DNA of 64,000 nt from Candidatus Chloroploca asiatica (GTDB lineage: Bacteria > Chloroflexota > Chloroflexia > Chloroflexales > Chloroflexaceae): positions 62,001 through 126,000 of the forward strand of contig NZ_LYXE01000188.1 in the NCBI RefSeq assembly GCF_002532075.1, read 5' to 3'. Positions within the stretch are counted from its first letter, which is position 1. Every line of letters starts with the position of its first letter. The translations under genes were made by a program, and so were the position numbers. Positions 1 through 64,000 of this stretch are shown in pieces. The notes under the pieces were generated by a model. It made no database searches. It was not told the DNA's origin and saw only the letters and a list, made by a program, of their open reading frames with translations.

Positions 1-118
1 TCAAGAGGGGCTGAGGGACTGGCCCAATGACGCCCGGCAACCCCTGGAGAGGGATCTGACCCACTCCAGTACGGTGCCAATTCCAGCGGTACACATGGAT
101 GTACCGGGAGATGAGAGG
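1..118 (+). promoter_or_regulatory. SAM-I (S-box) riboswitch aptamer, 5' edge cut by window
   Basis: The sequence carries the hallmark S-box core: TCAAGAG near base 1, GAGGGACTGGCCC at about 13-25, then ATGA and CCCGGCAACC, and a closing GATGAGAG strand near 110-117. S-adenosylmethionine binding to this aptamer normally switches off downstream methionine genes, which fits mtnA to metK following directly. The first bases of the P1 stem lie before the window. The expression platform is not sharp: GAGAGG at 113-118 can pair with CCTCTC at 132-137, and GCCA at 138-141 with TGGC at 148-151 just before TTTTT at 152-156, a weak candidate terminator. Confidence 0.93.
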
Positions 119-163
119 AGTGATTGAAGAGCCTCTCGCCATGCGGGTGGCTTTTTGTACGTT

Positions 164-1216
164 ATGAACAATGAACTACGCACAGTTTGGTGGGAGCCGG
201 GGGCGGTCTGTTTAATTGATCAGTTGCGCCTGCCTCACGAGCAGGTAATGGTACGCTGTACTGACCTTGCGGCAGTAGGTCACGCGATCAAGGCGATGGT
301 GGTGCGTGGTGCCCCTGCGATTGGGTGTACCGCAGCCTATGGTCTGGCGCTCGTTGCGATGCAGAGCAAGGCGACTGATGGCGAGGCCTTGTTGCAAGAA
401 CTTGAACAGGCGCGCCAGGTGCTGAATGCGCAGCGGCCAACGGCGATTAATCTGGCCTGGGCCACCGCGCGCATGCTGCGTCAGGCCCATCTGCTTAGCG
501 CTGGTGGGGTTGAAATCGCTAGGCATGGCCTGCTTGCCGAAGCCCATGCTATTCTCGCTGAAGACCTCGCGATGTGCCATGCGATTGGCGATCACGGGGC
601 CGTGTTGATTCCCGCACGCGGCCACGTGCTCACTCACTGCAATGCGGGAGGCCTGGCTACCGCAGGATATGGCACGGCGCTGGCCCCGATCCGCACCGCG
701 TTTCGTCAGGGCCGCTCCCTCCATGTCTGGGTTGACGAGACCCGTCCCTTCCTTCAGGGGGCACGCTTGACAGCCTGGGAATTGCAGCAGGCCGGGATTC
801 CCCTGACGCTGATTACTGATAATATGGCTGGCTATATGATGCGCCAGGGCCAGGTTGACTGTATTATCGTTGGGGCTGATCGCATTGTTGCCAATGGTGA
901 TGTCGCTAACAAAATTGGCACCTATAGCCTGGCTGTGCTCGCTCATGCTCATGGAATTCCCTTCTATGTGGCGGCTCCTTCTTCAACCATTGATCTGAGT
1001 CTGGCACATGGGGATCTCATTCCGATTGAAGAGCGTTCGCCTGATGAGGTGACGCAGCTGGCCGGGCAACTCATTGCCCCGATAGGCGTGCGGGCAGCAC
1101 ATCCGGCTTTTGATATGACCCCCCATCATCTGATTACCGCGATCATCACCGAGCATGGGGTTCTCTTCCCCCCTTACGACGACGACTTACGGCGTTGTGT
1201 CGAGGCGGGGAACTAG
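164..1216 (+). CDS. mtnA: Methylthioribose-1-phosphate isomerase
   Basis: Converts 5-methylthioribose-1-phosphate to the ribulose form in the methionine salvage pathway, in the cytosol. The 350-residue length fits the family. The RGAPAIG motif lies at residues 48-54, the catalytic Cys at 159 (in HCNAGG) and the catalytic Asp at 239 (in GADRI), close to Cys160 and Asp240 of the Bacillus enzyme. I chose ATG 164 rather than the in-frame TTG at 155, because the family begins near this point and TTG 155 falls inside the T-run of the riboswitch platform. It is the first gene of the SAM-controlled operon; 6 bp separate it from the next gene. No other salvage enzyme of the universal pathway is nearby. 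Confidence 0.95.
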   Translation: MNNELRTVWWEPGAVCLIDQLRLPHEQVMVRCTDLAAVGHAIKAMVVRGAPAIGCTAAYGLALVAMQSKATDGEALLQELEQARQVLNAQRPTAINLAWATARMLRQAHLLSAGGVEIARHGLLAEAHAILAEDLAMCHAIGDHGAVLIPARGHVLTHCNAGGLATAGYGTALAPIRTAFRQGRSLHVWVDETRPFLQGARLTAWELQQAGIPLTLITDNMAGYMMRQGQVDCIIVGADRIVANGDVANKIGTYSLAVLAHAHGIPFYVAAPSSTIDLSLAHGDLIPIEERSPDEVTQLAGQLIAPIGVRAAHPAFDMTPHHLITAIITEHGVLFPPYDDDLRRCVEAGN

Positions 1217-1222
1217 TCACGT

Positions 1223-2299
1223 ATGGCGATGCAAGCCTCAACCACAACCTCGCCTGTCTCAACCGAACCCGGGTTTCGTGCCGATACCCCCGGGTGCCTG
1301 CCTGTCCCACGGGTTGGGGTACCTGTTCATACCAGCGCGACGGTTCAAGGCCGTCTGGCTGCACTGGCTCAGCGCAATGGGCCTGAACAGCCGTTTGCCC
1401 TTGCCATGGCTGGGTTCCCTGGCGGAACACTCGAACTGAAACAGGCACGGGCGGTCATTGACCATCAAGCAGCCGAAGCGTCGCTGGCTCGCCTTGCGTT
1501 GGCTTACCTCAATCATGAGGAAGCAGGGGCCGTTCCCCCTCCTGAGCAGACCCGCGTCATCGCTGAGGCGATCCGCCAGTTCGAGCAGATTGGGATGACA
1601 TGTGCACGCATTGAATTGACTGGCCCGGTGAGTCTCGCACTCCAGGTCGTTGATGATCACGAACGGCCCCTGGCCTACGATCTTCCCTTGCGTGAGGCCC
1701 TGTGTCAACACACGATCCTGCGGGCTAATTGGTATTTCAACCAGTTGAAGGGCGTGCCTGGCTTGCCGATGGTCTGCTTTGATGAGCCTTTTCTTGATGC
1801 GTTGAGTTCGCCCCTGTGCCCGCTTGACTGGGAAGCGGGTACCGACATGCTGATGCGTACGCTGGGCGAACTGCCCCCCACCCGTGCGCTGTGTGTGGCC
1901 GGGGTGCCCAATTGGGCGGCTGTGCTGGCCTTGCCAGCCGAAGTGGTCTTTTTTGATGCCTATGAACACAGTGCCGGGCTGATCCAGGCGGCAAGTGCGG
2001 TGGCTGGCTACCTTGACCGTGGCGGGATGCTCGGATGGGGCATTGTGCCTCACGATGAACACGCGCTTGGTCATGAAAATGCCGCGACCCTGTTGCAGCG
2101 TTTCGAGTCGACAGTGGCCTATCTGTCCGCTGCAGGAGGCATCAATGCCAACAAAATCTATGCCTCTGCGCTGATCAGTACGAGTGGACGTCTGTGCCAT
2201 CTGCCCTCCGACCGGGCCGCCTATGCGGCCCAACTCTGTGCCGAAGTGGCGACAAAACTGCGGTCGGTGCATTTTCTAGAAGCAACAACCAGTACCTGA
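1223..2299 (+). CDS. MetE/UroD-like TIM-barrel protein, possible methionine synthase
   Basis: The 358-residue protein resembles the C-terminal half of cobalamin-independent methionine synthase (core-MetE/UROD superfamily), with CFDEPFLD in the middle and ALCVAGVPNW where MetE has its HxC zinc motif. Position in a SAM-riboswitch operon between mtnA and a kinase suggests methyl transfer to homocysteine, the product of ahcY downstream. The zinc site is not canonical: the His of HxC appears replaced (A-L-C), and the last ligand, normally in a CGL motif, appears as SGRL with a Cys three residues later. The first 30 residues are low in family signal, so ATG 1229 or later could be the true start. 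The family is fairly sure; the reaction is an inference. Confidence 0.65.
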   Translation: MAMQASTTTSPVSTEPGFRADTPGCLPVPRVGVPVHTSATVQGRLAALAQRNGPEQPFALAMAGFPGGTLELKQARAVIDHQAAEASLARLALAYLNHEEAGAVPPPEQTRVIAEAIRQFEQIGMTCARIELTGPVSLALQVVDDHERPLAYDLPLREALCQHTILRANWYFNQLKGVPGLPMVCFDEPFLDALSSPLCPLDWEAGTDMLMRTLGELPPTRALCVAGVPNWAAVLALPAEVVFFDAYEHSAGLIQAASAVAGYLDRGGMLGWGIVPHDEHALGHENAATLLQRFESTVAYLSAAGGINANKIYASALISTSGRLCHLPSDRAAYAAQLCAEVATKLRSVHFLEATTST

Positions 2300-2315
2300 G
2301 AGAGGAGCCTCTATC

Positions 2316-3290
2316 GTGCGAATTGTGGTCACCGGATCGTTGGCCTTTGATTACATCATGAGTTTCCCTGGTTATTTCAAAGACCATATGCTCATGGAGA
2401 AGGCTCATATTCTGTCGGTCAGTTTTCTGGTCGACTCGATGCGCAAGATGCGCGGTGGGGTTGCGGGCAATATTGCCTATAATCTGGCCCTGCTTGGTGA
2501 ACGTCCGTTGCTGGTTGGTGCCGCTGGCAGCGATTTTCACGATTATCGCACCTGGCTCGAACGCCAGGGCGTTGATACCACAGGTGTGGCGATTATCGAA
2601 GATGAGTTTACTGCCTCATGTTTTATCAATACTGATAAGGCCAATAACCAGCTCGTTGCCTTTTATCCGGGAGCGATGGGCTATGACCACACCAACTCGC
2701 TCGTCTCCCGTGGCTTGACGGGTGATGACCTAGTCTTGATTTCGCCCACGACGCCCGAGGCGATCGAGCGCTTTGCCATCGAATGTCAGCAGATGGGCGT
2801 GCCCTATATCTTCGATCCCGGCAAGCAGGCCCCGCGCCTTGCCCCCGACCATCTTGCCCTTGGGCTCAAAGGGGCTAAAGTGCTGGTTGGCAATGACTAT
2901 GAGTTCGGGATGATGGCGAGGAAACTTGACATAAGTGAAGAGGAATTGATCGCGAGCACACCGCTGACGGTGATGACCAAGGGTGAGCAGGGCTCGCTGA
3001 TCTATACCGATGGGCACCTGGCCGCGACCATCCCGACGGCACCGGTGCAGGCTGTCGTTGATCCCACCGGGGCCGGTGATGCCTATCTCGCCGGGCTTGC
3101 CCTCGGCATTGCCCGCGATCTGCCGCTTGACGTGACTGGTCGCATCGCCGCACTTGCTGCGACGTATGCTATCGAGCACCGTGGCTGCCAGGAACACTGT
3201 TATCTGCGCGCCGATTTTGCGACCCGTTATCGGGAAGCTTTTGCTAGTGAATGTCCGCTGGAATTACTTCGTTCCGCAGAAGTTGCGTAG
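2316..3290 (+). CDS. PfkB-family kinase, probable adenosine kinase
   Basis: A ribokinase/PfkB-fold sugar or nucleoside kinase of 324 residues. The N-terminal GG motif appears as MRGGVAGNIAYNLALLG, and the C-terminal anion-hole and catalytic motif as DPTGAGDAYLAGLALG. It starts with GTG at 2316 behind a good AGAGGAG ribosome site at about 2301-2307. The substrate is inferred from context: ahcY follows 24 bp downstream and releases adenosine, which must be removed to pull SAH hydrolysis forward, so adenosine kinase is the best fit. Methylthioribose kinase would also suit the mtnA neighbour, but MTR kinases (MtnK) belong to a different, APH-like fold. Confidence 0.8.
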   Translation: MRIVVTGSLAFDYIMSFPGYFKDHMLMEKAHILSVSFLVDSMRKMRGGVAGNIAYNLALLGERPLLVGAAGSDFHDYRTWLERQGVDTTGVAIIEDEFTASCFINTDKANNQLVAFYPGAMGYDHTNSLVSRGLTGDDLVLISPTTPEAIERFAIECQQMGVPYIFDPGKQAPRLAPDHLALGLKGAKVLVGNDYEFGMMARKLDISEEELIASTPLTVMTKGEQGSLIYTDGHLAATIPTAPVQAVVDPTGAGDAYLAGLALGIARDLPLDVTGRIAALAATYAIEHRGCQEHCYLRADFATRYREAFASECPLELLRSAEVA

Positions 3291-4580
<1,290 letters not shown>

Positions 4581-4585
4581 AAGGG

Positions 4586-5797
4586 ATGGCAACAACATTT
4601 ACCACCTCGCCCCAGTTTTATTTCACCAGTGAGAGCGTCTCGAGCGGGCATCCTGATAAAATGTGTGATCAGATCAGCGATGCGATTCTGGATGCCTTTC
4701 TCTCGCACGATCCGCGTGCACGGGTGGCTGTTGAGACAGCCACGACGACTGGCTTGATTGTGGTGCTTGGCGAGGTAACCTTTGCCCGCGGGTACATTCC
4801 GATTGAAGAGATTGTACGCACGACCGTCAAGGAGATTGGCTATACCAGCGCTGAGTTTGGTTTTGATGCCGATACCTGTGGTGTGATGGTCGCGATTCAT
4901 GGTCAGTCGCCCGATATCGCGATGGGTGTTGATAAGGCACTTGAGGCGAAGACCGGGACGATGACCGAGGATGAGGTTGAGGCGGTTGGCGCGGGTGATC
5001 AGGGCATGATGTTTGGTTTTGCCTGCAACGAGACGCCCGAGTTGATGCCGGCGAGCATCGCGCTGGCCCATCGGCTGATCCGCCGCATCGAGAAGGTGCG
5101 CAAGGATGGCACGCTGAGCTACCTGCGCCCTGATGCCAAGAGCCAGGTAACGGTCGAGTATAGCTATGGCAAGCCCGTGCGCGTAGATACGGTGCTCGTC
5201 TCGACCCAGCATGCGCCTGATGTTACTCAGGAGCAGATCCGCGCCGACGTGATCGAGCATGTGATCAAGGCCGAGATCCCAGCCGAGTGGCTCGACGCCG
5301 AGACAAAGTACTTTGTCAATCCGACGGGGCGTTTTGTGGTTGGTGGGCCGATGGGCGATAGTGGCCTGACCGGGCGCAAGATCATTGTGGATACCTACGG
5401 AGGCGTCGCTCGCCACGGTGGTGGGGCGTTCAGCGGCAAAGATAGCAGCAAAGTTGACCGCAGTGCCGCTTATGCTTCCCGCTGGGTGGTCAAGAACATT
5501 GTTGCCGCTGGCCTTGCCGAACGCTGTGAACTGCAACTGAGCTATGCCATCGGTGTCGCCAAGCCGCTTTCGGTCAGTGTCGAGACCTTTGGTACCGGCA
5601 CCGTTCCTGATGCAGTCATCCTCAAGGCTGTCAATGAGGTCTTTGACCTGCGCCCCGGTGCGATCATTCGTGACCTTGGCTTGCGTCGCCCCATCTTCAA
5701 GCAGACCGCCGCTGGCGGCCACTTTGGCCGTACCGATATTGACTTGCCCTGGGAACAGACCAATCGCGTCGAGGAATTGCGCCGCGCAATTGGGTAG
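4586..5797 (+). CDS. metK: S-adenosylmethionine synthetase
   Basis: Makes SAM from methionine and [22 protein letters not shown] near the N-terminus, [16 protein letters not shown], and the glycine-rich loop [19 protein letters not shown] are diagnostic. ATG 4586 was chosen: it is followed by [17 protein letters not shown] as in homologs, and GGAAGGG at 4568-4574 lies about 11 bases upstream; a TTG at 4562 would begin inside ahcY. The gene starts 5 bp after the ahcY stop. It is last in the riboswitch operon, closed by the hairpin at 5808-5860. Length is 403 residues, normal for the family. Confidence 0.98.
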
Positions 5798-5807
5798 TCT
5801 GTGAGAG

Positions 5808-5860
5808 CGTTTGTTCACGCACCAAAGGCCAGCTTTGCTGGCCTTTGGTGCGAACAAACG
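5808..5860. terminator. Long bidirectional hairpin between metK and the FAH gene
   Basis: Arms 5808-5833 and 5837-5860 pair almost perfectly around the 3-base loop TTT, with a two-base bulge near 5817. The tip reads GGCCAGC-TTT-GCTGGCC. It sits between convergent genes ending at 5797 and 5866, so it can terminate both. There is no strong T-run. It belongs to the shared-tip family discussed in the findings. Confidence 0.85.
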
Positions 5861-5865
5861 AAAAG

Positions 5866-6729
5866 TCAGCCCTCGACCTGATTGGTCAAGACCCCAATCC
5901 CCTCAATTTCACACTCCATCACATCACCCGCCTTGAGCCAGACCTGGGGAGTCATGCCCATGCCGACGCCACTGGGCGTCCCCGTGGCAATGATATCACC
6001 AGGATCGAGTGTCATCCCCCGGGTCAGGGTCGCCAGACATGTAGGAATATCAAAGATCATATCACTCGTGACTGAGTCTTGCATCGTCGCGCCATTGAGC
6101 CGCAGTTGCAGGCGCAAGGCGTGCGGATCAGGGATCTCATCAGCAGTCACGATCCAGGGACCCATCGGGGCTGAGCCATCGAGGCTCTTGCTAAAGAAGA
6201 ACTGCTGGTGGTTAGTCTGCAAGTCACGTGCCGACACATCATTGAGGATGGTATAGCCAAAGACATGGCAGAGGGCCTCTTCAGGTGCGACGTTGCGGGC
6301 TGGTAGCCATATAATCAGGGCGAGTTCGACCTCCCAATCGCGCTGTGACGAGAGCTCGGGCATAAGAGGAATCGGTGCGCCGGGATGGTTGATGGCAGTT
6401 GGGGCCTTGGTAAAAAAGACCGGATAGGCGGGCAGTTTTTCAGGCAAACCCTTGGCGCGCAATGACTCGATCGCGTGGGCGGCATAATTCATGCCCAAGC
6501 ACATGATATTCTTGCGAGGACGCGGGATCGGGGCGAGCAACGTCACCTCACTGAGCGGAATGGTTGTGGTTGCCGTTGCCATATAATCACGAGCTTGCGC
6601 CAGCAAGGCCGGGCCACCCTCGATCAACGCCAGCATTGAGGCGGCCAGGCCACTCAGATCGACCACACCATCGTCGCGCACCGCACCGACCGCTTCGACC
6701 GCACCCTTCCGATACGTCACCAGTTTCAT
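5866..6729 (-). CDS. Fumarylacetoacetate hydrolase family protein
   Basis: A 287-residue FAH-fold enzyme. The N-terminal small domain starts MKLVTYRKG; the catalytic domain carries the metal-binding acidic motif DWEVELALII, then GYTILNDVSARDLQ, SKSLDGSAPMGPW and the C-terminal TGTPSGVGMGM with LKAGDVMECEIEGIG. Family members cleave or decarboxylate beta-diketo or ring-opened aromatic acids with Mg or Mn (acylpyruvate hydrolase, 2-hydroxyhepta-dienedioate isomerase, ureidoglycolate-lyase-like). No catabolic genes are nearby, so the substrate is unknown. It is transcribed towards metK; the site-2 protease gene lies upstream with a 19-bp gap and may be co-transcribed. Confidence 0.9.
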   Translation of the reverse strand: MKLVTYRKGAVEAVGAVRDDGVVDLSGLAASMLALIEGGPALLAQARDYMATATTTIPLSEVTLLAPIPRPRKNIMCLGMNYAAHAIESLRAKGLPEKLPAYPVFFTKAPTAINHPGAPIPLMPELSSQRDWEVELALIIWLPARNVAPEEALCHVFGYTILNDVSARDLQTNHQQFFFSKSLDGSAPMGPWIVTADEIPDPHALRLQLRLNGATMQDSVTSDMIFDIPTCLATLTRGMTLDPGDIIATGTPSGVGMGMTPQVWLKAGDVMECEIEGIGVLTNQVEG

Positions 6730-6748
6730 AGACCGTCCTCATGCTAGA

Positions 6749-7873
6749 CTAGGGCATTATCACATCGGTAATTGGCATAGGGGTAAAGACCAGGGCAAAG
6801 ACCACGAGACCAAGCAGGGCCAGGAGTCGCCATGATCCCTGCAGGGGCGTCACCTCATTGAGCAGCGGGCTACGATTCTGCCCAAGCAGAGCCACAATCA
6901 CCGCCCAGAGAAACCAGCCACTCCAGAGAAATCCGAGGGCGAGCAGAACCACGGCAACCACCATACTCATGATCTGAGCTGCCTTGGGACCAAAGAGAGC
7001 AAAGAAGATATGCCCGCCATCGAGTTGACCAGCCGGCAAGAGATTAAGCCCGGTGACCAGCAGCCCCGCCCAGCCAGCCAGGGCGACCGGATGCATAAAG
7101 ACATCATACCCGCCGTCGGGTAAGAAGCGTCCGAAGACCAGCAGTTTCAGCCCGGCATAGAGCAACGAATTACCCTCGGTAAAAAAGATCATGTCAGGCA
7201 ACTGGGCCTGCATGTCGGCAAGATTGCGTACCTCAGAGAGCGCAAGCCCGATGATCAGCACAGGAATGGCCACCACAAGCCCGGCCAGGGGGCCTGCAAT
7301 GGCAATGCCCAGGAGGGCACGTCGGTTGGGAACGGGCTCTTTGATCGAAATAAACGCGCCCATTGTCCCGAGCAAAAAGAGTGGCATCGGGATAAAGAAG
7401 GGATAGCTCACGGCCACACCTTCGCGGCGAGCCATCAGATAATGGCCAAGCTCGTGGGCCAGCAGAATCCCGAGCAGTGAGGCACTGAACGCGAGCCCGT
7501 GGCCCACGTTAAAAAAGAAGGTACCTGTTGCCCAATCGACATCTTGCCCGCCCACATAAAACGTCGAGGCAAGCGTCAAAGCAAAGAGCAACAACGCCAG
7601 CCAGAGGCGTGACGGGCTGGGCGGGGCGAGCGCCGGCAAAACCAGCAAGGCCACGCGATCACCCTCTTGTTGCAACAGCCCAAGCAGTCCCATAGCACGC
7701 AGGCGAGGACTGATCTGATCGTAGGCCATTTGCGCTTCAACCTTCAGGCGGCCCAGAAAACGGGGTGATTCAAAATCACCGCGTCGCACCATTTCAATAT
7801 CATCAATGAGCATGACCTCGGCCACCGTTGCACGTAGTGCTTCAGGAACCGGGCTCGACGTGTAGTGATCCAT
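6749..7873 (-). CDS. Site-2 protease family (M50) membrane metalloprotease
   Basis: A 374-residue polytopic membrane protein. An N-terminal soluble stretch of about 90 residues precedes the membrane part. The zinc motif HELGH lies near residues 138-142 within LAHELGHYLMARREGV, and the third ligand motif LDGGH near residue 283 in LLPAGQLDGGHIFF. Site-2 proteases cut substrates inside the membrane, often releasing anti-sigma factors or membrane-bound regulators. The large N-terminal region and layout resemble the EGY/S2P-like group of phototrophs, but that is only a resemblance. No partner regulator is adjacent. The GTG/ATG choice is clear: ATG at 7873. Confidence 0.9.
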   Translation of the reverse strand: MDHYTSSPVPEALRATVAEVMLIDDIEMVRRGDFESPRFLGRLKVEAQMAYDQISPRLRAMGLLGLLQQEGDRVALLVLPALAPPSPSRLWLALLLFALTLASTFYVGGQDVDWATGTFFFNVGHGLAFSASLLGILLAHELGHYLMARREGVAVSYPFFIPMPLFLLGTMGAFISIKEPVPNRRALLGIAIAGPLAGLVVAIPVLIIGLALSEVRNLADMQAQLPDMIFFTEGNSLLYAGLKLLVFGRFLPDGGYDVFMHPVALAGWAGLLVTGLNLLPAGQLDGGHIFFALFGPKAAQIMSMVVAVVLLALGFLWSGWFLWAVIVALLGQNRSPLLNEVTPLQGSWRLLALLGLVVFALVFTPMPITDVIMP

Positions 7874-7902
7874 ACTTCCTCGTGTGCAGATGTTTAACGG
7901 GT

Positions 7903-7911
7903 ACTATACCA
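7903..7911 (-). promoter_or_regulatory. Extended -10 promoter candidate for the site-2 protease
   Basis: Read on the minus strand this is TGGTATAGT, an extended -10 element, 30 bases upstream of the start codon at 7873. No convincing -35 hexamer is seen. The same TGG-TATA-nT form recurs at other promoters in this window. Confidence 0.5.
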
Positions 7912-7920
7912 CGATCAGGT

Positions 7921-8103
7921 TCAGGGCTGCCGCCCTAAAACCAAGAACTGGCGTAAAGACTGGCGAAGGATGTCGTTTGCCTTAGACCCAATACCATGCA
8001 AAGAAGGCGGTTTTTTGACGCAAAGGCGCAAAGGCGCAAAGGCGCAACGTTTTGAATGGCCCATGCCTGGGTTCCCGCACACGCGGGAACCCAGGCATGG
8101 GCC
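7921..8103. repeat. Intergenic repeat block: short palindrome, 8-bp repeat, long hairpin
   Basis: The gap between two divergent genes holds three structures. A short palindrome CAGGGC-TGCC-GCCCT lies at 7922-7936. An 8-bp tandem repeat GCAAAGGC, 3.4 copies plus a partial, runs 8020-8048. A perfect 21-bp hairpin has arms 8058-8078 and 8083-8103 around ACAC, containing the widely seen TGGGTTCCCGC sequence. No gene is supported in this stretch. The hairpin is upstream of both flanking genes, so it is not a simple terminator for either. Confidence 0.8.
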
Positions 8104-8163
8104 TCATGGCCTTGCATAATTGTGCAGATATGGACAAGATCTTCGTGCAGTTGATCTGTGGTG

Positions 8164-8172
8164 TGGTATAAT
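8164..8172 (+). promoter_or_regulatory. Extended -10 promoter for the cyclase gene
   Basis: TGGTATAAT, a full TGnTATAAT extended -10 element, about 60 bases before the start codon at 8231. TTGATC at 8151 is too close to serve as -35, so recognition probably relies on the extended -10. Confidence 0.55.
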
Positions 8173-8230
8173 TCCAGATAAAAGAATACTAATAATAGAG
8201 TTGTATGATGCCCTTCCCTTAGGTTTTATC

Positions 8231-10699
8231 ATGGAAATCGTAAAAATCCCCAGAAAAAATTTGGTCGAGCCAGCACACATTTTCGTTATTGATGATGATG
8301 TGCCAGTTCGGCGTATTTATGCTGACATGTTGATCAATGATGGTTATCGTGTTTCGACCGCAGGTAGTGGCGAAGAAGCGCTGGCCTATTTGCAGTTGAT
8401 CACACCTGATCTGATCTTGCTGGAACTTGGTCTCACCGGCTTTGATAGTCTTGGTTTTACACGCCAGATGAAAGCCGATCAAACAAAACCATTTATCCCC
8501 ATCATGATCATGTCGTCGCATAACGACGTTACCTACAGTGTGGCGAGCCTTGATGCAGGTGCGGACGATTTTCTGATCAAGCCGATCCCGATGGATGGCT
8601 TGCTGGCACGGGTACGGGCGATGCTGCGCTTGCAACGGGCACAGCGCCAGTTGCAACATGCCCAGCGCAAGACTGAACTGCTGCTGCATCTGACGCGTGA
8701 TCTTGGTGCCAGCATTGATCTTGACGTGTTGATGACCGGTTTTCTTGATCATCTGGCCGATTCGCTTGGGGCGATCAGGGCTTCGATCATTCTCGCTGAA
8801 TTTGAGGATCATCAGCCCGTCTGTTACTCGAGTAGTCGTAACCCCGCGACGCTCGTGTTGAATGATCTCTTGCGCCAGGGGTTGGCTGGCTGGGTTTTGC
8901 GTGAGCGCAAGCCCGCGATTATTCAAGATGCTCGTCACGATAGCCGCTGGGTCACAACGAACACCTACCATTCGAATGTGCGTGCGGTGGCCGCGATTCC
9001 GCTGATCCGTGAAGGCCGGGCCCTCGGGGTGATTACGCTGGTGCATCATACGCCCGGCTTTTTTACCGATGAACATGTCGAGTTGCTCACCTCACTGGCT
9101 GCGCAGAGCGCCGTTGCCCTCGAGAGTGCCCGCCTGTTTCGTCTGACGCAACGCCAGAAAGAACTACTTACGCGCCGTGCCGAAGAGTTGCGTAAAGTCA
9201 ATGAGATCAATGCGTACCTGTCGGAACTGATGGCACCTGAGCAGATCACGCGGCTGCTGGTGCATATGATTCAACAACAGTTTGGCTACCCGCTGGTCTG
9301 TCTGATGATGCGTGAAGGCGACGAACTGGTGGTGCATGCGGCGGCAGGCCCGATGATCCAGCATAGTCATCTCTCCTCCCGCTTCGCCATTCATCGCGGC
9401 CTCTATCAACAGGTCTTCTCTACCCATCAACCGATCTGTGTCACTGACGTGACTCAAGAGGCTAGTTTTGAACCGCTGTTGCCCGATGATGCCAAGGTGC
9501 GTGCTCAGTTGATTGTGCCCATCATTTTGCGCCGTGAGGTCCTCGGGGTGCTTGATGTGAGTAGTTCCGAGCCAGGAGTTCTGGGGGCAAGTGACGAAGC
9601 CGTGCTGAGTGCGATTATGTACCAGTATAGCATTGCCCTTGGCAATGCACGCCTCTATCGGACTGTCGAAGATGAACGCTCGACCCTGAATGCCGTGCTT
9701 CGTAGTGCGACTGATCCAATTTTGTTGCTTGGGCCTGGCGATGATCTCTTGCTGGCGAATCGTGCTGCCGAAGAGCACTTTGGCTTACCGCTTCAGGAGC
9801 ATTATGGCAAGCCGATGCATGCGCTGATTGAGCAGGGCAATGGGGTCTTGGCCCATTTGCTGTCGCTTGTTGAGGCATCTATAGAGCATGCCTCGAGCGT
9901 GACTGAGATGACCCTGCCTGGCGATGTCAGTTATAGTGTGAGCATTGCCCCGGTGGCAAGTGGTGAGCATGTGAGCCTTGGTAAGGTGCTGGTCTTACGT
10001 GATATTACGCCGATCAAGCGGCTCGAACGCCAGGAGCGGGATCGGGTTCGCGATGTTTTTCGGCGTTATGTGTCACCGCAGGTTGCTGAACAATTGCTTA
10101 CCGCGGGAGGCAGTTTTGGTCAACCGACTGAGTGCCAGGTGGCGGTCATTTTTGCCGATATCCGTGGTTTTACGACGATTACTGAACGTACCGAGCCGCA
10201 GGTCTTGATCGAGAAGATCCTCAATCGCTATTTTACCGCGATGACTGAAGTGCTGTATGCCTACGATGGGACGATTGATAAGTTTCTCGGCGATGGCATC
10301 ATCGGGGTCTTTGGCTCACCGATTGCGCATCCCGATGATCCGCAACGGGCGCTCTCGGCCGCTGTTGCGATGCAGCATGCGTTTACGCTGCTGGCCGCCA
10401 AGTGGAAGGCTGAGCTTGATTATACGATTGGGATGGGCATTGGGGTTAGTTTTGGTCGAGCCATTGTTGGCAATATTGGTTCGGAACAACGCCAGGATTA
10501 TACGCTTATTGGTGATGTGGTCAATACCGCTTCGCGTCTTTCGGGCATTGCTGATCCCGGTCAGGTGATAGTTTCGCATCACCTCGCCGATGTGCTCGCT
10601 GAAAGCTGGCTCTCGCCCTGGAAACTCATCCCCCGTGGCCCGATTCACCTCAAGGGCAAAGAGCAACCCCATCAAGTCTTTGAAGTCGGTCTGTCGTAG
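8231..10699 (+). CDS. Response-regulator/GAF/PAS class III adenylate cyclase
   Basis: A soluble 822-residue multidomain signalling protein. A receiver domain (about 17-135) is followed by two GAF domains (about 170-310 and 345-490), a PAS domain (about 500-600) and a class III nucleotidyl cyclase domain (about 635-815). The metal-binding Asp residues are D643 (FADIRGFT) and D688 (KFLGDGI), and the transition-state Asn/Arg pair is in GDVVNTASRLSG, so the catalytic site looks intact; K in KFLGD and D in IGDVV favour ATP. In the receiver, D21-D23 and K117 are present but the phospho-acceptor position is Glu65 (LLELGL). ATG 8231 was chosen over upstream in-frame codons because the receiver begins right after it. 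Confidence 0.92.
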   Translation: MEIVKIPRKNLVEPAHIFVIDDDVPVRRIYADMLINDGYRVSTAGSGEEALAYLQLITPDLILLELGLTGFDSLGFTRQMKADQTKPFIPIMIMSSHNDVTYSVASLDAGADDFLIKPIPMDGLLARVRAMLRLQRAQRQLQHAQRKTELLLHLTRDLGASIDLDVLMTGFLDHLADSLGAIRASIILAEFEDHQPVCYSSSRNPATLVLNDLLRQGLAGWVLRERKPAIIQDARHDSRWVTTNTYHSNVRAVAAIPLIREGRALGVITLVHHTPGFFTDEHVELLTSLAAQSAVALESARLFRLTQRQKELLTRRAEELRKVNEINAYLSELMAPEQITRLLVHMIQQQFGYPLVCLMMREGDELVVHAAAGPMIQHSHLSSRFAIHRGLYQQVFSTHQPICVTDVTQEASFEPLLPDDAKVRAQLIVPIILRREVLGVLDVSSSEPGVLGASDEAVLSAIMYQYSIALGNARLYRTVEDERSTLNAVLRSATDPILLLGPGDDLLLANRAAEEHFGLPLQEHYGKPMHALIEQGNGVLAHLLSLVEASIEHASSVTEMTLPGDVSYSVSIAPVASGEHVSLGKVLVLRDITPIKRLERQERDRVRDVFRRYVSPQVAEQLLTAGGSFGQPTECQVAVIFADIRGFTTITERTEPQVLIEKILNRYFTAMTEVLYAYDGTIDKFLGDGIIGVFGSPIAHPDDPQRALSAAVAMQHAFTLLAAKWKAELDYTIGMGIGVSFGRAIVGNIGSEQRQDYTLIGDVVNTASRLSGIADPGQVIVSHHLADVLAESWLSPWKLIPRGPIHLKGKEQPHQVFEVGLS

Positions 10700-10798
10700 C
10701 GCCGCAAGCACCTGGTTGCCCTGCATTCCCAAGAAAATGGTGTACAATGTCCTCGTGTTGATCATATCTGGTGTCGCTGTGTCTATTCGAGGAGTTAT

Positions 10799-12901
10799 GT
10801 GCGAATGATCTGTCGAGGACGTGTGTATTCTGTGCAGCGTGGGTTTACAACCCTGCTTTTCCTTTTGCTTATCCTTGTTGTAGTTGGTTGTACCACAACT
10901 CCAGCCACATTAACAGGTGTCATTACCGATGCTTATACCGGTGAACCTGTGGCAGGTGCGTTGGTTGAGGTTGGTGCGAGTACCAGTACGACAAGCGATG
11001 ACGGTGTCTTTAGCGTTGCCCGCTGGAGCGATCGGGATACGCTTGAGGTACGTGCTCCGCAGTATGAAGCCCTGGCGTTGCCCCTTGCCGGGCGTCCCGA
11101 ATTGGCTGGGACAAATGCGTTGACGGTGACCCTCAATACGTCGTTGCGCCCCAATAGCCTCACTGGCGTTGTGTTAGACGAATTTACAGGCATTCCTGTC
11201 CAAGATGCGCAGGTGGTGGCGACGTTTGATGTGACGCAAACGCTGACGACGACAACTGATCTCGAAGGGCGTTATACGCTCAGCGGGTTGCCCGAGCAGT
11301 TTACCCTCGCGGTTGAAGCTGAGGATTTTGCCGCTGCATCTGAAGAACTCGTTCGCACAACAGCTTTCGATCTGAACCTGAGGCCGAATGTGCTTGCCGG
11401 TACGATTACGGATCGGTATACCGCTGAAGGGGTTGCCGGGGCAACGGTGCAAGTCGGCGATGTGCGTGCCCAGACGGATGCCTCTGGTACCTATCGCGTT
11501 ACGGGGATTCCCGTTGATGCGGTCACGGTCGAGATTAGTGCTGATGGTTATGCAACACTCTCGCAGGAACTCGGCCAGGTGACCGCCCTTGATGCGGTGT
11601 TGCGCCCTGATACCTTGCGCGGACGCTTGATTGATAAAGATAGTGGACAACCAGTCGTCAATGCCGCCATCTTTGCGACAACAACGTTCCCTGGCACCGA
11701 TGTGGCCTTTGAGCGCATTGTTGATAGCGAAGATGGTAGTTTTACCCTCCCCGGTCTTCCCGAACAGGGCTATCTGCAGGTACTCTCGCCAGGATATCGG
11801 ACGGAAGTTATCCCGATTGAGCCTGGCAACGTGCCGACTGAAATTGCCCTTGAACGCTTCCGGGTCAAGGCGCTCTATGTGACGTCTGCGGTTGCCAGTG
11901 TGCCCAATTTGCTCGAAAATTATATCGAGTTGATCGAGCGGACTGAATTGAATGCGATCGTGATTGACATCAAGAGCGACTTGCGTGACGATCTCGGCAT
12001 GATCTATTATGACTCGCAGGTGCCGCTGGCCCGTGAATTAAACCTCTCGCGGCCCTATATTGATATGCCTGCGCTGGTACAACGCCTCAAAGACCGCGGC
12101 ATTTATACGATTGCACGCATCCAGCTCTTCTCACATGATAATGTGCTCTCGGATGCCCGCCCTGAGTGGTCGATTCGCGTGCGGGAGACCGGTGAAGTCT
12201 ATGCCGATTATCCTGGCCCCGGCATTCGGTATGCCTACCTCGATCCGACGAATCGCAATGTCTGGGACTATAATATTCAGCTCGGTGTTGAAGCGGCCTT
12301 GATGGGCTTTGATGAAGTCAATTATGACTATATCCGCTTCCCCGACTGGTTTGGCCCACGGGCTGAATTTGGCGAAAAGTTGCTCTTCTCGGAGCCACTT
12401 GATGCGGTCAATAATCCGCGTCGGATGTTTGATGTGATCACTGAGTTTATGGACGAGGCCCATCGTGCGGTGAATGGATCCGGGGCCAAGATGTCGATCT
12501 GTGTCTTTGGCCGGGTTGTGCTCGGCGGTTCACTCACGATTGCCCAGGATATGCAGTTGATGGGCAATTATACTGACTATATTGCCCCGATGCCCTATCC
12601 TTCGCTCTGGTGGCCTGGTGCGTTTGATTTGCCTTCACCCGTCGAAGAGCCGTACAAGGTGCTTGAAGCCGCGAATGCCGCTGGCCTCAAGACGATTGAA
12701 GGCGAGTATGCCCGCCTGCGACCGTGGCTCCAGGATCATACCGATCCCTGGTCCTACAAGGTCGTCCGCTATGGTCCTGCCGAGGTGCGGGCTCAGATTG
12801 ATGCGACCGAGAAGTTTCCCGAAATTGATGGCTGGATGCTCTACGACTCGGCGAATGCCTATCGCGGTGCCTTTGGCGGCGCTGCGCGAGTTGCTCCATA
12901 G
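10799..12901 (+). CDS. Lipoprotein with carboxypeptidase-regulatory repeats and DUF4015 glycosidase-like domain
   Basis: The N-terminus has a hydrophobic stretch ending LVVVGCTTTP, a lipobox, so the mature protein should be lipid-anchored outside the membrane. Residues about 35-355 hold four to five beta-sandwich repeats of the carboxypeptidase-regulatory type, each beginning like GVITDAYTGEPVAGA or GVVLDEFTGIPVQDA. Residues about 358-690 match DUF4015, a TIM-barrel putative glycosidase: VKALYVTS, IVIDIKSD, YLDPTNRNVWDY and FDEVNYDYIRFPD are typical. The likely role is binding or cutting an extracellular polysaccharide, which is an inference. GTG 10799 or ATG 10805 may start translation; GAGGAG is at 10789-10794. 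The next gene starts 9 bp downstream. Confidence 0.85.
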   Translation: MRMICRGRVYSVQRGFTTLLFLLLILVVVGCTTTPATLTGVITDAYTGEPVAGALVEVGASTSTTSDDGVFSVARWSDRDTLEVRAPQYEALALPLAGRPELAGTNALTVTLNTSLRPNSLTGVVLDEFTGIPVQDAQVVATFDVTQTLTTTTDLEGRYTLSGLPEQFTLAVEAEDFAAASEELVRTTAFDLNLRPNVLAGTITDRYTAEGVAGATVQVGDVRAQTDASGTYRVTGIPVDAVTVEISADGYATLSQELGQVTALDAVLRPDTLRGRLIDKDSGQPVVNAAIFATTTFPGTDVAFERIVDSEDGSFTLPGLPEQGYLQVLSPGYRTEVIPIEPGNVPTEIALERFRVKALYVTSAVASVPNLLENYIELIERTELNAIVIDIKSDLRDDLGMIYYDSQVPLARELNLSRPYIDMPALVQRLKDRGIYTIARIQLFSHDNVLSDARPEWSIRVRETGEVYADYPGPGIRYAYLDPTNRNVWDYNIQLGVEAALMGFDEVNYDYIRFPDWFGPRAEFGEKLLFSEPLDAVNNPRRMFDVITEFMDEAHRAVNGSGAKMSICVFGRVVLGGSLTIAQDMQLMGNYTDYIAPMPYPSLWWPGAFDLPSPVEEPYKVLEAANAAGLKTIEGEYARLRPWLQDHTDPWSYKVVRYGPAEVRAQIDATEKFPEIDGWMLYDSANAYRGAFGGAARVAP

Positions 12902-12910
12902 GCGGTACCC

Positions 12911-15328
12911 ATGAGCCAGCGCTCTCCTGCTCTGTTTGTTTCGTTCATCGTGCTCGCTGTCGTCTGCGCTTCGTTTGCCCTGCTGCCTGCCGCTGCGCAG
13001 CAGCAGGGTCCTCAGACAAACCTCGCGGCGCTTACCCTCACGACCGTCACTGATTGGGAGGCGGGTGTCGCTGAGGGGGCGCTGGTGACGAATAATGCTG
13101 GCGGTGAGGTACGCCTCGCCGATGAGCAACGCGAGGGTTCTTTTGTCTCGCTGCCTTTTGTCACCGACTTTGCCTTCAATGCCGTTGGGGCAAGCTGGCA
13201 GGCTGAGGTGCCCGAGGGTACCGGACTTGTCGTTGAGGTGCGCGTGCGTGACCGTGACGATGATGCTGAGGCAGTGTGGGGAGCATGGCAACCGCTCAGC
13301 GCGATTGATGCTACGACAGCTTCGTCTGATGATGAGGGTGCATTTGTGACCCCTGCGGTGCTTGCTGTGCCAGCTACCAGTCAGGCGCTTCAGGTGCGGG
13401 TGAGCTTCACAAGCGAAGTGGAACGTGCTTCAGCGGTGCTCGAAGCGCTTACGCTTACCTACCTGAGTACGGCTCCGCCTGAGCCCATTTTTGCCACGGG
13501 CTTGCCCCGTCGTCCGTTGCTTGCAGGAGGGAAGACCCTGACCCCACGGCCTGCGGTTATTCCACGCACCGACTGGCGTGGCCGAGCCGAAGCAGCGCAG
13601 CCGCTGCGACGGACACCGCGTGGCCTGGTGCTGCATCAGATCGATGCCGAAGTGAGTGCCGCGACAAGTCTCGACATGGTACGTGCGCTGGCTAGCTATC
13701 AACTCGATGTGCTCGGGTGGGAAGACCTGAGCTACCACTACGTGCTTGATCCCGAAGGCAATCTCTTTGAGGGACGCCTCGGTGGGCCAACGTCATTGGT
13801 GACCCGGATGGCCGCTGGGGGTGACGCTGTCCATATTGGTGTGCTTGTTCCGCGAGGAGGGGCCCTCTCGCCGACGGCACAGGGTGTGTTGATCAACCTG
13901 ATGGCCTGGCTCGGTGAAGCCTATGGCATCGATCCGACGGGGACACATCGCGTGACCGGTGATGCTGCGGCTACCGACCGTTCTAATATCGCTGGGTTCG
14001 ATACACTTAGCAATGCTGCGCCCGAGCGTACGTCTTCGCTTGATGCGTTGGTGCCGCAACTGCGCCTCCTGACGGATCAGTCTACCGTGCGGGCACGCTG
14101 GTATTTTGCTGAGGGCAATGTGGCTGAGTATAGTCAACGCCTAGCCCTCTTTAACCCGACTGAGGCCGAAACCGAAGCAACAGTGACCCTTGTGCGCCCT
14201 GGCGATACGCCAGTGACCAGCATTGTGCGTATTCCAGCTAATGCGCGGGCCGACTTGACCGTGAACACTCTGCTCGATAATGCGCTGGCATTGCCGGCGA
14301 TTGTTGAGTCGAGTGCGCCCATTCTGGTGGAACGGTCGATGAGCCTAACGACCGATATTGATGGGGGGCCGGGTATTACCGAACTCTCACGGGTCTGGTA
14401 TTTTGCGGAAGGTTCAACTGAAGGCACCCAGCGAACCTTTTTGTTGCTCTTCAACCCCAATCCGGTCAATGTGCAGGCAACCCTGATCTATATGCAGCGT
14501 GATGGGGCCACCTTCGCGCAGGACGTGCAGATTGCAGCCCAATCGCGTCTGGTCATTGCCGTCAACGACATTACCCTGCCTGATGGCAGTCTCCCGCTCC
14601 TTGGGAAAAATTTCGGTGTGCAGATTGTGGCCAGTCAGCCGCTGGCCGCCGAACGTACGATGCGCTTTGGTGAGAATAGCTCGGGTCTCCACACAGGACG
14701 TGGGATCGCGACGCTGGCACGGCGCTGGTATTTTGCCGAGGGCACAACCCAGGGTGATTTCCAGATGCATCTGCTCGTGCTCAACCCCAACCTGCAACCA
14801 GCCAACGTCACGGCAACCTTTATGGGGCCTGAAGGTGAGGCCGAGGTACGCCAGTTTGCGGTGCCACCACGCACGCAACTTGCCATCAATGCCAACGCGA
14901 TCATCCCGGATCTTGGCGTCAGTTCCATGGTTACCGCAGACCGTCCAGTCGCCGTAGAACGCTCGCTGCGCTTCAATAACGACGCGGCTGGTACGATTGG
15001 TACCGGGGCCACCGCACCGGCCCTGCGCTGGGCGTTTGTTGATGGGCGCACCAGCGACGTCACCTACTATCTCTGCGTCAGCAATCCCGACCGTTTGCCG
15101 ACGACGGTGACGATTGATTTCAGCTTTGGTGATGGGGCCATTGGTTCACAGAGCATTGTGGTACCTGCAGGCGCTCGTTATACGATGGCTGTCCACGAAA
15201 TCTACCCCGACGAAAACATTGTCTCGGCTATTGTGCGGAGCACGCGCCCGATCATTGCGGAGCGTTCGCTCTTCCCAGGCGGGGGCGTGCGTGGTGGGTC
15301 AACGAATCTGGGCATTCCGATGCCGTGA
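12911..15328 (+). CDS. Secreted PGRP-type N-acetylmuramoyl-L-alanine amidase with DUF5719-like repeats
   Basis: A signal peptide (VSFIVLAVVCASFALLPAAAQ) targets this 805-residue protein outside. A peptidoglycan-recognition/amidase_2 domain spans about 215-355: candidate zinc ligands appear in GLVLHQID, LSYHYVLD and GTHRVTGD. The C-terminal 400 residues hold four repeats of about 100 residues, each starting like RWYFAEGNV, VWYFAEGST, RWYFAEGTT and RWAFVDGRT followed by a LLLFNPN or LALFNPT strand, as in DUF5719. These are probably beta-sandwich adhesive or wall-binding modules. Together with the preceding lipoprotein it suggests an envelope polymer-processing pair. Whether the amidase still cuts is untested; the ligand set looks intact. 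Confidence 0.85.
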   Translation: MSQRSPALFVSFIVLAVVCASFALLPAAAQQQGPQTNLAALTLTTVTDWEAGVAEGALVTNNAGGEVRLADEQREGSFVSLPFVTDFAFNAVGASWQAEVPEGTGLVVEVRVRDRDDDAEAVWGAWQPLSAIDATTASSDDEGAFVTPAVLAVPATSQALQVRVSFTSEVERASAVLEALTLTYLSTAPPEPIFATGLPRRPLLAGGKTLTPRPAVIPRTDWRGRAEAAQPLRRTPRGLVLHQIDAEVSAATSLDMVRALASYQLDVLGWEDLSYHYVLDPEGNLFEGRLGGPTSLVTRMAAGGDAVHIGVLVPRGGALSPTAQGVLINLMAWLGEAYGIDPTGTHRVTGDAAATDRSNIAGFDTLSNAAPERTSSLDALVPQLRLLTDQSTVRARWYFAEGNVAEYSQRLALFNPTEAETEATVTLVRPGDTPVTSIVRIPANARADLTVNTLLDNALALPAIVESSAPILVERSMSLTTDIDGGPGITELSRVWYFAEGSTEGTQRTFLLLFNPNPVNVQATLIYMQRDGATFAQDVQIAAQSRLVIAVNDITLPDGSLPLLGKNFGVQIVASQPLAAERTMRFGENSSGLHTGRGIATLARRWYFAEGTTQGDFQMHLLVLNPNLQPANVTATFMGPEGEAEVRQFAVPPRTQLAINANAIIPDLGVSSMVTADRPVAVERSLRFNNDAAGTIGTGATAPALRWAFVDGRTSDVTYYLCVSNPDRLPTTVTIDFSFGDGAIGSQSIVVPAGARYTMAVHEIYPDENIVSAIVRSTRPIIAERSLFPGGGVRGGSTNLGIPMP

Positions 15329-15331
15329 AAA

Positions 15332-15392
15332 GAAGAATTCCTGTGACGAACAAAGCCAGCGAAGCTGGCTTTGTTCGTCACAGGAATTCTTC
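15332..15392. terminator. Perfect 29-bp hairpin between convergent genes
   Basis: Arms 15332-15360 and 15364-15392 are perfectly complementary over 29 bp with a GAA loop; the tip is AAGCCAGC-GAA-GCTGGCTT. It starts 4 bp after the amidase stop and ends 15 bp before the stop of the opposing gene. It can serve both directions and is the longest perfect stem in the window. Confidence 0.88.
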
Positions 15393-15407
15393 GTCAATGC
15401 CGTACCC

Positions 15408-16643
15408 CTACCGGGTGATGGTTGGCAGATAGACCCGCGATAACACCGTTCCGCTCTTGACGACCTGGATCGTCAGGGTCTCTTCGCTCTGGCCGTAGTG
15501 GGTTGACGTGCTAAAGATGCGCACGGTGGCGGTATGTCTGCCGACGGGAAGAGCGTGTGGATCGACCGAAAGGGTCAGCGCCTGTCCCGTTGTGCCGTTC
15601 GCCGGGGTCACCTGCAACCAGGGTGTTTCGGCAAGATTGGTCACCTGAGCCTGCCAGGCGAGGCTGGTTTCCGTTGAACTGCCTACGATAACCTGATACG
15701 TAGTGGTGGGCGACTGATCATCGGCGAGCATTGCCACACTCGTCTGTGATAGCTGAACCGTGGGCACCTGGAAGAGATCCGCCAGGGTCTGGTTGGCTTG
15801 GCCAACAAAGGCATTATTGTAACGAACCACCCCACTCCAGACATCTTTATCAAGCCACATCGCCATCGCCGTATGCTCGGGATGCGCGAAACGCTCGACA
15901 CTTGTCGGGTTGAAATCGAAGTAAGCCTCATACGCTTCGCCGAGGGTTTTGCCGGCAAAGAGTGAGCGCAGGTACTGTTGAAAGGCATCGCCAAACCAGT
16001 TGGCATAGTAGCCAGCGGCCCCGATGTCAAAGAAAGGATCGGCGTACTGGGCCACACGTCGTTGCGCCTCTTCGCTGCTGATCGAGCCGTCGAGGCTTGA
16101 ACTGCCTGCGGTGAAGCAGCCATAGAGCATCACAATGGCATTGGGGGCGAGCTGAAGTTGTTGCCGAAGGTCGTCGGGGAGCACAAACTGATCCTTCAGC
16201 GCCAGGCCACCCACATCCGGTGAAGGCATGTCACTCAAAAAGATCCCGTGGCCCCGGTAGAGCAGAAAATGGGCCCCCTGAGCAGCCACTTTGATCTCGT
16301 CCCAATTGGTATGAGGGGTGTAAAACCGCATCACCGTCACGCCATTGGCTTCGAGCTCTTGGGCGGCCAGTTCTATATTGCCGCGTTCTTTGGTTGTCCA
16401 GGTTCCTTCGTCGCCATCAATGGGACCCACGATCAAGACCGCCTTGAGCGGGGGCAGGGCCTGGGTCGGGCTTGAGGCCGGGGCAAGGCGGTCTGCGCTG
16501 TGGGCAGCGGGCGGGGTAACAGGCGGATGCAACGGATGTCCAGGGAGCGTGGTCTGGGCTTGTGTCGGCAACACCGTGAGGGCCAACAAGAGGAACAGCA
16601 GCAGGGCGGGCAACTTATATGCTGAATGAGACCGGGTTTGCAT
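15408..16643 (-). CDS. Secreted caspase-like (clan CD) cysteine peptidase-like protein
   Basis: A signal peptide (LPALLLFLLLALTVLPTQAQ) precedes a proline-rich stretch and a caspase-fold domain. The His of the dyad is H132 in LLYRGHGIF and the Cys is C176 in VMLYGCFTAGSS, 44 residues apart, as in C14/C25-like peptidases. The last about 90 residues form a BACON-like beta domain (TPWLQVTPANGTTGQ, LPVGRHTATVRI), common on secreted proteins. The protein ends VYLPTITR, a short tail shared with two other exported proteins in this window. Substrate and activation are unknown. It could also be an inactive CHAT/gingipain-like binding protein, but the His and Cys are both kept. Confidence 0.78.
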   Translation of the reverse strand: MQTRSHSAYKLPALLLFLLLALTVLPTQAQTTLPGHPLHPPVTPPAAHSADRLAPASSPTQALPPLKAVLIVGPIDGDEGTWTTKERGNIELAAQELEANGVTVMRFYTPHTNWDEIKVAAQGAHFLLYRGHGIFLSDMPSPDVGGLALKDQFVLPDDLRQQLQLAPNAIVMLYGCFTAGSSSLDGSISSEEAQRRVAQYADPFFDIGAAGYYANWFGDAFQQYLRSLFAGKTLGEAYEAYFDFNPTSVERFAHPEHTAMAMWLDKDVWSGVVRYNNAFVGQANQTLADLFQVPTVQLSQTSVAMLADDQSPTTTYQVIVGSSTETSLAWQAQVTNLAETPWLQVTPANGTTGQALTLSVDPHALPVGRHTATVRIFSTSTHYGQSEETLTIQVVKSGTVLSRVYLPTITR

Positions 16644-16751
16644 CGTCGTCTTTCCTCGCGCCCAATTTCACAAATATGTGTACGATGGGCCACTACTATA
16701 GTTATAGTCATGCGTCATCTCTATTGTAGGAATTCGCGAGTCAGACAACAA

Positions 16752-16781
16752 TAGGAGCAAAGTCCTCAGACTTTGCTCCTA
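16752..16781. terminator. Hairpin upstream of the caspase-like gene
   Basis: Perfect 13-bp arms 16752-16764 and 16769-16781 around CTCA. On the minus strand it follows the SRPBCC gene (stop at 16832) and precedes the caspase-like gene, so it fits a terminator of the nadK-SRPBCC unit. No T-run follows. Confidence 0.65.
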
Positions 16782-16831
16782 GGGTACCAGTTGCTTCTAA
16801 GACAAAAGGGTACGTAACTTCAGCAACTCGC

Positions 16832-17434
16832 TCACGCGCGCGACTTCTTCTTCATCGCAAGGAAGAGGGTTGCCAGGCCACCGGCCATGGCGGCACCCTG
16901 GATCAAAGGTGAGGGCAACAAGACCGACACCATTGAGGGCGGGTCATACGCAGCCGTCAATTGCGTTGGTGCGGCCACACCGAGTAGTTGCGAAATATTC
17001 GAGATGGTCGGATACATGACGGCAATCAGGCGGCGGGCAATCTGCTTGCGGATCATACTGAAGGGGAAGACCGAGGGCACCACAAAGGGCATGACGACCC
17101 CATTCTCGACCAGAGTTCCGCCGAAAGCCGGGGTAAGACTGAACATCCAGATCTGGGCGACGCCAGGGGCAAAGGGGAAGCCGATGCGCCAGGCAATATT
17201 ATAGGGTGGTTGCCAGATCACGACACGATTGGCCGTCGTATATTCTATGCCGCGCATGTTTTGCCGCGACTGAAAGATCGCATCAAGGCCCATCGGCCCA
17301 CTGACGACCTCAACCGATTGAACTTGGCCACTGCCCGCCAATTCTGGATGACGTACCGGATTGCTAATCAGATCCCAGATCGCCTGCATAGGCGCGTCAA
17401 TCACCCCACCAACCGATGCTCCAACGTATTGCAT
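16832..17434 (-). CDS. SRPBCC (CoxG/START-like) protein with C-terminal membrane anchor
   Basis: A 200-residue protein. Residues 1-150 have the SRPBCC helix-grip pattern: SVGGVIDAPMQAIWDLISNPVRHPE at the start, then strands including RVVIWQPPYNIAWRIGFPF. Such domains bind lipids or small hydrophobic ligands. The C-terminus has a hydrophobic segment (LIQGAAMAGGLATLFLAM) followed by KKKSRA, which looks like a tail anchor with a positive inside end. The gene starts 15 bp after the NAD kinase stop, so the two are probably co-transcribed. Ligand unknown. Confidence 0.7.
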   Translation of the reverse strand: MQYVGASVGGVIDAPMQAIWDLISNPVRHPELAGSGQVQSVEVVSGPMGLDAIFQSRQNMRGIEYTTANRVVIWQPPYNIAWRIGFPFAPGVAQIWMFSLTPAFGGTLVENGVVMPFVVPSVFPFSMIRKQIARRLIAVMYPTISNISQLLGVAAPTQLTAAYDPPSMVSVLLPSPLIQGAAMAGGLATLFLAMKKKSRA

Positions 17435-17449
17435 ACTGAATCCTCTCTC

Positions 17450-18283
17450 TCACGCATCGCGACGCAGCCGTTCCACCAGCCGCGTATAAAACTGACTACT
17501 CGGACGTAACCTGACAAACGTACAGACCTTGGGACTACGCCGGACAACGACCTCATCGCCATAATGGAGCGGGAGATTCTCGCGCCCATCAACCGCTAGG
17601 ATAGCATGATAATGGCTTTCGACGCGAATCGAGACCACAGCATCCTCGTGCAGCACCATCGAGGGCACATTGGTGAGATGGGGCGCAATGCCAACCAGCA
17701 CAAGCGAACGTGAACGCGGGTCAACAATTGGGCCTCCGGCAGCCAGTGCATAGGCTGTTGAGCCGGTTGCGGTTGCCACAAGGACACCATCAGCGAGATA
17801 GGTGGTCAAGGGCGAGTCATCAATCGTGACGTGGGCCTTGATCACACGGCTAATATCGCTGCGTGAAAGCACCACATCGTTGAGCGCCGTAAAGGCGGCA
17901 ATTGGTTGCCCTTCACGATAGAGTGCCGCTCGGATCAACGAACGTTCATCGTGCCATCCCCCACCCTGGATCACCCGCTCGAGGCCCTCGTAAATCTCTT
18001 CGGGCTGGACTTCAGACATAAAACTCAGGTGTCCAAGGGCTACGGCGAGCAATGGAATATCCAGAGGAAAACAGAGACGAGCCGCCCGCAAGACGGTGCC
18101 ATCGCCCCCCATTGCGACCATCAAATCAGTGTCGTGCAGTACTCCCGGCGTGTCACGTGCCTCTTGCGAGATGCCACGCCAGGTCATGACGCCTCGCTCG
18201 CGGAGCCAGGTTGCGACTTCGATCGACAGTGCTGAGGCTGGCTCTGCAAATGGATTGTACATTACCGCGACACGCCTGAGCAT
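17450..18283 (-). CDS. nadK: NAD kinase
   Basis: Phosphorylates NAD to NADP. The 277-residue protein has the diagnostic MGGDGTVLRAAR near residues 57-67, then LGHLSFMSEV, LNDVVLSRSD, and the substrate-site region YLADGVLVATATGSTAYALAAGGPIV. Length and motif order match bacterial NadK. It leads a two-gene unit with the SRPBCC protein. The region upstream is a long non-coding stretch with a minisatellite. Confidence 0.95.
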   Translation of the reverse strand: MLRRVAVMYNPFAEPASALSIEVATWLRERGVMTWRGISQEARDTPGVLHDTDLMVAMGGDGTVLRAARLCFPLDIPLLAVALGHLSFMSEVQPEEIYEGLERVIQGGGWHDERSLIRAALYREGQPIAAFTALNDVVLSRSDISRVIKAHVTIDDSPLTTYLADGVLVATATGSTAYALAAGGPIVDPRSRSLVLVGIAPHLTNVPSMVLHEDAVVSIRVESHYHAILAVDGRENLPLHYGDEVVVRRSPKVCTFVRLRPSSQFYTRLVERLRRDA

Positions 18284-18598
18284 AACTTTTCTACCTTAAG
18301 GCAAGGCTTGGCCTTGAACTTTTTACTGTACCGTTTGACACCACCATGTCTTGTCCATCATGCCAAGGATACCACGGAATATAATTTACAACATTGTACT
18401 GCAATAGTACTTTATGGTGATACGACAACAGTACCAGGGGTGTGACCAGACCATACCGTTGTGTGATTGCAGAAGTCCTTGCAAGATGTTACGCTTGGGA
18501 TGTGAGTGTTTTTGTTCTCTGGCATCTTTGTTCCAGCACTCACGACGGTTTATCTTGATGGTTAGACTGATTTTCTGGAATCGCAGCTGTAGTTTACT
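18284..18598. other. Intergenic stretch without a supported gene
   Basis: About 315 bases upstream of nadK. TTGACA at 18335-18340 and TATAAT at 18380-18385 occur on the plus strand but are 39 bases apart, so they do not form one promoter. Open frames run on into the adjacent minisatellite on both strands, without ribosome sites or family resemblance. Confidence 0.4.
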
Positions 18599-18920
18599 AC
18601 CGTTCTTGCACGACATCACCGCACCGCTCTTGCACGACATCACCGCACCGCTCTTGCACGACATTACCGCACCGCTCTTGCACGACATCACCGCACCGTT
18701 CTTGCACGACATCACCGCACCGTTCTTGCACGACATCGCAGTACCGCTCTTGCACGACATCGCCGCACCGCTCTTGCACGACATCGCCGCACCGCTCTTG
18801 CACGACATCGCAGTACCGTTCTTGCACGACATCGCAGTACCGTTCTTGCACGACATCGCAGTACCGCTCTTGCACGACATCGCAGTACCGCTCTTGCACG
18901 ACATCGCCGCACCGCTCTTG
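18599..18920. repeat. 24-bp minisatellite, 13.4 copies
   Basis: The unit is ACCGCTCTTGCACGACATCR with a four-base variable tail, 24 bp long, repeated 13 times plus a 10-base partial. CTCTTGCACGACAT is nearly constant; the variable part alternates between CACCGC, CGCCGC and CGCAGT, plus C/T at one site. As 24 is a multiple of three, several frames on both strands stay open, giving 8-residue peptide repeats (LLHDITAP on plus, MSCKSGTA or CGDVVQER on minus). No spacer structure exists, so it is not CRISPR. Flanking sequence shows no ribosome site for any of these frames; coding is not supported. Confidence 0.9.
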
Positions 18921-19011
18921 TTTACGCAGTTGCACCAGAATATTAGCTGCATTACTCAGACACAAAACCAGTACGTTGCTACGCAAGTGCTCTAACCCTC
19001 TGATAAACAGT

Positions 19012-19044
19012 CAACAGCGCCTCGGCATTGCCGGGGCGCTGTTG
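19012..19044. other. Hairpin before the DapA-family gene
   Basis: CAACAGCGCC at 19012-19021 pairs with GGCGCTGTTG at 19035-19044, with CGG/CCG pairing inside. It lies 31 bases upstream of the start codon at 19076 and could affect leader structure. No T-run follows. Confidence 0.5.
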
Positions 19045-19075
19045 TGGCGTTCGCTGCTGTGAGGAGTTGAAACAT

Positions 19076-19963
19076 ATGGCCGAGATCAAAGGCATTATTA
19101 GCGCGATGTTGACCCCATTTATGAGTGAAGTGGGACCGGTGGATTACGAATGGCTACCTGGCTACATGCGGTTTCTTGAAACAGGCGGCCTGCACGGGGT
19201 CTTGGCGCTGGGAACCACTGGTGAAGGTCCCTCGATGAGTGTAGCGGAACGCGAGCGTGTGCTCGATCTGATACTTGCGCATCGTGGTGCGCTTGCGGTG
19301 ATTGCAGGTACGGGTTGTGCGGCCTTGACCGAAACGATCACCCTGAGCAACTATGCGCTTGAGCGAGGGGCAGATGCGGTACTGGTGATGCCACCGTTTT
19401 ATATCAAAGGCCCGCCTGAAGCCGGGATTGTCGAATATTATCGTGCGCTCTGTGATGCCTTGCCCGCGGATGGGCGACTGATGCTCTACAACATTCCGCA
19501 GGTAACTGGTGTTCCTATCACGCCACCCATCATTGATCAATTGCTTGAGAGTCACGGGGCAAAGATCTATGGGTTGAAGGATAGCAGTGGGAACTGGGAC
19601 AACTCCAAACTTTTGATCGACCGGTACCCACAACTGAACGTCTTTACGGGCAGCGACAAACTGATTGCGCTGGCCCTCTCGGGCGGGGCAGCCGGTGCGA
19701 TTACCGCGCTCTCGAGTGCCTTCCCGCGGATGGCGCGCGCTGTCTATGATGCCCACATCGAAGGCGGCGATGTGCAGGGCGCTCAGGCACGCCTGACGGC
19801 GTTGCGCAATCTGCTGGATCCAGTGAATACACCACCGGCACTCAAAGCAGCGTTGACCTGGACAAGTGATCTTCCGCGAACGAGTGTTCGCTTACCGCTG
19901 ATGCCACTCTCGGGCGAAGAGGAGGCTGCGTTGCAGGTAGCTTACGTAGACGTGATGCGTTGA
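19076..19963 (+). CDS. DapA-family aldolase/lyase (dihydrodipicolinate synthase-like)
   Basis: A 295-residue class I aldolase of the DHDPS/N-acetylneuraminate lyase family. LGTTGEGPSMS matches the GTTGE motif; LYNIPQVTG holds the catalytic Tyr and GLKDSSGNWDN the Schiff-base Lys. ATG 19076 follows GAGGAG at 19061-19066. The family includes 4-hydroxy-tetrahydrodipicolinate synthase, KDG aldolase and related lyases. No lysine genes are nearby and the C-terminal half diverges from classical DapA, so the substrate is open. It is flanked by its own hairpin and a rho-independent terminator, so it is probably monocistronic. Confidence 0.85.
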   Translation: MAEIKGIISAMLTPFMSEVGPVDYEWLPGYMRFLETGGLHGVLALGTTGEGPSMSVAERERVLDLILAHRGALAVIAGTGCAALTETITLSNYALERGADAVLVMPPFYIKGPPEAGIVEYYRALCDALPADGRLMLYNIPQVTGVPITPPIIDQLLESHGAKIYGLKDSSGNWDNSKLLIDRYPQLNVFTGSDKLIALALSGGAAGAITALSSAFPRMARAVYDAHIEGGDVQGAQARLTALRNLLDPVNTPPALKAALTWTSDLPRTSVRLPLMPLSGEEEAALQVAYVDVMR

Positions 19964-19979
19964 GTTAGGTAGGTAGACA

Positions 19980-20018
19980 AGACCTCACAGGTCGAGCAGG
20001 CCTGTGAGGTCTTTTTTA
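19980..20018 (+). terminator. Rho-independent terminator after the DapA-family gene
   Basis: AGACCTCACAGG at 19980-19991 pairs with CCTGTGAGGTCT at 20001-20012, followed by TTTTT and A. This is one of the few classical T-run terminators in the window. It also lies just past the 3' end of the opposing acetyltransferase gene. Confidence 0.9.
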
Positions 20019-20023
20019 TTGTC

Positions 20024-20578
20024 TTATTCAGTATACTCGCTGCGGATGATGCCATAATTGACACAATCCTCGAACTTGCCATTTTTGACGAGGTGCCTGC
20101 GCTGACAGCCCTCAAAGTGCATCCCGATCTTTTGCATCACCCGACCAGAGGCAGGATTACGGGCTAGATGACGGGCGAAGATCCGTTCGAGGCCAAGCTG
20201 GTTGAACCCGTAGGCAAGGACGGCGTGTGCGGCTTCGGTGGTGTACCCTTGGCCCCAGTACGGCAAGCCCATCCAGTAGCCAACTTCGGCGTGATGATAG
20301 GCCGGACGCACAATCAGACTAATGGCACCATAGACCTGATCGGTTGTGCGATCGCAGATAGCCCAGGTCAACTCATTGGAAGTAGTGGCTTTGTCGGTGT
20401 GTGTACTGATCCATTGTTTTGCGCCATCTTCGGGATAGGGATGGGGCAGATTGAGGGTCGTATCGGCAATTTCAGCGGCACTGGCGAGCACCTGCACGGT
20501 CGGGGCGTCGTCGAGGGTAAAAGGCCGTAGATGCAGGCGTTCGGTGAGCAGGAGTGGGATTGGTGGTGTTTCTTCCAT
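20024..20578 (-). CDS. GNAT-family N-acetyltransferase (RimJ/RimL-like)
   Basis: A 184-residue acetyltransferase. TERLHLRPFTLDDAP at the N-terminus and VGYWMGLPYWGQGYTTEA, with the acetyl-CoA pyrophosphate loop, are typical of the RimJ/RimL subgroup; GFNQLGLERIFARHLARNPASGRVMQKIG is the usual late motif. Substrates in this subgroup include ribosomal protein N-termini and small amines, and cannot be told from sequence. It is transcribed after the DUF11 gene, separated by a long hairpin. Confidence 0.88.
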   Translation of the reverse strand: MEETPPIPLLLTERLHLRPFTLDDAPTVQVLASAAEIADTTLNLPHPYPEDGAKQWISTHTDKATTSNELTWAICDRTTDQVYGAISLIVRPAYHHAEVGYWMGLPYWGQGYTTEAAHAVLAYGFNQLGLERIFARHLARNPASGRVMQKIGMHFEGCQRRHLVKNGKFEDCVNYGIIRSEYTE

Positions 20579-20590
20579 GGTGCATTAACT

Positions 20591-20666
20591 TCAGGGCTAA
20601 CGCCCTACAAACCCGTCTGTACGCTGAAAAAAGCCAGCATTGCTGGCTTTTTTCAGCGCACAGACG
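20591..20666. repeat. Composite intergenic element: short palindrome plus long hairpin
   Basis: A short palindrome AGGGC-TAAC-GCCCT (20593-20606) is followed by a 25-bp hairpin with arms 20614-20638 and 20642-20666, loop ATT, one mismatch, tip AAGCCAGC-ATT-GCTGGCTT. On the minus strand it lies between the DUF11 gene and the acetyltransferase start and may end DUF11 transcription. Confidence 0.75.
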
Positions 20667-20698
20667 ATCTGGGGGAGCCGTAGGCCCCTAACCCCGCT

Positions 20699-23600
20699 TT
20701 AGCGTCTGACGATGAGCGGCAAGAAGACGGAGTGCTCGCGGGTCAGGTTTGACGGGTCGCGAGCGACGCGTACCGGGCCGTATTCACTGGTAAGGCCATT
20801 GTTGGCGATCTCAACGAGCCAATAGGCATAGGCATTGTCGGTTGTCGCCGTGGTATCCACAAACTGGTAGGCGGCGCCACCGGTGCTGCTGCCTCGTGAC
20901 GCGATCATCTGTGGGGTAATCAAGACGGCCCCGGCGCGGGTACCATCGCTGCTGCGCCACAGATTGAACCCTCGTGTGTCCAGTTCCATACCGGTTTCCC
21001 AAGCGATCGCCACGCCAGCGCTGGTACGCGCTGCCGTAAAGCTCTTGAGGGTGATCGGGGTCAGGAAGCTGAAGCGTACCTCTTCCTGGTCATCTTCGGC
21101 GAGGATGTTATTGGCAGGTGTGCTGTCAATATCAAACTCGATGGCGCGCCAGACTTCGGCAACGCTGACGATCTCCTCAGCATCACCGGCAGTAATTTCG
21201 ACATCCACAAAGATCTGCACGGCACCACCGGCGGGCAGGGTTCCGACATCCCAGGTACCAATGCCGGTTGTTGGTTCGTAGCTATAGGTTCCCTGGCCGG
21301 TGCTGTAGGTCACATAGCGCAGCAGATCCTGCGGGATGCGATGCTGTACCTGCACCTGCGTTGCGGTGGTACACGGTTCTGCATTGCACTGCTCACGGTT
21401 GAGCAGATCAATGACGAGGCGTGCCGTCCGCTCTTCACCGTTGAGGATGGCAACGGAATGGGCCAGTTCCAGGTCAATCACCAGCGGCCGCACCACCTGG
21501 CTGGACTGGTCATCTTCGTTGGGGTCGTCGTTGCCGGGGGTGCTGTTGGGATCGGGTTGATCCGAGGTTTGCACCTGGGCGATATTGGTGATGGTCGGGC
21601 TATAGGCATTGATGCGGGCGGCGATGGTGAGCGTTTCGGTCGTGTTGGCGGCAATGCTGCCGACGGTCCAGATGCCCGTAGCGGGGTCGTAGGTGCCGAC
21701 ACTGGTGGTGGCACTGACAAAGGTCAGTTCCGTTGTCAGCGGCTCGGAGACGGTGACGCCGGTGGCGTTGCTCGGGCCAGCGTTGGTGAGCGTGATGGTA
21801 TAGGTGATGACCTCACCGACGTTGGGGCGGGTATTGTTGACCACCTTGTTCAGCGAGAGATCGGCCTCGTCACCGGTAATGGTGGCCGAGTCCTGGTCGT
21901 CTTCGGTCGGGATGTTGTTGCCGGGGGTGCTGTCGGGGTCGTGCTGATCGGAAGTATCGACCTCGGCGGTATTGGTTTGCGTGCCGGTCGCACGGACAAT
22001 CACGTCCAGGGCGAGCGTGACCGTTTCGTTGACGGCGAGATTGCCGACGGTCCAGATGCTCGTGGCGTTGCTGTAACTGCCCCGACTGGCGAAGGCGCTG
22101 ACGAATTCGAGGCCAGCGGGCAGTTCTTCACGCACGGTGACGCCGGTGGCGGGATCGGGGCCACGGTTGAAGAGCGTGATGGTGAAGGTGGCGCTGTCAC
22201 CGACATTCACCCGGGGCGCACTCACCGTTTTGGCCAGTTCGAGGTCAGCGACGGGCGGCCGCACCACCTGGCTTGACTGGTCGTCTTCGTTCGGGTCGTC
22301 GTTGCCGGGGGTGCTGTTGGGATCGGGTTGATCCGAGGTTTGCACCTGGGCGATATTGGTGATGGTCGGGCTATAGGCATTGATGCGGGCGGCGATGGTG
22401 AGCGTTTCGGTCGTGTTGGCGGCAATGCTGCCGACGGTCCAGATGCCCGTAGCGGGGTCGTAGGTGCCGACACTGGTGGTGGCACTGACAAAGGTCAATT
22501 CGGTTGTCAGCGGCTCGGAGACGGTGACGCCGGTGGCATTGCTCGGGCCAGCATTGGTGAGCGTGATCGTATAGGTGATGACCTCACCGACGTTGGGGCG
22601 GGTATTGTTGACCACCTTATTCAGTGAGAGATCCGCTGGTGCATTCACCTGGATCACATCGGTCGCCCGATTATTCAGAAGATTTGGATCAGTTGTATCA
22701 GCGGTACGGGTAATGATTGCCGTATTGGTCAGCGTGCCGGTAAAGGCAGGATCAATCGTGCCGCGAATAGTGAAACTGATCGCACTATTGGGTTGCAGAT
22801 CAACGGTGGTACTGAGCACATTGCCGCTGCCGGAAGCCTGCCCACAGGCCCCGGTCCCAGCAATCAGCGCACATGTCCAAGTGACATTGGTAATCTCGGG
22901 CGGCACTTCATCACGCACAGGTGCGCCAAGCGACGGGCTTGGGCCAGGATTGCGCACGGTCACCGTATAGGTAATTGGCCCACCTGAATAGAGCACAGCC
23001 GGCGTGTGGCTTTTCTCAATCGAAAGATCGGCCTCGGCGAGCAGCACACCACCATCCAGTTCGACAAAAGCCGAAGGGAAGAAGGTCCAGGTATCAATCA
23101 CCCGGCGATCACCAAAGCCAAACTGTGGTTCGGCAGATGAATCCCATGCATGGGCACCGTTCTCACTGGAAACACCGATGAGTCCATTGCGCAGAGGGCT
23201 GAGCGAGCGGCCATAACAGGTGGGGTCAGAAATACCGGACGAAGCGGGGGGGGCAGGAGTATCGTCTAAGGCACAGGGCGAGAAATCATAGTCGCCGGTA
23301 CCGGTGTAGTTATAGGCATCATTGTAATAGATCGTGAAGGGATCGGGATCACCGGTCTGAAACGTAGGGCGCACACGCTCGATAATCATCCCATTGGGAT
23401 TGCTTTCGGCATCAATGAAGGGGAAGTGAATTTCACCACCCAAGAGGCGCACCTGAGCACGGACGGGCACCGTTCCGGCTGCAACGCGCTGGCCCAGTTG
23501 ATCACGGCCATCCCAGGGGACACTGGTACGGGGAGCGGTTGTGACGCCAGAAAGGATGCGGTCTTCGGGATCGGTAAAAATGCCATTGCGATTTGTATCA

Positions 23601-24832
23601 ATCACAATCTCGTAGGTGACATCAGCGGGCGCATCAAACGAGAAGGTGCCAGTAAGCGGATTCGTCCCGGCCTGGCCTGGCGTGCCTTCTTCACCGACAA
23701 AGGTCAGATTCCGGGGGAGCGGGGCAAGATCCTGGCTTCCACGGAGCAACCAGGTTTCGCCATTGGGGGTCTGTGCTGTGGCTGGCATGCTTGGGTCAGG
23801 GCCGGTCAGATCAAAGAAGATCTTGTGGGTCACATTGCGTTGCGCCAGATCATCGGGATCTTCCGGTTTGTGAAAGCTATAACCGGGAGGCATTGACTGC
23901 ACCAGGTTATCAGCCACCAATTGGATCGAACGGTATATCGACTGGCCCTGGGCATCAACGATGCCCTTGGCGTTGGCAAAGAAGATAAAGCCAAACGGGT
24001 CAATGCCATTGAGATTTACCCGATAGCCCTGACCATCAACGGTCAGAATGTAGAACTGCTGGTAGAGACCGAGATCATCGGGTGCGCCAAACAGACTAGC
24101 ATTGCCACCCATATTGAGCGCAAGGTAATTGGCAAAGATGCGGCCAGTGCGTTGAAGCGTGGCATTGGTACCATCACGCACACTAACATGCCACGACGCA
24201 ATCCAGTGGTTGGCGAGATCGGAACCGGCCCATTCGTCTGTGACCAACCGCGGGGTTGGGTTATTATCAATATTGAAATCAGGGTTGGGGCTGATGAAAT
24301 CAAATTCCCAGATACCCTCACCAGCCGCGTTCGTTTCGGCTGGTGTGATGATACAGGGTTGAAAGCCACCAACGGCTGGCAGTGGCCCGACACTCTCCTG
24401 AGCACGATCGACGATGCGGCCATAGAACTCGTTTGTATCGGCACGGTCACTACATGTTGCAGGGGTAGTGCCATCAGGAGCGCGAATGACCACATCCCCG
24501 GATAACCGGTTCATGACACTCGAACCGATGAAAATTTGTTCACCAGCACGCACAAACGCTTTGACGGTCGTCTGCCGTGGAATGCCGGCAGTCAGGGCGG
24601 TATTATGCCACTCAAGATAGGGACGATAGCCTTCAAGGTTCAGGGCGGGAGTGATAGGCTGGCTGGCTGGCACCTGAACGGACGAGCCTGAGGGATCGGT
24701 CGTATCCCTGGCGCTGGCAACACTGGTGCGACCAAGTGAGGCCGTAATAAAGACGAGACTCGTCGTCAAGATAAAAAAGAGCCACATGTAACGAAAGCGC
24801 ATCCTGGACATCACTGGCGCACGGTGGTGCAT
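20699..24832 (-). CDS. Large secreted surface protein with DUF11 repeats and C-terminal FLP tail
   Basis: A 1377-residue exported protein. The signal peptide (WLFFILTTSLVFITASLG) is near the N-terminus; AAGGGGG sits four bases before ATG 24832, which supports this start. The first about 620 residues form an unrecognised region with beta and Ca-site-like DxNxNG segments (DTNRNGIFTDPEDR). At least four DUF11-type beta-sandwich repeats follow (VTVRNPGPSPS, ITLTNAGPSNATGVTV, ITLFNRGPDPATGVTV), joined by acidic DDQ linkers; two are identical in protein sequence. A final domain (SFTAARTSAGVAIAWETG) resembles fibronectin-like end modules. The protein ends HSVFLPLIVRR. Likely an adhesin or sheath/cell-wall component; this is an inference from the architecture. 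Confidence 0.85.
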   Translation of the reverse strand: MHHRAPVMSRMRFRYMWLFFILTTSLVFITASLGRTSVASARDTTDPSGSSVQVPASQPITPALNLEGYRPYLEWHNTALTAGIPRQTTVKAFVRAGEQIFIGSSVMNRLSGDVVIRAPDGTTPATCSDRADTNEFYGRIVDRAQESVGPLPAVGGFQPCIITPAETNAAGEGIWEFDFISPNPDFNIDNNPTPRLVTDEWAGSDLANHWIASWHVSVRDGTNATLQRTGRIFANYLALNMGGNASLFGAPDDLGLYQQFYILTVDGQGYRVNLNGIDPFGFIFFANAKGIVDAQGQSIYRSIQLVADNLVQSMPPGYSFHKPEDPDDLAQRNVTHKIFFDLTGPDPSMPATAQTPNGETWLLRGSQDLAPLPRNLTFVGEEGTPGQAGTNPLTGTFSFDAPADVTYEIVIDTNRNGIFTDPEDRILSGVTTAPRTSVPWDGRDQLGQRVAAGTVPVRAQVRLLGGEIHFPFIDAESNPNGMIIERVRPTFQTGDPDPFTIYYNDAYNYTGTGDYDFSPCALDDTPAPPASSGISDPTCYGRSLSPLRNGLIGVSSENGAHAWDSSAEPQFGFGDRRVIDTWTFFPSAFVELDGGVLLAEADLSIEKSHTPAVLYSGGPITYTVTVRNPGPSPSLGAPVRDEVPPEITNVTWTCALIAGTGACGQASGSGNVLSTTVDLQPNSAISFTIRGTIDPAFTGTLTNTAIITRTADTTDPNLLNNRATDVIQVNAPADLSLNKVVNNTRPNVGEVITYTITLTNAGPSNATGVTVSEPLTTELTFVSATTSVGTYDPATGIWTVGSIAANTTETLTIAARINAYSPTITNIAQVQTSDQPDPNSTPGNDDPNEDDQSSQVVRPPVADLELAKTVSAPRVNVGDSATFTITLFNRGPDPATGVTVREELPAGLEFVSAFASRGSYSNATSIWTVGNLAVNETVTLALDVIVRATGTQTNTAEVDTSDQHDPDSTPGNNIPTEDDQDSATITGDEADLSLNKVVNNTRPNVGEVITYTITLTNAGPSNATGVTVSEPLTTELTFVSATTSVGTYDPATGIWTVGSIAANTTETLTIAARINAYSPTITNIAQVQTSDQPDPNSTPGNDDPNEDDQSSQVVRPLVIDLELAHSVAILNGEERTARLVIDLLNREQCNAEPCTTATQVQVQHRIPQDLLRYVTYSTGQGTYSYEPTTGIGTWDVGTLPAGGAVQIFVDVEITAGDAEEIVSVAEVWRAIEFDIDSTPANNILAEDDQEEVRFSFLTPITLKSFTAARTSAGVAIAWETGMELDTRGFNLWRSSDGTRAGAVLITPQMIASRGSSTGGAAYQFVDTTATTDNAYAYWLVEIANNGLTSEYGPVRVARDPSNLTREHSVFLPLIVRR
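21486..21870. repeat. Internal direct repeat, copy 1 (DUF11 module)
   Basis: About 385 bp within the DUF11 gene are nearly identical to 22257-22641, offset by 771 bp (257 codons). Only about ten base differences are seen and the encoded DUF11 module is the same. This indicates a recent duplication or ongoing gene conversion. Confidence 0.9.
22257..22641. repeat. Internal direct repeat, copy 2 (DUF11 module)
   Basis: Partner of the copy at 21486-21870. The module between the two copies is a divergent DUF11 repeat, so the duplicated unit was probably a pair of modules. Confidence 0.9.
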
Positions 24833-24916
24833 ACATCCCCCTTGAAGTTTGACCTTGCTGCCGAAGGTTGCCTACCTTCATATCGAATCAGATTATTTTT
24901 TCGGTCGCGGTTCGGG

Positions 24917-24945
24917 CCGAAGGATTGGCGCAGCCAATCCTTCGG
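24917..24945. other. Hairpin in the divergent region upstream of the DUF11 gene
   Basis: Perfect 13-bp arms CCGAAGGATTGGC (24917-24929) and 24933-24945 around GCA. It lies between divergent promoters, so it is not a 3'-end terminator for either neighbour. Confidence 0.65.
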
Positions 24946-25004
24946 TCTTACGTGGCTGTCTGGTACTCTGGTACCGTCGCGATATGGTACTCCAATTTCT
25001 ACTA

Positions 25005-25033
25005 TTGTATGTGAAGAGGAGCGATTGTACAAT
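25005..25033 (+). promoter_or_regulatory. Sigma-70 promoter candidate for the FAD oxidoreductase
   Basis: TTGTAT at 25005-25010 and TACAAT at 25028-25033 are 17 bases apart. The start codon follows at 25094. Four copies of TGGTAC lie around it, at 24961, 24969, 24985 and 25043. Confidence 0.55.
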
Positions 25034-25093
25034 ACCCTTGGGTGGTACTACTTATAACAGTCTGTTTATCTTGATTTTATTGAGGATATATCT

Positions 25094-26389
25094 ATGCCAG
25101 AGCATATCCTGATCATTGGGGCGGGTCTTGCTGGCCTGACCTGTGCGCGTACGCTGTTGCGTGCGGGCAAACGGGTGATGGTGCTGGAAGCGAGCGATGA
25201 GATTGGCGGTCGTGTGCGCTCAGATTATCAGGATGGTTTTGTGCTCGACCGGGGTTTTCAGGTGCTCTTTACGGCCTACCCGGCGGCGCAGCGCCAGTTT
25301 GATTACCGTGCCCTGGGCTTGTGTGCGTTCGATCCAGGGGCGCTGGTGTGTGAGGGCGGGCGGCGGGCGGTGTTGACTGATCCGTTGCGGGATCGTGATC
25401 CGTGGGCGTTGCTTGGGGCGGCGCTGACGAGTGTGATTCGACCAGATGACAAACTGCGCACCCTGGCACTCGCTCTCGAAATGCGCCAGACGACGGTTGA
25501 CGAACTCATTGCTGCCCCTGATGAGCCAACCGAGACCTATCTGCAGCAGAAAGGCTTTAGTCAAGCGGCGATTGATCGCTTTTTTCGGCCTTTTTATGGT
25601 GGTATTTTTCTGGATCGGTCGTTGCATACGAGTGCGCGCTGTTTCCGCTTTAATTTCAAGATGCTCAGTGATGGGCAGACGGTGGTGCCTGCCCGTGGGA
25701 TGGGGGCACTGAGTCAGCAACTGGCCGCCGAGTTGCGTTCGGCGGGGGCGATACGGCTCAAGACGCAGGTGGCTGCGTTGATGACTGATGGGCCGCAGGT
25801 GACCGGGGCGATGCTGGCTGATGGGAGCCGTTTTGCGTCTGATGCGGTGGTGGTTGCCACGCCTGCCCCCGAGGCGGCACGGCTCACGGGGTTGCCGATG
25901 CCCGAGGCGCACGTCGGCACGGTGACGCTCTATTTTGCGGGTGATGTGCCGGTGGTACCCGACAAAAAATTATTGCTGCATAGTGAACCCGACGCGTTTG
26001 TCAACAATGCCGTGCAACTAAGCAATGTAGCGCCGAGTTATGCACCCCCGGGGGCGCACCTGCTGAGTGTCTCGATCCTGGGGGTGCCTCCCTTTGATGA
26101 CGACGAATTGTTTGCGCGCGCGTTCGCCGATCTGCAACGGATGTTGGTGGGCAATCACGAGGCGTTGACGGCGCTGCGTACCTATCGCCCGTTGCGCCTC
26201 TATCGCATTCCATACAGCCAGTTTGCCCAGCCCCCCGGGATTCATCCTACGCTCCCCGACAATGCCACCGGGCGACCGGGGCTCTTCTTTGCTGCCGAAT
26301 TCACCGAAGCGAGTAGCCTCAATGCGGCCATTATTTCGGGCGAGAAGTGTGCCGAGCAGATCCTGCGCATGCCGAGTGGAATGGCATGA
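25094..26389 (+). CDS. FAD-dependent amine oxidase/phytoene desaturase-like oxidoreductase
   Basis: A 431-residue flavoprotein. IIGAGLAGLTCARTL near residue 6 is the dinucleotide-binding GxGxxG, followed by VLEASDEIGGRV, the second FAD motif. The C-terminal GLFFAAEFTEASSLNAAIISGEKCAEQIL is the usual end motif in this superfamily. Members include protoporphyrinogen oxidase, carotenoid desaturases and amine oxidases. In a phototroph a carotenoid or tetrapyrrole substrate is possible, but no pathway gene is adjacent. A GAGGA ribosome site is at 25082-25086. Its TGA overlaps the ATG of the next gene by 4 bp, implying translational coupling. Confidence 0.85.
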   Translation: MPEHILIIGAGLAGLTCARTLLRAGKRVMVLEASDEIGGRVRSDYQDGFVLDRGFQVLFTAYPAAQRQFDYRALGLCAFDPGALVCEGGRRAVLTDPLRDRDPWALLGAALTSVIRPDDKLRTLALALEMRQTTVDELIAAPDEPTETYLQQKGFSQAAIDRFFRPFYGGIFLDRSLHTSARCFRFNFKMLSDGQTVVPARGMGALSQQLAAELRSAGAIRLKTQVAALMTDGPQVTGAMLADGSRFASDAVVVATPAPEAARLTGLPMPEAHVGTVTLYFAGDVPVVPDKKLLLHSEPDAFVNNAVQLSNVAPSYAPPGAHLLSVSILGVPPFDDDELFARAFADLQRMLVGNHEALTALRTYRPLRLYRIPYSQFAQPPGIHPTLPDNATGRPGLFFAAEFTEASSLNAAIISGEKCAEQILRMPSGMA

Positions 26390-27177
26390 GACACGTGATA
26401 ATTACCAGTCCTGCGAATGCAACCATCAAAATGATCCGCTCGCTGCGCCAGCGCAAGGCCCGGGAGGCGAGTGGGCTCTGTTTTGTCGAAGGGATTCGCC
26501 TGGTGACCGAGGCTGCCGAGGCCGGGGCTGAGTTGGTACAACTCGTGGTGGCCCCGGCGTTGCTGACCAGTGCGTTTGCGCACGACCTTGTGGAACAACT
26601 GGCTCGGCAGGGGATAGAGCGCATTGAGGTCTCGGCTGAGGTTTTTGCGAGTCTGTCGGCGAAAGACGGGCCACAGGGCCTGGCGGCGGTGGTGCGCCAG
26701 CGTTGGCTTGAGCTCGCCGAGGTGCGTCTGGATCAGGGGGCGCGGTGGGTTGCGCTGGTAGAACCAGCCGATCCTGGCAACCTGGGCACGATCATGCGCA
26801 CGGTTGATGGCGTCGGGGCGCGTGGGGTGATCATTGTTGAGCCAGCGGCCGATCCGTATGATCCGGCGGCGCTGCGGGCGAGCATGGGCGCGGCCTTTGC
26901 GGTGCCGCTTGTACGCACGTCATGGGCCGAACTGGCTGCTTGGAAGCGTGCCAACGGAGTCACCATGGTTGGCAGTAGCGACCAGGCGGCGACCGATTTT
27001 CGCCAGGCGGCCTACCCGACGCCGCTGGTGCTCTTGATGGGCAGTGAGCGCCAGGGGCTCAGCGCCGAACAGCAAGCACTCTGTGACCTGATGGTGGCGA
27101 TCCCGATGCGAGGACGCAGCGACTCGCTCAATCTGGCGGTCGCGACGGGTATTTTGTTGTACGAGCTTGCGTCATAA
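26386..27177 (+). CDS. SpoU/TrmH-family RNA 2'-O-methyltransferase
   Basis: A 263-residue SPOUT methyltransferase. The N-terminal substrate-binding part (SPANATIKMIRSLRQRKAREASGLCFVEG) matches the 23S rRNA-methylating TsnR/RlmB-like group. The three SPOUT motifs are PADPGNLGTIMRT, LLMGSERQGL and IPMRGRSDSLNLAVATGILLYE, which form the knotted SAM site. The start overlaps the oxidoreductase stop (ATGA at 26386). The exact nucleotide target is unknown. Such methyltransferases may be antibiotic-resistance or housekeeping enzymes; no resistance context is seen. Confidence 0.9.
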   Translation: MRHVIITSPANATIKMIRSLRQRKAREASGLCFVEGIRLVTEAAEAGAELVQLVVAPALLTSAFAHDLVEQLARQGIERIEVSAEVFASLSAKDGPQGLAAVVRQRWLELAEVRLDQGARWVALVEPADPGNLGTIMRTVDGVGARGVIIVEPAADPYDPAALRASMGAAFAVPLVRTSWAELAAWKRANGVTMVGSSDQAATDFRQAAYPTPLVLLMGSERQGLSAEQQALCDLMVAIPMRGRSDSLNLAVATGILLYELAS

Positions 27178-27289
27178 GCGGCAAATATTAACACTCCTCT
27201 AACGCGATATTAGCGTAGGACATGCAAAAAACAGGTACACTAGAGCCTAGAGAACGTGCAATGCATTTTAGGAGAGGAGCTAAAGAGAT

Positions 27290-29179
27290 ATGGGCAAGAT
27301 TGTTGGTATTGACCTGGGCACGACCAATTCATGTGTTGCGGTGATGGAAGGCGGCGACGCCGTGGTGATCCCGAATGCCGAGGGTAACCGCACTACACCG
27401 TCGGTCGTGGCCTTTGCCAAGAATGGTGAGCGCCTGGTTGGGCAGACGGCCAAGCGTCAGGCGACGATTAATCCTGAAAATACACTATATTCAGTCAAGC
27501 GTCTGATTGGACGTGATTTTGATGAGACGACCACCGAGCGCGAGATGATCTCGTACAAGGTGACCAAGGGCCCACGTGCCGATGTGCGCATCTATGTGCC
27601 TCAGACGAGCAAGGATTATGCGCCGCAAGAGATTTCGGCGATGGTCTTGCAGAAGCTCAAAGCTGATGCCGAGGCGTATCTTGGTGAGCCTGTCACCCAG
27701 GCGGTGATCACGGTGCCGGCCTACTTCAACGATAGTCAGCGCCAGGCGACCAAGGATGCGGGCAAGATTGCCGGCCTCGAAGTGCTGCGGATTATCAACG
27801 AGCCGACGGCAGCCGCGCTCGCGTATGGGCTTGACAAGAAGAAGGACGAGACCATTCTGGTTTTTGACCTTGGTGGTGGTACGTTCGACGTCTCGATTCT
27901 GGAAGTTGGTGATGGCATCGTTGAAGTGAAGTCCACCAGTGGCGATACGCACCTTGGTGGTGACGACTATGATGCGGCGGTGGTCGACTGGATTATTGAC
28001 GAGTTCCGCAAAGACCAGGGCATTGATCTGAGCAAAGATCGCCAGGCGTTGCAGCGGCTCAAAGAGGCGGCTGAGAAGGCCAAGATGGAGTTGTCGAGCG
28101 TCAGTGAGACCGAGATCAACCTGCCGTTCATTACGGCTGATGCGAGTGGCCCCAAGCACCTGGCGATGAAGTTGAGCCGTTCACGCTTCGAGCAGTTGAC
28201 CAGTGCGTTGACCGACCGGCTGCGTGGTCCGGTGACGCAAGCGATGAAGGATGCCGGGATGCAGCCTTCGCAGATTGACGAGGTTGTGCTGGTTGGTGGT
28301 TCAACCCGTATGCCAGTGGTGCAAGAGATTGTGCGGAAGATGATCGGCAAAGAGCCGAACAAGTCGGTCAATCCTGACGAAGTGGTCGCCGTTGGGGCTG
28401 CGATCCAGGGTGGTGTGCTTGGTGGCGATGTCAAGGGCGTTGTGTTGCTTGACGTAACGCCGCTCTCGCTTGGGGTGGAAACCCTCGGTGGCGTGATGAC
28501 CCGTCTGATCGAGCGCAACATGACCATTCCGACGCAGAAGACCGAGGTCTTCTCGACGGCGTCGGATGGCCAGACGGCAGTGGATATCCACATTCTGCAG
28601 GGTGAGCGCGAGATGGCGGGTGACAACATGACGCTTGGGCGCTTCCGGCTTGAGGGCATTCCTCCGGCGCCGCGGGGTATTCCGCAGATCGAGGTGACCT
28701 TTGATATTGATGCCAACGGCATTCTGAATGTCAGCGCCAAAGACAAAGCGACGAGCAAGGAGCAGCGCATTACGATCACGGCCAGCACGAATCTGGGCAA
28801 GGACGACGTCGAGCGCATGGTGCGTGAGGCTGAAGTCCATGCCGCTGAAGATAAGGCTCGTCGTGAAATGGTTGAACTCAAGAACCAGGCCGACACCCTT
28901 GCGTATCAGGGCGAAAAGACCCTGGCCGATCTTGGCGACAAGGTTGATACGATTGAGCGTGGGCGGATCGAGGGTATGATTAAGGATCTGCGTGATGCGA
29001 TCGCCCAGGAGGATCGCGAGCGCATCCAGAGCCTGATGAGCGAATTGCAGCCAGCGATCTACCAGCTTTCGCAGAATGCCTACAGCGAAGGTGCCGCTCA
29101 GGGGCAGCCCGGGGCAGAGGGCAAGAAGAATGACGATGGCGTCGTCGAGGGTGAGTACACCGTTGACGAAGGCCGTTAG
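27290..29179 (+). CDS. dnaK: Chaperone DnaK (Hsp70)
   Basis: A 629-residue Hsp70. [15 protein letters not shown] at the N-terminus, [27 protein letters not shown] and [13 protein letters not shown] mark the ATPase domain; the peptide-binding domain begins near [16 protein letters not shown]; the lid ends with the acidic [10 protein letters not shown]. An AGGAGAGGAG ribosome site lies at 27270-27279. No grpE, dnaJ or hrcA is adjacent. I found no clear CIRCE operator: TTAACACTC upstream resembles one arm only. Confidence 0.98.
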
Positions 29180-29191
29180 ACAGAACTAACC

Positions 29192-29247
29192 GTCTCGGCA
29201 TAACACAAACGAGGGGCGAGCGCCCCTCGTTTGTGTTATGCCGAGAC
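29192..29247. terminator. Perfect 27-bp hairpin between dnaK and the SGNH hydrolase
   Basis: Arms 29192-29218 and 29221-29247 are perfectly complementary; the tip is GAGGGGCG-AG-CGCCCCTC. It lies between convergent stops at 29179 and 29252 and can end both transcripts. It differs in tip sequence from the CCAGC family but has the same long-stem, tiny-loop form. Confidence 0.88.
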
Positions 29248-29251
29248 AATG

Positions 29252-30163
29252 TCACTGGGCCACGAGCGGCAGGAAGGCTTTGAGGCGATAGCCGCTGGTC
29301 AGGAAGAACTGGTCGGCGATGACGCGGTGGCCTGCCTCGCGAGGGTGAAAGTCGAAGAGGCGTTCCAGGTCAGTCGGGTTGAAAGGGGGCAACGCCGGAT
29401 ACGGGCGGGTCACAAAGATCAGTTCGGCTTCACGTCCCTGGAAGGGGGTAAAGACATCAACCACGGCGATCCCACGTGCGGCAGCCTCTTCTTCAATGAT
29501 GGCATTGAAACGGGGCAGTTCGACATCGGGATTCGCGGGTAGAAATGGTTGGTAGGCAGGCAGATCGTACAAGCCCGGATACGGATTGTAGTAGTTCATG
29601 ATCAGCAGATCGCCGGTGCGCTGCCCTTCAACGGTGAGCGCGGCTACGAGATCATCAAGAATTTTGCTCAGATTGGCGCGAAAGAGGCTCAGCGCTTGAT
29701 CGACATTCGGTGGCGGTGGGTTGCCTGGAGTTGGTGGTTGCACCACGGCAGCCGCATCATTGCCGCCGATGCTCAGCGTTACGGGGCTCACCACACGCCC
29801 GGCAGTGCGTTCGGTGGTGATGAAGGCGACGGCGCGATCGAGTTGACTGGTCTCGGTCACGATCTCGGTCGCGATAAAGGAGCTACTTGTTTCGCCACTG
29901 CCAACCCCGAGATTCGTGAAGGTCATGGCGGGGTTGATCTGGCGAAGAGATGCAAACAAGAGATCAGGATAGCCGGGGAGACCGTCGTCATTGGCTGCGA
30001 CCTCGCTTCCCGTGGCGAGCGAATCGCCCAGGGCGAGGTAGACATCGCCAGGGCCGACGTTACCCGGTGGCAACTGATTGGCCGCCCTGGTTGGCAGCAC
30101 AAAGAGCGGCATTAGGGCAATGAGCATTAGGATTAGCAACCCTCGACGTAGACTGCGCATCAT
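29252..30163 (-). CDS. Secreted SGNH/GDSL hydrolase with C-terminal FLP tail
   Basis: A 303-residue exported esterase-like protein. The signal peptide is LLILMLIALMPLFVLPTRAA. Catalytic blocks are LALGDSLATG (Ser), LSIGGND (Gly/Asn oxyanion) and FDFHPREAGH (Asp and His). The C-terminus is RLKAFLPLVAQ. Start at 30163 (ATG-ATG) was chosen over an upstream frame that runs into a repeat, because the signal peptide begins here and AGAAAGG lies upstream. Substrates could be acylated polysaccharides or lipids; not determinable. It is transcribed towards dnaK. Confidence 0.88.
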   Translation of the reverse strand: MMRSLRRGLLILMLIALMPLFVLPTRAANQLPPGNVGPGDVYLALGDSLATGSEVAANDDGLPGYPDLLFASLRQINPAMTFTNLGVGSGETSSSFIATEIVTETSQLDRAVAFITTERTAGRVVSPVTLSIGGNDAAAVVQPPTPGNPPPPNVDQALSLFRANLSKILDDLVAALTVEGQRTGDLLIMNYYNPYPGLYDLPAYQPFLPANPDVELPRFNAIIEEEAAARGIAVVDVFTPFQGREAELIFVTRPYPALPPFNPTDLERLFDFHPREAGHRVIADQFFLTSGYRLKAFLPLVAQ

Positions 30164-30221
30164 GACACGGCCTTTCTGTTGAATGTGATTGATTGTTGCT
30201 TCTAGTATAGACGCTCTATCA

Positions 30222-30292
30222 GGGCACCCGCAAGGGGTGCCCCTACACCGGATCCGGCCCCCGGCCTGTAGGGGCACCCCTTGCGGGTGCCC
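30222..30292. repeat. 26-bp-arm palindrome of GCAAGGGGTGCCCCTACA type
   Basis: Arms 30222-30247 and 30267-30292 are perfectly complementary around a 19-base GC-rich centre. It resembles dispersed intergenic palindromes seen in many bacteria. It lies upstream of the SGNH gene and downstream of the DUF2227 gene on the minus strand. Confidence 0.85.
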
Positions 30293-30364
30293 TTGCGGGT
30301 GCCCTTGCGGGTGCCCTTGCGGGTGCCCTTGCGGGTGCCCTTGCGGGTGCCCTTGCGGGTGCCT
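30281..30364. repeat. 12-bp tandem repeat TTGCGGGTGCCC, seven copies
   Basis: Seven head-to-tail copies, the last one base short. The first copy is the end of the right arm of the adjoining palindrome, so the array looks like an expansion of that arm. The rest of the gap up to 30462 shows no gene. Confidence 0.9.
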
Positions 30365-30462
30365 TGGCGGGGTGCATACACAGAAGATGCAATCGCCCTA
30401 GCATCTGCCCCACCTCCCATGGTGTTTGTGGGCGGCAGAGCCGCCATCAAGCATCATCCAAC

Positions 30463-31068
30463 CTACCAACGCACACGACGCTGATGGATTGAGCCGTCGT
30501 GTCCACGATAGCTGCGCGTGATGCGAATGCCAAAGATCCGGAGGAACCGCTGCCCATTGGTGACACTCCAATCAGCAATGGTATGCGCCGCGCTGCCCGT
30601 GCAAAAGCCAAATAAGACAGCCACGCTGACCTCGGGGTTGGCACTCAGCCAGGCACGCATATACTGGTACAGCTGCATGTGATAATCGGGCACAACGAGG
30701 CCCAGTTGTGCCATCACCCAGACCCAGAAGAAGAGCAGCAGCGTTACCACCAGATAGAAATAGGCCAGACGGAGGAGCGGAGAAAAAATGAGACTATGGC
30801 TAAAGAAATGGCGATGAGGGATGATACGCATATACGGACGCCAGATCCAGTAGAAGACCCCCCAACGATTATCAATTTTCGAATCAAGATCAAGATCTGG
30901 TGAAAAGAGGATACCCGAAACGAGATGCGACCCGACAAGCCAGAGGGTCAGCATGACCGCATCAGCATGCCCTCGTTGCATCGTTTCGCTCAGATAGCCA
31001 TACGACACCGGGGCCATGACAGCCCCACTGGCGACAGTAATCAGATCGTGGGTACGTGCATCAGGCAT
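30463..31068 (-). CDS. DUF2227-type metal-binding membrane protein
   Basis: A 201-residue membrane protein. It begins MPDARTHDLITVASG and has GSHLVSGILFSPDLDLDS, HRHFFSHSLIFSP and GSAAHTIADW, giving the conserved His/Asp set of the DUF2227 putative metal-binding family, also found in cyanobacteria. The pattern is related to YdjM-like membrane-bound metal-dependent hydrolases. Two or three membrane helices are evident (YFYLVVTLLLFFWVWVMAQLG is the clearest). Function unknown. It is divergent from the AlbA_2 gene. Confidence 0.8.
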   Translation of the reverse strand: MPDARTHDLITVASGAVMAPVSYGYLSETMQRGHADAVMLTLWLVGSHLVSGILFSPDLDLDSKIDNRWGVFYWIWRPYMRIIPHRHFFSHSLIFSPLLRLAYFYLVVTLLLFFWVWVMAQLGLVVPDYHMQLYQYMRAWLSANPEVSVAVLFGFCTGSAAHTIADWSVTNGQRFLRIFGIRITRSYRGHDGSIHQRRVRW

Positions 31069-31089
31069 TCGCCAAACTCCTCACATGTA

Positions 31090-31098
31090 TGCTACAAT
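31090..31098 (+). promoter_or_regulatory. Extended -10 promoter candidate for the AlbA_2 gene
   Basis: TGCTACAAT fits TGnTAnAAT. The chosen start codon is at 31130, which allows a leader of about 25 bases. Confidence 0.5.
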
Positions 31099-31129
31099 AT
31101 ATATCAAGCATAGCTCAAGTGTGCGTTTC

Positions 31130-32539
31130 ATGCAAGTATTACCTGAACTGACCATGATCCTGGCCGCAGGCGAAGGGCCGCACGTGGCCTTTGCGCGTGA
31201 ACGGGCGCGTGTTGATGAGGTGGCCGAGACCCTCGTGGCCTTTGCGAATAGCGCCGGGGGGACGCTGGTGGTTGGCGTGAGCGGGCGCATCCGGGCCAAG
31301 GTTGAAGGGCTCGCTGATGCGCTCGCTGCCCGCGAGTTGTTGCTCGACGCGGCGCTCGCCTGTACACCACCCTTGATTTTGCCGTTGCCCCGCGAGGTAC
31401 AGCACGACGGGAAGCAGCTGCTGCTGCTCACGGTGCCGGCGGGCCTTTCGCAAGTTTATGCGCTCCACGGCAAGTATGTGCGCCGCGAAGGTGCCACGAA
31501 TCAGCCGCTCGCCCCTGAAGCGCTCCGTCGTCTGTTGCTCGAACGCGGCGAGGTAAGCTGGGAACGCTCGGTGCCCGAAGGGGCAACGCTTGACGAGCTT
31601 GATCCGGTCAGCATCGAGGCCTATACCCGACGGGTGGGGCTTGATGCCACCGAGGAGGCGCTCGGCTTGCTCTACCGGCGTGGAGCTGTCGTGCCGATGC
31701 AACCCCTGGCTGAGGCGAACCCAACGTGGCAGCCGACCAATGCCGGGTTCCTGCTCTTTGCCCAGCGCATCGAGGCGCGGTATCCCCAGGCTGAAATGAC
31801 GCTTGTCCATTACCGTGGCTACGATATGGCTGATGTTTTTGAGCGTGAAGATATTCGTGCGCCACTCGTCGAGATGATTCGACGCGCCGAACGGTGGCTG
31901 AGCGAGCATATCCGCAAAGGAAGCCGGATGGTCGGCTTTGAACGCCAGGATTGGACACAATTCCCGCCGGGTGCGGTGCGTGAGGCACTGGTGAATGCTG
32001 TCGCCCATCGTGATTACAGTGTGCGTGGTGAGGGAATCCGGGTGTCGCTCTTTAGCGACCGGCTCGAGGTCTATTCACCAGGGCGACTGCCCGGCCATGT
32101 GACGCTGCACAATCTGGTCGAAGAACGCTACTCACGCAACGAGAGTCTGGTGCAGGTACTGGCTGATTATGGCCTGATCGAACGCCTCGGCTACGGCATT
32201 GATCGTATGTTGCGCCAGATGGCCGAGGCCAACCTGCCGCCACCGGTCTTCCGCGAAACGGCGGCCGGCTTTCTCGTCACCCTCCAGGGGCAACCGCTTG
32301 AGGCCTACGGGCCAGACGGCTTTGATACCCGCGAATGGGTGCGCCTCGGGCTCAACGAGCGCCAGATCGCCGCGTTGCTGCATCTGGCCGCCGAGCATCG
32401 CATCACGAACCGGGATCTGCAAGAGCAGTATGCCGAGGTTAGCCCCGAGACGATTCGCCGCGATCTGGCTGACCTGGTTGACCGGGGGTTGTTGTTGAAG
32501 GTCGGCGATAAACGAGCGACCTACTATATTCTGAAATAA
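31130..32539 (+). CDS. AlbA_2-domain ATP-binding transcriptional regulator-like protein
   Basis: A 469-residue protein. The N-terminus (VAETLVAFANSAGGTLVVGVSG) is an AlbA_2/Schlafen-type domain; the middle (FPPGAVREALVNAVAHRDYSVRGEGIRVSLFSDRLEVYSPG) is the HATPase_c_4-like part of this family; the C-terminus (ITNRDLQEQYAEVSPETIRRDLADLVDRGLL) is a winged helix like that of DeoR regulators. Members are annotated as putative transcriptional regulators or helicase-like proteins, with little experimental basis. ATG 31130 was picked since the promoter ends just before; ATG 31154 is an alternative. Four bases separate its stop from the next gene. Confidence 0.8.
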   Translation: MQVLPELTMILAAGEGPHVAFARERARVDEVAETLVAFANSAGGTLVVGVSGRIRAKVEGLADALAARELLLDAALACTPPLILPLPREVQHDGKQLLLLTVPAGLSQVYALHGKYVRREGATNQPLAPEALRRLLLERGEVSWERSVPEGATLDELDPVSIEAYTRRVGLDATEEALGLLYRRGAVVPMQPLAEANPTWQPTNAGFLLFAQRIEARYPQAEMTLVHYRGYDMADVFEREDIRAPLVEMIRRAERWLSEHIRKGSRMVGFERQDWTQFPPGAVREALVNAVAHRDYSVRGEGIRVSLFSDRLEVYSPGRLPGHVTLHNLVEERYSRNESLVQVLADYGLIERLGYGIDRMLRQMAEANLPPPVFRETAAGFLVTLQGQPLEAYGPDGFDTREWVRLGLNERQIAALLHLAAEHRITNRDLQEQYAEVSPETIRRDLADLVDRGLLLKVGDKRATYYILK

Positions 32540-32543
32540 GCCG

Positions 32544-33254
32544 ATGATCATTGTCTTGCAGCGCCCACAGGATGTGCGCAATATCGGAGCCGTTGTGCGT
32601 GCGATGCTCAATTTTGGCTTTGCCGAGCTCCGTCTGGTTGAACCAGTTCCCTTCGCCGAGGCTGACCTGTTCGGCATTGCGCATCGGAGTGAAAACCTCG
32701 TTGCGCACATCCGATATGAGGCCGATCTCGCCGTGGCCCTCGCCGAAGCGCGGTTTGTCGTCGGCACAAGCGAACGCAGTCACCCCGGAAGGGTGATGCG
32801 TCACGATCTACGCGCTTTGGCCCATGAACTCGTGGTGCGCGAGGCAACTGCCGGACCAGTCGCCCTGCTCTTTGGCCCCGAAGATCACGGACTCGACAAC
32901 GAGGCGCTTGATCGCTGCGATTGCGTGCTCAGTTTGCCGACGGAACCAGGCTACCCATCACTCAATCTGGCGCAGGCTGTTATGCTCATTCTCTACGAAT
33001 TGCGTATGGCCGGAGATGAATCTGTTGCAATGCCTGAACGCATGCGCGAACCAGCCACGCTTGCCGAACGCGAACGCTTTGCCACCGTCTTGAGCGAACT
33101 TGTCGCGACAACTGGCTTTATCAAATCGGGTGACGGCACAACCACACTTCGTCGGCTGCGCAACCTCATCTTCCGCGCCCAACCAGAGCGCAGTGAACTT
33201 GCCTTGCTAACGGCACTCTTCCGTGAGGTGATCATTGCCTTACGGCGTAGGTAA
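32544..33254 (+). CDS. TrmJ-like tRNA 2'-O-methyltransferase
   Basis: A 236-residue SPOUT enzyme. LQRPQDVRNIGAVVRAM, LLFGPEDHGLDNEALDRCD and LPTEPGYPSLNLAQAVMLILYEL are the three motifs of the TrmJ/LasT group, which 2'-O-methylates position 32 of some tRNAs. A C-terminal helical extension is kept. It lies 4 bp after the AlbA_2 gene, so the two are probably in one transcript. Confidence 0.88.
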   Translation: MIIVLQRPQDVRNIGAVVRAMLNFGFAELRLVEPVPFAEADLFGIAHRSENLVAHIRYEADLAVALAEARFVVGTSERSHPGRVMRHDLRALAHELVVREATAGPVALLFGPEDHGLDNEALDRCDCVLSLPTEPGYPSLNLAQAVMLILYELRMAGDESVAMPERMREPATLAERERFATVLSELVATTGFIKSGDGTTTLRRLRNLIFRAQPERSELALLTALFREVIIALRRR

Positions 33255-33304
33255 TGTGCTATATACTTAGGCAAATGTCTCAGGCTATCAAAGGAGAAGC
33301 TACC

Positions 33305-33352
33305 ATGACAGGGCGTGTCGCAATTGTGACCGGTGGGGGAAGCGGGAGTTGA
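33305..33352 (+). pseudogene. Remnant of an SDR (short-chain dehydrogenase) gene start
   Basis: A 15-codon frame with its own AAAGGAG ribosome site about 10 bases upstream encodes [15 protein letters not shown] and stops at 33350. This is the first beta strand and TGGGSG nucleotide-binding loop of a classical SDR (normally TGGGSGIG). The rest of the gene is missing and the pepF ribosome site follows at once. It looks like the 5' end left by a deletion. It could alternatively act as a leader peptide for pepF. Confidence 0.65.
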
Positions 33353-33365
33353 AAGGAACGTTTGT

Positions 33366-35165
33366 ATGAGTCTTGTGGAACGGAATGCTCTTCCTGTCGC
33401 ATATACGTGGGATGCCCACAGTGTGTTTGGTGATGATACGGCGTGGCAAGCGGCGCTTGATGAAGTGACTAGTCACATTGAGGGGTTGCAGGCCTTTCAA
33501 GGCCGCCTCGCCGAAGGACCAGCGGTACTAGCTGATTACCTTGAACTCGCCGAGCACGTCCTGCGTCTGAGTGGCAAGGTGTCGGTCTATGCGCGCATGT
33601 TTTATGCCGTCAATACCCTCGACCAGACGGCCAAAGCACGCGTCGATCGTGCGGCATCCTTGCAGGTACGCCTGGGCACGGCGACGGCTTTTAGTGGTCC
33701 GGAATTGCTTGCGCTTGGGGCCGCCACGCTGCAACAATGGGTCGCCCAAGAGCCGCGCCTGGTGATCTTTGCGCATCACTTCGACCGGCTACACCGATCT
33801 GCGCCCCATGTGCGTTCGGCTGAGGTCGAAGCGCTGTTGCGCCAGGCCAGTGAACCCTTTGATGCCGCGGCAACTGTCCACGGCATCCTGACTAATGCCG
33901 ATCTGCGGTTTGAACCTGCGCGCGACCAGACAGGCGAGACCTACGAGCTTGCCCAGGGCAATATCAATGCGCTGGTGACCCATATCGATCCGGCGGTGCG
34001 CAAGAGCGCATGGCACAACTATGCCGATGCACATCTGGCGCTGAAAAATACGATGGCCACCTGTCTCGCCACCGAGGTGCGCCGCAACGTCTTCCTTGCC
34101 CGCGCCCGCAGCTACCGTTCGGCACTTGATGCGGCGCTCACGCCCAACCACATTCCGCTTGAGGTCTTTCACCAATTGATTGCGACCTTCAAACGGCATC
34201 TGCCGACCTGGCACCGCTACTGGCGTCTGCGCCGACGTGTGCTTGGCGGGCAACCGTTGCATGTCTATGACACCAAAGCACCTCTGACCCAACAGCCGCT
34301 CAAGGTACCCTATAATCAAGCCGTGACCTGGATCTGTGAAGGCATGGCCCCACTTGGCGAGGAGTATGTGAGCACGATGCGCCGAGGCCTCGTCGAGCAA
34401 CGCTGGGTCGATGTCTATCCCAACCGAGGCAAACGGGCCGGAGCCTTCTCGATGGGCTCGCCAGGGACACATCCCTTCATTATGATGTCGTACAACGACG
34501 ATATTTTTGGGCTCAGCACGCTGGCCCACGAACTCGGGCACTCGATGCACTCGTACTATACCCGTAGCACGCAGCCCTACGTCTATAGCAACTACGGGCT
34601 CTTTCTCGCCGAAGTCGCCTCGAACTTCAATCAAGCCCTGGTGCGCAAACACCTGCTTGAACGTCTGACAAGCCGTGACGAGCAGATTACGCTGCTCGAA
34701 GAGGCGATGGCGAATTTCCATCGCTACTTCTTTATCATGCCGACCCTGGCCCGCTTCGAACTGGCGATCCACGAGCGCATCGAGGCAGGACAGGCGCTCA
34801 CCGCCGATGACTTGATTAAGCTGATGGCCGATCTTTTTGCCGAAGGATATGGCGACGAGGTCGTCGTGGATCGTGAACGCGTCGGGTCAACCTGGATGCA
34901 ATTCTCGACGCATCTGTATGCCAACTTTTATGTCTACCAGTATGCGACGGGCATTTCAGGTGCCCACGCGCTTGCCGAGGGAGTCCTGGCGCAGCACGAG
35001 GGGGCGGTCGAACGCTACCTCGCTTTCCTCAAAGCGGGCAGTTCACGCTACCCGCTCGATACGCTGCGTCACGCCGGGGTAGACATGAGCAGTGCGGAAC
35101 CCGTTGAGCAGACGTTTGCGGTGATGGAACAGTATATCGAGCGCCTCGAAGCGTTACTTGGATAA
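33366..35165 (+). CDS. pepF: Oligoendopeptidase F (M3 family metallopeptidase)
   Basis: A 599-residue cytosolic zinc peptidase that trims short peptides. The zinc motif HELGH is in [16 protein letters not shown] and the third ligand Glu is in [34 protein letters not shown], just before the zinc motif, is typical of PepF. An AAAGGA site at 33352-33357 lies eight bases before ATG 33366, which decides the start. A hairpin follows the stop. Confidence 0.95.
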
Positions 35166-35170
35166 ATGCG

Positions 35171-35205
35171 TAGCCGCCGCACGGTGCCGCCTCGTGCGGC
35201 GGCTA
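35171..35205. terminator. Hairpin between convergent pepF and the DUF951 gene
   Basis: TAGCCGCCGCACG (35171-35183) pairs with 35193-35205 around a nine-base loop. It lies 6 bp after both stops (35165 and 35211) and can serve both directions. Confidence 0.8.
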
Positions 35206-35210
35206 TGCAC

Positions 35211-35417
35211 TTACGCGTCATTTGCACGTCGCACAAAGCGTTTGATACGGCGTTCGCATTCTGCCCGGGGGAGCATAATTTTGCGCCCACAGGTTTCGCA
35301 ACGCATGCCGATATCGGCACCAAGCCGCACGATCCGCCACGTATCACCACCACACGGATGCGCTTTACGCGTCTGCACGAGATCATCTATCTGAAGGTCA
35401 AGCGGTGGTTTCGACAC
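35211..35417 (-). CDS. DUF951 family small zinc-ribbon-like protein
   Basis: A 68-residue protein matching DUF951: LQIDDLVQTRKAHPCGG, WRIVRLGADIGMRCETCGRKIMLPRAECERRIKRFV. Three Cys (one in HPCGG, two in CETC) suggest a small metal site. Function is unknown; the family is widespread in Firmicutes and Chloroflexota, often next to translation or ychF-type genes. It starts 2 bases after the mazG stop and is last in the lepA operon. Confidence 0.88.
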   Translation of the reverse strand: MSKPPLDLQIDDLVQTRKAHPCGGDTWRIVRLGADIGMRCETCGRKIMLPRAECERRIKRFVRRANDA

Positions 35418-35419
35418 GG

Positions 35420-36637
35420 CTATTTCACGGTTTGCCAGAGTCGGATCAACTCGTCCAGACTCAAGGCGTGCATCTGGTGTCCTTGCGCAGCGACGGTCGC
35501 TTCGAGTTGGCTGAAGCGACGCCGGAACTTCTGGTTAGCGTCGCGTAAGGCGAGTTCGGCATCAATCTGGAGCCACGCCGCCAGACGGGTCAGGACAAAG
35601 AGGGTATCACCAAACTCTTCGGCGATATGACCAGGCTCGCCACTCGCAGCAGCGGCCCGCAGTTCGTCCAATTCTTCATTGATCTTGGCCCAGACCTGGT
35701 CAATGTCCGTCCAGTTGAAACCGGTGCGTGCAGCACGTTTGCCCATCTTCTGGGCCGCAGCTAGCGCCGGCAGCTCGGGCGGAACGCCATCAAGTGTCCC
35801 AGCGCGTGTGCGCCCTTTCGCGGCCAATTCGGTCGCCTTGATCTGTTCCCAGTTCTGCAACACCTGATGCTCGCCATCAACCACCAGGCCACCAAAAACA
35901 TGCGGGTGACGCCCGATCAACTTGCCTGTGACTTGGGCAAAAACGTCCTCGAACGTGAAATGGCCAGCCTGCCGAGCCATTTCGCAATGCGCAAAGATCG
36001 AAATCAGCAGATCGCCGAGTTCCTCCTTCAGCGCCTCCATATCACCCGTATCGAGGGCTTCCAGGACTTCACACGTCTCCTCGATCAAGGCACTACGCAG
36101 ATCTGCATGGCTTTGCCGGACATCCCAGGGGCAGCCTTCAGGCCCAAGCAAACGGGTCATCACCCAGCGCAAGCCGTCGGCACTGCGTTGATCCTCATTG
36201 ACCAGCAAGCGGTCAACCGCCAGCAAGGAGATATCGCCGGATTGAGCGACCAGTTCAGGCCAGGTCGTGAGCGAGCCTTCAACGAGGTCGCGCAGCCTTC
36301 CCTGGGCATCAAGGGTTGCCAGACGGATCAGATGATGGGGAGGATAACGGAGCGCCAGCAGATCGCGCAGAGGCGCAGACGGATCATCGTGGCGCCACCA
36401 AATCAGTGCCGGGGTCGCAAGTTGGAGAGGAAAGGGCACCACAGGCACACGATAGGGGCCTACCTGCATCGTCTCGGCCCACGGACGAACACCTAACGCG
36501 TGCCCGACCTGGGGCAAGCCAGGCGGCTGAGAGGCCGCCAGCAGAGCGTGCGCCTCCCAAAACTGGACACCTGGCGTCCCTTGCAGGGCAAAGATACGCA
36601 ATGCAGCGTCAAGCAACTGACCTGGTGTAACATTCAT
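35420..36637 (-). CDS. mazG: MazG nucleotide pyrophosphohydrolase with a truncated N-terminal methylase-like domain
   Basis: A 405-residue protein that should hydrolyse NTPs to NMP and PPi, cleaning non-standard or excess nucleotides. Two MazG domains are seen: one with CPWDVRQSHADLRSALIEETCEVLEALD and EELGDLLISI, a second with NEELDELRAA and EEFGDTLFVL, each giving the EExxE..ExxD metal motif. The first about 150 residues resemble only the C-terminal half of the tetrapyrrole-methylase-like domain of YabN-type fusions (LRDLLALRYPPHHLIRLATL); the SAM-binding half is absent. It is 9 bp downstream of the SurA-like gene. Confidence 0.92.
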   Translation of the reverse strand: MNVTPGQLLDAALRIFALQGTPGVQFWEAHALLAASQPPGLPQVGHALGVRPWAETMQVGPYRVPVVPFPLQLATPALIWWRHDDPSAPLRDLLALRYPPHHLIRLATLDAQGRLRDLVEGSLTTWPELVAQSGDISLLAVDRLLVNEDQRSADGLRWVMTRLLGPEGCPWDVRQSHADLRSALIEETCEVLEALDTGDMEALKEELGDLLISIFAHCEMARQAGHFTFEDVFAQVTGKLIGRHPHVFGGLVVDGEHQVLQNWEQIKATELAAKGRTRAGTLDGVPPELPALAAAQKMGKRAARTGFNWTDIDQVWAKINEELDELRAAAASGEPGHIAEEFGDTLFVLTRLAAWLQIDAELALRDANQKFRRRFSQLEATVAAQGHQMHALSLDELIRLWQTVK

Positions 36638-36646
36638 AACGAAGAA

Positions 36647-37573
36647 TTACTGAGGAAATGGCAAAGGCACCATATTCGGATCGAAATTTTCGGCAATCTG
36701 AAGATCGCCACTTGCCTGTGCGTCAAGGAGCAGGGCCTCATACCAGGGCGCAAAACTCTGCTCATAGAAAACCTGGGCATTCTGGCTCGAGCGCAGCATC
36801 TCGAAGGAGTCAAAAGGACGCTGCTCGGCACGTTCAAGAACCTCAAAGACATAGACACCGCTGGTTGTGCTGACTTTACCCGGAGTCTGGAGAGGAGCAC
36901 TAAAGACAACGCTATCGATTTCGGGCGGGAAATTACCAGTGGGAACCCAAGTAATGGCCGCATCATTCATGGGAGCCCCGATATCAAGGCCACGTTCACC
37001 GGCGAGGGCATAGAAATCGCCGCCGGCGGCGAGCAGCGCCAGCACCTCCTCGGCCTGAGCCTCATCGGGCACGAGCATCAAGCGCGTACGCACCATTGGT
37101 GCTTGCGTCTGGCGGGCAACGACCTCAAAACTCAACTGGCTCTGCGCACTACGGAGGCGCGCATCGGTCGTCACCAGAAACGGGCTTCCCTCAGTTGGCT
37201 GGATCAGCGAAAAGACCTCGGCATCAATGGCCGATGCATCAACGCCGATGCCATGCTGACGCGCATAGCGGCTGAGCAAAGCATCCTGGAGCATCTGGTC
37301 AAAAATCTGCGCCCGGATCTCAGCTTCGACGGCAAGCTGCTCGATCTCGGCGGGAGTCTGGCCTTGGGCAAGCAACCCTTCAATCGCAGGCCCAATATCG
37401 CGTGTAAGGCGCTGCGAAAAATCGGCGACGGTGAACTGTTGACCCCCAACCCTCATAATCACCGGGCTCTCAGGCGCACCGAGGTCTGCCTGGCCCTGCG
37501 CGGTACTCTGACATGCCACCAGGACGGGCAAGAGCAGCAAGAGCACCAGCACACCAGCATAACGCATACTCAT
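36647..37573 (-). CDS. SurA/PpiC-like peptidyl-prolyl isomerase lipoprotein
   Basis: A 308-residue lipoprotein: VLLLLLPVLVACQST holds the lipobox. Residues about 40-160 are a SurA-N-like helical chaperone domain (VGGQQFTVADFSQRL, EIRAQIFDQMLQDALLSRYARQHGI). Residues about 165-265 match a PpiC/parvulin fold in layout (VRTRLMLVPDEAQAEEVLALLAAGGDFYALA). It probably helps fold exported proteins on the outer face of the membrane, like PrsA. It begins 6 bp after the lepA stop; ATG 37567 is an alternative start. Confidence 0.82.
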   Translation of the reverse strand: MSMRYAGVLVLLLLLPVLVACQSTAQGQADLGAPESPVIMRVGGQQFTVADFSQRLTRDIGPAIEGLLAQGQTPAEIEQLAVEAEIRAQIFDQMLQDALLSRYARQHGIGVDASAIDAEVFSLIQPTEGSPFLVTTDARLRSAQSQLSFEVVARQTQAPMVRTRLMLVPDEAQAEEVLALLAAGGDFYALAGERGLDIGAPMNDAAITWVPTGNFPPEIDSVVFSAPLQTPGKVSTTSGVYVFEVLERAEQRPFDSFEMLRSSQNAQVFYEQSFAPWYEALLLDAQASGDLQIAENFDPNMVPLPFPQ

Positions 37574-37579
37574 GACAGC

Positions 37580-39400
37580 CTACCGACTTTCAGGCACATC
37601 CTCACCAAGCGAGAGGATAGCCATAAAGGCTTCTTGCGGGATCTCGACATTACCGACCATCTTCATACGACGTTTGCCCTCTTTCTGCTTTTCGAGCAGT
37701 TTGCGTTTGCGGCTCACATCGCCACCGTAGCACTTTGCCAGCACATCTTTCCGCATGGCACGCACCGTCTCACGAGCGATCACCTTGCTCCCAATAGCCG
37801 CCTGGATCGGCACCTCAAACATCTGACGTGGGATCAACTGACGCAACCGTTCAACCAGATCGCGCCCGCGCTGATAGGCAAATTCGCGATGCACAATCAA
37901 CGAGAGCGCATCAACAGAGGCTTGATTGACCAGCACATCAAGTTTGACCAGATCGGCCTCAAGATAACCAGCAAGGGTATAGTCAAGTGAAGCATAGCCC
38001 TGCGTACGACTCTTGAGTTGATCATAAAAGTCAATTACAATTTCAGCCAGGGGCATCCGATATTTGAGCACCACCCGCGTCGGGTCGAGGTACTCCATGG
38101 TATCAAAGATACCGCGCCGCGTCGTCACCAGTTCCATCACGGTACCAATATAGCGTGACGGTGCAATGACACTAATCTGGACAATCGGCTCTTCAATCGC
38201 CACAATCTTGCTGAGATCGGGCATTTCCGAGGGATTGGCGACGGTCAGGATTTCGCCATCGGTACACAGCACCTGATACTCGACGCTCGGTGCCGTAATG
38301 AGCAGATCGAGATTATACTCACGCTCGAGGCGCTCACGCACAATTTCCATATGGAGGAGACCGAGGAAGCCGCAACGAAAACCGAACCCAAGCGCAGCCG
38401 AACTCTCAGGTTGATACGAAAGAGCGGCATCATTCAATTTCAGTTTCTCGAGCGCATCACGGAGATCAGGGTAGGCATTGCTCTCAATAGGATAGAGGCC
38501 AGCAAAGACCATCGGCTTGGCGGGACGATAGCCGACCAGCGGCATCTCGGCGGGATTATCGGCGAGCGTAATCGTATCACCGACCTGACACTCCTCAATC
38601 GTCTTGAGACCAGTGGCGATATAACCAACCTCGCCGGGATTGAGGGCGGGCAACGCTTGCATCATCGGCCGAAAACACCCAATCTCCAGGGTCTCAGCTT
38701 TGGCGCCAGTACCCATCAGCTGCACCCGCGAGCCTGACAGAAAGACCCCATCGACTACACGCACAGCGGCAATGACCCCCTTATAGGCATCATAGTGTGA
38801 GTCGAAGATCAGCGCACGAGCGGGCCGTGATATCTGCCCGTGGGGTGGCGGAACGCGGGTAACAATCGCCTCGAGGATCTCGGGCACGCCCAGGCCCTCT
38901 TTGGCCGAAGCCATTATCGACTCTTCGGCGGGGATGCCGATCACCTTCTCAATGTCTGCGGCGACCTCATCGGGATGGGCACCGGGCAGATCTATTTTAT
39001 TAATGACGGGAATAATAGCCAGATCATGCTCCAAGGCCAGATAGACATTCGCCAGCGTTTGAGCTTCGATGCCCTGCGCGGCATCAACAACCAGCAAGGC
39101 ACCCTCACAGGCGGCAAGTGAGCGTCCGACTTCATAGTTGAAATCAACATGACCGGGGGTGTCAATCAGATTAAGCATATAGGTCTCACCGTCGGCAGCA
39201 TGATACTGCATCCGGACAGCCTTGAGCTTGATCGTAATACCCCGTTCGCGCTCGAGATCCATCGAGTCAAGGTGCTGCTCACGGCGATCGCGATCGGCAA
39301 TCGTGCTCGTTGTTTGCAACAGACGATCCGAGAGCGTCGTCTTACCGTGGTCAACATGGGCGATAATACAGAAGTTGCGAATTTTTGCCTGATCAATCAT
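37580..39400 (-). CDS. lepA: Elongation factor 4 (LepA) GTPase
   Basis: A 606-residue translational GTPase that acts on stalled or mistranslocated ribosomes. G1 is [18 protein letters not shown]3 DTPGHVDF, and G4 [12 protein letters not shown]; the C-terminal domain ends in [29 protein letters not shown], diagnostic of LepA. ATG 39400 was chosen ([13 protein letters not shown] matches family starts); the longer frame upstream runs through a hairpin. It heads an operon with the SurA-like, mazG and DUF951 genes. Confidence 0.97.
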
Positions 39401-39410
39401 AGAGTCTATG

Positions 39411-39484
39411 TTCAAGGCTATAGCCCTGAAATCCATTGCTTTGCTGAGAAACCAGCCAGCATGGCTGACTGGTTTCTCAGCAAA
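39411..39484. repeat. Composite element: short palindrome plus 21-bp hairpin in lepA leader region
   Basis: A short palindrome (GGCTATAGCC, 39416-39425) is followed by arms 39440-39460 and 39464-39484 with loop ATG and one mismatch; the tip is GCCAGC-ATG-GCTGAC. It lies 40 bases upstream of the lepA start, inside the probable lepA leader, not at a gene end. Confidence 0.75.
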
Positions 39485-39501
39485 GGAGAAATGCTGAGAG
39501 C

Positions 39502-39510
39502 AGTATACCA
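39502..39510 (-). promoter_or_regulatory. Extended -10 promoter candidate for the lepA operon
   Basis: On the minus strand TGGTATACT. Transcription from it would include the hairpin at 39440-39484 in the leader. A plus-strand TATACT at 39538-39543, 54 bases before acyP, is a candidate for the opposite direction. Confidence 0.5.
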
Positions 39511-39596
39511 TTATTGTGCGATGCTCGCTGCGTGCGGTATACTATTCAATGCAACGAAGCATACTTGAACAAGAAGAAGCTAGAGGCAAAAGAGTT

Positions 39597-39875
39597 ATGG
39601 ATCTGGTACGTGCGCATGTATTTATCGCGGGGCGCGTGCAAGGTGTCAGTTTTCGCGCCTATGCCCGTGATCGGGCACGTGCAGCCGGAGTAGAGGGATG
39701 GGTTCGTAACCTCCCTGATGGCCGCGTCGAGGCGGTCTTTGAAGGAACACGCCCAGCCGTACAACGGCTCATCACCTGGTGCTATAGTGGCCCAATCCAG
39801 GCCCAGGTTGAAAAAGTTGACGTCACCTGGGAAGAACCAACCCGCAAAGAGGGTAACTTTAGTATCGTCTGGTAA
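39597..39875 (+). CDS. acyP: Acylphosphatase
   Basis: A 92-residue enzyme that hydrolyses acyl phosphates. The catalytic Arg is in GRVQGVSFR and the Asn in GWVRNLPDGRVEAVFEG; both are present. ATG 39597 was chosen over upstream frames because the family begins here and the -10 at 39538 lies within the longer frame. It is 14 bp upstream of the UPF0104 gene. Confidence 0.95.
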   Translation: MDLVRAHVFIAGRVQGVSFRAYARDRARAAGVEGWVRNLPDGRVEAVFEGTRPAVQRLITWCYSGPIQAQVEKVDVTWEEPTRKEGNFSIVW

Positions 39876-39889
39876 TCCGAGGAAGACAG

Positions 39890-40921
39890 ATGCGTCGTAC
39901 CCGCTGGAAGTTATTCACTAGTCTGTTGATCAGTCTGGTTCTCTTGGTTCTGGCCTATGTGAATCGTGCATGGCTTCTCGAAGCCTTTGACCTGCTTGAT
40001 GACGCTCGTCTGGAATGGTTACTCCTGGCGATGGGATTGATTCCCATCGGGTACCTGATGAGCGCCCAGGTCTTCAATCTTGTCCTGCGTTCACTCGGCT
40101 ATCGTATGCATCTGATGCGGCTCTGGGCGATTGCCCTCGTCGCCATCATTATCAGTCAGTCAGTGCCTGCCGGCGGGGTTGGCAGCTATGCCTTTTTGAT
40201 TAGCACCTTCAACCGTCGTGGCATCAGCCAGGGGCAATCGGCCCTGATCGCCTCACTCGAGACGATCAGTTATGTCACCGCAATGCTGATGATGTTTGCC
40301 TTCAGCCTCATGATCCTGGCCCTCCAACACCAGGCTACCGGCGAGGCAAGTTATATCGCAGGGAGCATCGCCATCACCCTCGTCGGCGGGGCTTTTTATG
40401 TCCTGACGCGACCGGGGGCGCAACTGCGTGCGTGGCTCGCCCGTTTTCAACACACCGTCAGCCGCCTGCTGCGGCACCCCTGGAAGAGCACGTGGCTCGA
40501 AGGTCTGCTCGCCGAGTTAATTGTTGGCCGCAGGCTGCTTGCCAGTCGTCGGCGTGATGTCATCGTGCTGGTGCTAATCCAGTTGACTGCGCTCATCACC
40601 CATAGCCTCGGGATGCTCTGCGTGCTCTGGGCTTTTGAAGTGGAAGCCAGCCTCGTCACGGTCATCGTCGCCTTCGGCATTGCCCTGATCACCTCGACCT
40701 TCAATGTGCTCCCAGGGGGCGGCGGCACCGTCGAGGCGGCGCTGGTCGCAACCCTGCTGCAACTTGGGGTCGGGCCTGCAGCGGTACCCGCCGCGATCAT
40801 CTTCCGGCTCTTCAACTACTGGCTGCTAACACCAGTGGCCGCAGGATGCTACTACTGGTTGACCCACGAACCCGTCGTTCCGCTGCAGGCCACCCATTCG
40901 AGCATGGGTGATGCGCCATAA
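39890..40921 (+). CDS. UPF0104/YbhN-like flippase-domain membrane protein
   Basis: A 343-residue polytopic protein of the lysylphosphatidylglycerol-synthase transmembrane superfamily. About eight hydrophobic segments are seen, starting FTSLLISLVLLVLAYVNRAWL; SVPAGGVGSYAFLISTFNRRG and NVLPGGGGTVEAALVA are the conserved glycine-rich loops. Members move or bind lipid-linked precursors; the role here is unknown. It probably shares a transcript with acyP. The hairpin at 40924 starts 2 bases after the stop. Confidence 0.85.
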   Translation: MRRTRWKLFTSLLISLVLLVLAYVNRAWLLEAFDLLDDARLEWLLLAMGLIPIGYLMSAQVFNLVLRSLGYRMHLMRLWAIALVAIIISQSVPAGGVGSYAFLISTFNRRGISQGQSALIASLETISYVTAMLMMFAFSLMILALQHQATGEASYIAGSIAITLVGGAFYVLTRPGAQLRAWLARFQHTVSRLLRHPWKSTWLEGLLAELIVGRRLLASRRRDVIVLVLIQLTALITHSLGMLCVLWAFEVEASLVTVIVAFGIALITSTFNVLPGGGGTVEAALVATLLQLGVGPAAVPAAIIFRLFNYWLLTPVAAGCYYWLTHEPVVPLQATHSSMGDAP

Positions 40922-40923
40922 AG

Positions 40924-40956
40924 ACGAAAACGACCAGCTTCGCTGGTCGTTTTCGT
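40924..40956. terminator. Hairpin between convergent UPF0104 gene and secF
   Basis: Perfect 15-bp arms 40924-40938 and 40942-40956, loop TTC, tip GACCAGC-TTC-GCTGGTC. It lies between stops at 40921 and 40968 and fits a bidirectional terminator. Member of the shared-tip family. Confidence 0.85.
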
Positions 40957-40967
40957 GAGCATCGGGG

Positions 40968-41978
40968 TCAGACGGTCGCCGGCTTTTCGTGGTCGCGGCG
41001 ACCGCGCCCAAACCAGTTCTTCCATTCGCGGTGTTCCCAGACCACCAGGATCTGGGCCGCATTGAAGATCGACGAGTAGGTACCCACAATCAACCCGATC
41101 AAGAGGATCAGGACAAAATTCTGGATCGTCTCACCGCCAAAGAAGAGCAGCGCAGTCAGGGTAAAGAAGGTCGTCATCTGGGTATTGATCGAGCGCGGCA
41201 GCGTCTGCACAATGCTATGATTGACCAGATCACCAAACTCCTGATCGGGCTGGCGCGCCAGCAGATTCTCACGCACACGGTCAAAGACCACAATCGTATC
41301 GTGTACCGAGAAACTCAGGATGGTTAGCAAGGCCGTCAAAAAGAGGGCATCCACCTCGAAGCGCGGATTGAAGGTACTGAAGATCGCCGCGACGCCGATG
41401 ATAATCACCACGTCATGCACCATCGAGATGATCGCACACATCCCATAGCGCACTGGATGGGGAGCCTTACGAAAAGCCCAGGTCAGATAGAGCAAGATCA
41501 TCAATGAAGCCCCGACCACGGCAAGGACGGCACTACGGGTTGACTCTTGACTAACTGTCGGCCCCACGCTTTCGAGGCGTTCAATCGCCGCAGCGCCGAT
41601 CTGCTCATTCAGGGCGGCCTCGACGGCCTGACGATCCTGCAGGGGCGTCTGCTCGTTCAGGGGGCGCGTACGTACAAGGGCGGTCACAATCGGAGTCCCA
41701 TCCAGGTCAACCTGACTCATTTGCACCTGGGCATTATCGAACCCTGCGGCAGCGAACGCAGCCCCGACCTCAGAGGAACCCAGTTCACCGGGGGCCCGTT
41801 CCGCAAAACGCACCTCCCAGAGGGCACCACCACTAAAGTCAATGCTCGGGCGCAAACCAAACCGGGGCTGCCCGGTGGTAATGAGGGGATGCAGCAACAA
41901 AAAATAGAGCCCGGGCAAAATCATGACGAGCGAAAGCACAAACCACCAGTAGCGGCGCTTGACAAGCTGTTCCAACAT
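40968..41978 (-). CDS. secF: Protein translocase subunit SecF
   Basis: Works with SecD to pull exported proteins through SecYEG using the proton gradient. SIDFSGGALWEVRF, then six membrane helices including VVGASLMILLYLTWAF, MVHDVVIIIGVAAIF and FSVHDTIVVFDRVRENL, are typical; HDTIVVFDR is the SecF signature. ATG 41978 was chosen over GTG 41990, because GTGGAG lies right against the GTG and 11 bases before the ATG. It starts 26 bases after secD. Confidence 0.96.
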   Translation of the reverse strand: MLEQLVKRRYWWFVLSLVMILPGLYFLLLHPLITTGQPRFGLRPSIDFSGGALWEVRFAERAPGELGSSEVGAAFAAAGFDNAQVQMSQVDLDGTPIVTALVRTRPLNEQTPLQDRQAVEAALNEQIGAAAIERLESVGPTVSQESTRSAVLAVVGASLMILLYLTWAFRKAPHPVRYGMCAIISMVHDVVIIIGVAAIFSTFNPRFEVDALFLTALLTILSFSVHDTIVVFDRVRENLLARQPDQEFGDLVNHSIVQTLPRSINTQMTTFFTLTALLFFGGETIQNFVLILLIGLIVGTYSSIFNAAQILVVWEHREWKNWFGRGRRDHEKPATV

Positions 41979-42004
41979 ACGACGTACCACTCCACAGAAG
42001 GATA

Positions 42005-43408
42005 TCAGATCGCCTCAGCGGTAGAGGGTGCCACCGCCGGTTTGGTGCGATCAATGCCAAAGATCCATGCCCGGTCATCCCGAAAGATTGGCGTCGAGAG
42101 GCGCAGGAAGGTACGTGTCACCACCACAGCCGTAAAGAGACTGAGCAGAATACCGAGACCCAGCGTCAGGGCAAACCCCTGAATAATGCTCACGCCAAAG
42201 CTATTGCCAAAGATAAAGAGCACGATGCTCGTGATCAACGTCGAAACACTCGAATCACGGATCGCTGACCATGATTCCTCAAAGCCAAATTCAAGGGCAC
42301 TATGAATATCGCGCCCACGCCGATACTCTTCGCGCAGGCGTGAAAAGATCAGCACGTTGGCATCGACCGCCAGACCAATCGAGAGCACGAACCCAGCGAT
42401 GCCAGGCAAGGTAAGCGTAATCGGAATCAGGCGATACAGGGCAAAACTCATCAAGACATAGAGCGCCAGCGCCAGGGTTGCCAGGAGACCAGGAAACCGG
42501 TAGAAGGCAATCATATAGATGGCGACCAGACTCAACCCGATCGAGCCCGCGATTACGCTTGACTCAACCGACTCTTGGCCTAGGGTTGCCGTGACACTGC
42601 GGCTTGTTTCGACAACGAGCGGCACGGGCAACGCGCCATACTTCAACTGATTGAGAATATTGTCGCGGTCATTGACATCATTGACCTCAATGACGCCCGA
42701 GCCATCACGGAGGGCCGCGTTGATCTGGGGGCAACTGATGACAACATTGTCGAGCACAATGCACATCGGTTGGCCAACATTCCGGGCGGTAAACGCTGCC
42801 AGACGTTGAGCCGACTCGCCAGTAAAGGCAAACGACACAGCCGGACGACTCCCAGCGACCCCACCCTGCGAAAAGGCTGGCTGAACCGCACTGGTATCAA
42901 GGTCAGCCCCATCAGTAATGCTCTCAAAAACTGGCCCGAGATCATCAAGGCTCTGGATCTCTTCGATCCCCTCAGGCAAAGCCGGATTGGGGCTCCCTGT
43001 GGTGCGAATCACCGCACCTGGAGGCAGATACTGGCCCTGCGAGTCAATGAACTCAAGGCGCCCGGTGCCACGCAGCGTCTCAACGGCCTGCTCGGGACCA
43101 TCAACACCAGGCAACTCAACGATCAGGCGATCATTGCCGGCAACCTGCACCACCGTCTCACCAACACCGAGGGCATTGACCCGGCGCTCGATCACCCCAC
43201 GGGCAATTTCCATCTGTTCGCGATCAACATCAGGATCATTCGCTCGCAGCAAGACTTGAATGCCGCCTTGCAAATCGAGGCCCAAGCGAAAACTGACATC
43301 GCGCCCAAGCGCCATCTGGTTAGGGGCCAGATTGATCCAGAGGGCGAGGGCCGCAATGATCACAATCCCTAAGATTGAAATGATTTCTCTGCTACGCACG
43401 GCGTTCAA
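42005..43408 (-). CDS. secD: Protein translocase subunit SecD
   Basis: A 467-residue membrane protein, partner of SecF. RLGLDLQGGIQVLLRAN at the N-terminus, the periplasmic P1 domain (ERRVNALGVGETVVQVAGNDRLIVELPG) and the helices around AGFVLSIGLAVDANVLIFSRLREE are diagnostic. It starts with TTG at 43408, with GAGGAG three bases upstream on the minus strand; GTG at codon 4 is an alternative. Gene order secD-secF is the usual one. Confidence 0.96.
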   Translation of the reverse strand: MNAVRSREIISILGIVIIAALALWINLAPNQMALGRDVSFRLGLDLQGGIQVLLRANDPDVDREQMEIARGVIERRVNALGVGETVVQVAGNDRLIVELPGVDGPEQAVETLRGTGRLEFIDSQGQYLPPGAVIRTTGSPNPALPEGIEEIQSLDDLGPVFESITDGADLDTSAVQPAFSQGGVAGSRPAVSFAFTGESAQRLAAFTARNVGQPMCIVLDNVVISCPQINAALRDGSGVIEVNDVNDRDNILNQLKYGALPVPLVVETSRSVTATLGQESVESSVIAGSIGLSLVAIYMIAFYRFPGLLATLALALYVLMSFALYRLIPITLTLPGIAGFVLSIGLAVDANVLIFSRLREEYRRGRDIHSALEFGFEESWSAIRDSSVSTLITSIVLFIFGNSFGVSIIQGFALTLGLGILLSLFTAVVVTRTFLRLSTPIFRDDRAWIFGIDRTKPAVAPSTAEAI

Positions 43409-43472
43409 CTACTCCTCGTGCTCAGGTTTCGTAACCACGGCATTATAGACCTCTGCTGATACGATGTCAATT

Positions 43473-43515
43473 GCAAAGCGATGCGGTTGCCCTACGAGCA
43501 ACCGCATCACTTTGC
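43473..43515. terminator. Hairpin between the DsbA-like gene and secD
   Basis: GCAAAGCGATGCGGTTG (43473-43489) pairs with 43499-43515 with one mismatch, loop of nine bases. On the minus strand it lies after the DsbA-like stop and before the secD start, so it probably separates the two units. Confidence 0.7.
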
Positions 43516-43541
43516 CAAAGGCCGTTTGGGTGGAACAACGC

Positions 43542-44249
43542 TTATTGGCCGGCAGTGCGTAGCGCTGCCTCAATGGCCCCAGGCAGGCCATTCATATCGA
43601 CCAGTTGCCCATTCACATCAAACGAGGGTGTGCCCGTCACGCCCCGGACAACCGAGCTCTCGACGGCAGCGAGAATGGCTGCATTGTGCGTCCCTGCGCT
43701 CATACAGCTATCAAAAGCCGCCCGATCCAGGCCAAGCTGACCTGCATACCCCGAAAAGACATTGTTGACGTTATTCAGTTGTGCCCACTGACCTTGATTA
43801 GTCATCAAGAGATGGTTCATTTCCCAGAACTGGCCCTGATCACCGGCACAGCGAGCGGCTTCCGCCGCTGCAATCGCCTGTGCATTGTTGTTCAAAGGAA
43901 ATTCATGAAAGATCATCTGGATTTTGCCGGTCTCAACATAGTCACGCGTAATAATTGGCGACATATTCCGATCAAAGAACGCACAGGCAGGACAACGATA
44001 GTCGGCATATTCCACAACCGTAACCGCCGCCTCGGGATTCCCCTTAAACCAGAAGCCCTCGGGCGTCTGCCCAGTTTGCGCATTGATTGTTGGCACTTCA
44101 CCGCCACCGAACCCACCCCGCACCGCAAAGGTGATCAAAAAGGCCGCCCCCAAAACAACTAGAGCACCGATCGCCCAGTAGAAGGGGATCAGTGGATTAC
44201 GCTTTCGTTCGGCGACTCGACGACCACGCCGACTCTGTGGCTGACTCAT
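43542..44249 (-). CDS. DsbA-like thioredoxin-fold protein with membrane anchor
   Basis: A 235-residue protein. RKRNPLIPFYWAIGALVVLGAAFLI near residue 16 is a single N-terminal membrane anchor with a basic cytoplasmic end. The thioredoxin-fold domain follows: VVEYADYRCPACAFFDRNM holds the CPAC redox pair, and VRGVTGTPSFDVNGQ the cis-Pro loop. A helical insertion typical of DsbA is present. It probably oxidises or isomerises disulfides in exported proteins, fitting its place beside secDF. Confidence 0.9.
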   Translation of the reverse strand: MSQPQSRRGRRVAERKRNPLIPFYWAIGALVVLGAAFLITFAVRGGFGGGEVPTINAQTGQTPEGFWFKGNPEAAVTVVEYADYRCPACAFFDRNMSPIITRDYVETGKIQMIFHEFPLNNNAQAIAAAEAARCAGDQGQFWEMNHLLMTNQGQWAQLNNVNNVFSGYAGQLGLDRAAFDSCMSAGTHNAAILAAVESSVVRGVTGTPSFDVNGQLVDMNGLPGAIEAALRTAGQ

Positions 44250-44329
44250 GAAAGTTACTCCTCGTCCTGTGCTTCAGGATATTCATGGCATTATAGCGAG
44301 GGCAGAGTCGTGCGTCAAACCTGAGTTTT

Positions 44330-44338
44330 TGGTATACT
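44330..44338 (+). promoter_or_regulatory. Extended -10 promoter candidate
   Basis: TGGTATACT about 27 bases before the TTG start at 44365. No clear -35. Confidence 0.5.
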
Positions 44339-44364
44339 GAATAGGATTGCCCGCAGAATAAAAG

Positions 44365-45057
44365 TTGTGGTCACAAACGTTGGATACGACCTTTCACGCG
44401 AAACCTGACAGTGAGTTGCTTTACAATCTAGCCTTGCAACTTGGCTCAATTCAAGAACTGAGTGAAGCAGCACAGGTAACCCTGGAAACTTTTGCCCGAT
44501 GTACGCAGGCAAAGAGTGGTTTATTGCTCATGCCTGAGGTCGTGCCACTCAGCGTCGGGATGTCGGCGCCAACTGCCGACGAAGTTGTGGCGATCTATGC
44601 CTTGCCAGCCGTGCAGTCTGCCATGCAACTCGTTGGCATTACCGTGCTGCCGGGGGGCCTGGTGCCTCTGACCGGTAGCATCCATATTGCCGGGATTTTA
44701 CCGACAAGCCACGGGAAACCCGGGCTTCTCCTACTTGGCTGTGATCCACCCTTAAACCATTCTGCCCGTCGCACCCTCGCAGCAGCAATCCCCCTCCTCC
44801 GCCAGACTTTTGATCGCCTCCGCCAGCAACAATACGGTCAACAAACACGATCCACCACCGAGGCAACCCTCAGACATAACCTCATCCGGCTTCAGGCCAC
44901 CCTCGAAGAGAGCCACGCACGTCTGTTGCACGCAGCGAGCATCCTGTACAACGACGCTATGCCCGAGCCTGACGTAACCTTTGCGCTGGCACAAAGCCTG
45001 GAACAACTACAACAGGCCCTCGATCTTTGCACAAAAATAGAGGCGCACGAAGCGTGA
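44365..45057 (+). CDS. GAF-like domain protein of unknown function
   Basis: A 230-residue soluble protein. Residues about 20-150 have the pattern of a degenerate GAF domain (NLALQLGSIQELSEAAQVTLETFARCTQAKSGLLLM start like GAF helices and first strand). The C-terminal third is helical and rich in Gln/Arg/Leu, possibly coiled coil (LIRLQATLEESHARLLHAASILYND). No output domain is seen. The start is uncertain: TTG 44365 or TTG 44380; no ATG is available near the N-terminus. The promoter just upstream and the uninterrupted frame support it as real. Confidence 0.6.
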   Translation: MWSQTLDTTFHAKPDSELLYNLALQLGSIQELSEAAQVTLETFARCTQAKSGLLLMPEVVPLSVGMSAPTADEVVAIYALPAVQSAMQLVGITVLPGGLVPLTGSIHIAGILPTSHGKPGLLLLGCDPPLNHSARRTLAAAIPLLRQTFDRLRQQQYGQQTRSTTEATLRHNLIRLQATLEESHARLLHAASILYNDAMPEPDVTFALAQSLEQLQQALDLCTKIEAHEA

Positions 45058-45116
45058 TAACTTCGTACACCTGCATCAGGAACTTGTAGCCCGCTACGCT
45101 GCTGCTGAAGGGAGTA

Positions 45117-45229
45117 CCGGCTTCAGCCGGCTCATGGTTTTTAAGAATGACATCAGGTAGTGCCGACTTCAGTCGGCTTCCGGCTCAGCCGACTGAAGTC
45201 GGCACTACCATATACCCGAAGCCGGCACT
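45117..45229. repeat. Cluster of CCGRCTTCAGYCGG palindromic repeats
   Basis: Three related elements. CCGGCTTCAGCCGG lies at 45117-45130. A perfect 22-bp hairpin has arms 45157-45178 and 45187-45208 built on GTGCCGACTTCAGTCGG. A half element GAAGCCGGCACTCC ends near 45229. They lie between a plus-strand gene ending at 45057 and a minus-strand gene ending at 45263. No coding sequence is seen. Confidence 0.8.
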
Positions 45230-45262
45230 CCAGAATATCAGGCAACTTTTTTCCCAGACTAC

Positions 45263-46534
45263 TCAGACAGCACCGCCAGGGGCCGCTATACGCTGTGAAC
45301 CACGACGCATTGCCCGCATCAACAATGACAATCCGGCGAGGATGCCAACAATGCCGTATTCGAGAATTGGTACGCGCAGAATGTCAGGCAAGCGATGCAT
45401 TTCGCGCCGTAAACCATACCAGGCAAGGGCTGAGGCTGCATACGTCGAACCGATCCCAAGACGAGCCTCTTTGCTCAAGCCAAGACCGTGCATCTGCGCC
45501 AACACAAACATACCAAGAAAACCAAAGGTGAACATGCCCTCAAAACCGCTGCCTTTCTGCAAGGTTGTGATCACAGCATGCGGCAAGACCAGCATCTCGA
45601 GCGCCAATGTCCAGCGCGGTTCACGGTGCGCATTGGTAAAGAGCAAAGAGGATTGCACAAAGAGAAGCATCATATGGTAGAGCCCACCAAGATGCGAGGG
45701 CAGTGGCTCCATCGGATGGTACCAGAAGGTATAGACGGTCGCCCAGCTAAAGATATACCCGTGGTAACGGCGCACAAAGCGAACCAGTTCAGGAGGCAAA
45801 CCCGGACGCTTCAGGCCCATGATCAAACCACGGCGGGGCGTCTCCATCGCCAGAATCAGCATCAGCATAAAGGCTGCCGAGCCAAGTGACGTCCCTTCGG
45901 GCACATCGACCGCGAGTCCATCATAATACCGGCGTGTCTGCGCATAGTGCAACCCGACCCCAGCAGCATTGACAGCAAGCGCCGTCCAATTTAGTGGTCG
46001 CATCCCATCATCATAGGATGGGCGAGCGCGTTGGGCCGCATAAATGCATCCCCAGACGGCCAGTTGATGCAACAGATAGCCACTCCAGGCGGTGATCCGG
46101 GCAGCGGTATACGGTCCTTCAGAGATCCAGCGATAATGACCAGGTTTGCCATTGTAGGGGGCATAGCTAATCGGCGCACGTCCCCCGAGGGCAACGGCAC
46201 CAACAACGGCGCCACAAACGGCTGCCGCCGGAACCAGCAGATCGCGTGCATCGGGGGCGGCAGGAGGGCCATCGCGCTGCTCTACCCAGGTAACAAAGCG
46301 TTGTAGAACCACCCCGGTCACGGCTGCGCCTGCCGCCGCCAGCAGGCCAGTGCCAACCGCACGCAACGGCTGCTCACGCGGCGAGGCAAGGGCAGCACAG
46401 GCGGCCCCAGCGGCACTCACGAGCGCAAGACCAACCCCGGGCTTGCGCCCACGCAACACATCAAGCCAGTAGACGGACGCCATCGGATTGAAGAGCGCAG
46501 CTCCAGCGAGAGCATAGTTTCGTGATGGATCCAT
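45263..46534 (-). CDS. Unrecognised histidine-rich polytopic membrane protein next to bchL
   Basis: A 423-residue membrane protein I cannot assign to a family. About 11-12 hydrophobic segments are visible. The first four are Ala/Gly/Val-rich. The second half has many His in or beside helices: GYLLHQLAVWG, GLHYAQTRRYY, RRYHGYIFSW, FWYHPMEP, LPSHLGGLYHMM, NAHREPRW, VLPHAV and AQMHGLGL. This resembles a heme- or metal-binding membrane enzyme in general character only. ATG 46534 was chosen since an AAAGGT ribosome site is upstream. It follows bchL in the same direction, separated by a long hairpin, so it may be a regulated end of the bch operon. Confidence 0.75.
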   Translation of the reverse strand: MDPSRNYALAGAALFNPMASVYWLDVLRGRKPGVGLALVSAAGAACAALASPREQPLRAVGTGLLAAAGAAVTGVVLQRFVTWVEQRDGPPAAPDARDLLVPAAAVCGAVVGAVALGGRAPISYAPYNGKPGHYRWISEGPYTAARITAWSGYLLHQLAVWGCIYAAQRARPSYDDGMRPLNWTALAVNAAGVGLHYAQTRRYYDGLAVDVPEGTSLGSAAFMLMLILAMETPRRGLIMGLKRPGLPPELVRFVRRYHGYIFSWATVYTFWYHPMEPLPSHLGGLYHMMLLFVQSSLLFTNAHREPRWTLALEMLVLPHAVITTLQKGSGFEGMFTFGFLGMFVLAQMHGLGLSKEARLGIGSTYAASALAWYGLRREMHRLPDILRVPILEYGIVGILAGLSLLMRAMRRGSQRIAAPGGAV

Positions 46535-46584
46535 GGACGTTACCTTTTGAGGGACATCATCCCACCTAACACCTTCCAAACCAG

Positions 46585-46637
46585 GTTTTTGCGAGCGAAG
46601 GCGGCCTGCGTAGCAGACCGCCTTCGCTCACAAAAAC
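46585..46637. terminator. 25-bp hairpin between bchL and the membrane protein gene
   Basis: Arms 46585-46609 and 46613-46637, loop GTA, two mismatches. On the minus strand it begins 6 bases after the bchL stop. It may end or weaken transcription of the bch operon, or protect the bchL mRNA 3' end. Confidence 0.75.
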
Positions 46638-46642
46638 ATAAT

Positions 46643-47461
46643 CTACTTCCATCCGCCCACCACATCAAAGATCGCACGGTCGTGCATTGGATTCGGGATC
46701 GTCGATTCGGGTTGACCAAGGAGATATTCGGCCATCTCATTGAAAGGACGGAGGCAATCCTCTTTGCCTTCACCTTCCATGTCAAAGAGGGTCTTGCCTG
46801 CCAGGCGCGAGCGACGGATCAAGTCGTGATAGGGAACCCGCCCGATAATCTTGGTACCAACGGTCTCAACAAACTGCTCAAGGAGACCCGTTCCTCCAAA
46901 ATCAGGATCGACCCGATTCGCAATCAAGCCCGCCATCCGCACTTTATGGCGTTGACTCTTCTGCTGGATGGCGAGGCAGAGGCGATTGGCGGCAAAGATG
47001 CTATCAAAATCATTGCAGGCAATGATAATGCCGTAATCGGCATAGTTGAGCGGTGCCGAAAAGCCACCACAGACCACATCCCCAAGCACATCAAAGAGAA
47101 TCACATCATACTTATGATAGAGACCAAACTCTTTGAGCAACTTGACCGTCTCGCCAACCACATAGCCCCCACAGCCACTGCCGGCAGGCGGGCCACCCGC
47201 TTCGAGCGTATCAACCCCGGCAAAACCGGTCAGAATCACATCCTCGCGGGCGACATCCTCAATATGGAAATCAACCTCTTCGAGCACATCAATCACGGTC
47301 GGCTGGAGCAAGCCGGTCAACGGGAAGGTACTATCGTGTTTCGGGTCACAGCCAATCTGCAACACCTTCGCCCCTTTGAGGGCCATTGCCGCCGAGAGAT
47401 TGGCACTGGTCGTTGATTTGCCAATTCCGCCTTTGCCATAGACTGCAAGAATCAGGGACAT
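46643..47461 (-). CDS. bchL: Light-independent protochlorophyllide reductase, iron-sulfur ATP-binding subunit
   Basis: The NifH-like electron donor of dark-operative protochlorophyllide reductase; a homodimer that passes electrons to BchN-BchB with ATP. The Walker A loop is [15 protein letters not shown]; the cluster ligands are in GSGCGGYV and [11 protein letters not shown]; the switch region is [10 protein letters not shown]. Length 272 residues, typical. It starts 18 bases after the bciB-like stop and belongs to one transcript with bchN, bchB and the bciB-like gene. Confidence 0.97.
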
Positions 47462-47479
47462 GAAGCTTTCTCCTTCAAC

Positions 47480-48760
47480 TCAAGCCTCGCTTCTGGTCGC
47501 TGCCTCGGCGGGGACACGTGCAAGGGGGCGACCGAACTCACGGGCATAGACATCGGCGGTATAGGCGAGGGCACGATAGACGTACCCGGGCACAATACGC
47601 TGTTCGTGGCGGGGGAACTGGTCACGGACATAGACGAGATTGCGCAGCAGTTTCTGTTCGATCACACTGCGGGCAAACTCAACCCCTTTGGGACCTTTCG
47701 AGCGTTGGAGCCAGGCGACAAATTTGCGCACCGGCAACGGGGGCCGTTTGCGGGGCTTGCGCAACATCCCCACATAGGCCTGAATGCCGGCCCGACGGTC
47801 GCCACCCTCGGTACGCTGACCGAGTTCAAGTGAGGGACGGATCAACTCAAAGAGCTCTTCGCCGCGCTCGTTACGGACAAACATCCATTGCCAGCGTTGA
47901 TCGGGGGGCAAGGGAGCCCCGAGATAGCCCACCGTGAGATCGGCCAGACCATTTTGATAATCGAAACAACTGAGGCAGGCAGCCGGGAAGACCCCGCGCT
48001 CACCGCCGAGGGCACTGACATCAAGATCAACAAAATTGATCGTCTCGGTATGACCATCTTCATGGCGCATCCAGACACGAAAATCCTGCATAAACTCGTG
48101 ATGCACAATCGTCTCGGGCGACTTCGAGGCAACCTTCAAGAAGCGCTGGAGATCGGGGTACGATGTATTATCGGTACAGGGCAACCCGATCACATACAAC
48201 TGCTCGAGGCCGAGTTCCGGCTCAAGGGCACGCAGCGCATGCACCTGGCAACCGGTACCAATGAAGGCAAGGCGCTTGAGGCCAGCGGCCCGAACCTCGT
48301 CGAGCACCTCAAGATTCGGCGAGAGGCAGGGCTTATTACCTGCGCTCGCCCGCACCTCTTCAGGTGTACGCGCCAAGAAGGGCAGCGGAGCCCAGCGGGT
48401 ACCGGGGGCGGCTTTCGTCGTAATGACGCCCTCGACCAGACCCCGCTCGAGCAACAAAGCAGCAAGCGACGTGATAATCCCACTCCACTGCGCTTCGAGA
48501 TTGGGCGTGCGCATCCGGGCGATATGGATGGCCCGATGCACCCCAAAGAGCAACTCATCGCCATCGCGACGGTTGCGCCCGTGGAACTGACGTTCAAACT
48601 CTTCGTGCTTGTTGTTGACAAAGACACACGAAGCGGCCATCATCGGACGCAATTCACCGCCACAGACCCCACAATCACTACACAGCTTCGGGCGACCTTT
48701 GAACCGCTCGGCCTGCGAAAGCAGGGTAATCTCGTGAAGCGGTCGGGCTGTCATGGTCAT
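47480..48760 (-). CDS. bciB: Ferredoxin-dependent divinyl chlorophyllide 8-vinyl reductase-like (BciB/FrhB family)
   Basis: A 426-residue flavin and iron-sulfur protein of the coenzyme F420 hydrogenase beta-subunit family. The N-terminal KLCSDCGVCGG plus a following Cys, and the later AACLSCFDYQNGLADLTVG, provide two cluster sites; GTGCQVHALR and IGLPCTDN are typical of BciB and the plant 7-hydroxymethyl-chlorophyll reductase. BciB reduces the C8 vinyl group of divinyl (proto)chlorophyllide. Its place inside the bchN-B-L operon supports that role. HCAR-like activity cannot be excluded by sequence alone. Confidence 0.85.
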   Translation of the reverse strand: MTMTARPLHEITLLSQAERFKGRPKLCSDCGVCGGELRPMMAASCVFVNNKHEEFERQFHGRNRRDGDELLFGVHRAIHIARMRTPNLEAQWSGIITSLAALLLERGLVEGVITTKAAPGTRWAPLPFLARTPEEVRASAGNKPCLSPNLEVLDEVRAAGLKRLAFIGTGCQVHALRALEPELGLEQLYVIGLPCTDNTSYPDLQRFLKVASKSPETIVHHEFMQDFRVWMRHEDGHTETINFVDLDVSALGGERGVFPAACLSCFDYQNGLADLTVGYLGAPLPPDQRWQWMFVRNERGEELFELIRPSLELGQRTEGGDRRAGIQAYVGMLRKPRKRPPLPVRKFVAWLQRSKGPKGVEFARSVIEQKLLRNLVYVRDQFPRHEQRIVPGYVYRALAYTADVYAREFGRPLARVPAEAATRSEA

Positions 48761-48773
48761 ACTTCACCTGAAT

Positions 48774-50468
48774 CTAGGCACCGAGATGCTCTTTAGCAGC
48801 CAGCAGCACCTCGGCGGTAATCGTCGCGATTCCATGTTCACGGGCATACTTCTCGATATTGCCCCGTGCGCGACCACGGACAAAGAAGGGGATCTTCTTG
48901 AGCATCGCTTCGCCATCAGCGGTCCAGACTGGATTCACGACAGGCGCAGGGGTAGCCTGACCAGATGTCGGAGCACCTGCCGACGAAGCAACCCCATTGG
49001 ACGGTTGTCCTTCCGGCGCATGGCCGTTCGTTGGCTTGACCACATCAGCGACCACAGCAACTGGTGCCACAGCGGCCTTGCCATTGCTCACAAGCACCGG
49101 ATCAGCCGACGGAACAGAGGGGGACTCAACGAGCTCGAGCCCGGCATCACCAAACATATCAATGAGATGCTTCTCCATACCAAGCGTACAGGTCGTCGAG
49201 ACCTCATCGGCAATCACATCGGCCCCATCAAAACCGAGGAATGGGCGATAGGCAAGCAAGTGATTTTCGATATGGGTTGGCGACGAAATAACCATCACAT
49301 TCAGATCGTACCGACGACCGGTATGCCGTTCCATCTGCGTCCCACAGACGAGTTCCGGGCGCAACTGACCGATCCGGTCAGCCACCTGTTGAAACTCATC
49401 GGTGGCGAGGAAATCCGCATCGCTGACATAGCCCTGGAGTTGCGACCGCACCCAGTCAGCCTCCTTGACGAGATAGGTACCGGCACCGGCAATTGGCATA
49501 CCCAGTTCATCAGCAAGGAACTTGGTGACACCGACGGTATGGGTTGCATCGCCAAAGACAAACGCCTTCTTCCCCGAAAAGCTCTCCATATCGGCCGTAC
49601 GGGCAAACCAGGGCACATTCGAAGGAGCCGACATACCATCAAGCGAAAACTCGGTGAGCGGGGGAAGCTTGAGCGGTGATGGCGGCACGGCAAGGCGTGC
49701 GCCAACCGTATTGAGTTGCTCGACCACCGCATCGAGCCAGCGCAGCGTTGGTTGAACCCCGATCGGCGCATCACAGAGCGCCGCGGTACCAAACTGCGCC
49801 TCGAGATATTCGGCGGCGAGCCGACCGAGCTCGCGGTAGGGCGCAATGGTGAGCCAAGCCGCTGGCAAGCGACGGAGATCATCAACACTGGCACCCCATG
49901 GGGCCACCACATTAACGGCCACCCCGAGTGTCTTGAAGATTCGGCGTAGACTGATCAGATCGTGGCGAGCGTGAAAGCCGAGTGATGAAGGCCCAAGGAT
50001 ATTCACACTCGGCATCGGGGTCAGGGGTTGAGAGGTCGCATACTTCTTCACCAACTCGGTAAAGAGCCCCTCGGCGGCGGCGGTCTCTTGCATCCGATAG
50101 GGATTCGCATCATAGACCATCACCTCGCAAGCGAGCCCCGACTGATGCGCAGCAATCTCCAGATTTTCTTGCAGCAAAATCGTCGAGCACGAAGCAACCA
50201 CCACAATCAGATCGGGATGCTGCGCAGCCTCGACCTGGCGGAGCGTCTCGGGAAGGCGAAGCGTCCCACGGGCGAGATCGGTACCGCTCACCACACTCGT
50301 CGTCATCGCCGGAAACCCAGGCGTCCGTTCGAGCATCGTAAAGATCGTATTCACATACCCATCACCTTGAGGGGCATGAAAGACAGCGTGGGTCTTGCGC
50401 ATCGAGTTCATCACTCGAGCGACGCCGTGATGGGCCGTACCTTCGTACATCCAATAAGCCAGTCGCAT
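48774..50468 (-). CDS. bchB: Light-independent protochlorophyllide reductase subunit B
   Basis: A 564-residue NifK-like catalytic subunit. It begins MRLAYWMYEGTAHHGVARV; VVVASCSTILLQENLE holds a Cys of the NB cluster; KAFVFGDATHTVGVTKFL and SSPTHIENHLL are typical. The C-terminal PCP_red-like helical domain (IPFFVRGRARGNIEKYAREHGIATITAEVL) is joined by a linker of about 60 residues rich in Ala, Pro, Val, Ser and Thr (around residues 460-520). Such a linker is variable in the family. It lies 23 bases after bchN. Confidence 0.97.
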   Translation of the reverse strand: MRLAYWMYEGTAHHGVARVMNSMRKTHAVFHAPQGDGYVNTIFTMLERTPGFPAMTTSVVSGTDLARGTLRLPETLRQVEAAQHPDLIVVVASCSTILLQENLEIAAHQSGLACEVMVYDANPYRMQETAAAEGLFTELVKKYATSQPLTPMPSVNILGPSSLGFHARHDLISLRRIFKTLGVAVNVVAPWGASVDDLRRLPAAWLTIAPYRELGRLAAEYLEAQFGTAALCDAPIGVQPTLRWLDAVVEQLNTVGARLAVPPSPLKLPPLTEFSLDGMSAPSNVPWFARTADMESFSGKKAFVFGDATHTVGVTKFLADELGMPIAGAGTYLVKEADWVRSQLQGYVSDADFLATDEFQQVADRIGQLRPELVCGTQMERHTGRRYDLNVMVISSPTHIENHLLAYRPFLGFDGADVIADEVSTTCTLGMEKHLIDMFGDAGLELVESPSVPSADPVLVSNGKAAVAPVAVVADVVKPTNGHAPEGQPSNGVASSAGAPTSGQATPAPVVNPVWTADGEAMLKKIPFFVRGRARGNIEKYAREHGIATITAEVLLAAKEHLGA

Positions 50469-50491
50469 GCGCTCACTCCATCAGCATAGGC

Positions 50492-51772
50492 TCACCCGCG
50501 GGTAAGCGGAATGATCTCAGGGGCACCCGGCATCACACCTGCCATCCAGACCGGATCATTGCCAAGGGGGTCAAGACGAGCGTGACGGCGGAGAGCTCGG
50601 GTAAAGAGGCTCACGAGGGTATTGACGCCGGCCCAGCCATGAATAGGGGAAAAGATAAACTCGGTACCCCATTTCGCAACCACCCCGTGACCAATGAGTG
50701 GATTAGCGGTAATAATATTGGAGATCACGAGATCGGGCTGTTCTTCGGCGATACTGCGCAACTGGCGCTCGAAGTTGGCCTGTTCAACCAGGCGTACCCC
50801 ATCGAGCAAGGCCAGCTCGCGGGCGTGGAAGCGGCGGTTAATATAAGGCGTCGAACACTCAAGCACCTCGGCACCAGCGGCACGAATAAAGCGGGCCAGG
50901 GGCAATTCAAGCAGCGTATCGGCGGACAGAAAGACCTTCTTGCCCTTGAGCAGATCGGTATGCTCTTTGATCCGCGCCCAGGACGCCGCTTCACGCTCAC
51001 TCAGATCAACCTTCAGATCAAAATGCGCCGCAAGGTCTTCCCAGAACGCACGACAGCCATCGGGTCCAAAGGGAAAGAGCGACGACATCACCGTCGCGCC
51101 ACGATCGTTGGTCAGTTGATTCGCCACCTTGGCGAGGAAAGGTTGCAGAGGTGCAATGATTGTCCCCGGGCCAATCGGCGGCAGTTCGTGGAAATGATTC
51201 GCGGGAAGAAAACCAGCGACGGGAATACCCAGGCGCGAGGCCTCAAAGAGAAAATCATCGGCAATCGCATCATTGACCGAACCGAGGAAGACAACCCGTT
51301 TATCATCGGGTGGAGCCTCGGGGCAGAACGGAATCAACGCCTGCAACACCGAATCTTCGCTTTGGGAGAAGGTAAAATCGAGGCCAGAAGCAGGCACAAA
51401 GAGCACCGGCACCTCGGGGGTACTGACTGATTGCGCGAGGCCCTCAAACTCAACCTTCATCACTTCGGGGGTACAGGAGGAGAGCAAGAAGATCACAGAG
51501 GGGTGGTGTTCACGGGTAATCTCGGCGATCTGGTCAGCAATGGCAGGCTGAGCCGAAGAGAGATCAGCTTCTTCAAGCAACGAAATGGCGAAGCGTGGGC
51601 GGGCAAAAATCATCACGCCCATCGTATTTTGGAGCAAATGGGCGCAGGTATGGGTGCCAAGAATGAGAAAGAAGCTATCCTTGATCTTCTGATACAACCA
51701 ACCAACACTGACCAGGCCACAAAACGAATGATAGATCCCATCTTCGCGTGTGAACTGTGCCTTTGGGGGCAT
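50492..51772 (-). CDS. bchN: Light-independent protochlorophyllide reductase subunit N
   Basis: A 426-residue NifD-like catalytic subunit that binds protochlorophyllide with BchB. Cluster ligands are in [27 protein letters not shown] and [14 protein letters not shown] 51772 was chosen ([12 protein letters not shown]) with an AAGGAG ribosome site upstream; a longer frame reaches into the promoter. It is first in the bch operon; the candidate promoter is at 51850-51858. Confidence 0.97.
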
Positions 51773-51849
51773 AGGGGGGCTCCTTGCCGCTACATGGAGG
51801 CCCAAGCGGGCAATGTAGTTTACAGTGCGTACTACGATCAACGGGGGCT

Positions 51850-51858
51850 ATTATACCA
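51850..51858 (-). promoter_or_regulatory. Extended -10 promoter candidate for the bchN operon
   Basis: On the minus strand TGGTATAAT, identical to the element before the cyclase at 8164. A leader of about 70 bases would separate the start site from bchN. No good -35 is visible. Confidence 0.55.
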
Positions 51859-51969
51859 CTTGACGAAAGTTCCTGGTATATAAACAAGTTCCGTGCATAG
51901 GGTGTGCGCTCGTTTTAAGCGGACAATAGGCCCTTGGAGCGCAGCAAACACCAGCATTGTTAGCATGTC

Positions 51970-53895
51970 TTAACCAAGCCCTTCACGGGCCTCATCGAAA
52001 CTACGATAGATCTCCTGCGCCATCTGAATACCTTCGAGGCTTGCTCCGAGCTGGCGGCGGAAGAAGGCATGGGTGGAGTAGCGGGTCGACGAGAGGAAAT
52101 AGCGTTCGGTATTGTGTCGCACCATCGTATAAAACGCATCGGCAGCATTCGGGTTCAGATTAAAGTTATCATAATTGACGATCACATTGGTCTGGCGGCC
52201 AATACTAGTAAAAAAACCATCGAGATAAGCAGCAAGTTCGTGAACATCCTCGGGCGAGATCAGGTTCAGCCCCTCGAAATTGACAAAGGTGAGATTCATC
52301 TCAGGATCATAGCACGTACGTTCTTCAAGGCTCAACACCGAGCGTTGCCCGAGGCCCATCGGGCGTTCGGCAAAAATGCGCTCGTCCATCACGCGCAAGT
52401 CGGGGCTGATCTGCGGGCGGAACGCGAGCAACGCGAGCACATCGCGTTCGAGATCGAGTCCGGGGGCAATTTCGATCACCTCGAGGCCCTCGGGCGTCAG
52501 CCGAAAGACCGCACGCTCGGTCAGATAATGCACCTGCTGACCCCGCGAGACCGCATAGGCCCCGCTAAACGTCACCTGCTCGACCTGTTCGACAAACTTG
52601 CGCGTCGTCCCTTCCTGCACAATGCAGAGCTTGCCATTTTCCACGCTGACCACGGCATTGCCCGTCATCGTACCGAGGAAATAGAGATTTTGCGCCGTCT
52701 GGCTAATATTGATAAAGCCGCCTGCGCCAGCAAATTTCGGCCCAAAGCGGCTCACATTCACATTGCCATGGACATCAACCTGTGCCATGCCCAGGAAGGC
52801 CTGATCAAGACCACCGCCATCATAGAAATCAAACTGATAGGGCTGATCAATAATCGCCTGCGCATTCGCTGTTGCGCCAAAGCTCAGACCACCGGCGGGG
52901 ATCCCGCCAATGCCGCCGGGTTCGACGGTCAGCGTAATCAGATCGAGGATGCCCTCTTCATTGGCAACCGCTGCAACGCCTTCGGGCATTCCAATGCCAA
53001 GGTTGACGATCGCATTGATACGCAGAAACTGCGCAGCGCGGCGTGCGATCACCTTGCGTGACGTCAACGCCATCGGAACAAGCCGCCCGCGCCCAACGCG
53101 CACTTCGCCGGTATAGGCTGGATTATACGGTTCCCCAAAGGTTTGCGGATGCAACTCAGGCGGGGCCACCACGACACAATCCACGAGAATGCCAGGGATC
53201 TTGACTTCTTTCGGACTCCGCAGATGTTCCGTAGTGACGCGCTCGACCTGCGCAATGACGACCCCGCCGCTATTCTTGACGGCCTGGGCAAGCGAGAGGC
53301 TCTCGAGCGTCAACGCTTCACGCTCCATCGAGATATTGCCCTCTTCATCGGCGGTCGTCCCGCGAATCAGGCCCACATTGATCGGAAACGCCTTATAGAA
53401 AAGGTACTCCTGGCCTGCGAGCGTAACCACCTCAACAATCTGCTCGGTGGTCATCTGATTGAGGCGACCGCCCTCAAGACGGGGATCAACAAAGGTACGG
53501 AGGCCCACGTGGGTAATGACGCCTGGTTTGCGTCCGGCGATCGCCCGAAAGAGGTGGGAGATGACCCCCTGGGGCAAACAATAGGCCTGGATGCGCCCCT
53601 CAAGCGCCATGCGCCCGAGCGCAGGAGCGAGGCCCCAGTGCCCACCAACGGCACGTCTGACCATGCCATCGTGGGCAAAATGGTTGAGCCCACGCAGACG
53701 ACCATCACCCTGGCCAGCCGCAAAAACGAGACTGAGATCACGTGGATGGCCCGTCGTCTGAAAGCGCTCTTCGAGGGCAACGGCCAGCGCCTCGGCGAAC
53801 CCAATGCCAACGAAGCCACTGGTGGCGATGGTATCGCCATCCAGAATAAGGCGCACCGCTTCGTCAGCCGAAATAATTTTATTGCGTTTGATCAT
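51970..53895 (-). CDS. Fused-subunit acyl-CoA:acetate/acetoacetate CoA-transferase family protein
   Basis: A 641-residue family I CoA-transferase with alpha and beta parts in one chain, similar in layout to YdiF/propionate CoA-transferase. [25 protein letters not shown] starts the alpha part; [39 protein letters not shown], here in pieces, is the catalytic Glu region of the beta part; FSGAYAV follows. A C-terminal extension of about 100 residues contains HAFFRRQLG. It moves CoA between short-chain acids; exact substrates are unknown. ATG 53895 has AGAAGAG upstream. It stands alone between the bch operon and a divergent lysE-like gene. Confidence 0.88.
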
Positions 53896-54127
53896 TGCTG
53901 CCGCTCTTCTAAAACTGGCCGTTTTCGCCAGCATAAGCGCGATTCCCAGGGGCCCCCGCCTCCAGAACCAAGACTACCCAAATTATACTCAGATCATGGC
54001 GCTTGTCGCCTGCGAAATAAGCATTTCGACTGAGGTGTGGAGGTCGAAAGAGCGGCATACTAGCCTGATGCTACATTTTGTATGCTAACATAACTACTTT
54101 GACGCAACACACTACGGTGGTACAGGT

Positions 54128-54748
54128 ATGGATTATAGCTTGTTTGTACGTGGAGCTTTGTTCGGCCTAGCGATTGCGGCCCCGGTAGGGCCAATCGGTG
54201 TCTTGTGCATCAAACGCACCCTGCGTGATGGGCAACTGACCGGCTTTGTTTCGGGGTTGGGGGCAGCGACGGCTGACCTGATCTATGGGACGATTGCCGT
54301 ACTTGGCCTGAGCATGCTCACGAGTCTGCTGATCGGGCTGAGTTTCTGGACACGTCTGCTCGGTGGTCTTTTCCTCATTTATCTGGGGATACGAACCATG
54401 CGCGAACAACCATCAGACAAAGCAGCCCAGGCCACAGCCCGCGGTCTCCTAGGCGCATATGGTTCAACCCTCTTCCTGACGATCACCAATCCCGCGACGA
54501 TCATTGCCTTTGCGGCAATCTTTGCGGGGCTCGGCATTGGGAGCAGCGCCGAGACGCCAGGCGAGGCCATCTTGCTGATTGTTGGCGTGGGAGCAGGCTC
54601 GGCGCTCTGGTGGTTGATGTTGAGCAGTGCAGCCGGCTTGCTCCACGGACGCCTGACGCCCAGAGTACTCCGCATCGTCAACCTGGTTTCAGGCGTGATT
54701 ATCACCGGCTTTGGCCTGGTAGCGCTAGTCTCGTTGATCGAAGTATGA
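54128..54748 (+). CDS. LysE/RhtB-family amino-acid exporter
   Basis: A 206-residue membrane protein with about six helices. GALFGLAIAAPVGPIGVLCIKRTLRDG is the family's conserved first helix and loop, and TLFLTITNPATIIAFAAIFAGLG the second signature. It exports amino acids or related metabolites out of the cell; specificity unknown. The 232-bp gap upstream holds no gene; TTGACG at 54099-54104 is a possible -35 but no good -10 follows. Confidence 0.9.
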   Translation: MDYSLFVRGALFGLAIAAPVGPIGVLCIKRTLRDGQLTGFVSGLGAATADLIYGTIAVLGLSMLTSLLIGLSFWTRLLGGLFLIYLGIRTMREQPSDKAAQATARGLLGAYGSTLFLTITNPATIIAFAAIFAGLGIGSSAETPGEAILLIVGVGAGSALWWLMLSSAAGLLHGRLTPRVLRIVNLVSGVIITGFGLVALVSLIEV

Positions 54749-54804
54749 AGGGGTGATATGGCTACGCGGAGCCAGACCACCCCTTTCCACATCCGACAGA
54801 ACTA

Positions 54805-56403
54805 CTACAACTCAACCTTGCCGAGTTCAGCCTCGAAGCGTTGCACAACGGTACGGAGCACCTTGATACGAGCAAAGCGTTTATCCTCAGCCTCAACGAC
54901 CGTCCAGGGGGCGGCTGGCGTAGAAGTACGCAAGAGCATCTCATCAACGGCTTCTTCATAGAGCGGCCATTTGTCGCGATTGCGCCAATCCTCATCGGTG
55001 AGTTTCCACGCCTTATAGGGCACCGTCTTACGGGCCTCAAAACGACGAAGTTGTTCTTCGGGGCTAAAATGGAGCCAGAATTTACAGACGACGGCACCGA
55101 AATCGATCAACTGGCGTTCGAACTCATTGATTTCGGCATAGGCGCGCGACCATTCGTCGGGGCGGGCAAAGCCTTCGACACGCTCTACAAGCACCCGCCC
55201 GTACCACGAGCGATCGAAGATCGCAAACTGACCACGGGGGGGCAGGCGACGCCAGAAGCGATAGAGATAATGATGGATCTTGTCTTCACCTTCAGGTGCC
55301 GCAATAGTATGGACAACATAGCTACGGGGATCAATCTCAGCGGTGAGGCGTTGGATTGTCCCGCCCTTGCCAGCGGCATCCCAGCCCTCAAAAACGAGCA
55401 CCGCCGGGCGGCGCTTGTGATAGAGTTGCAACCCAATGCGATAGAGTTGGGCCTGGAGTTGTTTGACCTGTTTGCCATAACTCTTTTCATCGAGGGTCAG
55501 CGTCAAATCAACGCGGCGCAGAATATGGGCGACCTCAGTTCGCATCGGCTCAAAAGGAATAGCACTTGGCACAACAGGAGGTTGGGGGAGGGGCGAGGTC
55601 AGGCCATTGGGCATTGAACGGCGCTGGCGACGGAAGGCGGCACTCGCGTCGTCAAGGCCCGCATCACGTACATCATCAGCAACGGGAGTTGCTTTACGAC
55701 CGAGGCGATCCTCAATACCGGCAATCACGGCCTGCATCACCGCAACGCGGGCGTAGTACTTATTCGTTGCCGGGATGACGTGCCAGGGAGCATAACTGGT
55801 ACTGGTACGTGCGATCATATCTTCAACCGCATCGGCATAGGCATGATAATGGCGATGCTGGCGACGATCCTCACCAGTGACCTGATGGGCCGTCAGCGGA
55901 TCTTTGAGAATGCTCTTAAAGCGATGAGCTTGTTCACGTTCAGAGATATGCAACCAGAGCTTGAGGATCACCGTGCCATCATTCGATAGATGGCGCTCAA
56001 AAGCGGCTGCATTCTCACAACGCACCCGCCAGCGTTGGGGATCGGCATCTGAAGCAGTACGCTCGGCGAGCATTTCACGGTACCACGAGCGATCAAAGAT
56101 TGCCATCCGTCCATAGCTTGGGATTTTTTGCCAGAAACGGTAAAGCCAGGGGTATTGCATTTCCGAGGTACGTGGCGGAGTAATCGAATGCACCCGTAAA
56201 CCACGCGGATCGAGGCGACGCACCATCACCCCAATCGTACGCGCTTTGGCCGTACCGGCCCAGCCCTCGAAAACAACAATGACCGGCACCCGTGCTTCGA
56301 GCATCGCCTGCTGTAAGGCGTACAAACGCAACTGGAGCTGCGAAATCTGGGCGCGATATTCAGCCTTATCGAGCGCCACCGATAGGTCAATCTGGTCTAA
56401 CAT
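54805..56403 (-). CDS. Two-domain PPK2-family polyphosphate kinase (polyphosphate:AMP phosphotransferase type)
   Basis: A 532-residue fusion of two PPK2 domains, the layout of class II polyphosphate:AMP phosphotransferases. The C-terminal domain has an intact Walker A, VFEGWDAAGKGGTIQRL, and the lid/Walker B region RGQFAIFDRSWYGRVLVERVEGF. The N-terminal domain has VFEGWAGTAKARTIGVM, in which the key Asp and Gly of the loop are lost, but keeps FDRSWYREMLAER. So the C-terminal half probably does catalysis. It uses polyphosphate to phosphorylate a nucleotide. ATG 56403 was chosen, as sequence upstream does not resemble the family. Confidence 0.9.
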   Translation of the reverse strand: MLDQIDLSVALDKAEYRAQISQLQLRLYALQQAMLEARVPVIVVFEGWAGTAKARTIGVMVRRLDPRGLRVHSITPPRTSEMQYPWLYRFWQKIPSYGRMAIFDRSWYREMLAERTASDADPQRWRVRCENAAAFERHLSNDGTVILKLWLHISEREQAHRFKSILKDPLTAHQVTGEDRRQHRHYHAYADAVEDMIARTSTSYAPWHVIPATNKYYARVAVMQAVIAGIEDRLGRKATPVADDVRDAGLDDASAAFRRQRRSMPNGLTSPLPQPPVVPSAIPFEPMRTEVAHILRRVDLTLTLDEKSYGKQVKQLQAQLYRIGLQLYHKRRPAVLVFEGWDAAGKGGTIQRLTAEIDPRSYVVHTIAAPEGEDKIHHYLYRFWRRLPPRGQFAIFDRSWYGRVLVERVEGFARPDEWSRAYAEINEFERQLIDFGAVVCKFWLHFSPEEQLRRFEARKTVPYKAWKLTDEDWRNRDKWPLYEEAVDEMLLRTSTPAAPWTVVEAEDKRFARIKVLRTVVQRFEAELGKVEL

Positions 56404-56461
56404 GGGGTATATTGTACCATGACTCATGCACCTTATGCAGGTGAGACGAAGGCAGACAACC

Positions 56462-57349
56462 ATGCTTCCCACTGCAATCGCCAAACGTTTAGAGGAGCAC
56501 TTTGCCGGGCAAGCGATCACGTCAATCAGGCCAACCTTTGGTGGCGTTTCGAACATGAGTCTCGCCCTACGGATTGGCACCACACCGTGTGTCTTGAAAG
56601 CTGCCGAGCAACCTGGCAAGCGCCATGACCTACGCCACGAAGCGACCATCCTTGGCTTGCTGGCAGGCAAACGGCTCGGTGCGCCGACAACGCTCGCCCT
56701 GCTTGACGATGATGCATGGAGCATCCTGGTCATGCGGCGTCGGCCCGGCCTCCCAGGGCTAAGGTTTGTGGGCCGACCAGCAGCAGATCTGATCCCAATC
56801 TATCAAGCCCTCGGTCACACCCTGGCCCGCCTGCATCAACAAACGCCGGCGGACAGCCAGATCCCGCCGACAGAGGGGCTCGCGATCCATGTGCAAATAG
56901 GCAACCTGGCACCCCGACTGGCTGAATTACCCCTGCCCGACACGCTCACCCGCAACCTGATCGCGGCCATCGCGCATCCTGTCTGGCAGCCAACCGCACC
57001 ACGGTTGATCCACGGCGACGCGGGGCTTCACAATCTTCTCTGGGGGGCGCGTGGGCTGAGTCTGCTCGACTGGGAATGGGCGGGGTGGGGGGATCCACGG
57101 CTTGATCTCGCGTGGGTCGACTGGACAATACGGTTTCGCCAACTGCCACCTGTACTCTGGGCGATCTTTCTCGAGCAGTACATCATGACCAGGCGCGAGG
57201 CACCAGACCTCGAACCCGGCACCCACCATGCCCTGATGATGGGACAGATTGCCGCACTGCTTGTCCGTGCAGCGGGGCAAGCAGCAGCCTGGGAAGAGTG
57301 GGTGCGGCGTGCGGCGTGGACGCTGGCGCAGGCAGGGTTGGCCTCGTGA
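56462..57349 (+). CDS. APH/choline-kinase-like phosphotransferase
   Basis: A 295-residue kinase of the aminoglycoside phosphotransferase superfamily. The N-lobe contains FGGVSNMSLALRIGTTPCVLKAA; the catalytic loop is LIHGDAGLHNLLW and the metal motif LLDWEWAGWGDPRLDLAW. Substrates in this superfamily range from antibiotics to choline, homoserine and methylthioribose. No context suggests resistance. ATG 56462 follows a weak GAAGG; an upstream ATG at 56426 is possible. Divergent from the PPK2 gene. Confidence 0.85.
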   Translation: MLPTAIAKRLEEHFAGQAITSIRPTFGGVSNMSLALRIGTTPCVLKAAEQPGKRHDLRHEATILGLLAGKRLGAPTTLALLDDDAWSILVMRRRPGLPGLRFVGRPAADLIPIYQALGHTLARLHQQTPADSQIPPTEGLAIHVQIGNLAPRLAELPLPDTLTRNLIAAIAHPVWQPTAPRLIHGDAGLHNLLWGARGLSLLDWEWAGWGDPRLDLAWVDWTIRFRQLPPVLWAIFLEQYIMTRREAPDLEPGTHHALMMGQIAALLVRAAGQAAAWEEWVRRAAWTLAQAGLAS

Positions 57350-57386
57350 AGCCGGTTCTTCTTCTGGGCGTAGGAAATCTTGTTTT

Positions 57387-57417
57387 GCAAAAAAGCCAGC
57401 ATAGCTGGCTTTTTTGC
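57387..57417. terminator. Hairpin between convergent kinase and doxX genes
   Basis: Perfect 14-bp arms 57387-57400 and 57404-57417, loop ATA, tip AAGCCAGC-ATA-GCTGGCTT, with A- and T-runs that give a terminator in both directions. Confidence 0.88.
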
Positions 57418-57462
57418 GAGCGGCAGACCTTAGCTGAGCCAAAAACTTCGTTGACAGAGACC

Positions 57463-57930
57463 TTACTTAAACCAGGGCGCATCGGGATAACGCTCGTGGA
57501 GTTGCTTGTCAAGGCCGAGCCAGTGGCCCGAGGGGGTCGCCATCAACACGAGCGAAGCGGCAAAAAAGGGCGGCATGGTCACATTATAGAACGAGCCAGC
57601 CGAGATATTGGTCAGTAAAAAGAGCGCCAGGGCAGCACTTGACCGCACCGACACACCAAACAACATCCCAATCGCCACAACCACCTGCCCAAGGGTCAAC
57701 ACCCAAGCGACAGGGCGATACCACGGAATGGCAAACATGCGCAGATACGCTGCCGAAAAAGAGTCGGGGTCAATTTCGGAAAGACGCTGGAGAAAATGCT
57801 CACGCATCACCGGGCTAGAGAGCCAACCTCGCGTAATCTTGTGGTAAGCTCCATAGAGGAAGAACGCTCCGAAGCTATAACGAAGCACCAGCACCGAGCC
57901 ACGAGCAGCCCGTTTGAGACGACTATCCAC
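57463..57930 (-). CDS. DoxX-family membrane protein
   Basis: A 155-residue membrane protein with four helices: LVLRYSFGAFFLYGAYHKI, PVAWVLTLGQVVVAIGMLFG, SSAALALFLLTNISAG and FFAASLVLMATPSGHWLGLD. The pattern fits the DoxX/DoxD family, linked to quinone or thiol redox in some bacteria. Function here unknown. It starts at ATG 57930, with a sparse 195-bp gap upstream. Confidence 0.85.
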   Translation of the reverse strand: MDSRLKRAARGSVLVLRYSFGAFFLYGAYHKITRGWLSSPVMREHFLQRLSEIDPDSFSAAYLRMFAIPWYRPVAWVLTLGQVVVAIGMLFGVSVRSSAALALFLLTNISAGSFYNVTMPPFFAASLVLMATPSGHWLGLDKQLHERYPDAPWFK

Positions 57931-58018
57931 ACGTAACCTCCATCCTCGCTGAATGACAGCCCACCGACCAAGGCTGACTGACGATCATCGGACATATGAT
58001 ACAAGATTTTCTCAATGT

Positions 58019-58024
58019 TATAAT
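58019..58024 (+). promoter_or_regulatory. TATAAT -10 candidate for the response-regulator gene
   Basis: A consensus -10 about 100 bases before the ATG at 58126; no convincing -35 is seen. Confidence 0.4.
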
Positions 58025-58125
58025 ACAAAGACACTGAGATCTTGCAAACCAAACAAACGGATCTGTCAAGGTAGTTGTGGTAGCTCCTTGCGGCTACGCC
58101 GCGATCAGCCACCCGGTTCTTCACA

Positions 58126-58665
58126 ATGGTTCAATCATCGCAGGCATAAACTCGCAACGACATTTTAATTGTCGACGACACACCGGCCAATCTTCGCTTA
58201 CTGGTTCAGGTACTCCAGGGGGCTGGATATCGCGTGCGTGCCGTCACGAATGGGGAACGTGCCCTAGCTGCGGTCAAGCATAGTCCACCAGAGCTTATTT
58301 TACTCGATATTCGCTTGCCTGATATTGATGGATTTGAGGTTTGTTCGATCTTAAAAACAGATCCTATGAATCATCAAATTCCGATTATTTTCATCAGTGC
58401 CCTTGATGACACCAACGCCAAAGTCAATGCCTTCCGTGCTGGCGGGATCGACTACGTCACCAAGCCGATGCATCCCGAGGAAGTGCTTGCACGTGTTGCA
58501 ACCCATCTCGCGCTGCGACAACTGAACATCCAGTTGCAACAGGCAAACAAGCATCTAGCGATCAGGCTGAATGAATTAGAAACAACCTCTACCGTCACCT
58601 CATCAATTTTCCAGGTCGCGGCTAACCAGGTTGCCGATGGCATGGCGCTCCGTACCGGTTTATAG
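58126..58665 (+). pseudogene. Response regulator with an in-frame premature stop and truncated C-terminus
   Basis: From ATG 58126 the frame reads MVQSSQA, then TAA at 58147-58149, then TRNDILIVDDTPANLRLL and a complete receiver domain. All receiver residues are kept: the acidic pair in IVDDTP, the phospho-Asp in LILLDIRLPDIDG, the Ser in FISALDD and the Lys in YVTKPM. After the receiver comes a coiled coil (LNIQLQQANKHLAIRLNELE) that normally leads into a kinase or cyclase, but the frame stops after 40 more residues. ATT 58162 could act as a rare start and GTG 58234 would lose part of the receiver. I judge it to be a decaying gene, less likely an ATT-initiated one. Confidence 0.65.
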
Positions 58666-58676
58666 TATCTGTAGAT

Positions 58677-58717
58677 CCTCGGAGGGGCTGAGGCCGATGG
58701 CCTCAGCCCCTCCGAGG
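58677..58717. terminator. Perfect 19-bp hairpin before the first HtrA gene
   Basis: Arms 58677-58695 and 58699-58717, loop GAT, tip GAGGCC-GAT-GGCCTC. It follows the response-regulator remnant and precedes the htrA-like gene by about 50 bases. A T-run occurs only 11 bases later. Confidence 0.75.
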
Positions 58718-58768
58718 AAAGGAGCGCTTTTTTAGCGTGATAGGCTTAACAAGAAAGCATACAATCTT

Positions 58769-59671
58769 ATGGAAACAAATGAAGCTTCGGCCCTGGCAAT
58801 GATTTCGACCCAAATGGCGGATGCCGTCGAACAGATTGGAATGAGTCTGGTGCAGGTGCGTGGACGAACACGCGGCCCGGCTACCGGCATTGTGGTGACA
58901 AACGATACGGTGCTGACAGCCGACCATGTGCTAGAACGCGATGATGATCTGACCATTGCAACGCCTGATGGCCGTATCCTGCCCGCCCAACTGGCTGGGC
59001 GTGACCATGCCAGTGATCTTGCCTTGCTGCGCATTGATAATCTCGGGACAACTCCGGCGACGTTTGTCGAAAGTCCGGCCCGTGTAGGTCAGTTGATTCT
59101 CGCCGTGGGACGGCCCGGCAGCAGTCCAATGGCCTCATTTGGGATTATCAGTGCCACCGGCGGACCTTTACGCGGGCGGCGCGGGGCAATGCTTGAGCAA
59201 TATGTCCAGACTGATGCGATCCCCTATCCTGGCTTTTCCGGAGGAGCCTTGATTGATGCCGAAGGGAAGGTTGCCGCCGTCTTGACCACCGGCTTGATCA
59301 ACGGGGTTGCGCTTGGTGTCCCAGCCGCACTCTCCTGGCGGATTGCCGCAACCCTTGGGGCAACAGGCTATATCAAACGCGGCTTTCTTGGCATTAGTAG
59401 CCAACCCGTCGAGTTGCCCGAGGGTCAGCGCGGAGGACAGAGTCAGACCCACGGGTTGCTGATTGTGCGCGTCGAACCAGGCAGTCCGGCGGCGCAGGGC
59501 GGCCTATTGCTCGGTGATGTCTTGATTACGTTTGACGGGCATCCGCTCACCGACACCGACGAGTTGCAGGCTCTGCTGGTTGGTGACCGCGTTGGCAAGC
59601 AAGTGCCGGTACAGGTACTGCGAGGTGGGTCGCTCTTTACGGCCCTCGTCACTGTGGGCCAGCGAAGTTAG
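58769..59671 (+). CDS. HtrA-like trypsin-fold protease with PDZ, no signal peptide (first of a pair)
   Basis: A 300-residue protein. The protease domain has the catalytic His53 (TADHVL), Asp83 (SDLALLRID) and Ser157; the Ser motif is GFSGG instead of the usual GNSGG. A PDZ domain covers about 205-298 (GLLIVRVEPGSPAAQGGLLLGDVLITFDGHPL). No signal peptide or membrane anchor is seen, so it should act in the cytosol, unlike classical DegP. TACAAT lies just 3 bases before ATG 58769, and no ribosome site is visible, so a nearly leaderless mRNA is possible. The second HtrA gene follows after 46 bases. Confidence 0.88.
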   Translation: METNEASALAMISTQMADAVEQIGMSLVQVRGRTRGPATGIVVTNDTVLTADHVLERDDDLTIATPDGRILPAQLAGRDHASDLALLRIDNLGTTPATFVESPARVGQLILAVGRPGSSPMASFGIISATGGPLRGRRGAMLEQYVQTDAIPYPGFSGGALIDAEGKVAAVLTTGLINGVALGVPAALSWRIAATLGATGYIKRGFLGISSQPVELPEGQRGGQSQTHGLLIVRVEPGSPAAQGGLLLGDVLITFDGHPLTDTDELQALLVGDRVGKQVPVQVLRGGSLFTALVTVGQRS

Positions 59672-59717
59672 CAACGCACACTGCTAAGCTCAGCGCCCGT
59701 TGCAAAGGATAAAAAAG

Positions 59718-60620
59718 ATGACTCTTATTGAACAAAACTCAGCTGCAATGTTGCTTGGTATAGAAGCCGCCACGCTTGCCGCGCAGGCCCGCACGAGTGT
59801 GGTGCAGGTGCAAGGACGTCGGCGTGGGGCGGGTTCGGGTGTGGTCTGGCGTGATAGCAAGACGGTGATGACCAATTTTCATGTCATTGCCGGCGTTGGC
59901 GAGCGGGTTGAGCTTGTGGCGGCGGATGATCGTCGCTATCGGGCTAGTCTGATCGCGGGCAATCCACGGCTTGATCTCGCGCTGCTTGCCGTTGAAGAGA
60001 GCCTCTTACCGCCAGTAACGGTCGGCGACTCAACGCACCTGCGGGTTGGGGAACTCGTCTTTGCGGTCGGCAATCCGTGGGGCATGCGGGGCATCGTAAC
60101 GGCAGGCATTGTCAGTGCAGTTGGTGAAATTCCGGCTGAACAAGGCGAGCAAGCGGCCAGTTACATTCGGTCTGATGTTCGCCTGGCCCCTGGCAATTCA
60201 GGAGGGCCACTGCTCAACGCACGCGGCGAGGTCGTTGGCATCAATGCAATGATCTTTGGGGGCGATCTAGCGGTCGCCATCCCCAGCCATGTAGCCCAGG
60301 CTTGGGCCGCGAGTCTGCCGCGCCGTCCGGTTTTTCTCGGCCTGGCGGTGCAACCGGCGGTTGGTGGCGAAGATCATCAAACCCAGGGCTTGCTGGTGGC
60401 AGCCGTAGCGAACAACGGCCCAGCCGCCGCGGGTGGCTTGCAGGTTGGCGATCTGCTCCAGCGCTTTGATGACCAACCCCTGCCCAATACCGAAGCCCTG
60501 CTTGCGGCATTGCAGATGCGCACACCAGGTGATACTGTGCGCATCGAAGGCTTGCGCGGCGGGCAACCACTCACCACCGCGATCCGTCTAGCGGCGCAAG
60601 CCCCCCGGGCCACCCCATGA
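59718..60620 (+). CDS. HtrA-like trypsin-fold protease with PDZ, no signal peptide (second of a pair)
   Basis: A 300-residue paralog of the preceding protein. Triad residues are His55 (TNFHVIAG), Asp86 (LDLALLAVE) and Ser161 in the normal GNSGGP. VGNPWGMRGIVTAGIVSAVG and the PDZ domain (GPAAAGGLQVGDLLQRFDDQPLPNTEALL) follow. Again no signal peptide. ATG 59718 has AAAGGA at 59704-59709, which decides the start over TTG 59700. The stop overlaps the ATG of the LuxR gene (ATGA at 60617), so the protease and the regulator are translationally coupled. Confidence 0.9.
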   Translation: MTLIEQNSAAMLLGIEAATLAAQARTSVVQVQGRRRGAGSGVVWRDSKTVMTNFHVIAGVGERVELVAADDRRYRASLIAGNPRLDLALLAVEESLLPPVTVGDSTHLRVGELVFAVGNPWGMRGIVTAGIVSAVGEIPAEQGEQAASYIRSDVRLAPGNSGGPLLNARGEVVGINAMIFGGDLAVAIPSHVAQAWAASLPRRPVFLGLAVQPAVGGEDHQTQGLLVAAVANNGPAAAGGLQVGDLLQRFDDQPLPNTEALLAALQMRTPGDTVRIEGLRGGQPLTTAIRLAAQAPRATP

Positions 60621-61210
60621 TCACCGTCTTTATGATTGCCCCAACGCCTGCGCTGCGGGCAGGGCTACGGGCGATGGCAGCCAGCGACACCATTGAGATC
60701 ATTGGCGAAGCGGCGGGGGCAGTGCTTGCCCCTGCCGCCGATGTCATCCTGGTCGCCGGTGACAACGTGGCCGCCATCGGGCGCGCCCTGGCAGGCGACG
60801 AGGGCGTTGCCCTCGTTGCGCTCAGTGATGATCAGCGGCTGCCCGGCCTGCTGCGTAGCCTTGCGCTCAGCGGGTGGGCCGTTGCCCTGCCAGAGGCGGG
60901 GGCTGAAGAGGTGCAGGCGGCCATCTATGCCGCCGCGCATGGCTATGTCGCGCTGCCCCAGCGCTTTGCCGAGCAATTACCCGGTACAAGGCTGATCGAC
61001 GAACCCCCTGCTGAACCATTGACGCCTCGCGAGACCGAGGTCTTGAGCCTGCTCAGCCAGGGGCTCCCCAACAAACAGATCGCCCTACGGCTACAGATTA
61101 GCGAGCATACCGTCAAATTTCATATTGGCTCGATCTTCACCAAGCTTGGGGCCACCTCGCGTACCGAAGCCGTGAGTATCGGGGCGCGTCAGGGGTTGTT
61201 GACGCTCTGA
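60617..61210 (+). CDS. LuxR/NarL-family regulator with a degenerate receiver
   Basis: A 197-residue protein. The C-terminal LuxR-type helix-turn-helix (LTPRETEVLSLLSQGLPNKQIALRLQISEHTVKFHIGSIFTKLGA, given in pieces by position about 133-178) is well kept. The N-terminal 115 residues follow the receiver fold (MITVFMIAPTPALRAGLRAMA) but the acidic pair is absent and the phospho-Asp site reads VILVAGDN. It therefore cannot be phosphorylated in the usual way and may respond to a ligand or protein instead. Coupling to the HtrA pair suggests that the proteases control it or that it controls them. Its last codons lie in the terminator stem. Confidence 0.88.
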   Translation: MITVFMIAPTPALRAGLRAMAASDTIEIIGEAAGAVLAPAADVILVAGDNVAAIGRALAGDEGVALVALSDDQRLPGLLRSLALSGWAVALPEAGAEEVQAAIYAAAHGYVALPQRFAEQLPGTRLIDEPPAEPLTPRETEVLSLLSQGLPNKQIALRLQISEHTVKFHIGSIFTKLGATSRTEAVSIGARQGLLTL

Positions 61211-61245
61211 GCCAACTGCGCTGGCTCAGAGCGTCAACAACCCCT
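61191..61245. terminator. 24-bp hairpin overlapping the LuxR 3' end
   Basis: Arms 61191-61214 and 61222-61245 are perfectly complementary, loop of seven bases. The left arm contains the last six codons and stop of the LuxR gene; the right arm ends 3 bases before the stop of the opposing amidohydrolase. It can end both transcripts. Confidence 0.85.
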
Positions 61246-61247
61246 CT

Positions 61248-62606
61248 TTATATCTGGTTGGCAAGTTCGCGGGCAATGGCGTTGTGCCGTTCGATCTGGA
61301 CGGGGAGATCGAGACCGAGGATGTGGCCCTCAGCGACGCGGACACGCCCATTGATGATGCTGAGGTCAACCGGCGGTGGCGTGCAAAAGACGAGGGCCGC
61401 AACCGGATCATGCACCGCACCCCCAGCGAACGCCAGTTGATCAAGCCGATAGCCAATCACATCGGCACACAACCCCGGGGCCAGTTGCCCAATGTCGTCA
61501 CGCCCGAGTACCTCGGCCCCGCCCCGCGTCGCCAGCCAGAGCGCGTCACGCGCACTCATTGCCGCTGGATCGCCCTGCACACGTTGCAAGAGCAAGGCCT
61601 GGCGCGCCTCGCCGAGCATATGCGAGCCGTCATTCGACGCCGAACCGTCCACGCCCAACCCGACACGCGCCCCCGCACGCCGCAGCGCCCCGATGGGCGC
61701 AATGCCCGAGGCAAGCCGCATATTTGAGCACGGACAATGGGCGACCCCGGTGCGCGTGCGCCCTAGACGCTCGATCTCCGCTGCCGAAGGATGCACCATG
61801 TGCGCGTGCCAGACATCCTTCCCCACCCAGCCTAGATCTTCACAGAGCTCGACCGGACGACGTCCGAACTGAGCCAGACAATACTGCTCTTCGTCAAGCG
61901 TCTCGGCAAGATGCGTATGAACGTGTACCCCGTAGCTCCGCGCCAGTGCCAGACTCTCGCGCATCAGAGCGGGGGAAACACTAAACGGCGAACAGGGAGC
62001 CAGCACAATGCGAAGCATCGCCCCCGGTGCGGGATCGTGGTACTGCTCGATGAGGCGCTGCGAATCAGCGAGAATATGGGCCTCATCTTCAACCACCTGG
62101 TCAGGCGGCAACCCGCCTTTGCTCTGCCCGACCGACATGCTTCCGCGTGCCGCATGAAAACGCACCCCCATCGCGACCGCCACTTCGATCTGATCATCGA
62201 GACGCGCCCCGTTGGGCCACAGATAGGTATGATCGCTCGTCGTCGTGCAACCAGTCAGCAACAACTCGGCCAGGGCCGTCCTCGTCGCCACCTGCACCGC
62301 CTCGACGGTCATCCTGGCCCAGAGCGGATAGAGCGTCGTGAGCCAGCCAAAGAGATCACGATCCTGCGCCATACAGCGCGTCAGCGTCTGACAAAAGTGA
62401 TGGTGGGTATTGACCAGGCCGGGCATGAGCAGCATGCCACGTGCATCAATGATCTGATCGGCTTCCTGAGGCAGCAAAGCAGTCGGCCCGACATGGGTAA
62501 TCACCCCATCAACCGCATAGACCGCCCCATCGGCAAGCTCAGTCCCGGCAGCATCCATCGTCACCAGCCGATCAGCATGTTTAATCAAGAGCGAAGTGCT
62601 TGACAT
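61248..62606 (-). CDS. Atz/Trz-family amidohydrolase, 8-oxoguanine deaminase-like
   Basis: A 452-residue metal-dependent deaminase. The metal motif HxH is in LMPGLVNTHHHFCQTL; the other ligands are in VHTHLAETLDEE, AHMVHPSAAEI and LGVDGSASNDGSHML. The long GLVNTHHHFCQTLTRC and GSASND pattern fits 8-oxoguanine deaminases and the related hydroxydechloroatrazine and guanine-type deaminases. It should remove an amino group from a purine-like ring. The start codon (CAT at 62604-62606 on plus) overlaps the -35 box of the divergent tRNA promoter. Confidence 0.85.
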   Translation of the reverse strand: MSSTSLLIKHADRLVTMDAAGTELADGAVYAVDGVITHVGPTALLPQEADQIIDARGMLLMPGLVNTHHHFCQTLTRCMAQDRDLFGWLTTLYPLWARMTVEAVQVATRTALAELLLTGCTTTSDHTYLWPNGARLDDQIEVAVAMGVRFHAARGSMSVGQSKGGLPPDQVVEDEAHILADSQRLIEQYHDPAPGAMLRIVLAPCSPFSVSPALMRESLALARSYGVHVHTHLAETLDEEQYCLAQFGRRPVELCEDLGWVGKDVWHAHMVHPSAAEIERLGRTRTGVAHCPCSNMRLASGIAPIGALRRAGARVGLGVDGSASNDGSHMLGEARQALLLQRVQGDPAAMSARDALWLATRGGAEVLGRDDIGQLAPGLCADVIGYRLDQLAFAGGAVHDPVAALVFCTPPPVDLSIINGRVRVAEGHILGLDLPVQIERHNAIARELANQI

Positions 62607-62628
62607 GACCTCTCCACGTTGTTATAAT
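62600..62628 (+). promoter_or_regulatory. Consensus sigma-70 promoter for the initiator tRNA
   Basis: TTGACA at 62600-62605 and TATAAT at 62623-62628 are exactly 17 bases apart, a perfect consensus promoter. The tRNA starts 14 bases later. The -35 overlaps the first codon of the divergent amidohydrolase. Confidence 0.9.
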
Positions 62629-62642
62629 TTAATGGTGACTAA

Positions 62643-62717
62643 CGCGGCGTGGAGCAGTGGCAGCTCGTCGGGCTCATAACCCGAAGGTCGCAGGTTCGAA
62701 TCCTGCCGCCGCTACCA
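62643..62717 (+). tRNA. Initiator tRNA-fMet (CAT anticodon)
   Basis: A 75-base cloverleaf with encoded CCA. The anticodon loop is CTCATAA on a stem with three consecutive G-C pairs (GGG/CCC), an initiator hallmark. The first acceptor pair is unpaired, C1 against T72, the other initiator hallmark (usually C-A). The T arm is GCAGG-TTCGAAT-CCTGC. So it is the initiator, not the elongator tRNA-Met. Confidence 0.95.
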
Positions 62718-62722
62718 ATCGT

Positions 62723-62768
62723 AGACAAAAAAGCGGGACTGTGTTTACACAGCCCCGCTTTTTTGTCT
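62723..62768. terminator. Terminator after the initiator tRNA
   Basis: Arms 62723-62743 and 62748-62768 pair over 21 bp with one mismatch around TTTA; A- and T-runs flank a GCGGG core. It ends the tRNA transcript and can also end the opposing glnA transcript. Confidence 0.93.
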
Positions 62769-62786
62769 CTTTCAGCCTGCTCCACC

Positions 62787-64000
62787 CTAAAAAATCGCCA
62801 GGTAGCGCTGGATCTCCCATGCGGAAACATGCTGGCGATAACTCTCCCACTCTTGCTGTTTGGCATCAACAAAACGCTCAAACGCATTCGGGCCAAGCGC
62901 CTGCATAATCACTTGATCTTCGCGCAGGGCATCCAGCGCCGCGCCGAGCGACGACGGCAGCGTCGCCAGGCCACGAGCCCGTGGATCAACGTGAAAGAGA
63001 TCCTCTTCGGAGGCTTCACGCAAGGAGAGCTTGCGTTTAATGCCATCAAGCCCCGCGACCAGCATAACAGCGTACGCCAGGTAAGGGTTACAGGCCGGAT
63101 CAGGACAACGCAATTCGACCCGGGTGCTCTGGTGGCGCCCGGTGGTAATGCGCGGCACCCGAACGAGCGCCGATCGGTTGGTACGCCCCCACGAGATATA
63201 GATCGGTGCCTCAAAGCCAGGTACCAGGCGTTTGTACGAGTTGACGAGAGGGGCCAGAATCGCACACATCCCAGGTGCGTGGGCCAGCAAACCCGCAATA
63301 AAGTGGTGCGCTATTGGCGAAAGGCCGTAGGGATCATCCGGATCATTAAAGACATTCTGCCCTGTCACCAGATCAACCAGACTCTGATGCACATGCATGC
63401 CATTGCCATTGACGCCGGCAAGCGGCTTGGGCATAAAGGTTGCATAGAGCCCATTGAGTTGGGCGATCGCTTTGAGCGCGACTCGTGCCGTAATCGTATG
63501 GTCAGCCGCCCGCAGCGCCCCATCATACCGCAGGTCGATCTCGTGCTGCCCTGCCGCCACCTCGTGATGAGCAGCCTCGGCGGTAATGCCAAGCTGGCTC
63601 AGCGCACGCACCATCTGACGCCGAATCAACGTCGCCTGATCGGTCGAAAGATCAAAATAACTCGCCTGATCATGCACCATCGGGGTCGGCATACCGTCGG
63701 CATTGCTCTTAAAGAGGAAAAACTCGAGTTCAGGTGCAACATTGAAACCGTAGCCCAGCGCAGCAGCCTGGTTCAATGCATTCGTCAGGACATGCCGCGG
63801 ATCGCCCGCAAAGGGTTTGCCATCGGGTGTATAAATATTGCAGATCAACCGTGCGGTTGTCAGGCCCTCGTGTTTATCCCACGGAATCAACGCATACGTC
63901 GCAGGGTCAGGCACGAGATACATATCGCTCTCGACCATTCGGGCAAACCCTTCGAGTGACGAACCATCAAACCAGACCCCATGACCAAGGGCATCTTCAA
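62787..64000 (-). CDS. glnA: Glutamine synthetase type I, N-terminus beyond window
   Basis: The C-terminal 400 or so residues of a GSI-type glutamine synthetase, which joins ammonia to glutamate using ATP. FDGSSLEGFARMVESDMYL lies at the window edge; APELEFFLF and GQHEIDLRYDGALRAADH hold metal ligands; NGNGMHVHQSL, SYKRLVPGFEAP and NRSALVRVP are active-site segments; VELRCPDPACNPYLAYAVML is near the end. The adenylylation-site Tyr context of GSI-beta is not obvious, so it is likely the GSI-alpha kind. The gene runs off the end at base 64000. Confidence 0.95.
   Translation of the reverse strand, partial: EDALGHGVWFDGSSLEGFARMVESDMYLVPDPATYALIPWDKHEGLTTARLICNIYTPDGKPFAGDPRHVLTNALNQAAALGYGFNVAPELEFFLFKSNADGMPTPMVHDQASYFDLSTDQATLIRRQMVRALSQLGITAEAAHHEVAAGQHEIDLRYDGALRAADHTITARVALKAIAQLNGLYATFMPKPLAGVNGNGMHVHQSLVDLVTGQNVFNDPDDPYGLSPIAHHFIAGLLAHAPGMCAILAPLVNSYKRLVPGFEAPIYISWGRTNRSALVRVPRITTGRHQSTRVELRCPDPACNPYLAYAVMLVAGLDGIKRKLSLREASEEDLFHVDPRARGLATLPSSLGAALDALREDQVIMQALGPNAFERFVDAKQQEWESYRQHVSAWEIQRYLAIF

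Follow-up and report, generated by a model that had tools for sequence, protein, structure and literature searches.

A histidine-rich membrane protein downstream of bchL in Candidatus Chloroploca asiatica is the extended member of an undescribed family spread over several phyla

The locus and its hairpins

The window analysed here is a stretch of 64,000 nucleotides from Candidatus Chloroploca asiatica. On its minus strand lie bchN, bchB, a BciB-type FrhB-like gene and bchL (assigned with NCBIfam), and downstream of them, in the same direction, an open frame of 423 residues (Table 1), which confirms the arrangement given in the initial annotation, whose description needed correction only in the strand and in minor counts. 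Of 61 related genomes, 20 have the gene conserved. The protein shares 96% identity with those of two further Candidatus Chloroploca genomes, and the substitutions are mostly synonymous (third codon positions), in the N-terminal part and in the core alike. A literature search for the gene in Chloroploca or Chloroflexus returned nothing.

Table 1. Positions in the window of the gene, its parts and the neighbouring features.
Feature	Positions	Strand	Basis or remark
Gene under study (423 aa), encoding the long form of an undescribed polytopic, His-rich membrane protein family	45263..46534	-	open frame from ATG; AF2 model
N-terminal extension, residues ~1-95, three helices	46250..46534	-	seen only in the Chloroflexaceae long form
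Family core, residues ~120-410, common to the short form of non-phototrophs	45305..46177	-	
Stretch with seven invariant His (156, 196, 258, 273, 281, 303, 319)	45578..46069	-	alignment
25-bp hairpin between bchL and the gene	46585..46637	-	
23-bp inverted repeat just past the gene's stop, ahead of the convergent gene 44365-45057	45156..45209	.	
bchL	46643..47461	-	TIGR01281
bciB-like (FrhB-type) gene	47480..48760	-	NCBIfam
bchB	48774..50468	-	TIGR01278
bchN	50492..51841	-	TIGR01279

The gap between bchL and the gene measures 108 bases and contains a 25-bp hairpin of -58.8 kcal/mol (z -7.6), and because of this strong hairpin, co-transcription of the gene with bchL is not assured. Two sister Chloroploca genomes also have a strong hairpin there, each with a sequence of its own (L028, about 7896-7951; L022, about 7760-7815), the structure being kept in the three genomes while the sequence changes. 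The hairpin was also considered as a repeat element, which was rejected, as its exact arms are unique in the genome.

The convergent gene on the plus strand has no NCBIfam match and is poorly conserved (33% in G014), while in Khr17 (L022) it is matched by two separate pieces, so that the frame may be broken there. In the window as a whole there are 13 perfect inverted repeats whose arms reach at least 14 bp (e.g., 5818-5852, 15332-15392, 20622-20658, 40924-40956 and 57387-57417), several of which have a common core, CCAGC-nnn-GCTGG, with differing outer stems, resembling a hairpin family with a fixed tip and free stems.

A ten-helix core with seven invariant histidines

The AlphaFold2 model of the window protein (pLDDT 88) contains 13 helices of at least 15 residues, and not the 11-12 membrane segments first counted; the short form was modelled with a pLDDT of 92. 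The family core consists of ten helices, to which the long form adds three at the N-terminus, and among the 61 related genomes this extension was seen only in the Chloroflexaceae long form.

The seven histidines denoted in Table 1 are invariant in 52/52 aligned diverse sequences, including some with as little as 36% identity to the window protein, and follow each other at spacings of 40, 62, 15, 8, 22 and 16 residues. Glu231, Glu313, Asp205, Gln199, Gln294, Gln347, Arg234 and Arg235 are invariant in the same 52 sequences, His349 is kept in 75% of them, and His287 is specific to the long form, with Tyr at this position in all short forms. The motifs FWYHPMEP, NAHREP and QMHGL, named in the initial annotation, are all present, while its figure of about ten histidines in the second half was too high, the count being eight in residues 212-423 and 11 in residues 120-423, with seven of the latter invariant. 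There is no invariant Lys anywhere in the 52-sequence alignment, as a microbial rhodopsin would need in its last core helix, and the HxxxH and HxxHH boxes of membrane di-iron desaturases and hydroxylases are absent from the invariant His pattern.

Lys plus Arg amount to 3.5, 4.9 and 2.1 in loops A-B, C-D and E-F, and to 0.3, 0.1 and 0.4 in loops B-C, D-E and F-G. Basic residues in alternate loops make a clean positive-inside pattern, which puts the FWYHPMEP and YDGLA loops outside, and by this rule His196, His273 and His281 lie at the outer face, His156, His258 and His319 in mid-membrane and His303 at the inner face. Such an invariant pattern, with several histidines within helices, would fit a bound cofactor, and the early suggestion of a membrane haem or metal enzyme is strengthened by the seven invariant histidines, which include those of the named motifs.

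That the protein matches no family was upheld, as nothing rose above threshold in Pfam, NCBIfam or the PDB sequences, and no Pfam or NCBIfam profile, including those of cytochrome b561 and di-haem cytochrome b, matched among 52-58 family members. Fold searches of the PDB with the long- and short-form models, and of viral proteins with the short-form model, gave no significant match (best E 0.3, best Z 6.6), which does not in itself prove a novel fold; no relatives were found in viral contigs. The least weak fold hints, CcmF and Dcytb, are both haem proteins, yet they lie within noise: CcmF, the top Foldseek match, has an E of 0.32, below significance, and di-haem Dcytb reaches Z 5.2 (rmsd 4.0, 145 of 225 residues aligned), within the background of helical membrane proteins. 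Both are similar to the family in their His-bearing transmembrane helices and in a weak resemblance of fold, but there is no sequence match, and seven conserved histidines stand against four.

For the N-terminal extension, a CPP1-like domain (chaperone-like protein of POR1, PF11833) came up with E 0.0083 on the N-terminal fragment, which looked striking beside protochlorophyllide reductase. It was rejected, with 16.2 bits against a cut-off of 28.4, because in a control search the hydrophobic part of the profile scored similarly in 38 of 61 genomes and in the controls.

Relatives outside phototrophs and their neighbourhoods

The initial annotation asked whether orthologs are limited to phototrophic Chloroflexota; they are not, the family being widespread in non-phototrophs. 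Core relatives of about 330-350 residues, with 36-50% identity, occur in genomes of the non-phototrophic family f3, in the actinobacteria Lentzea, Pseudonocardia, Saccharopolyspora and Prauserella, among Anaerolineae and Caldilineae (in many of them), and in alpha-, gamma- and deltaproteobacterial MAGs. One scan yielded 328 confirmed stretches of the family, and a profile search of 301 Chloroflexota genomes found it in 29. In the non-phototrophic Herpetosiphon-type family (f3), seven of nine genomes carry the short form and none carries bchL. The family is undescribed, without a name in Pfam or NCBIfam, and spread over several phyla. In the tree, the long forms of Chloroflexaceae stand apart as a clade with full support and a long branch (1.7 changes per column). 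The short forms of the same order are not their sister group and cluster instead with those of actinobacteria.

Outside phototrophs, two settings recur around the family gene. In the first, a [2Fe-2S] gene and an IorB-like gene for a large molybdenum subunit directly adjoin it (15 loci). The pair immediately precedes it in a soil Chloroflexi MAG, in marine Anaerolineales and in Acidiferrobacteraceae, is divergent from it in Lentzea and Prauserella, and is also found beside it in G009 (L118). A check on 14 freshly fetched regions added G004 (L162) and G188 (L164). On the family tree this context requires at least five changes, and against a background of about 1.1 members of the molybdenum-subunit family per Mb, four hits in about 35 lineages within 6 kb give P ~1e-4, a rough value with the lineages counted by eye. 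Direct adjacency to both genes in independent lineages, as expected of an electron partner, was thus found, and for the short form only; the pair is absent beside the long form of the window. In the sequences read, the IorB-like large subunits have twin-arginine leaders (TRRGFLIG, SRRTLLRG), and beside the adjacent two-subunit IorAB-type hydroxylase there is no FAD or cytochrome gene. In two genomes of the Chloroflexaceae-family group, G009 (L118 1840-5843) and G004 (L162 1740-5656), a short form divergent from the IorAB-type pair replaces the long form.

In the second setting, seen in Anaerolineae and Caldilineae, the gene is accompanied by genes for CarH-type regulators, photolyase, CrtI-like, lycopene-cyclase-domain and TIGR01777 proteins and MenA, a context that requires at least nine changes on the tree. 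A looser further setting consists of SDR genes with TetR or MarR regulators.

An IorAB-like deoxyribose dehydrogenase of Pseudomonas simiae is encoded with a membrane-anchored cytochrome c, its proposed electron acceptor (PMC6365646). The gene of the present family also adjoins [2Fe-2S] and IorB-like genes, and its product would likewise accept electrons from an exported dehydrogenase that has no flavin or cytochrome subunit of its own; it is, however, not a cytochrome c, being an integral ten-helix protein without detectable homology. Here the gene occupies the place of the cytochrome c beside the IorAB-type enzyme, and most simply we read the protein as a possible haem or metal electron carrier. 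To hypothesize from sequence and context, the invariant histidines of the ten-helix core may ligate haem b or metal ions, and the core may carry electrons through the membrane, linking an outer-face oxidoreductase with the quinone pool, the partner in non-phototrophs being the adjacent Tat-exported two-subunit IorAB-type molybdenum hydroxylase. We favour this reading tentatively, with the cofactor, the passage of electrons and the quinone step all inferred. Against it, there is no significant sequence or fold match to any haem protein, many members stand in other contexts without an IorAB neighbour, the long form has none adjoining, and the invariant histidines are also compatible with a membrane oxygenase.

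The latter, rated nearly as likely given that the second setting includes carotenoid and quinone genes, would be a possible metal-dependent oxygenase or oxidase acting on a lipid-soluble substrate (carotenoid, quinone, polyprenol or fatty acyl chain) with iron on the invariant histidines, its products being oxidised further by the neighbouring IorAB, SDR or CrtI-like enzymes. The recurrence of the light and carotenoid clusters speaks for it, as does a Caldilineaceae MAG frame (L078 7821-9791, 657 codons) in which a family member runs in-frame into MenA, either as a fusion or through a lost stop. Membrane di-iron oxygenases and other His-rich membrane enzymes (FA_hydroxylase, desaturase, Brp/Blh, NnrU/Z-ISO) share with the family the many conserved histidines, the polytopic build and the company of light and carotenoid genes; the lack of their sequence motifs, His boxes included, and of any Pfam match to these groups argues against membership. 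UfaO (DUF1365), of the light- and singlet-oxygen-linked furan fatty acid pathway, is a photo-oxidative stress cluster protein that proved to be an oxygenase (PMC7380195). The likeness, a previously uncharacterised protein from such a cluster, is one of analogy only, and identity with UfaO, prompted by the light-stress neighbours, was rejected, since DUF1365 is a different family.

Relation to bacteriochlorophyll synthesis

It seems improbable that the protein serves dark protochlorophyllide reduction or bacteriochlorophyll synthesis as a dedicated helper, enzyme or sensor. Its place directly after bchL does recur in Chloroploca, G014 and G031, and all ten genomes that carry the extended long form have bchL, a point in favour of the initial annotation. 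Among 34 genomes of the window's family with bchL (scored as a match over the cut-off), however, ten have the long form, one has the short form and 23 have neither, and 11 of these 23 are at least 97% complete. We conclude that close relatives can do without the gene in dark protochlorophyllide reduction and bacteriochlorophyll synthesis. One of the 23 is G020, of the same genus as G031, with which it shares the order secD, dsbA, bchL, bciB, bchB, bchN: its block dsbA-bchL-bciB-bchB-bchN-CoA-transferase is identical, and the gene is missing there and genome-wide. Chloroflexus has bchN-bchB-bciB-bchL without the gene, its copy lying at a distance of about 65 kb from bchL in G029 and of 51 kb in G033; orthologs thus stay beside bchL in Chloroploca, G014 and G031 and not in Chloroflexus.

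An accessory factor of DPOR or bacteriochlorophyll synthesis would be expected alongside the pathway in close relatives and in phototrophs only. Neither was found, given the 23 of 34 genomes and the G020 block on one side, and the f3 genomes with the actinobacterial, Anaerolineae and proteobacterial relatives on the other. The strong hairpin between the gene and bchL is a further point against such a helper. The link of the gene to bchL is a matter of position, not of pathway, and the roles first offered (a pigment-synthesis step, a pigment carrier or a sensor for BchL) are largely refuted, as relatives are common in non-phototrophs, far from bch genes.

As separate observations from these genomes, genes resembling hemE, hemL and hemF, identified by eye, are located about 6 kb ahead of the long-form gene of Chloroflexus G029 (L114 465-3825), with others between, and G037 (L020, family f2), without bchL, has a decayed short-form copy with stop codons.

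A transporter of pigment, precursor or lipid would suit a polytopic membrane protein with conserved charged residues; we hold it unlikely too, as no known transporter family or fold matches the gene product and seven invariant histidines, several within helices, would not be usual in a carrier. A membrane sensor of light, oxygen or redox state is suggested by the CarH, MarR and TetR regulators nearby, and is very improbable in view of the missing output domain, the lack of an invariant Lys for retinal and the mostly enzymatic neighbours.

The protein probably acts in a general way in the membrane, in electron transfer or as an enzyme, and not as a pigment-synthesis step. A false lead in bacteriochlorophyll synthesis is hereby removed and replaced by an unnamed multi-phylum family whose His pattern is very strict and whose confidently predicted structure had no counterpart among the solved ones searched. 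The long form, a variant with three extra N-terminal helices, may have gained a partner specific to phototrophs. It is conceivable, if somewhat doubtful, that the family is an unrecognised class of haem or metal membrane quinone reductases (or oxygenases), with a fold absent from the PDB, serving exported IorAB hydroxylases and light-stress clusters across phyla, to which the phototrophic Chloroflexaceae would have added a three-helix domain for their own use. If electron transfer is indeed its role, the family would supply the missing step from exported IorAB-type molybdenum hydroxylases to the respiratory chain.
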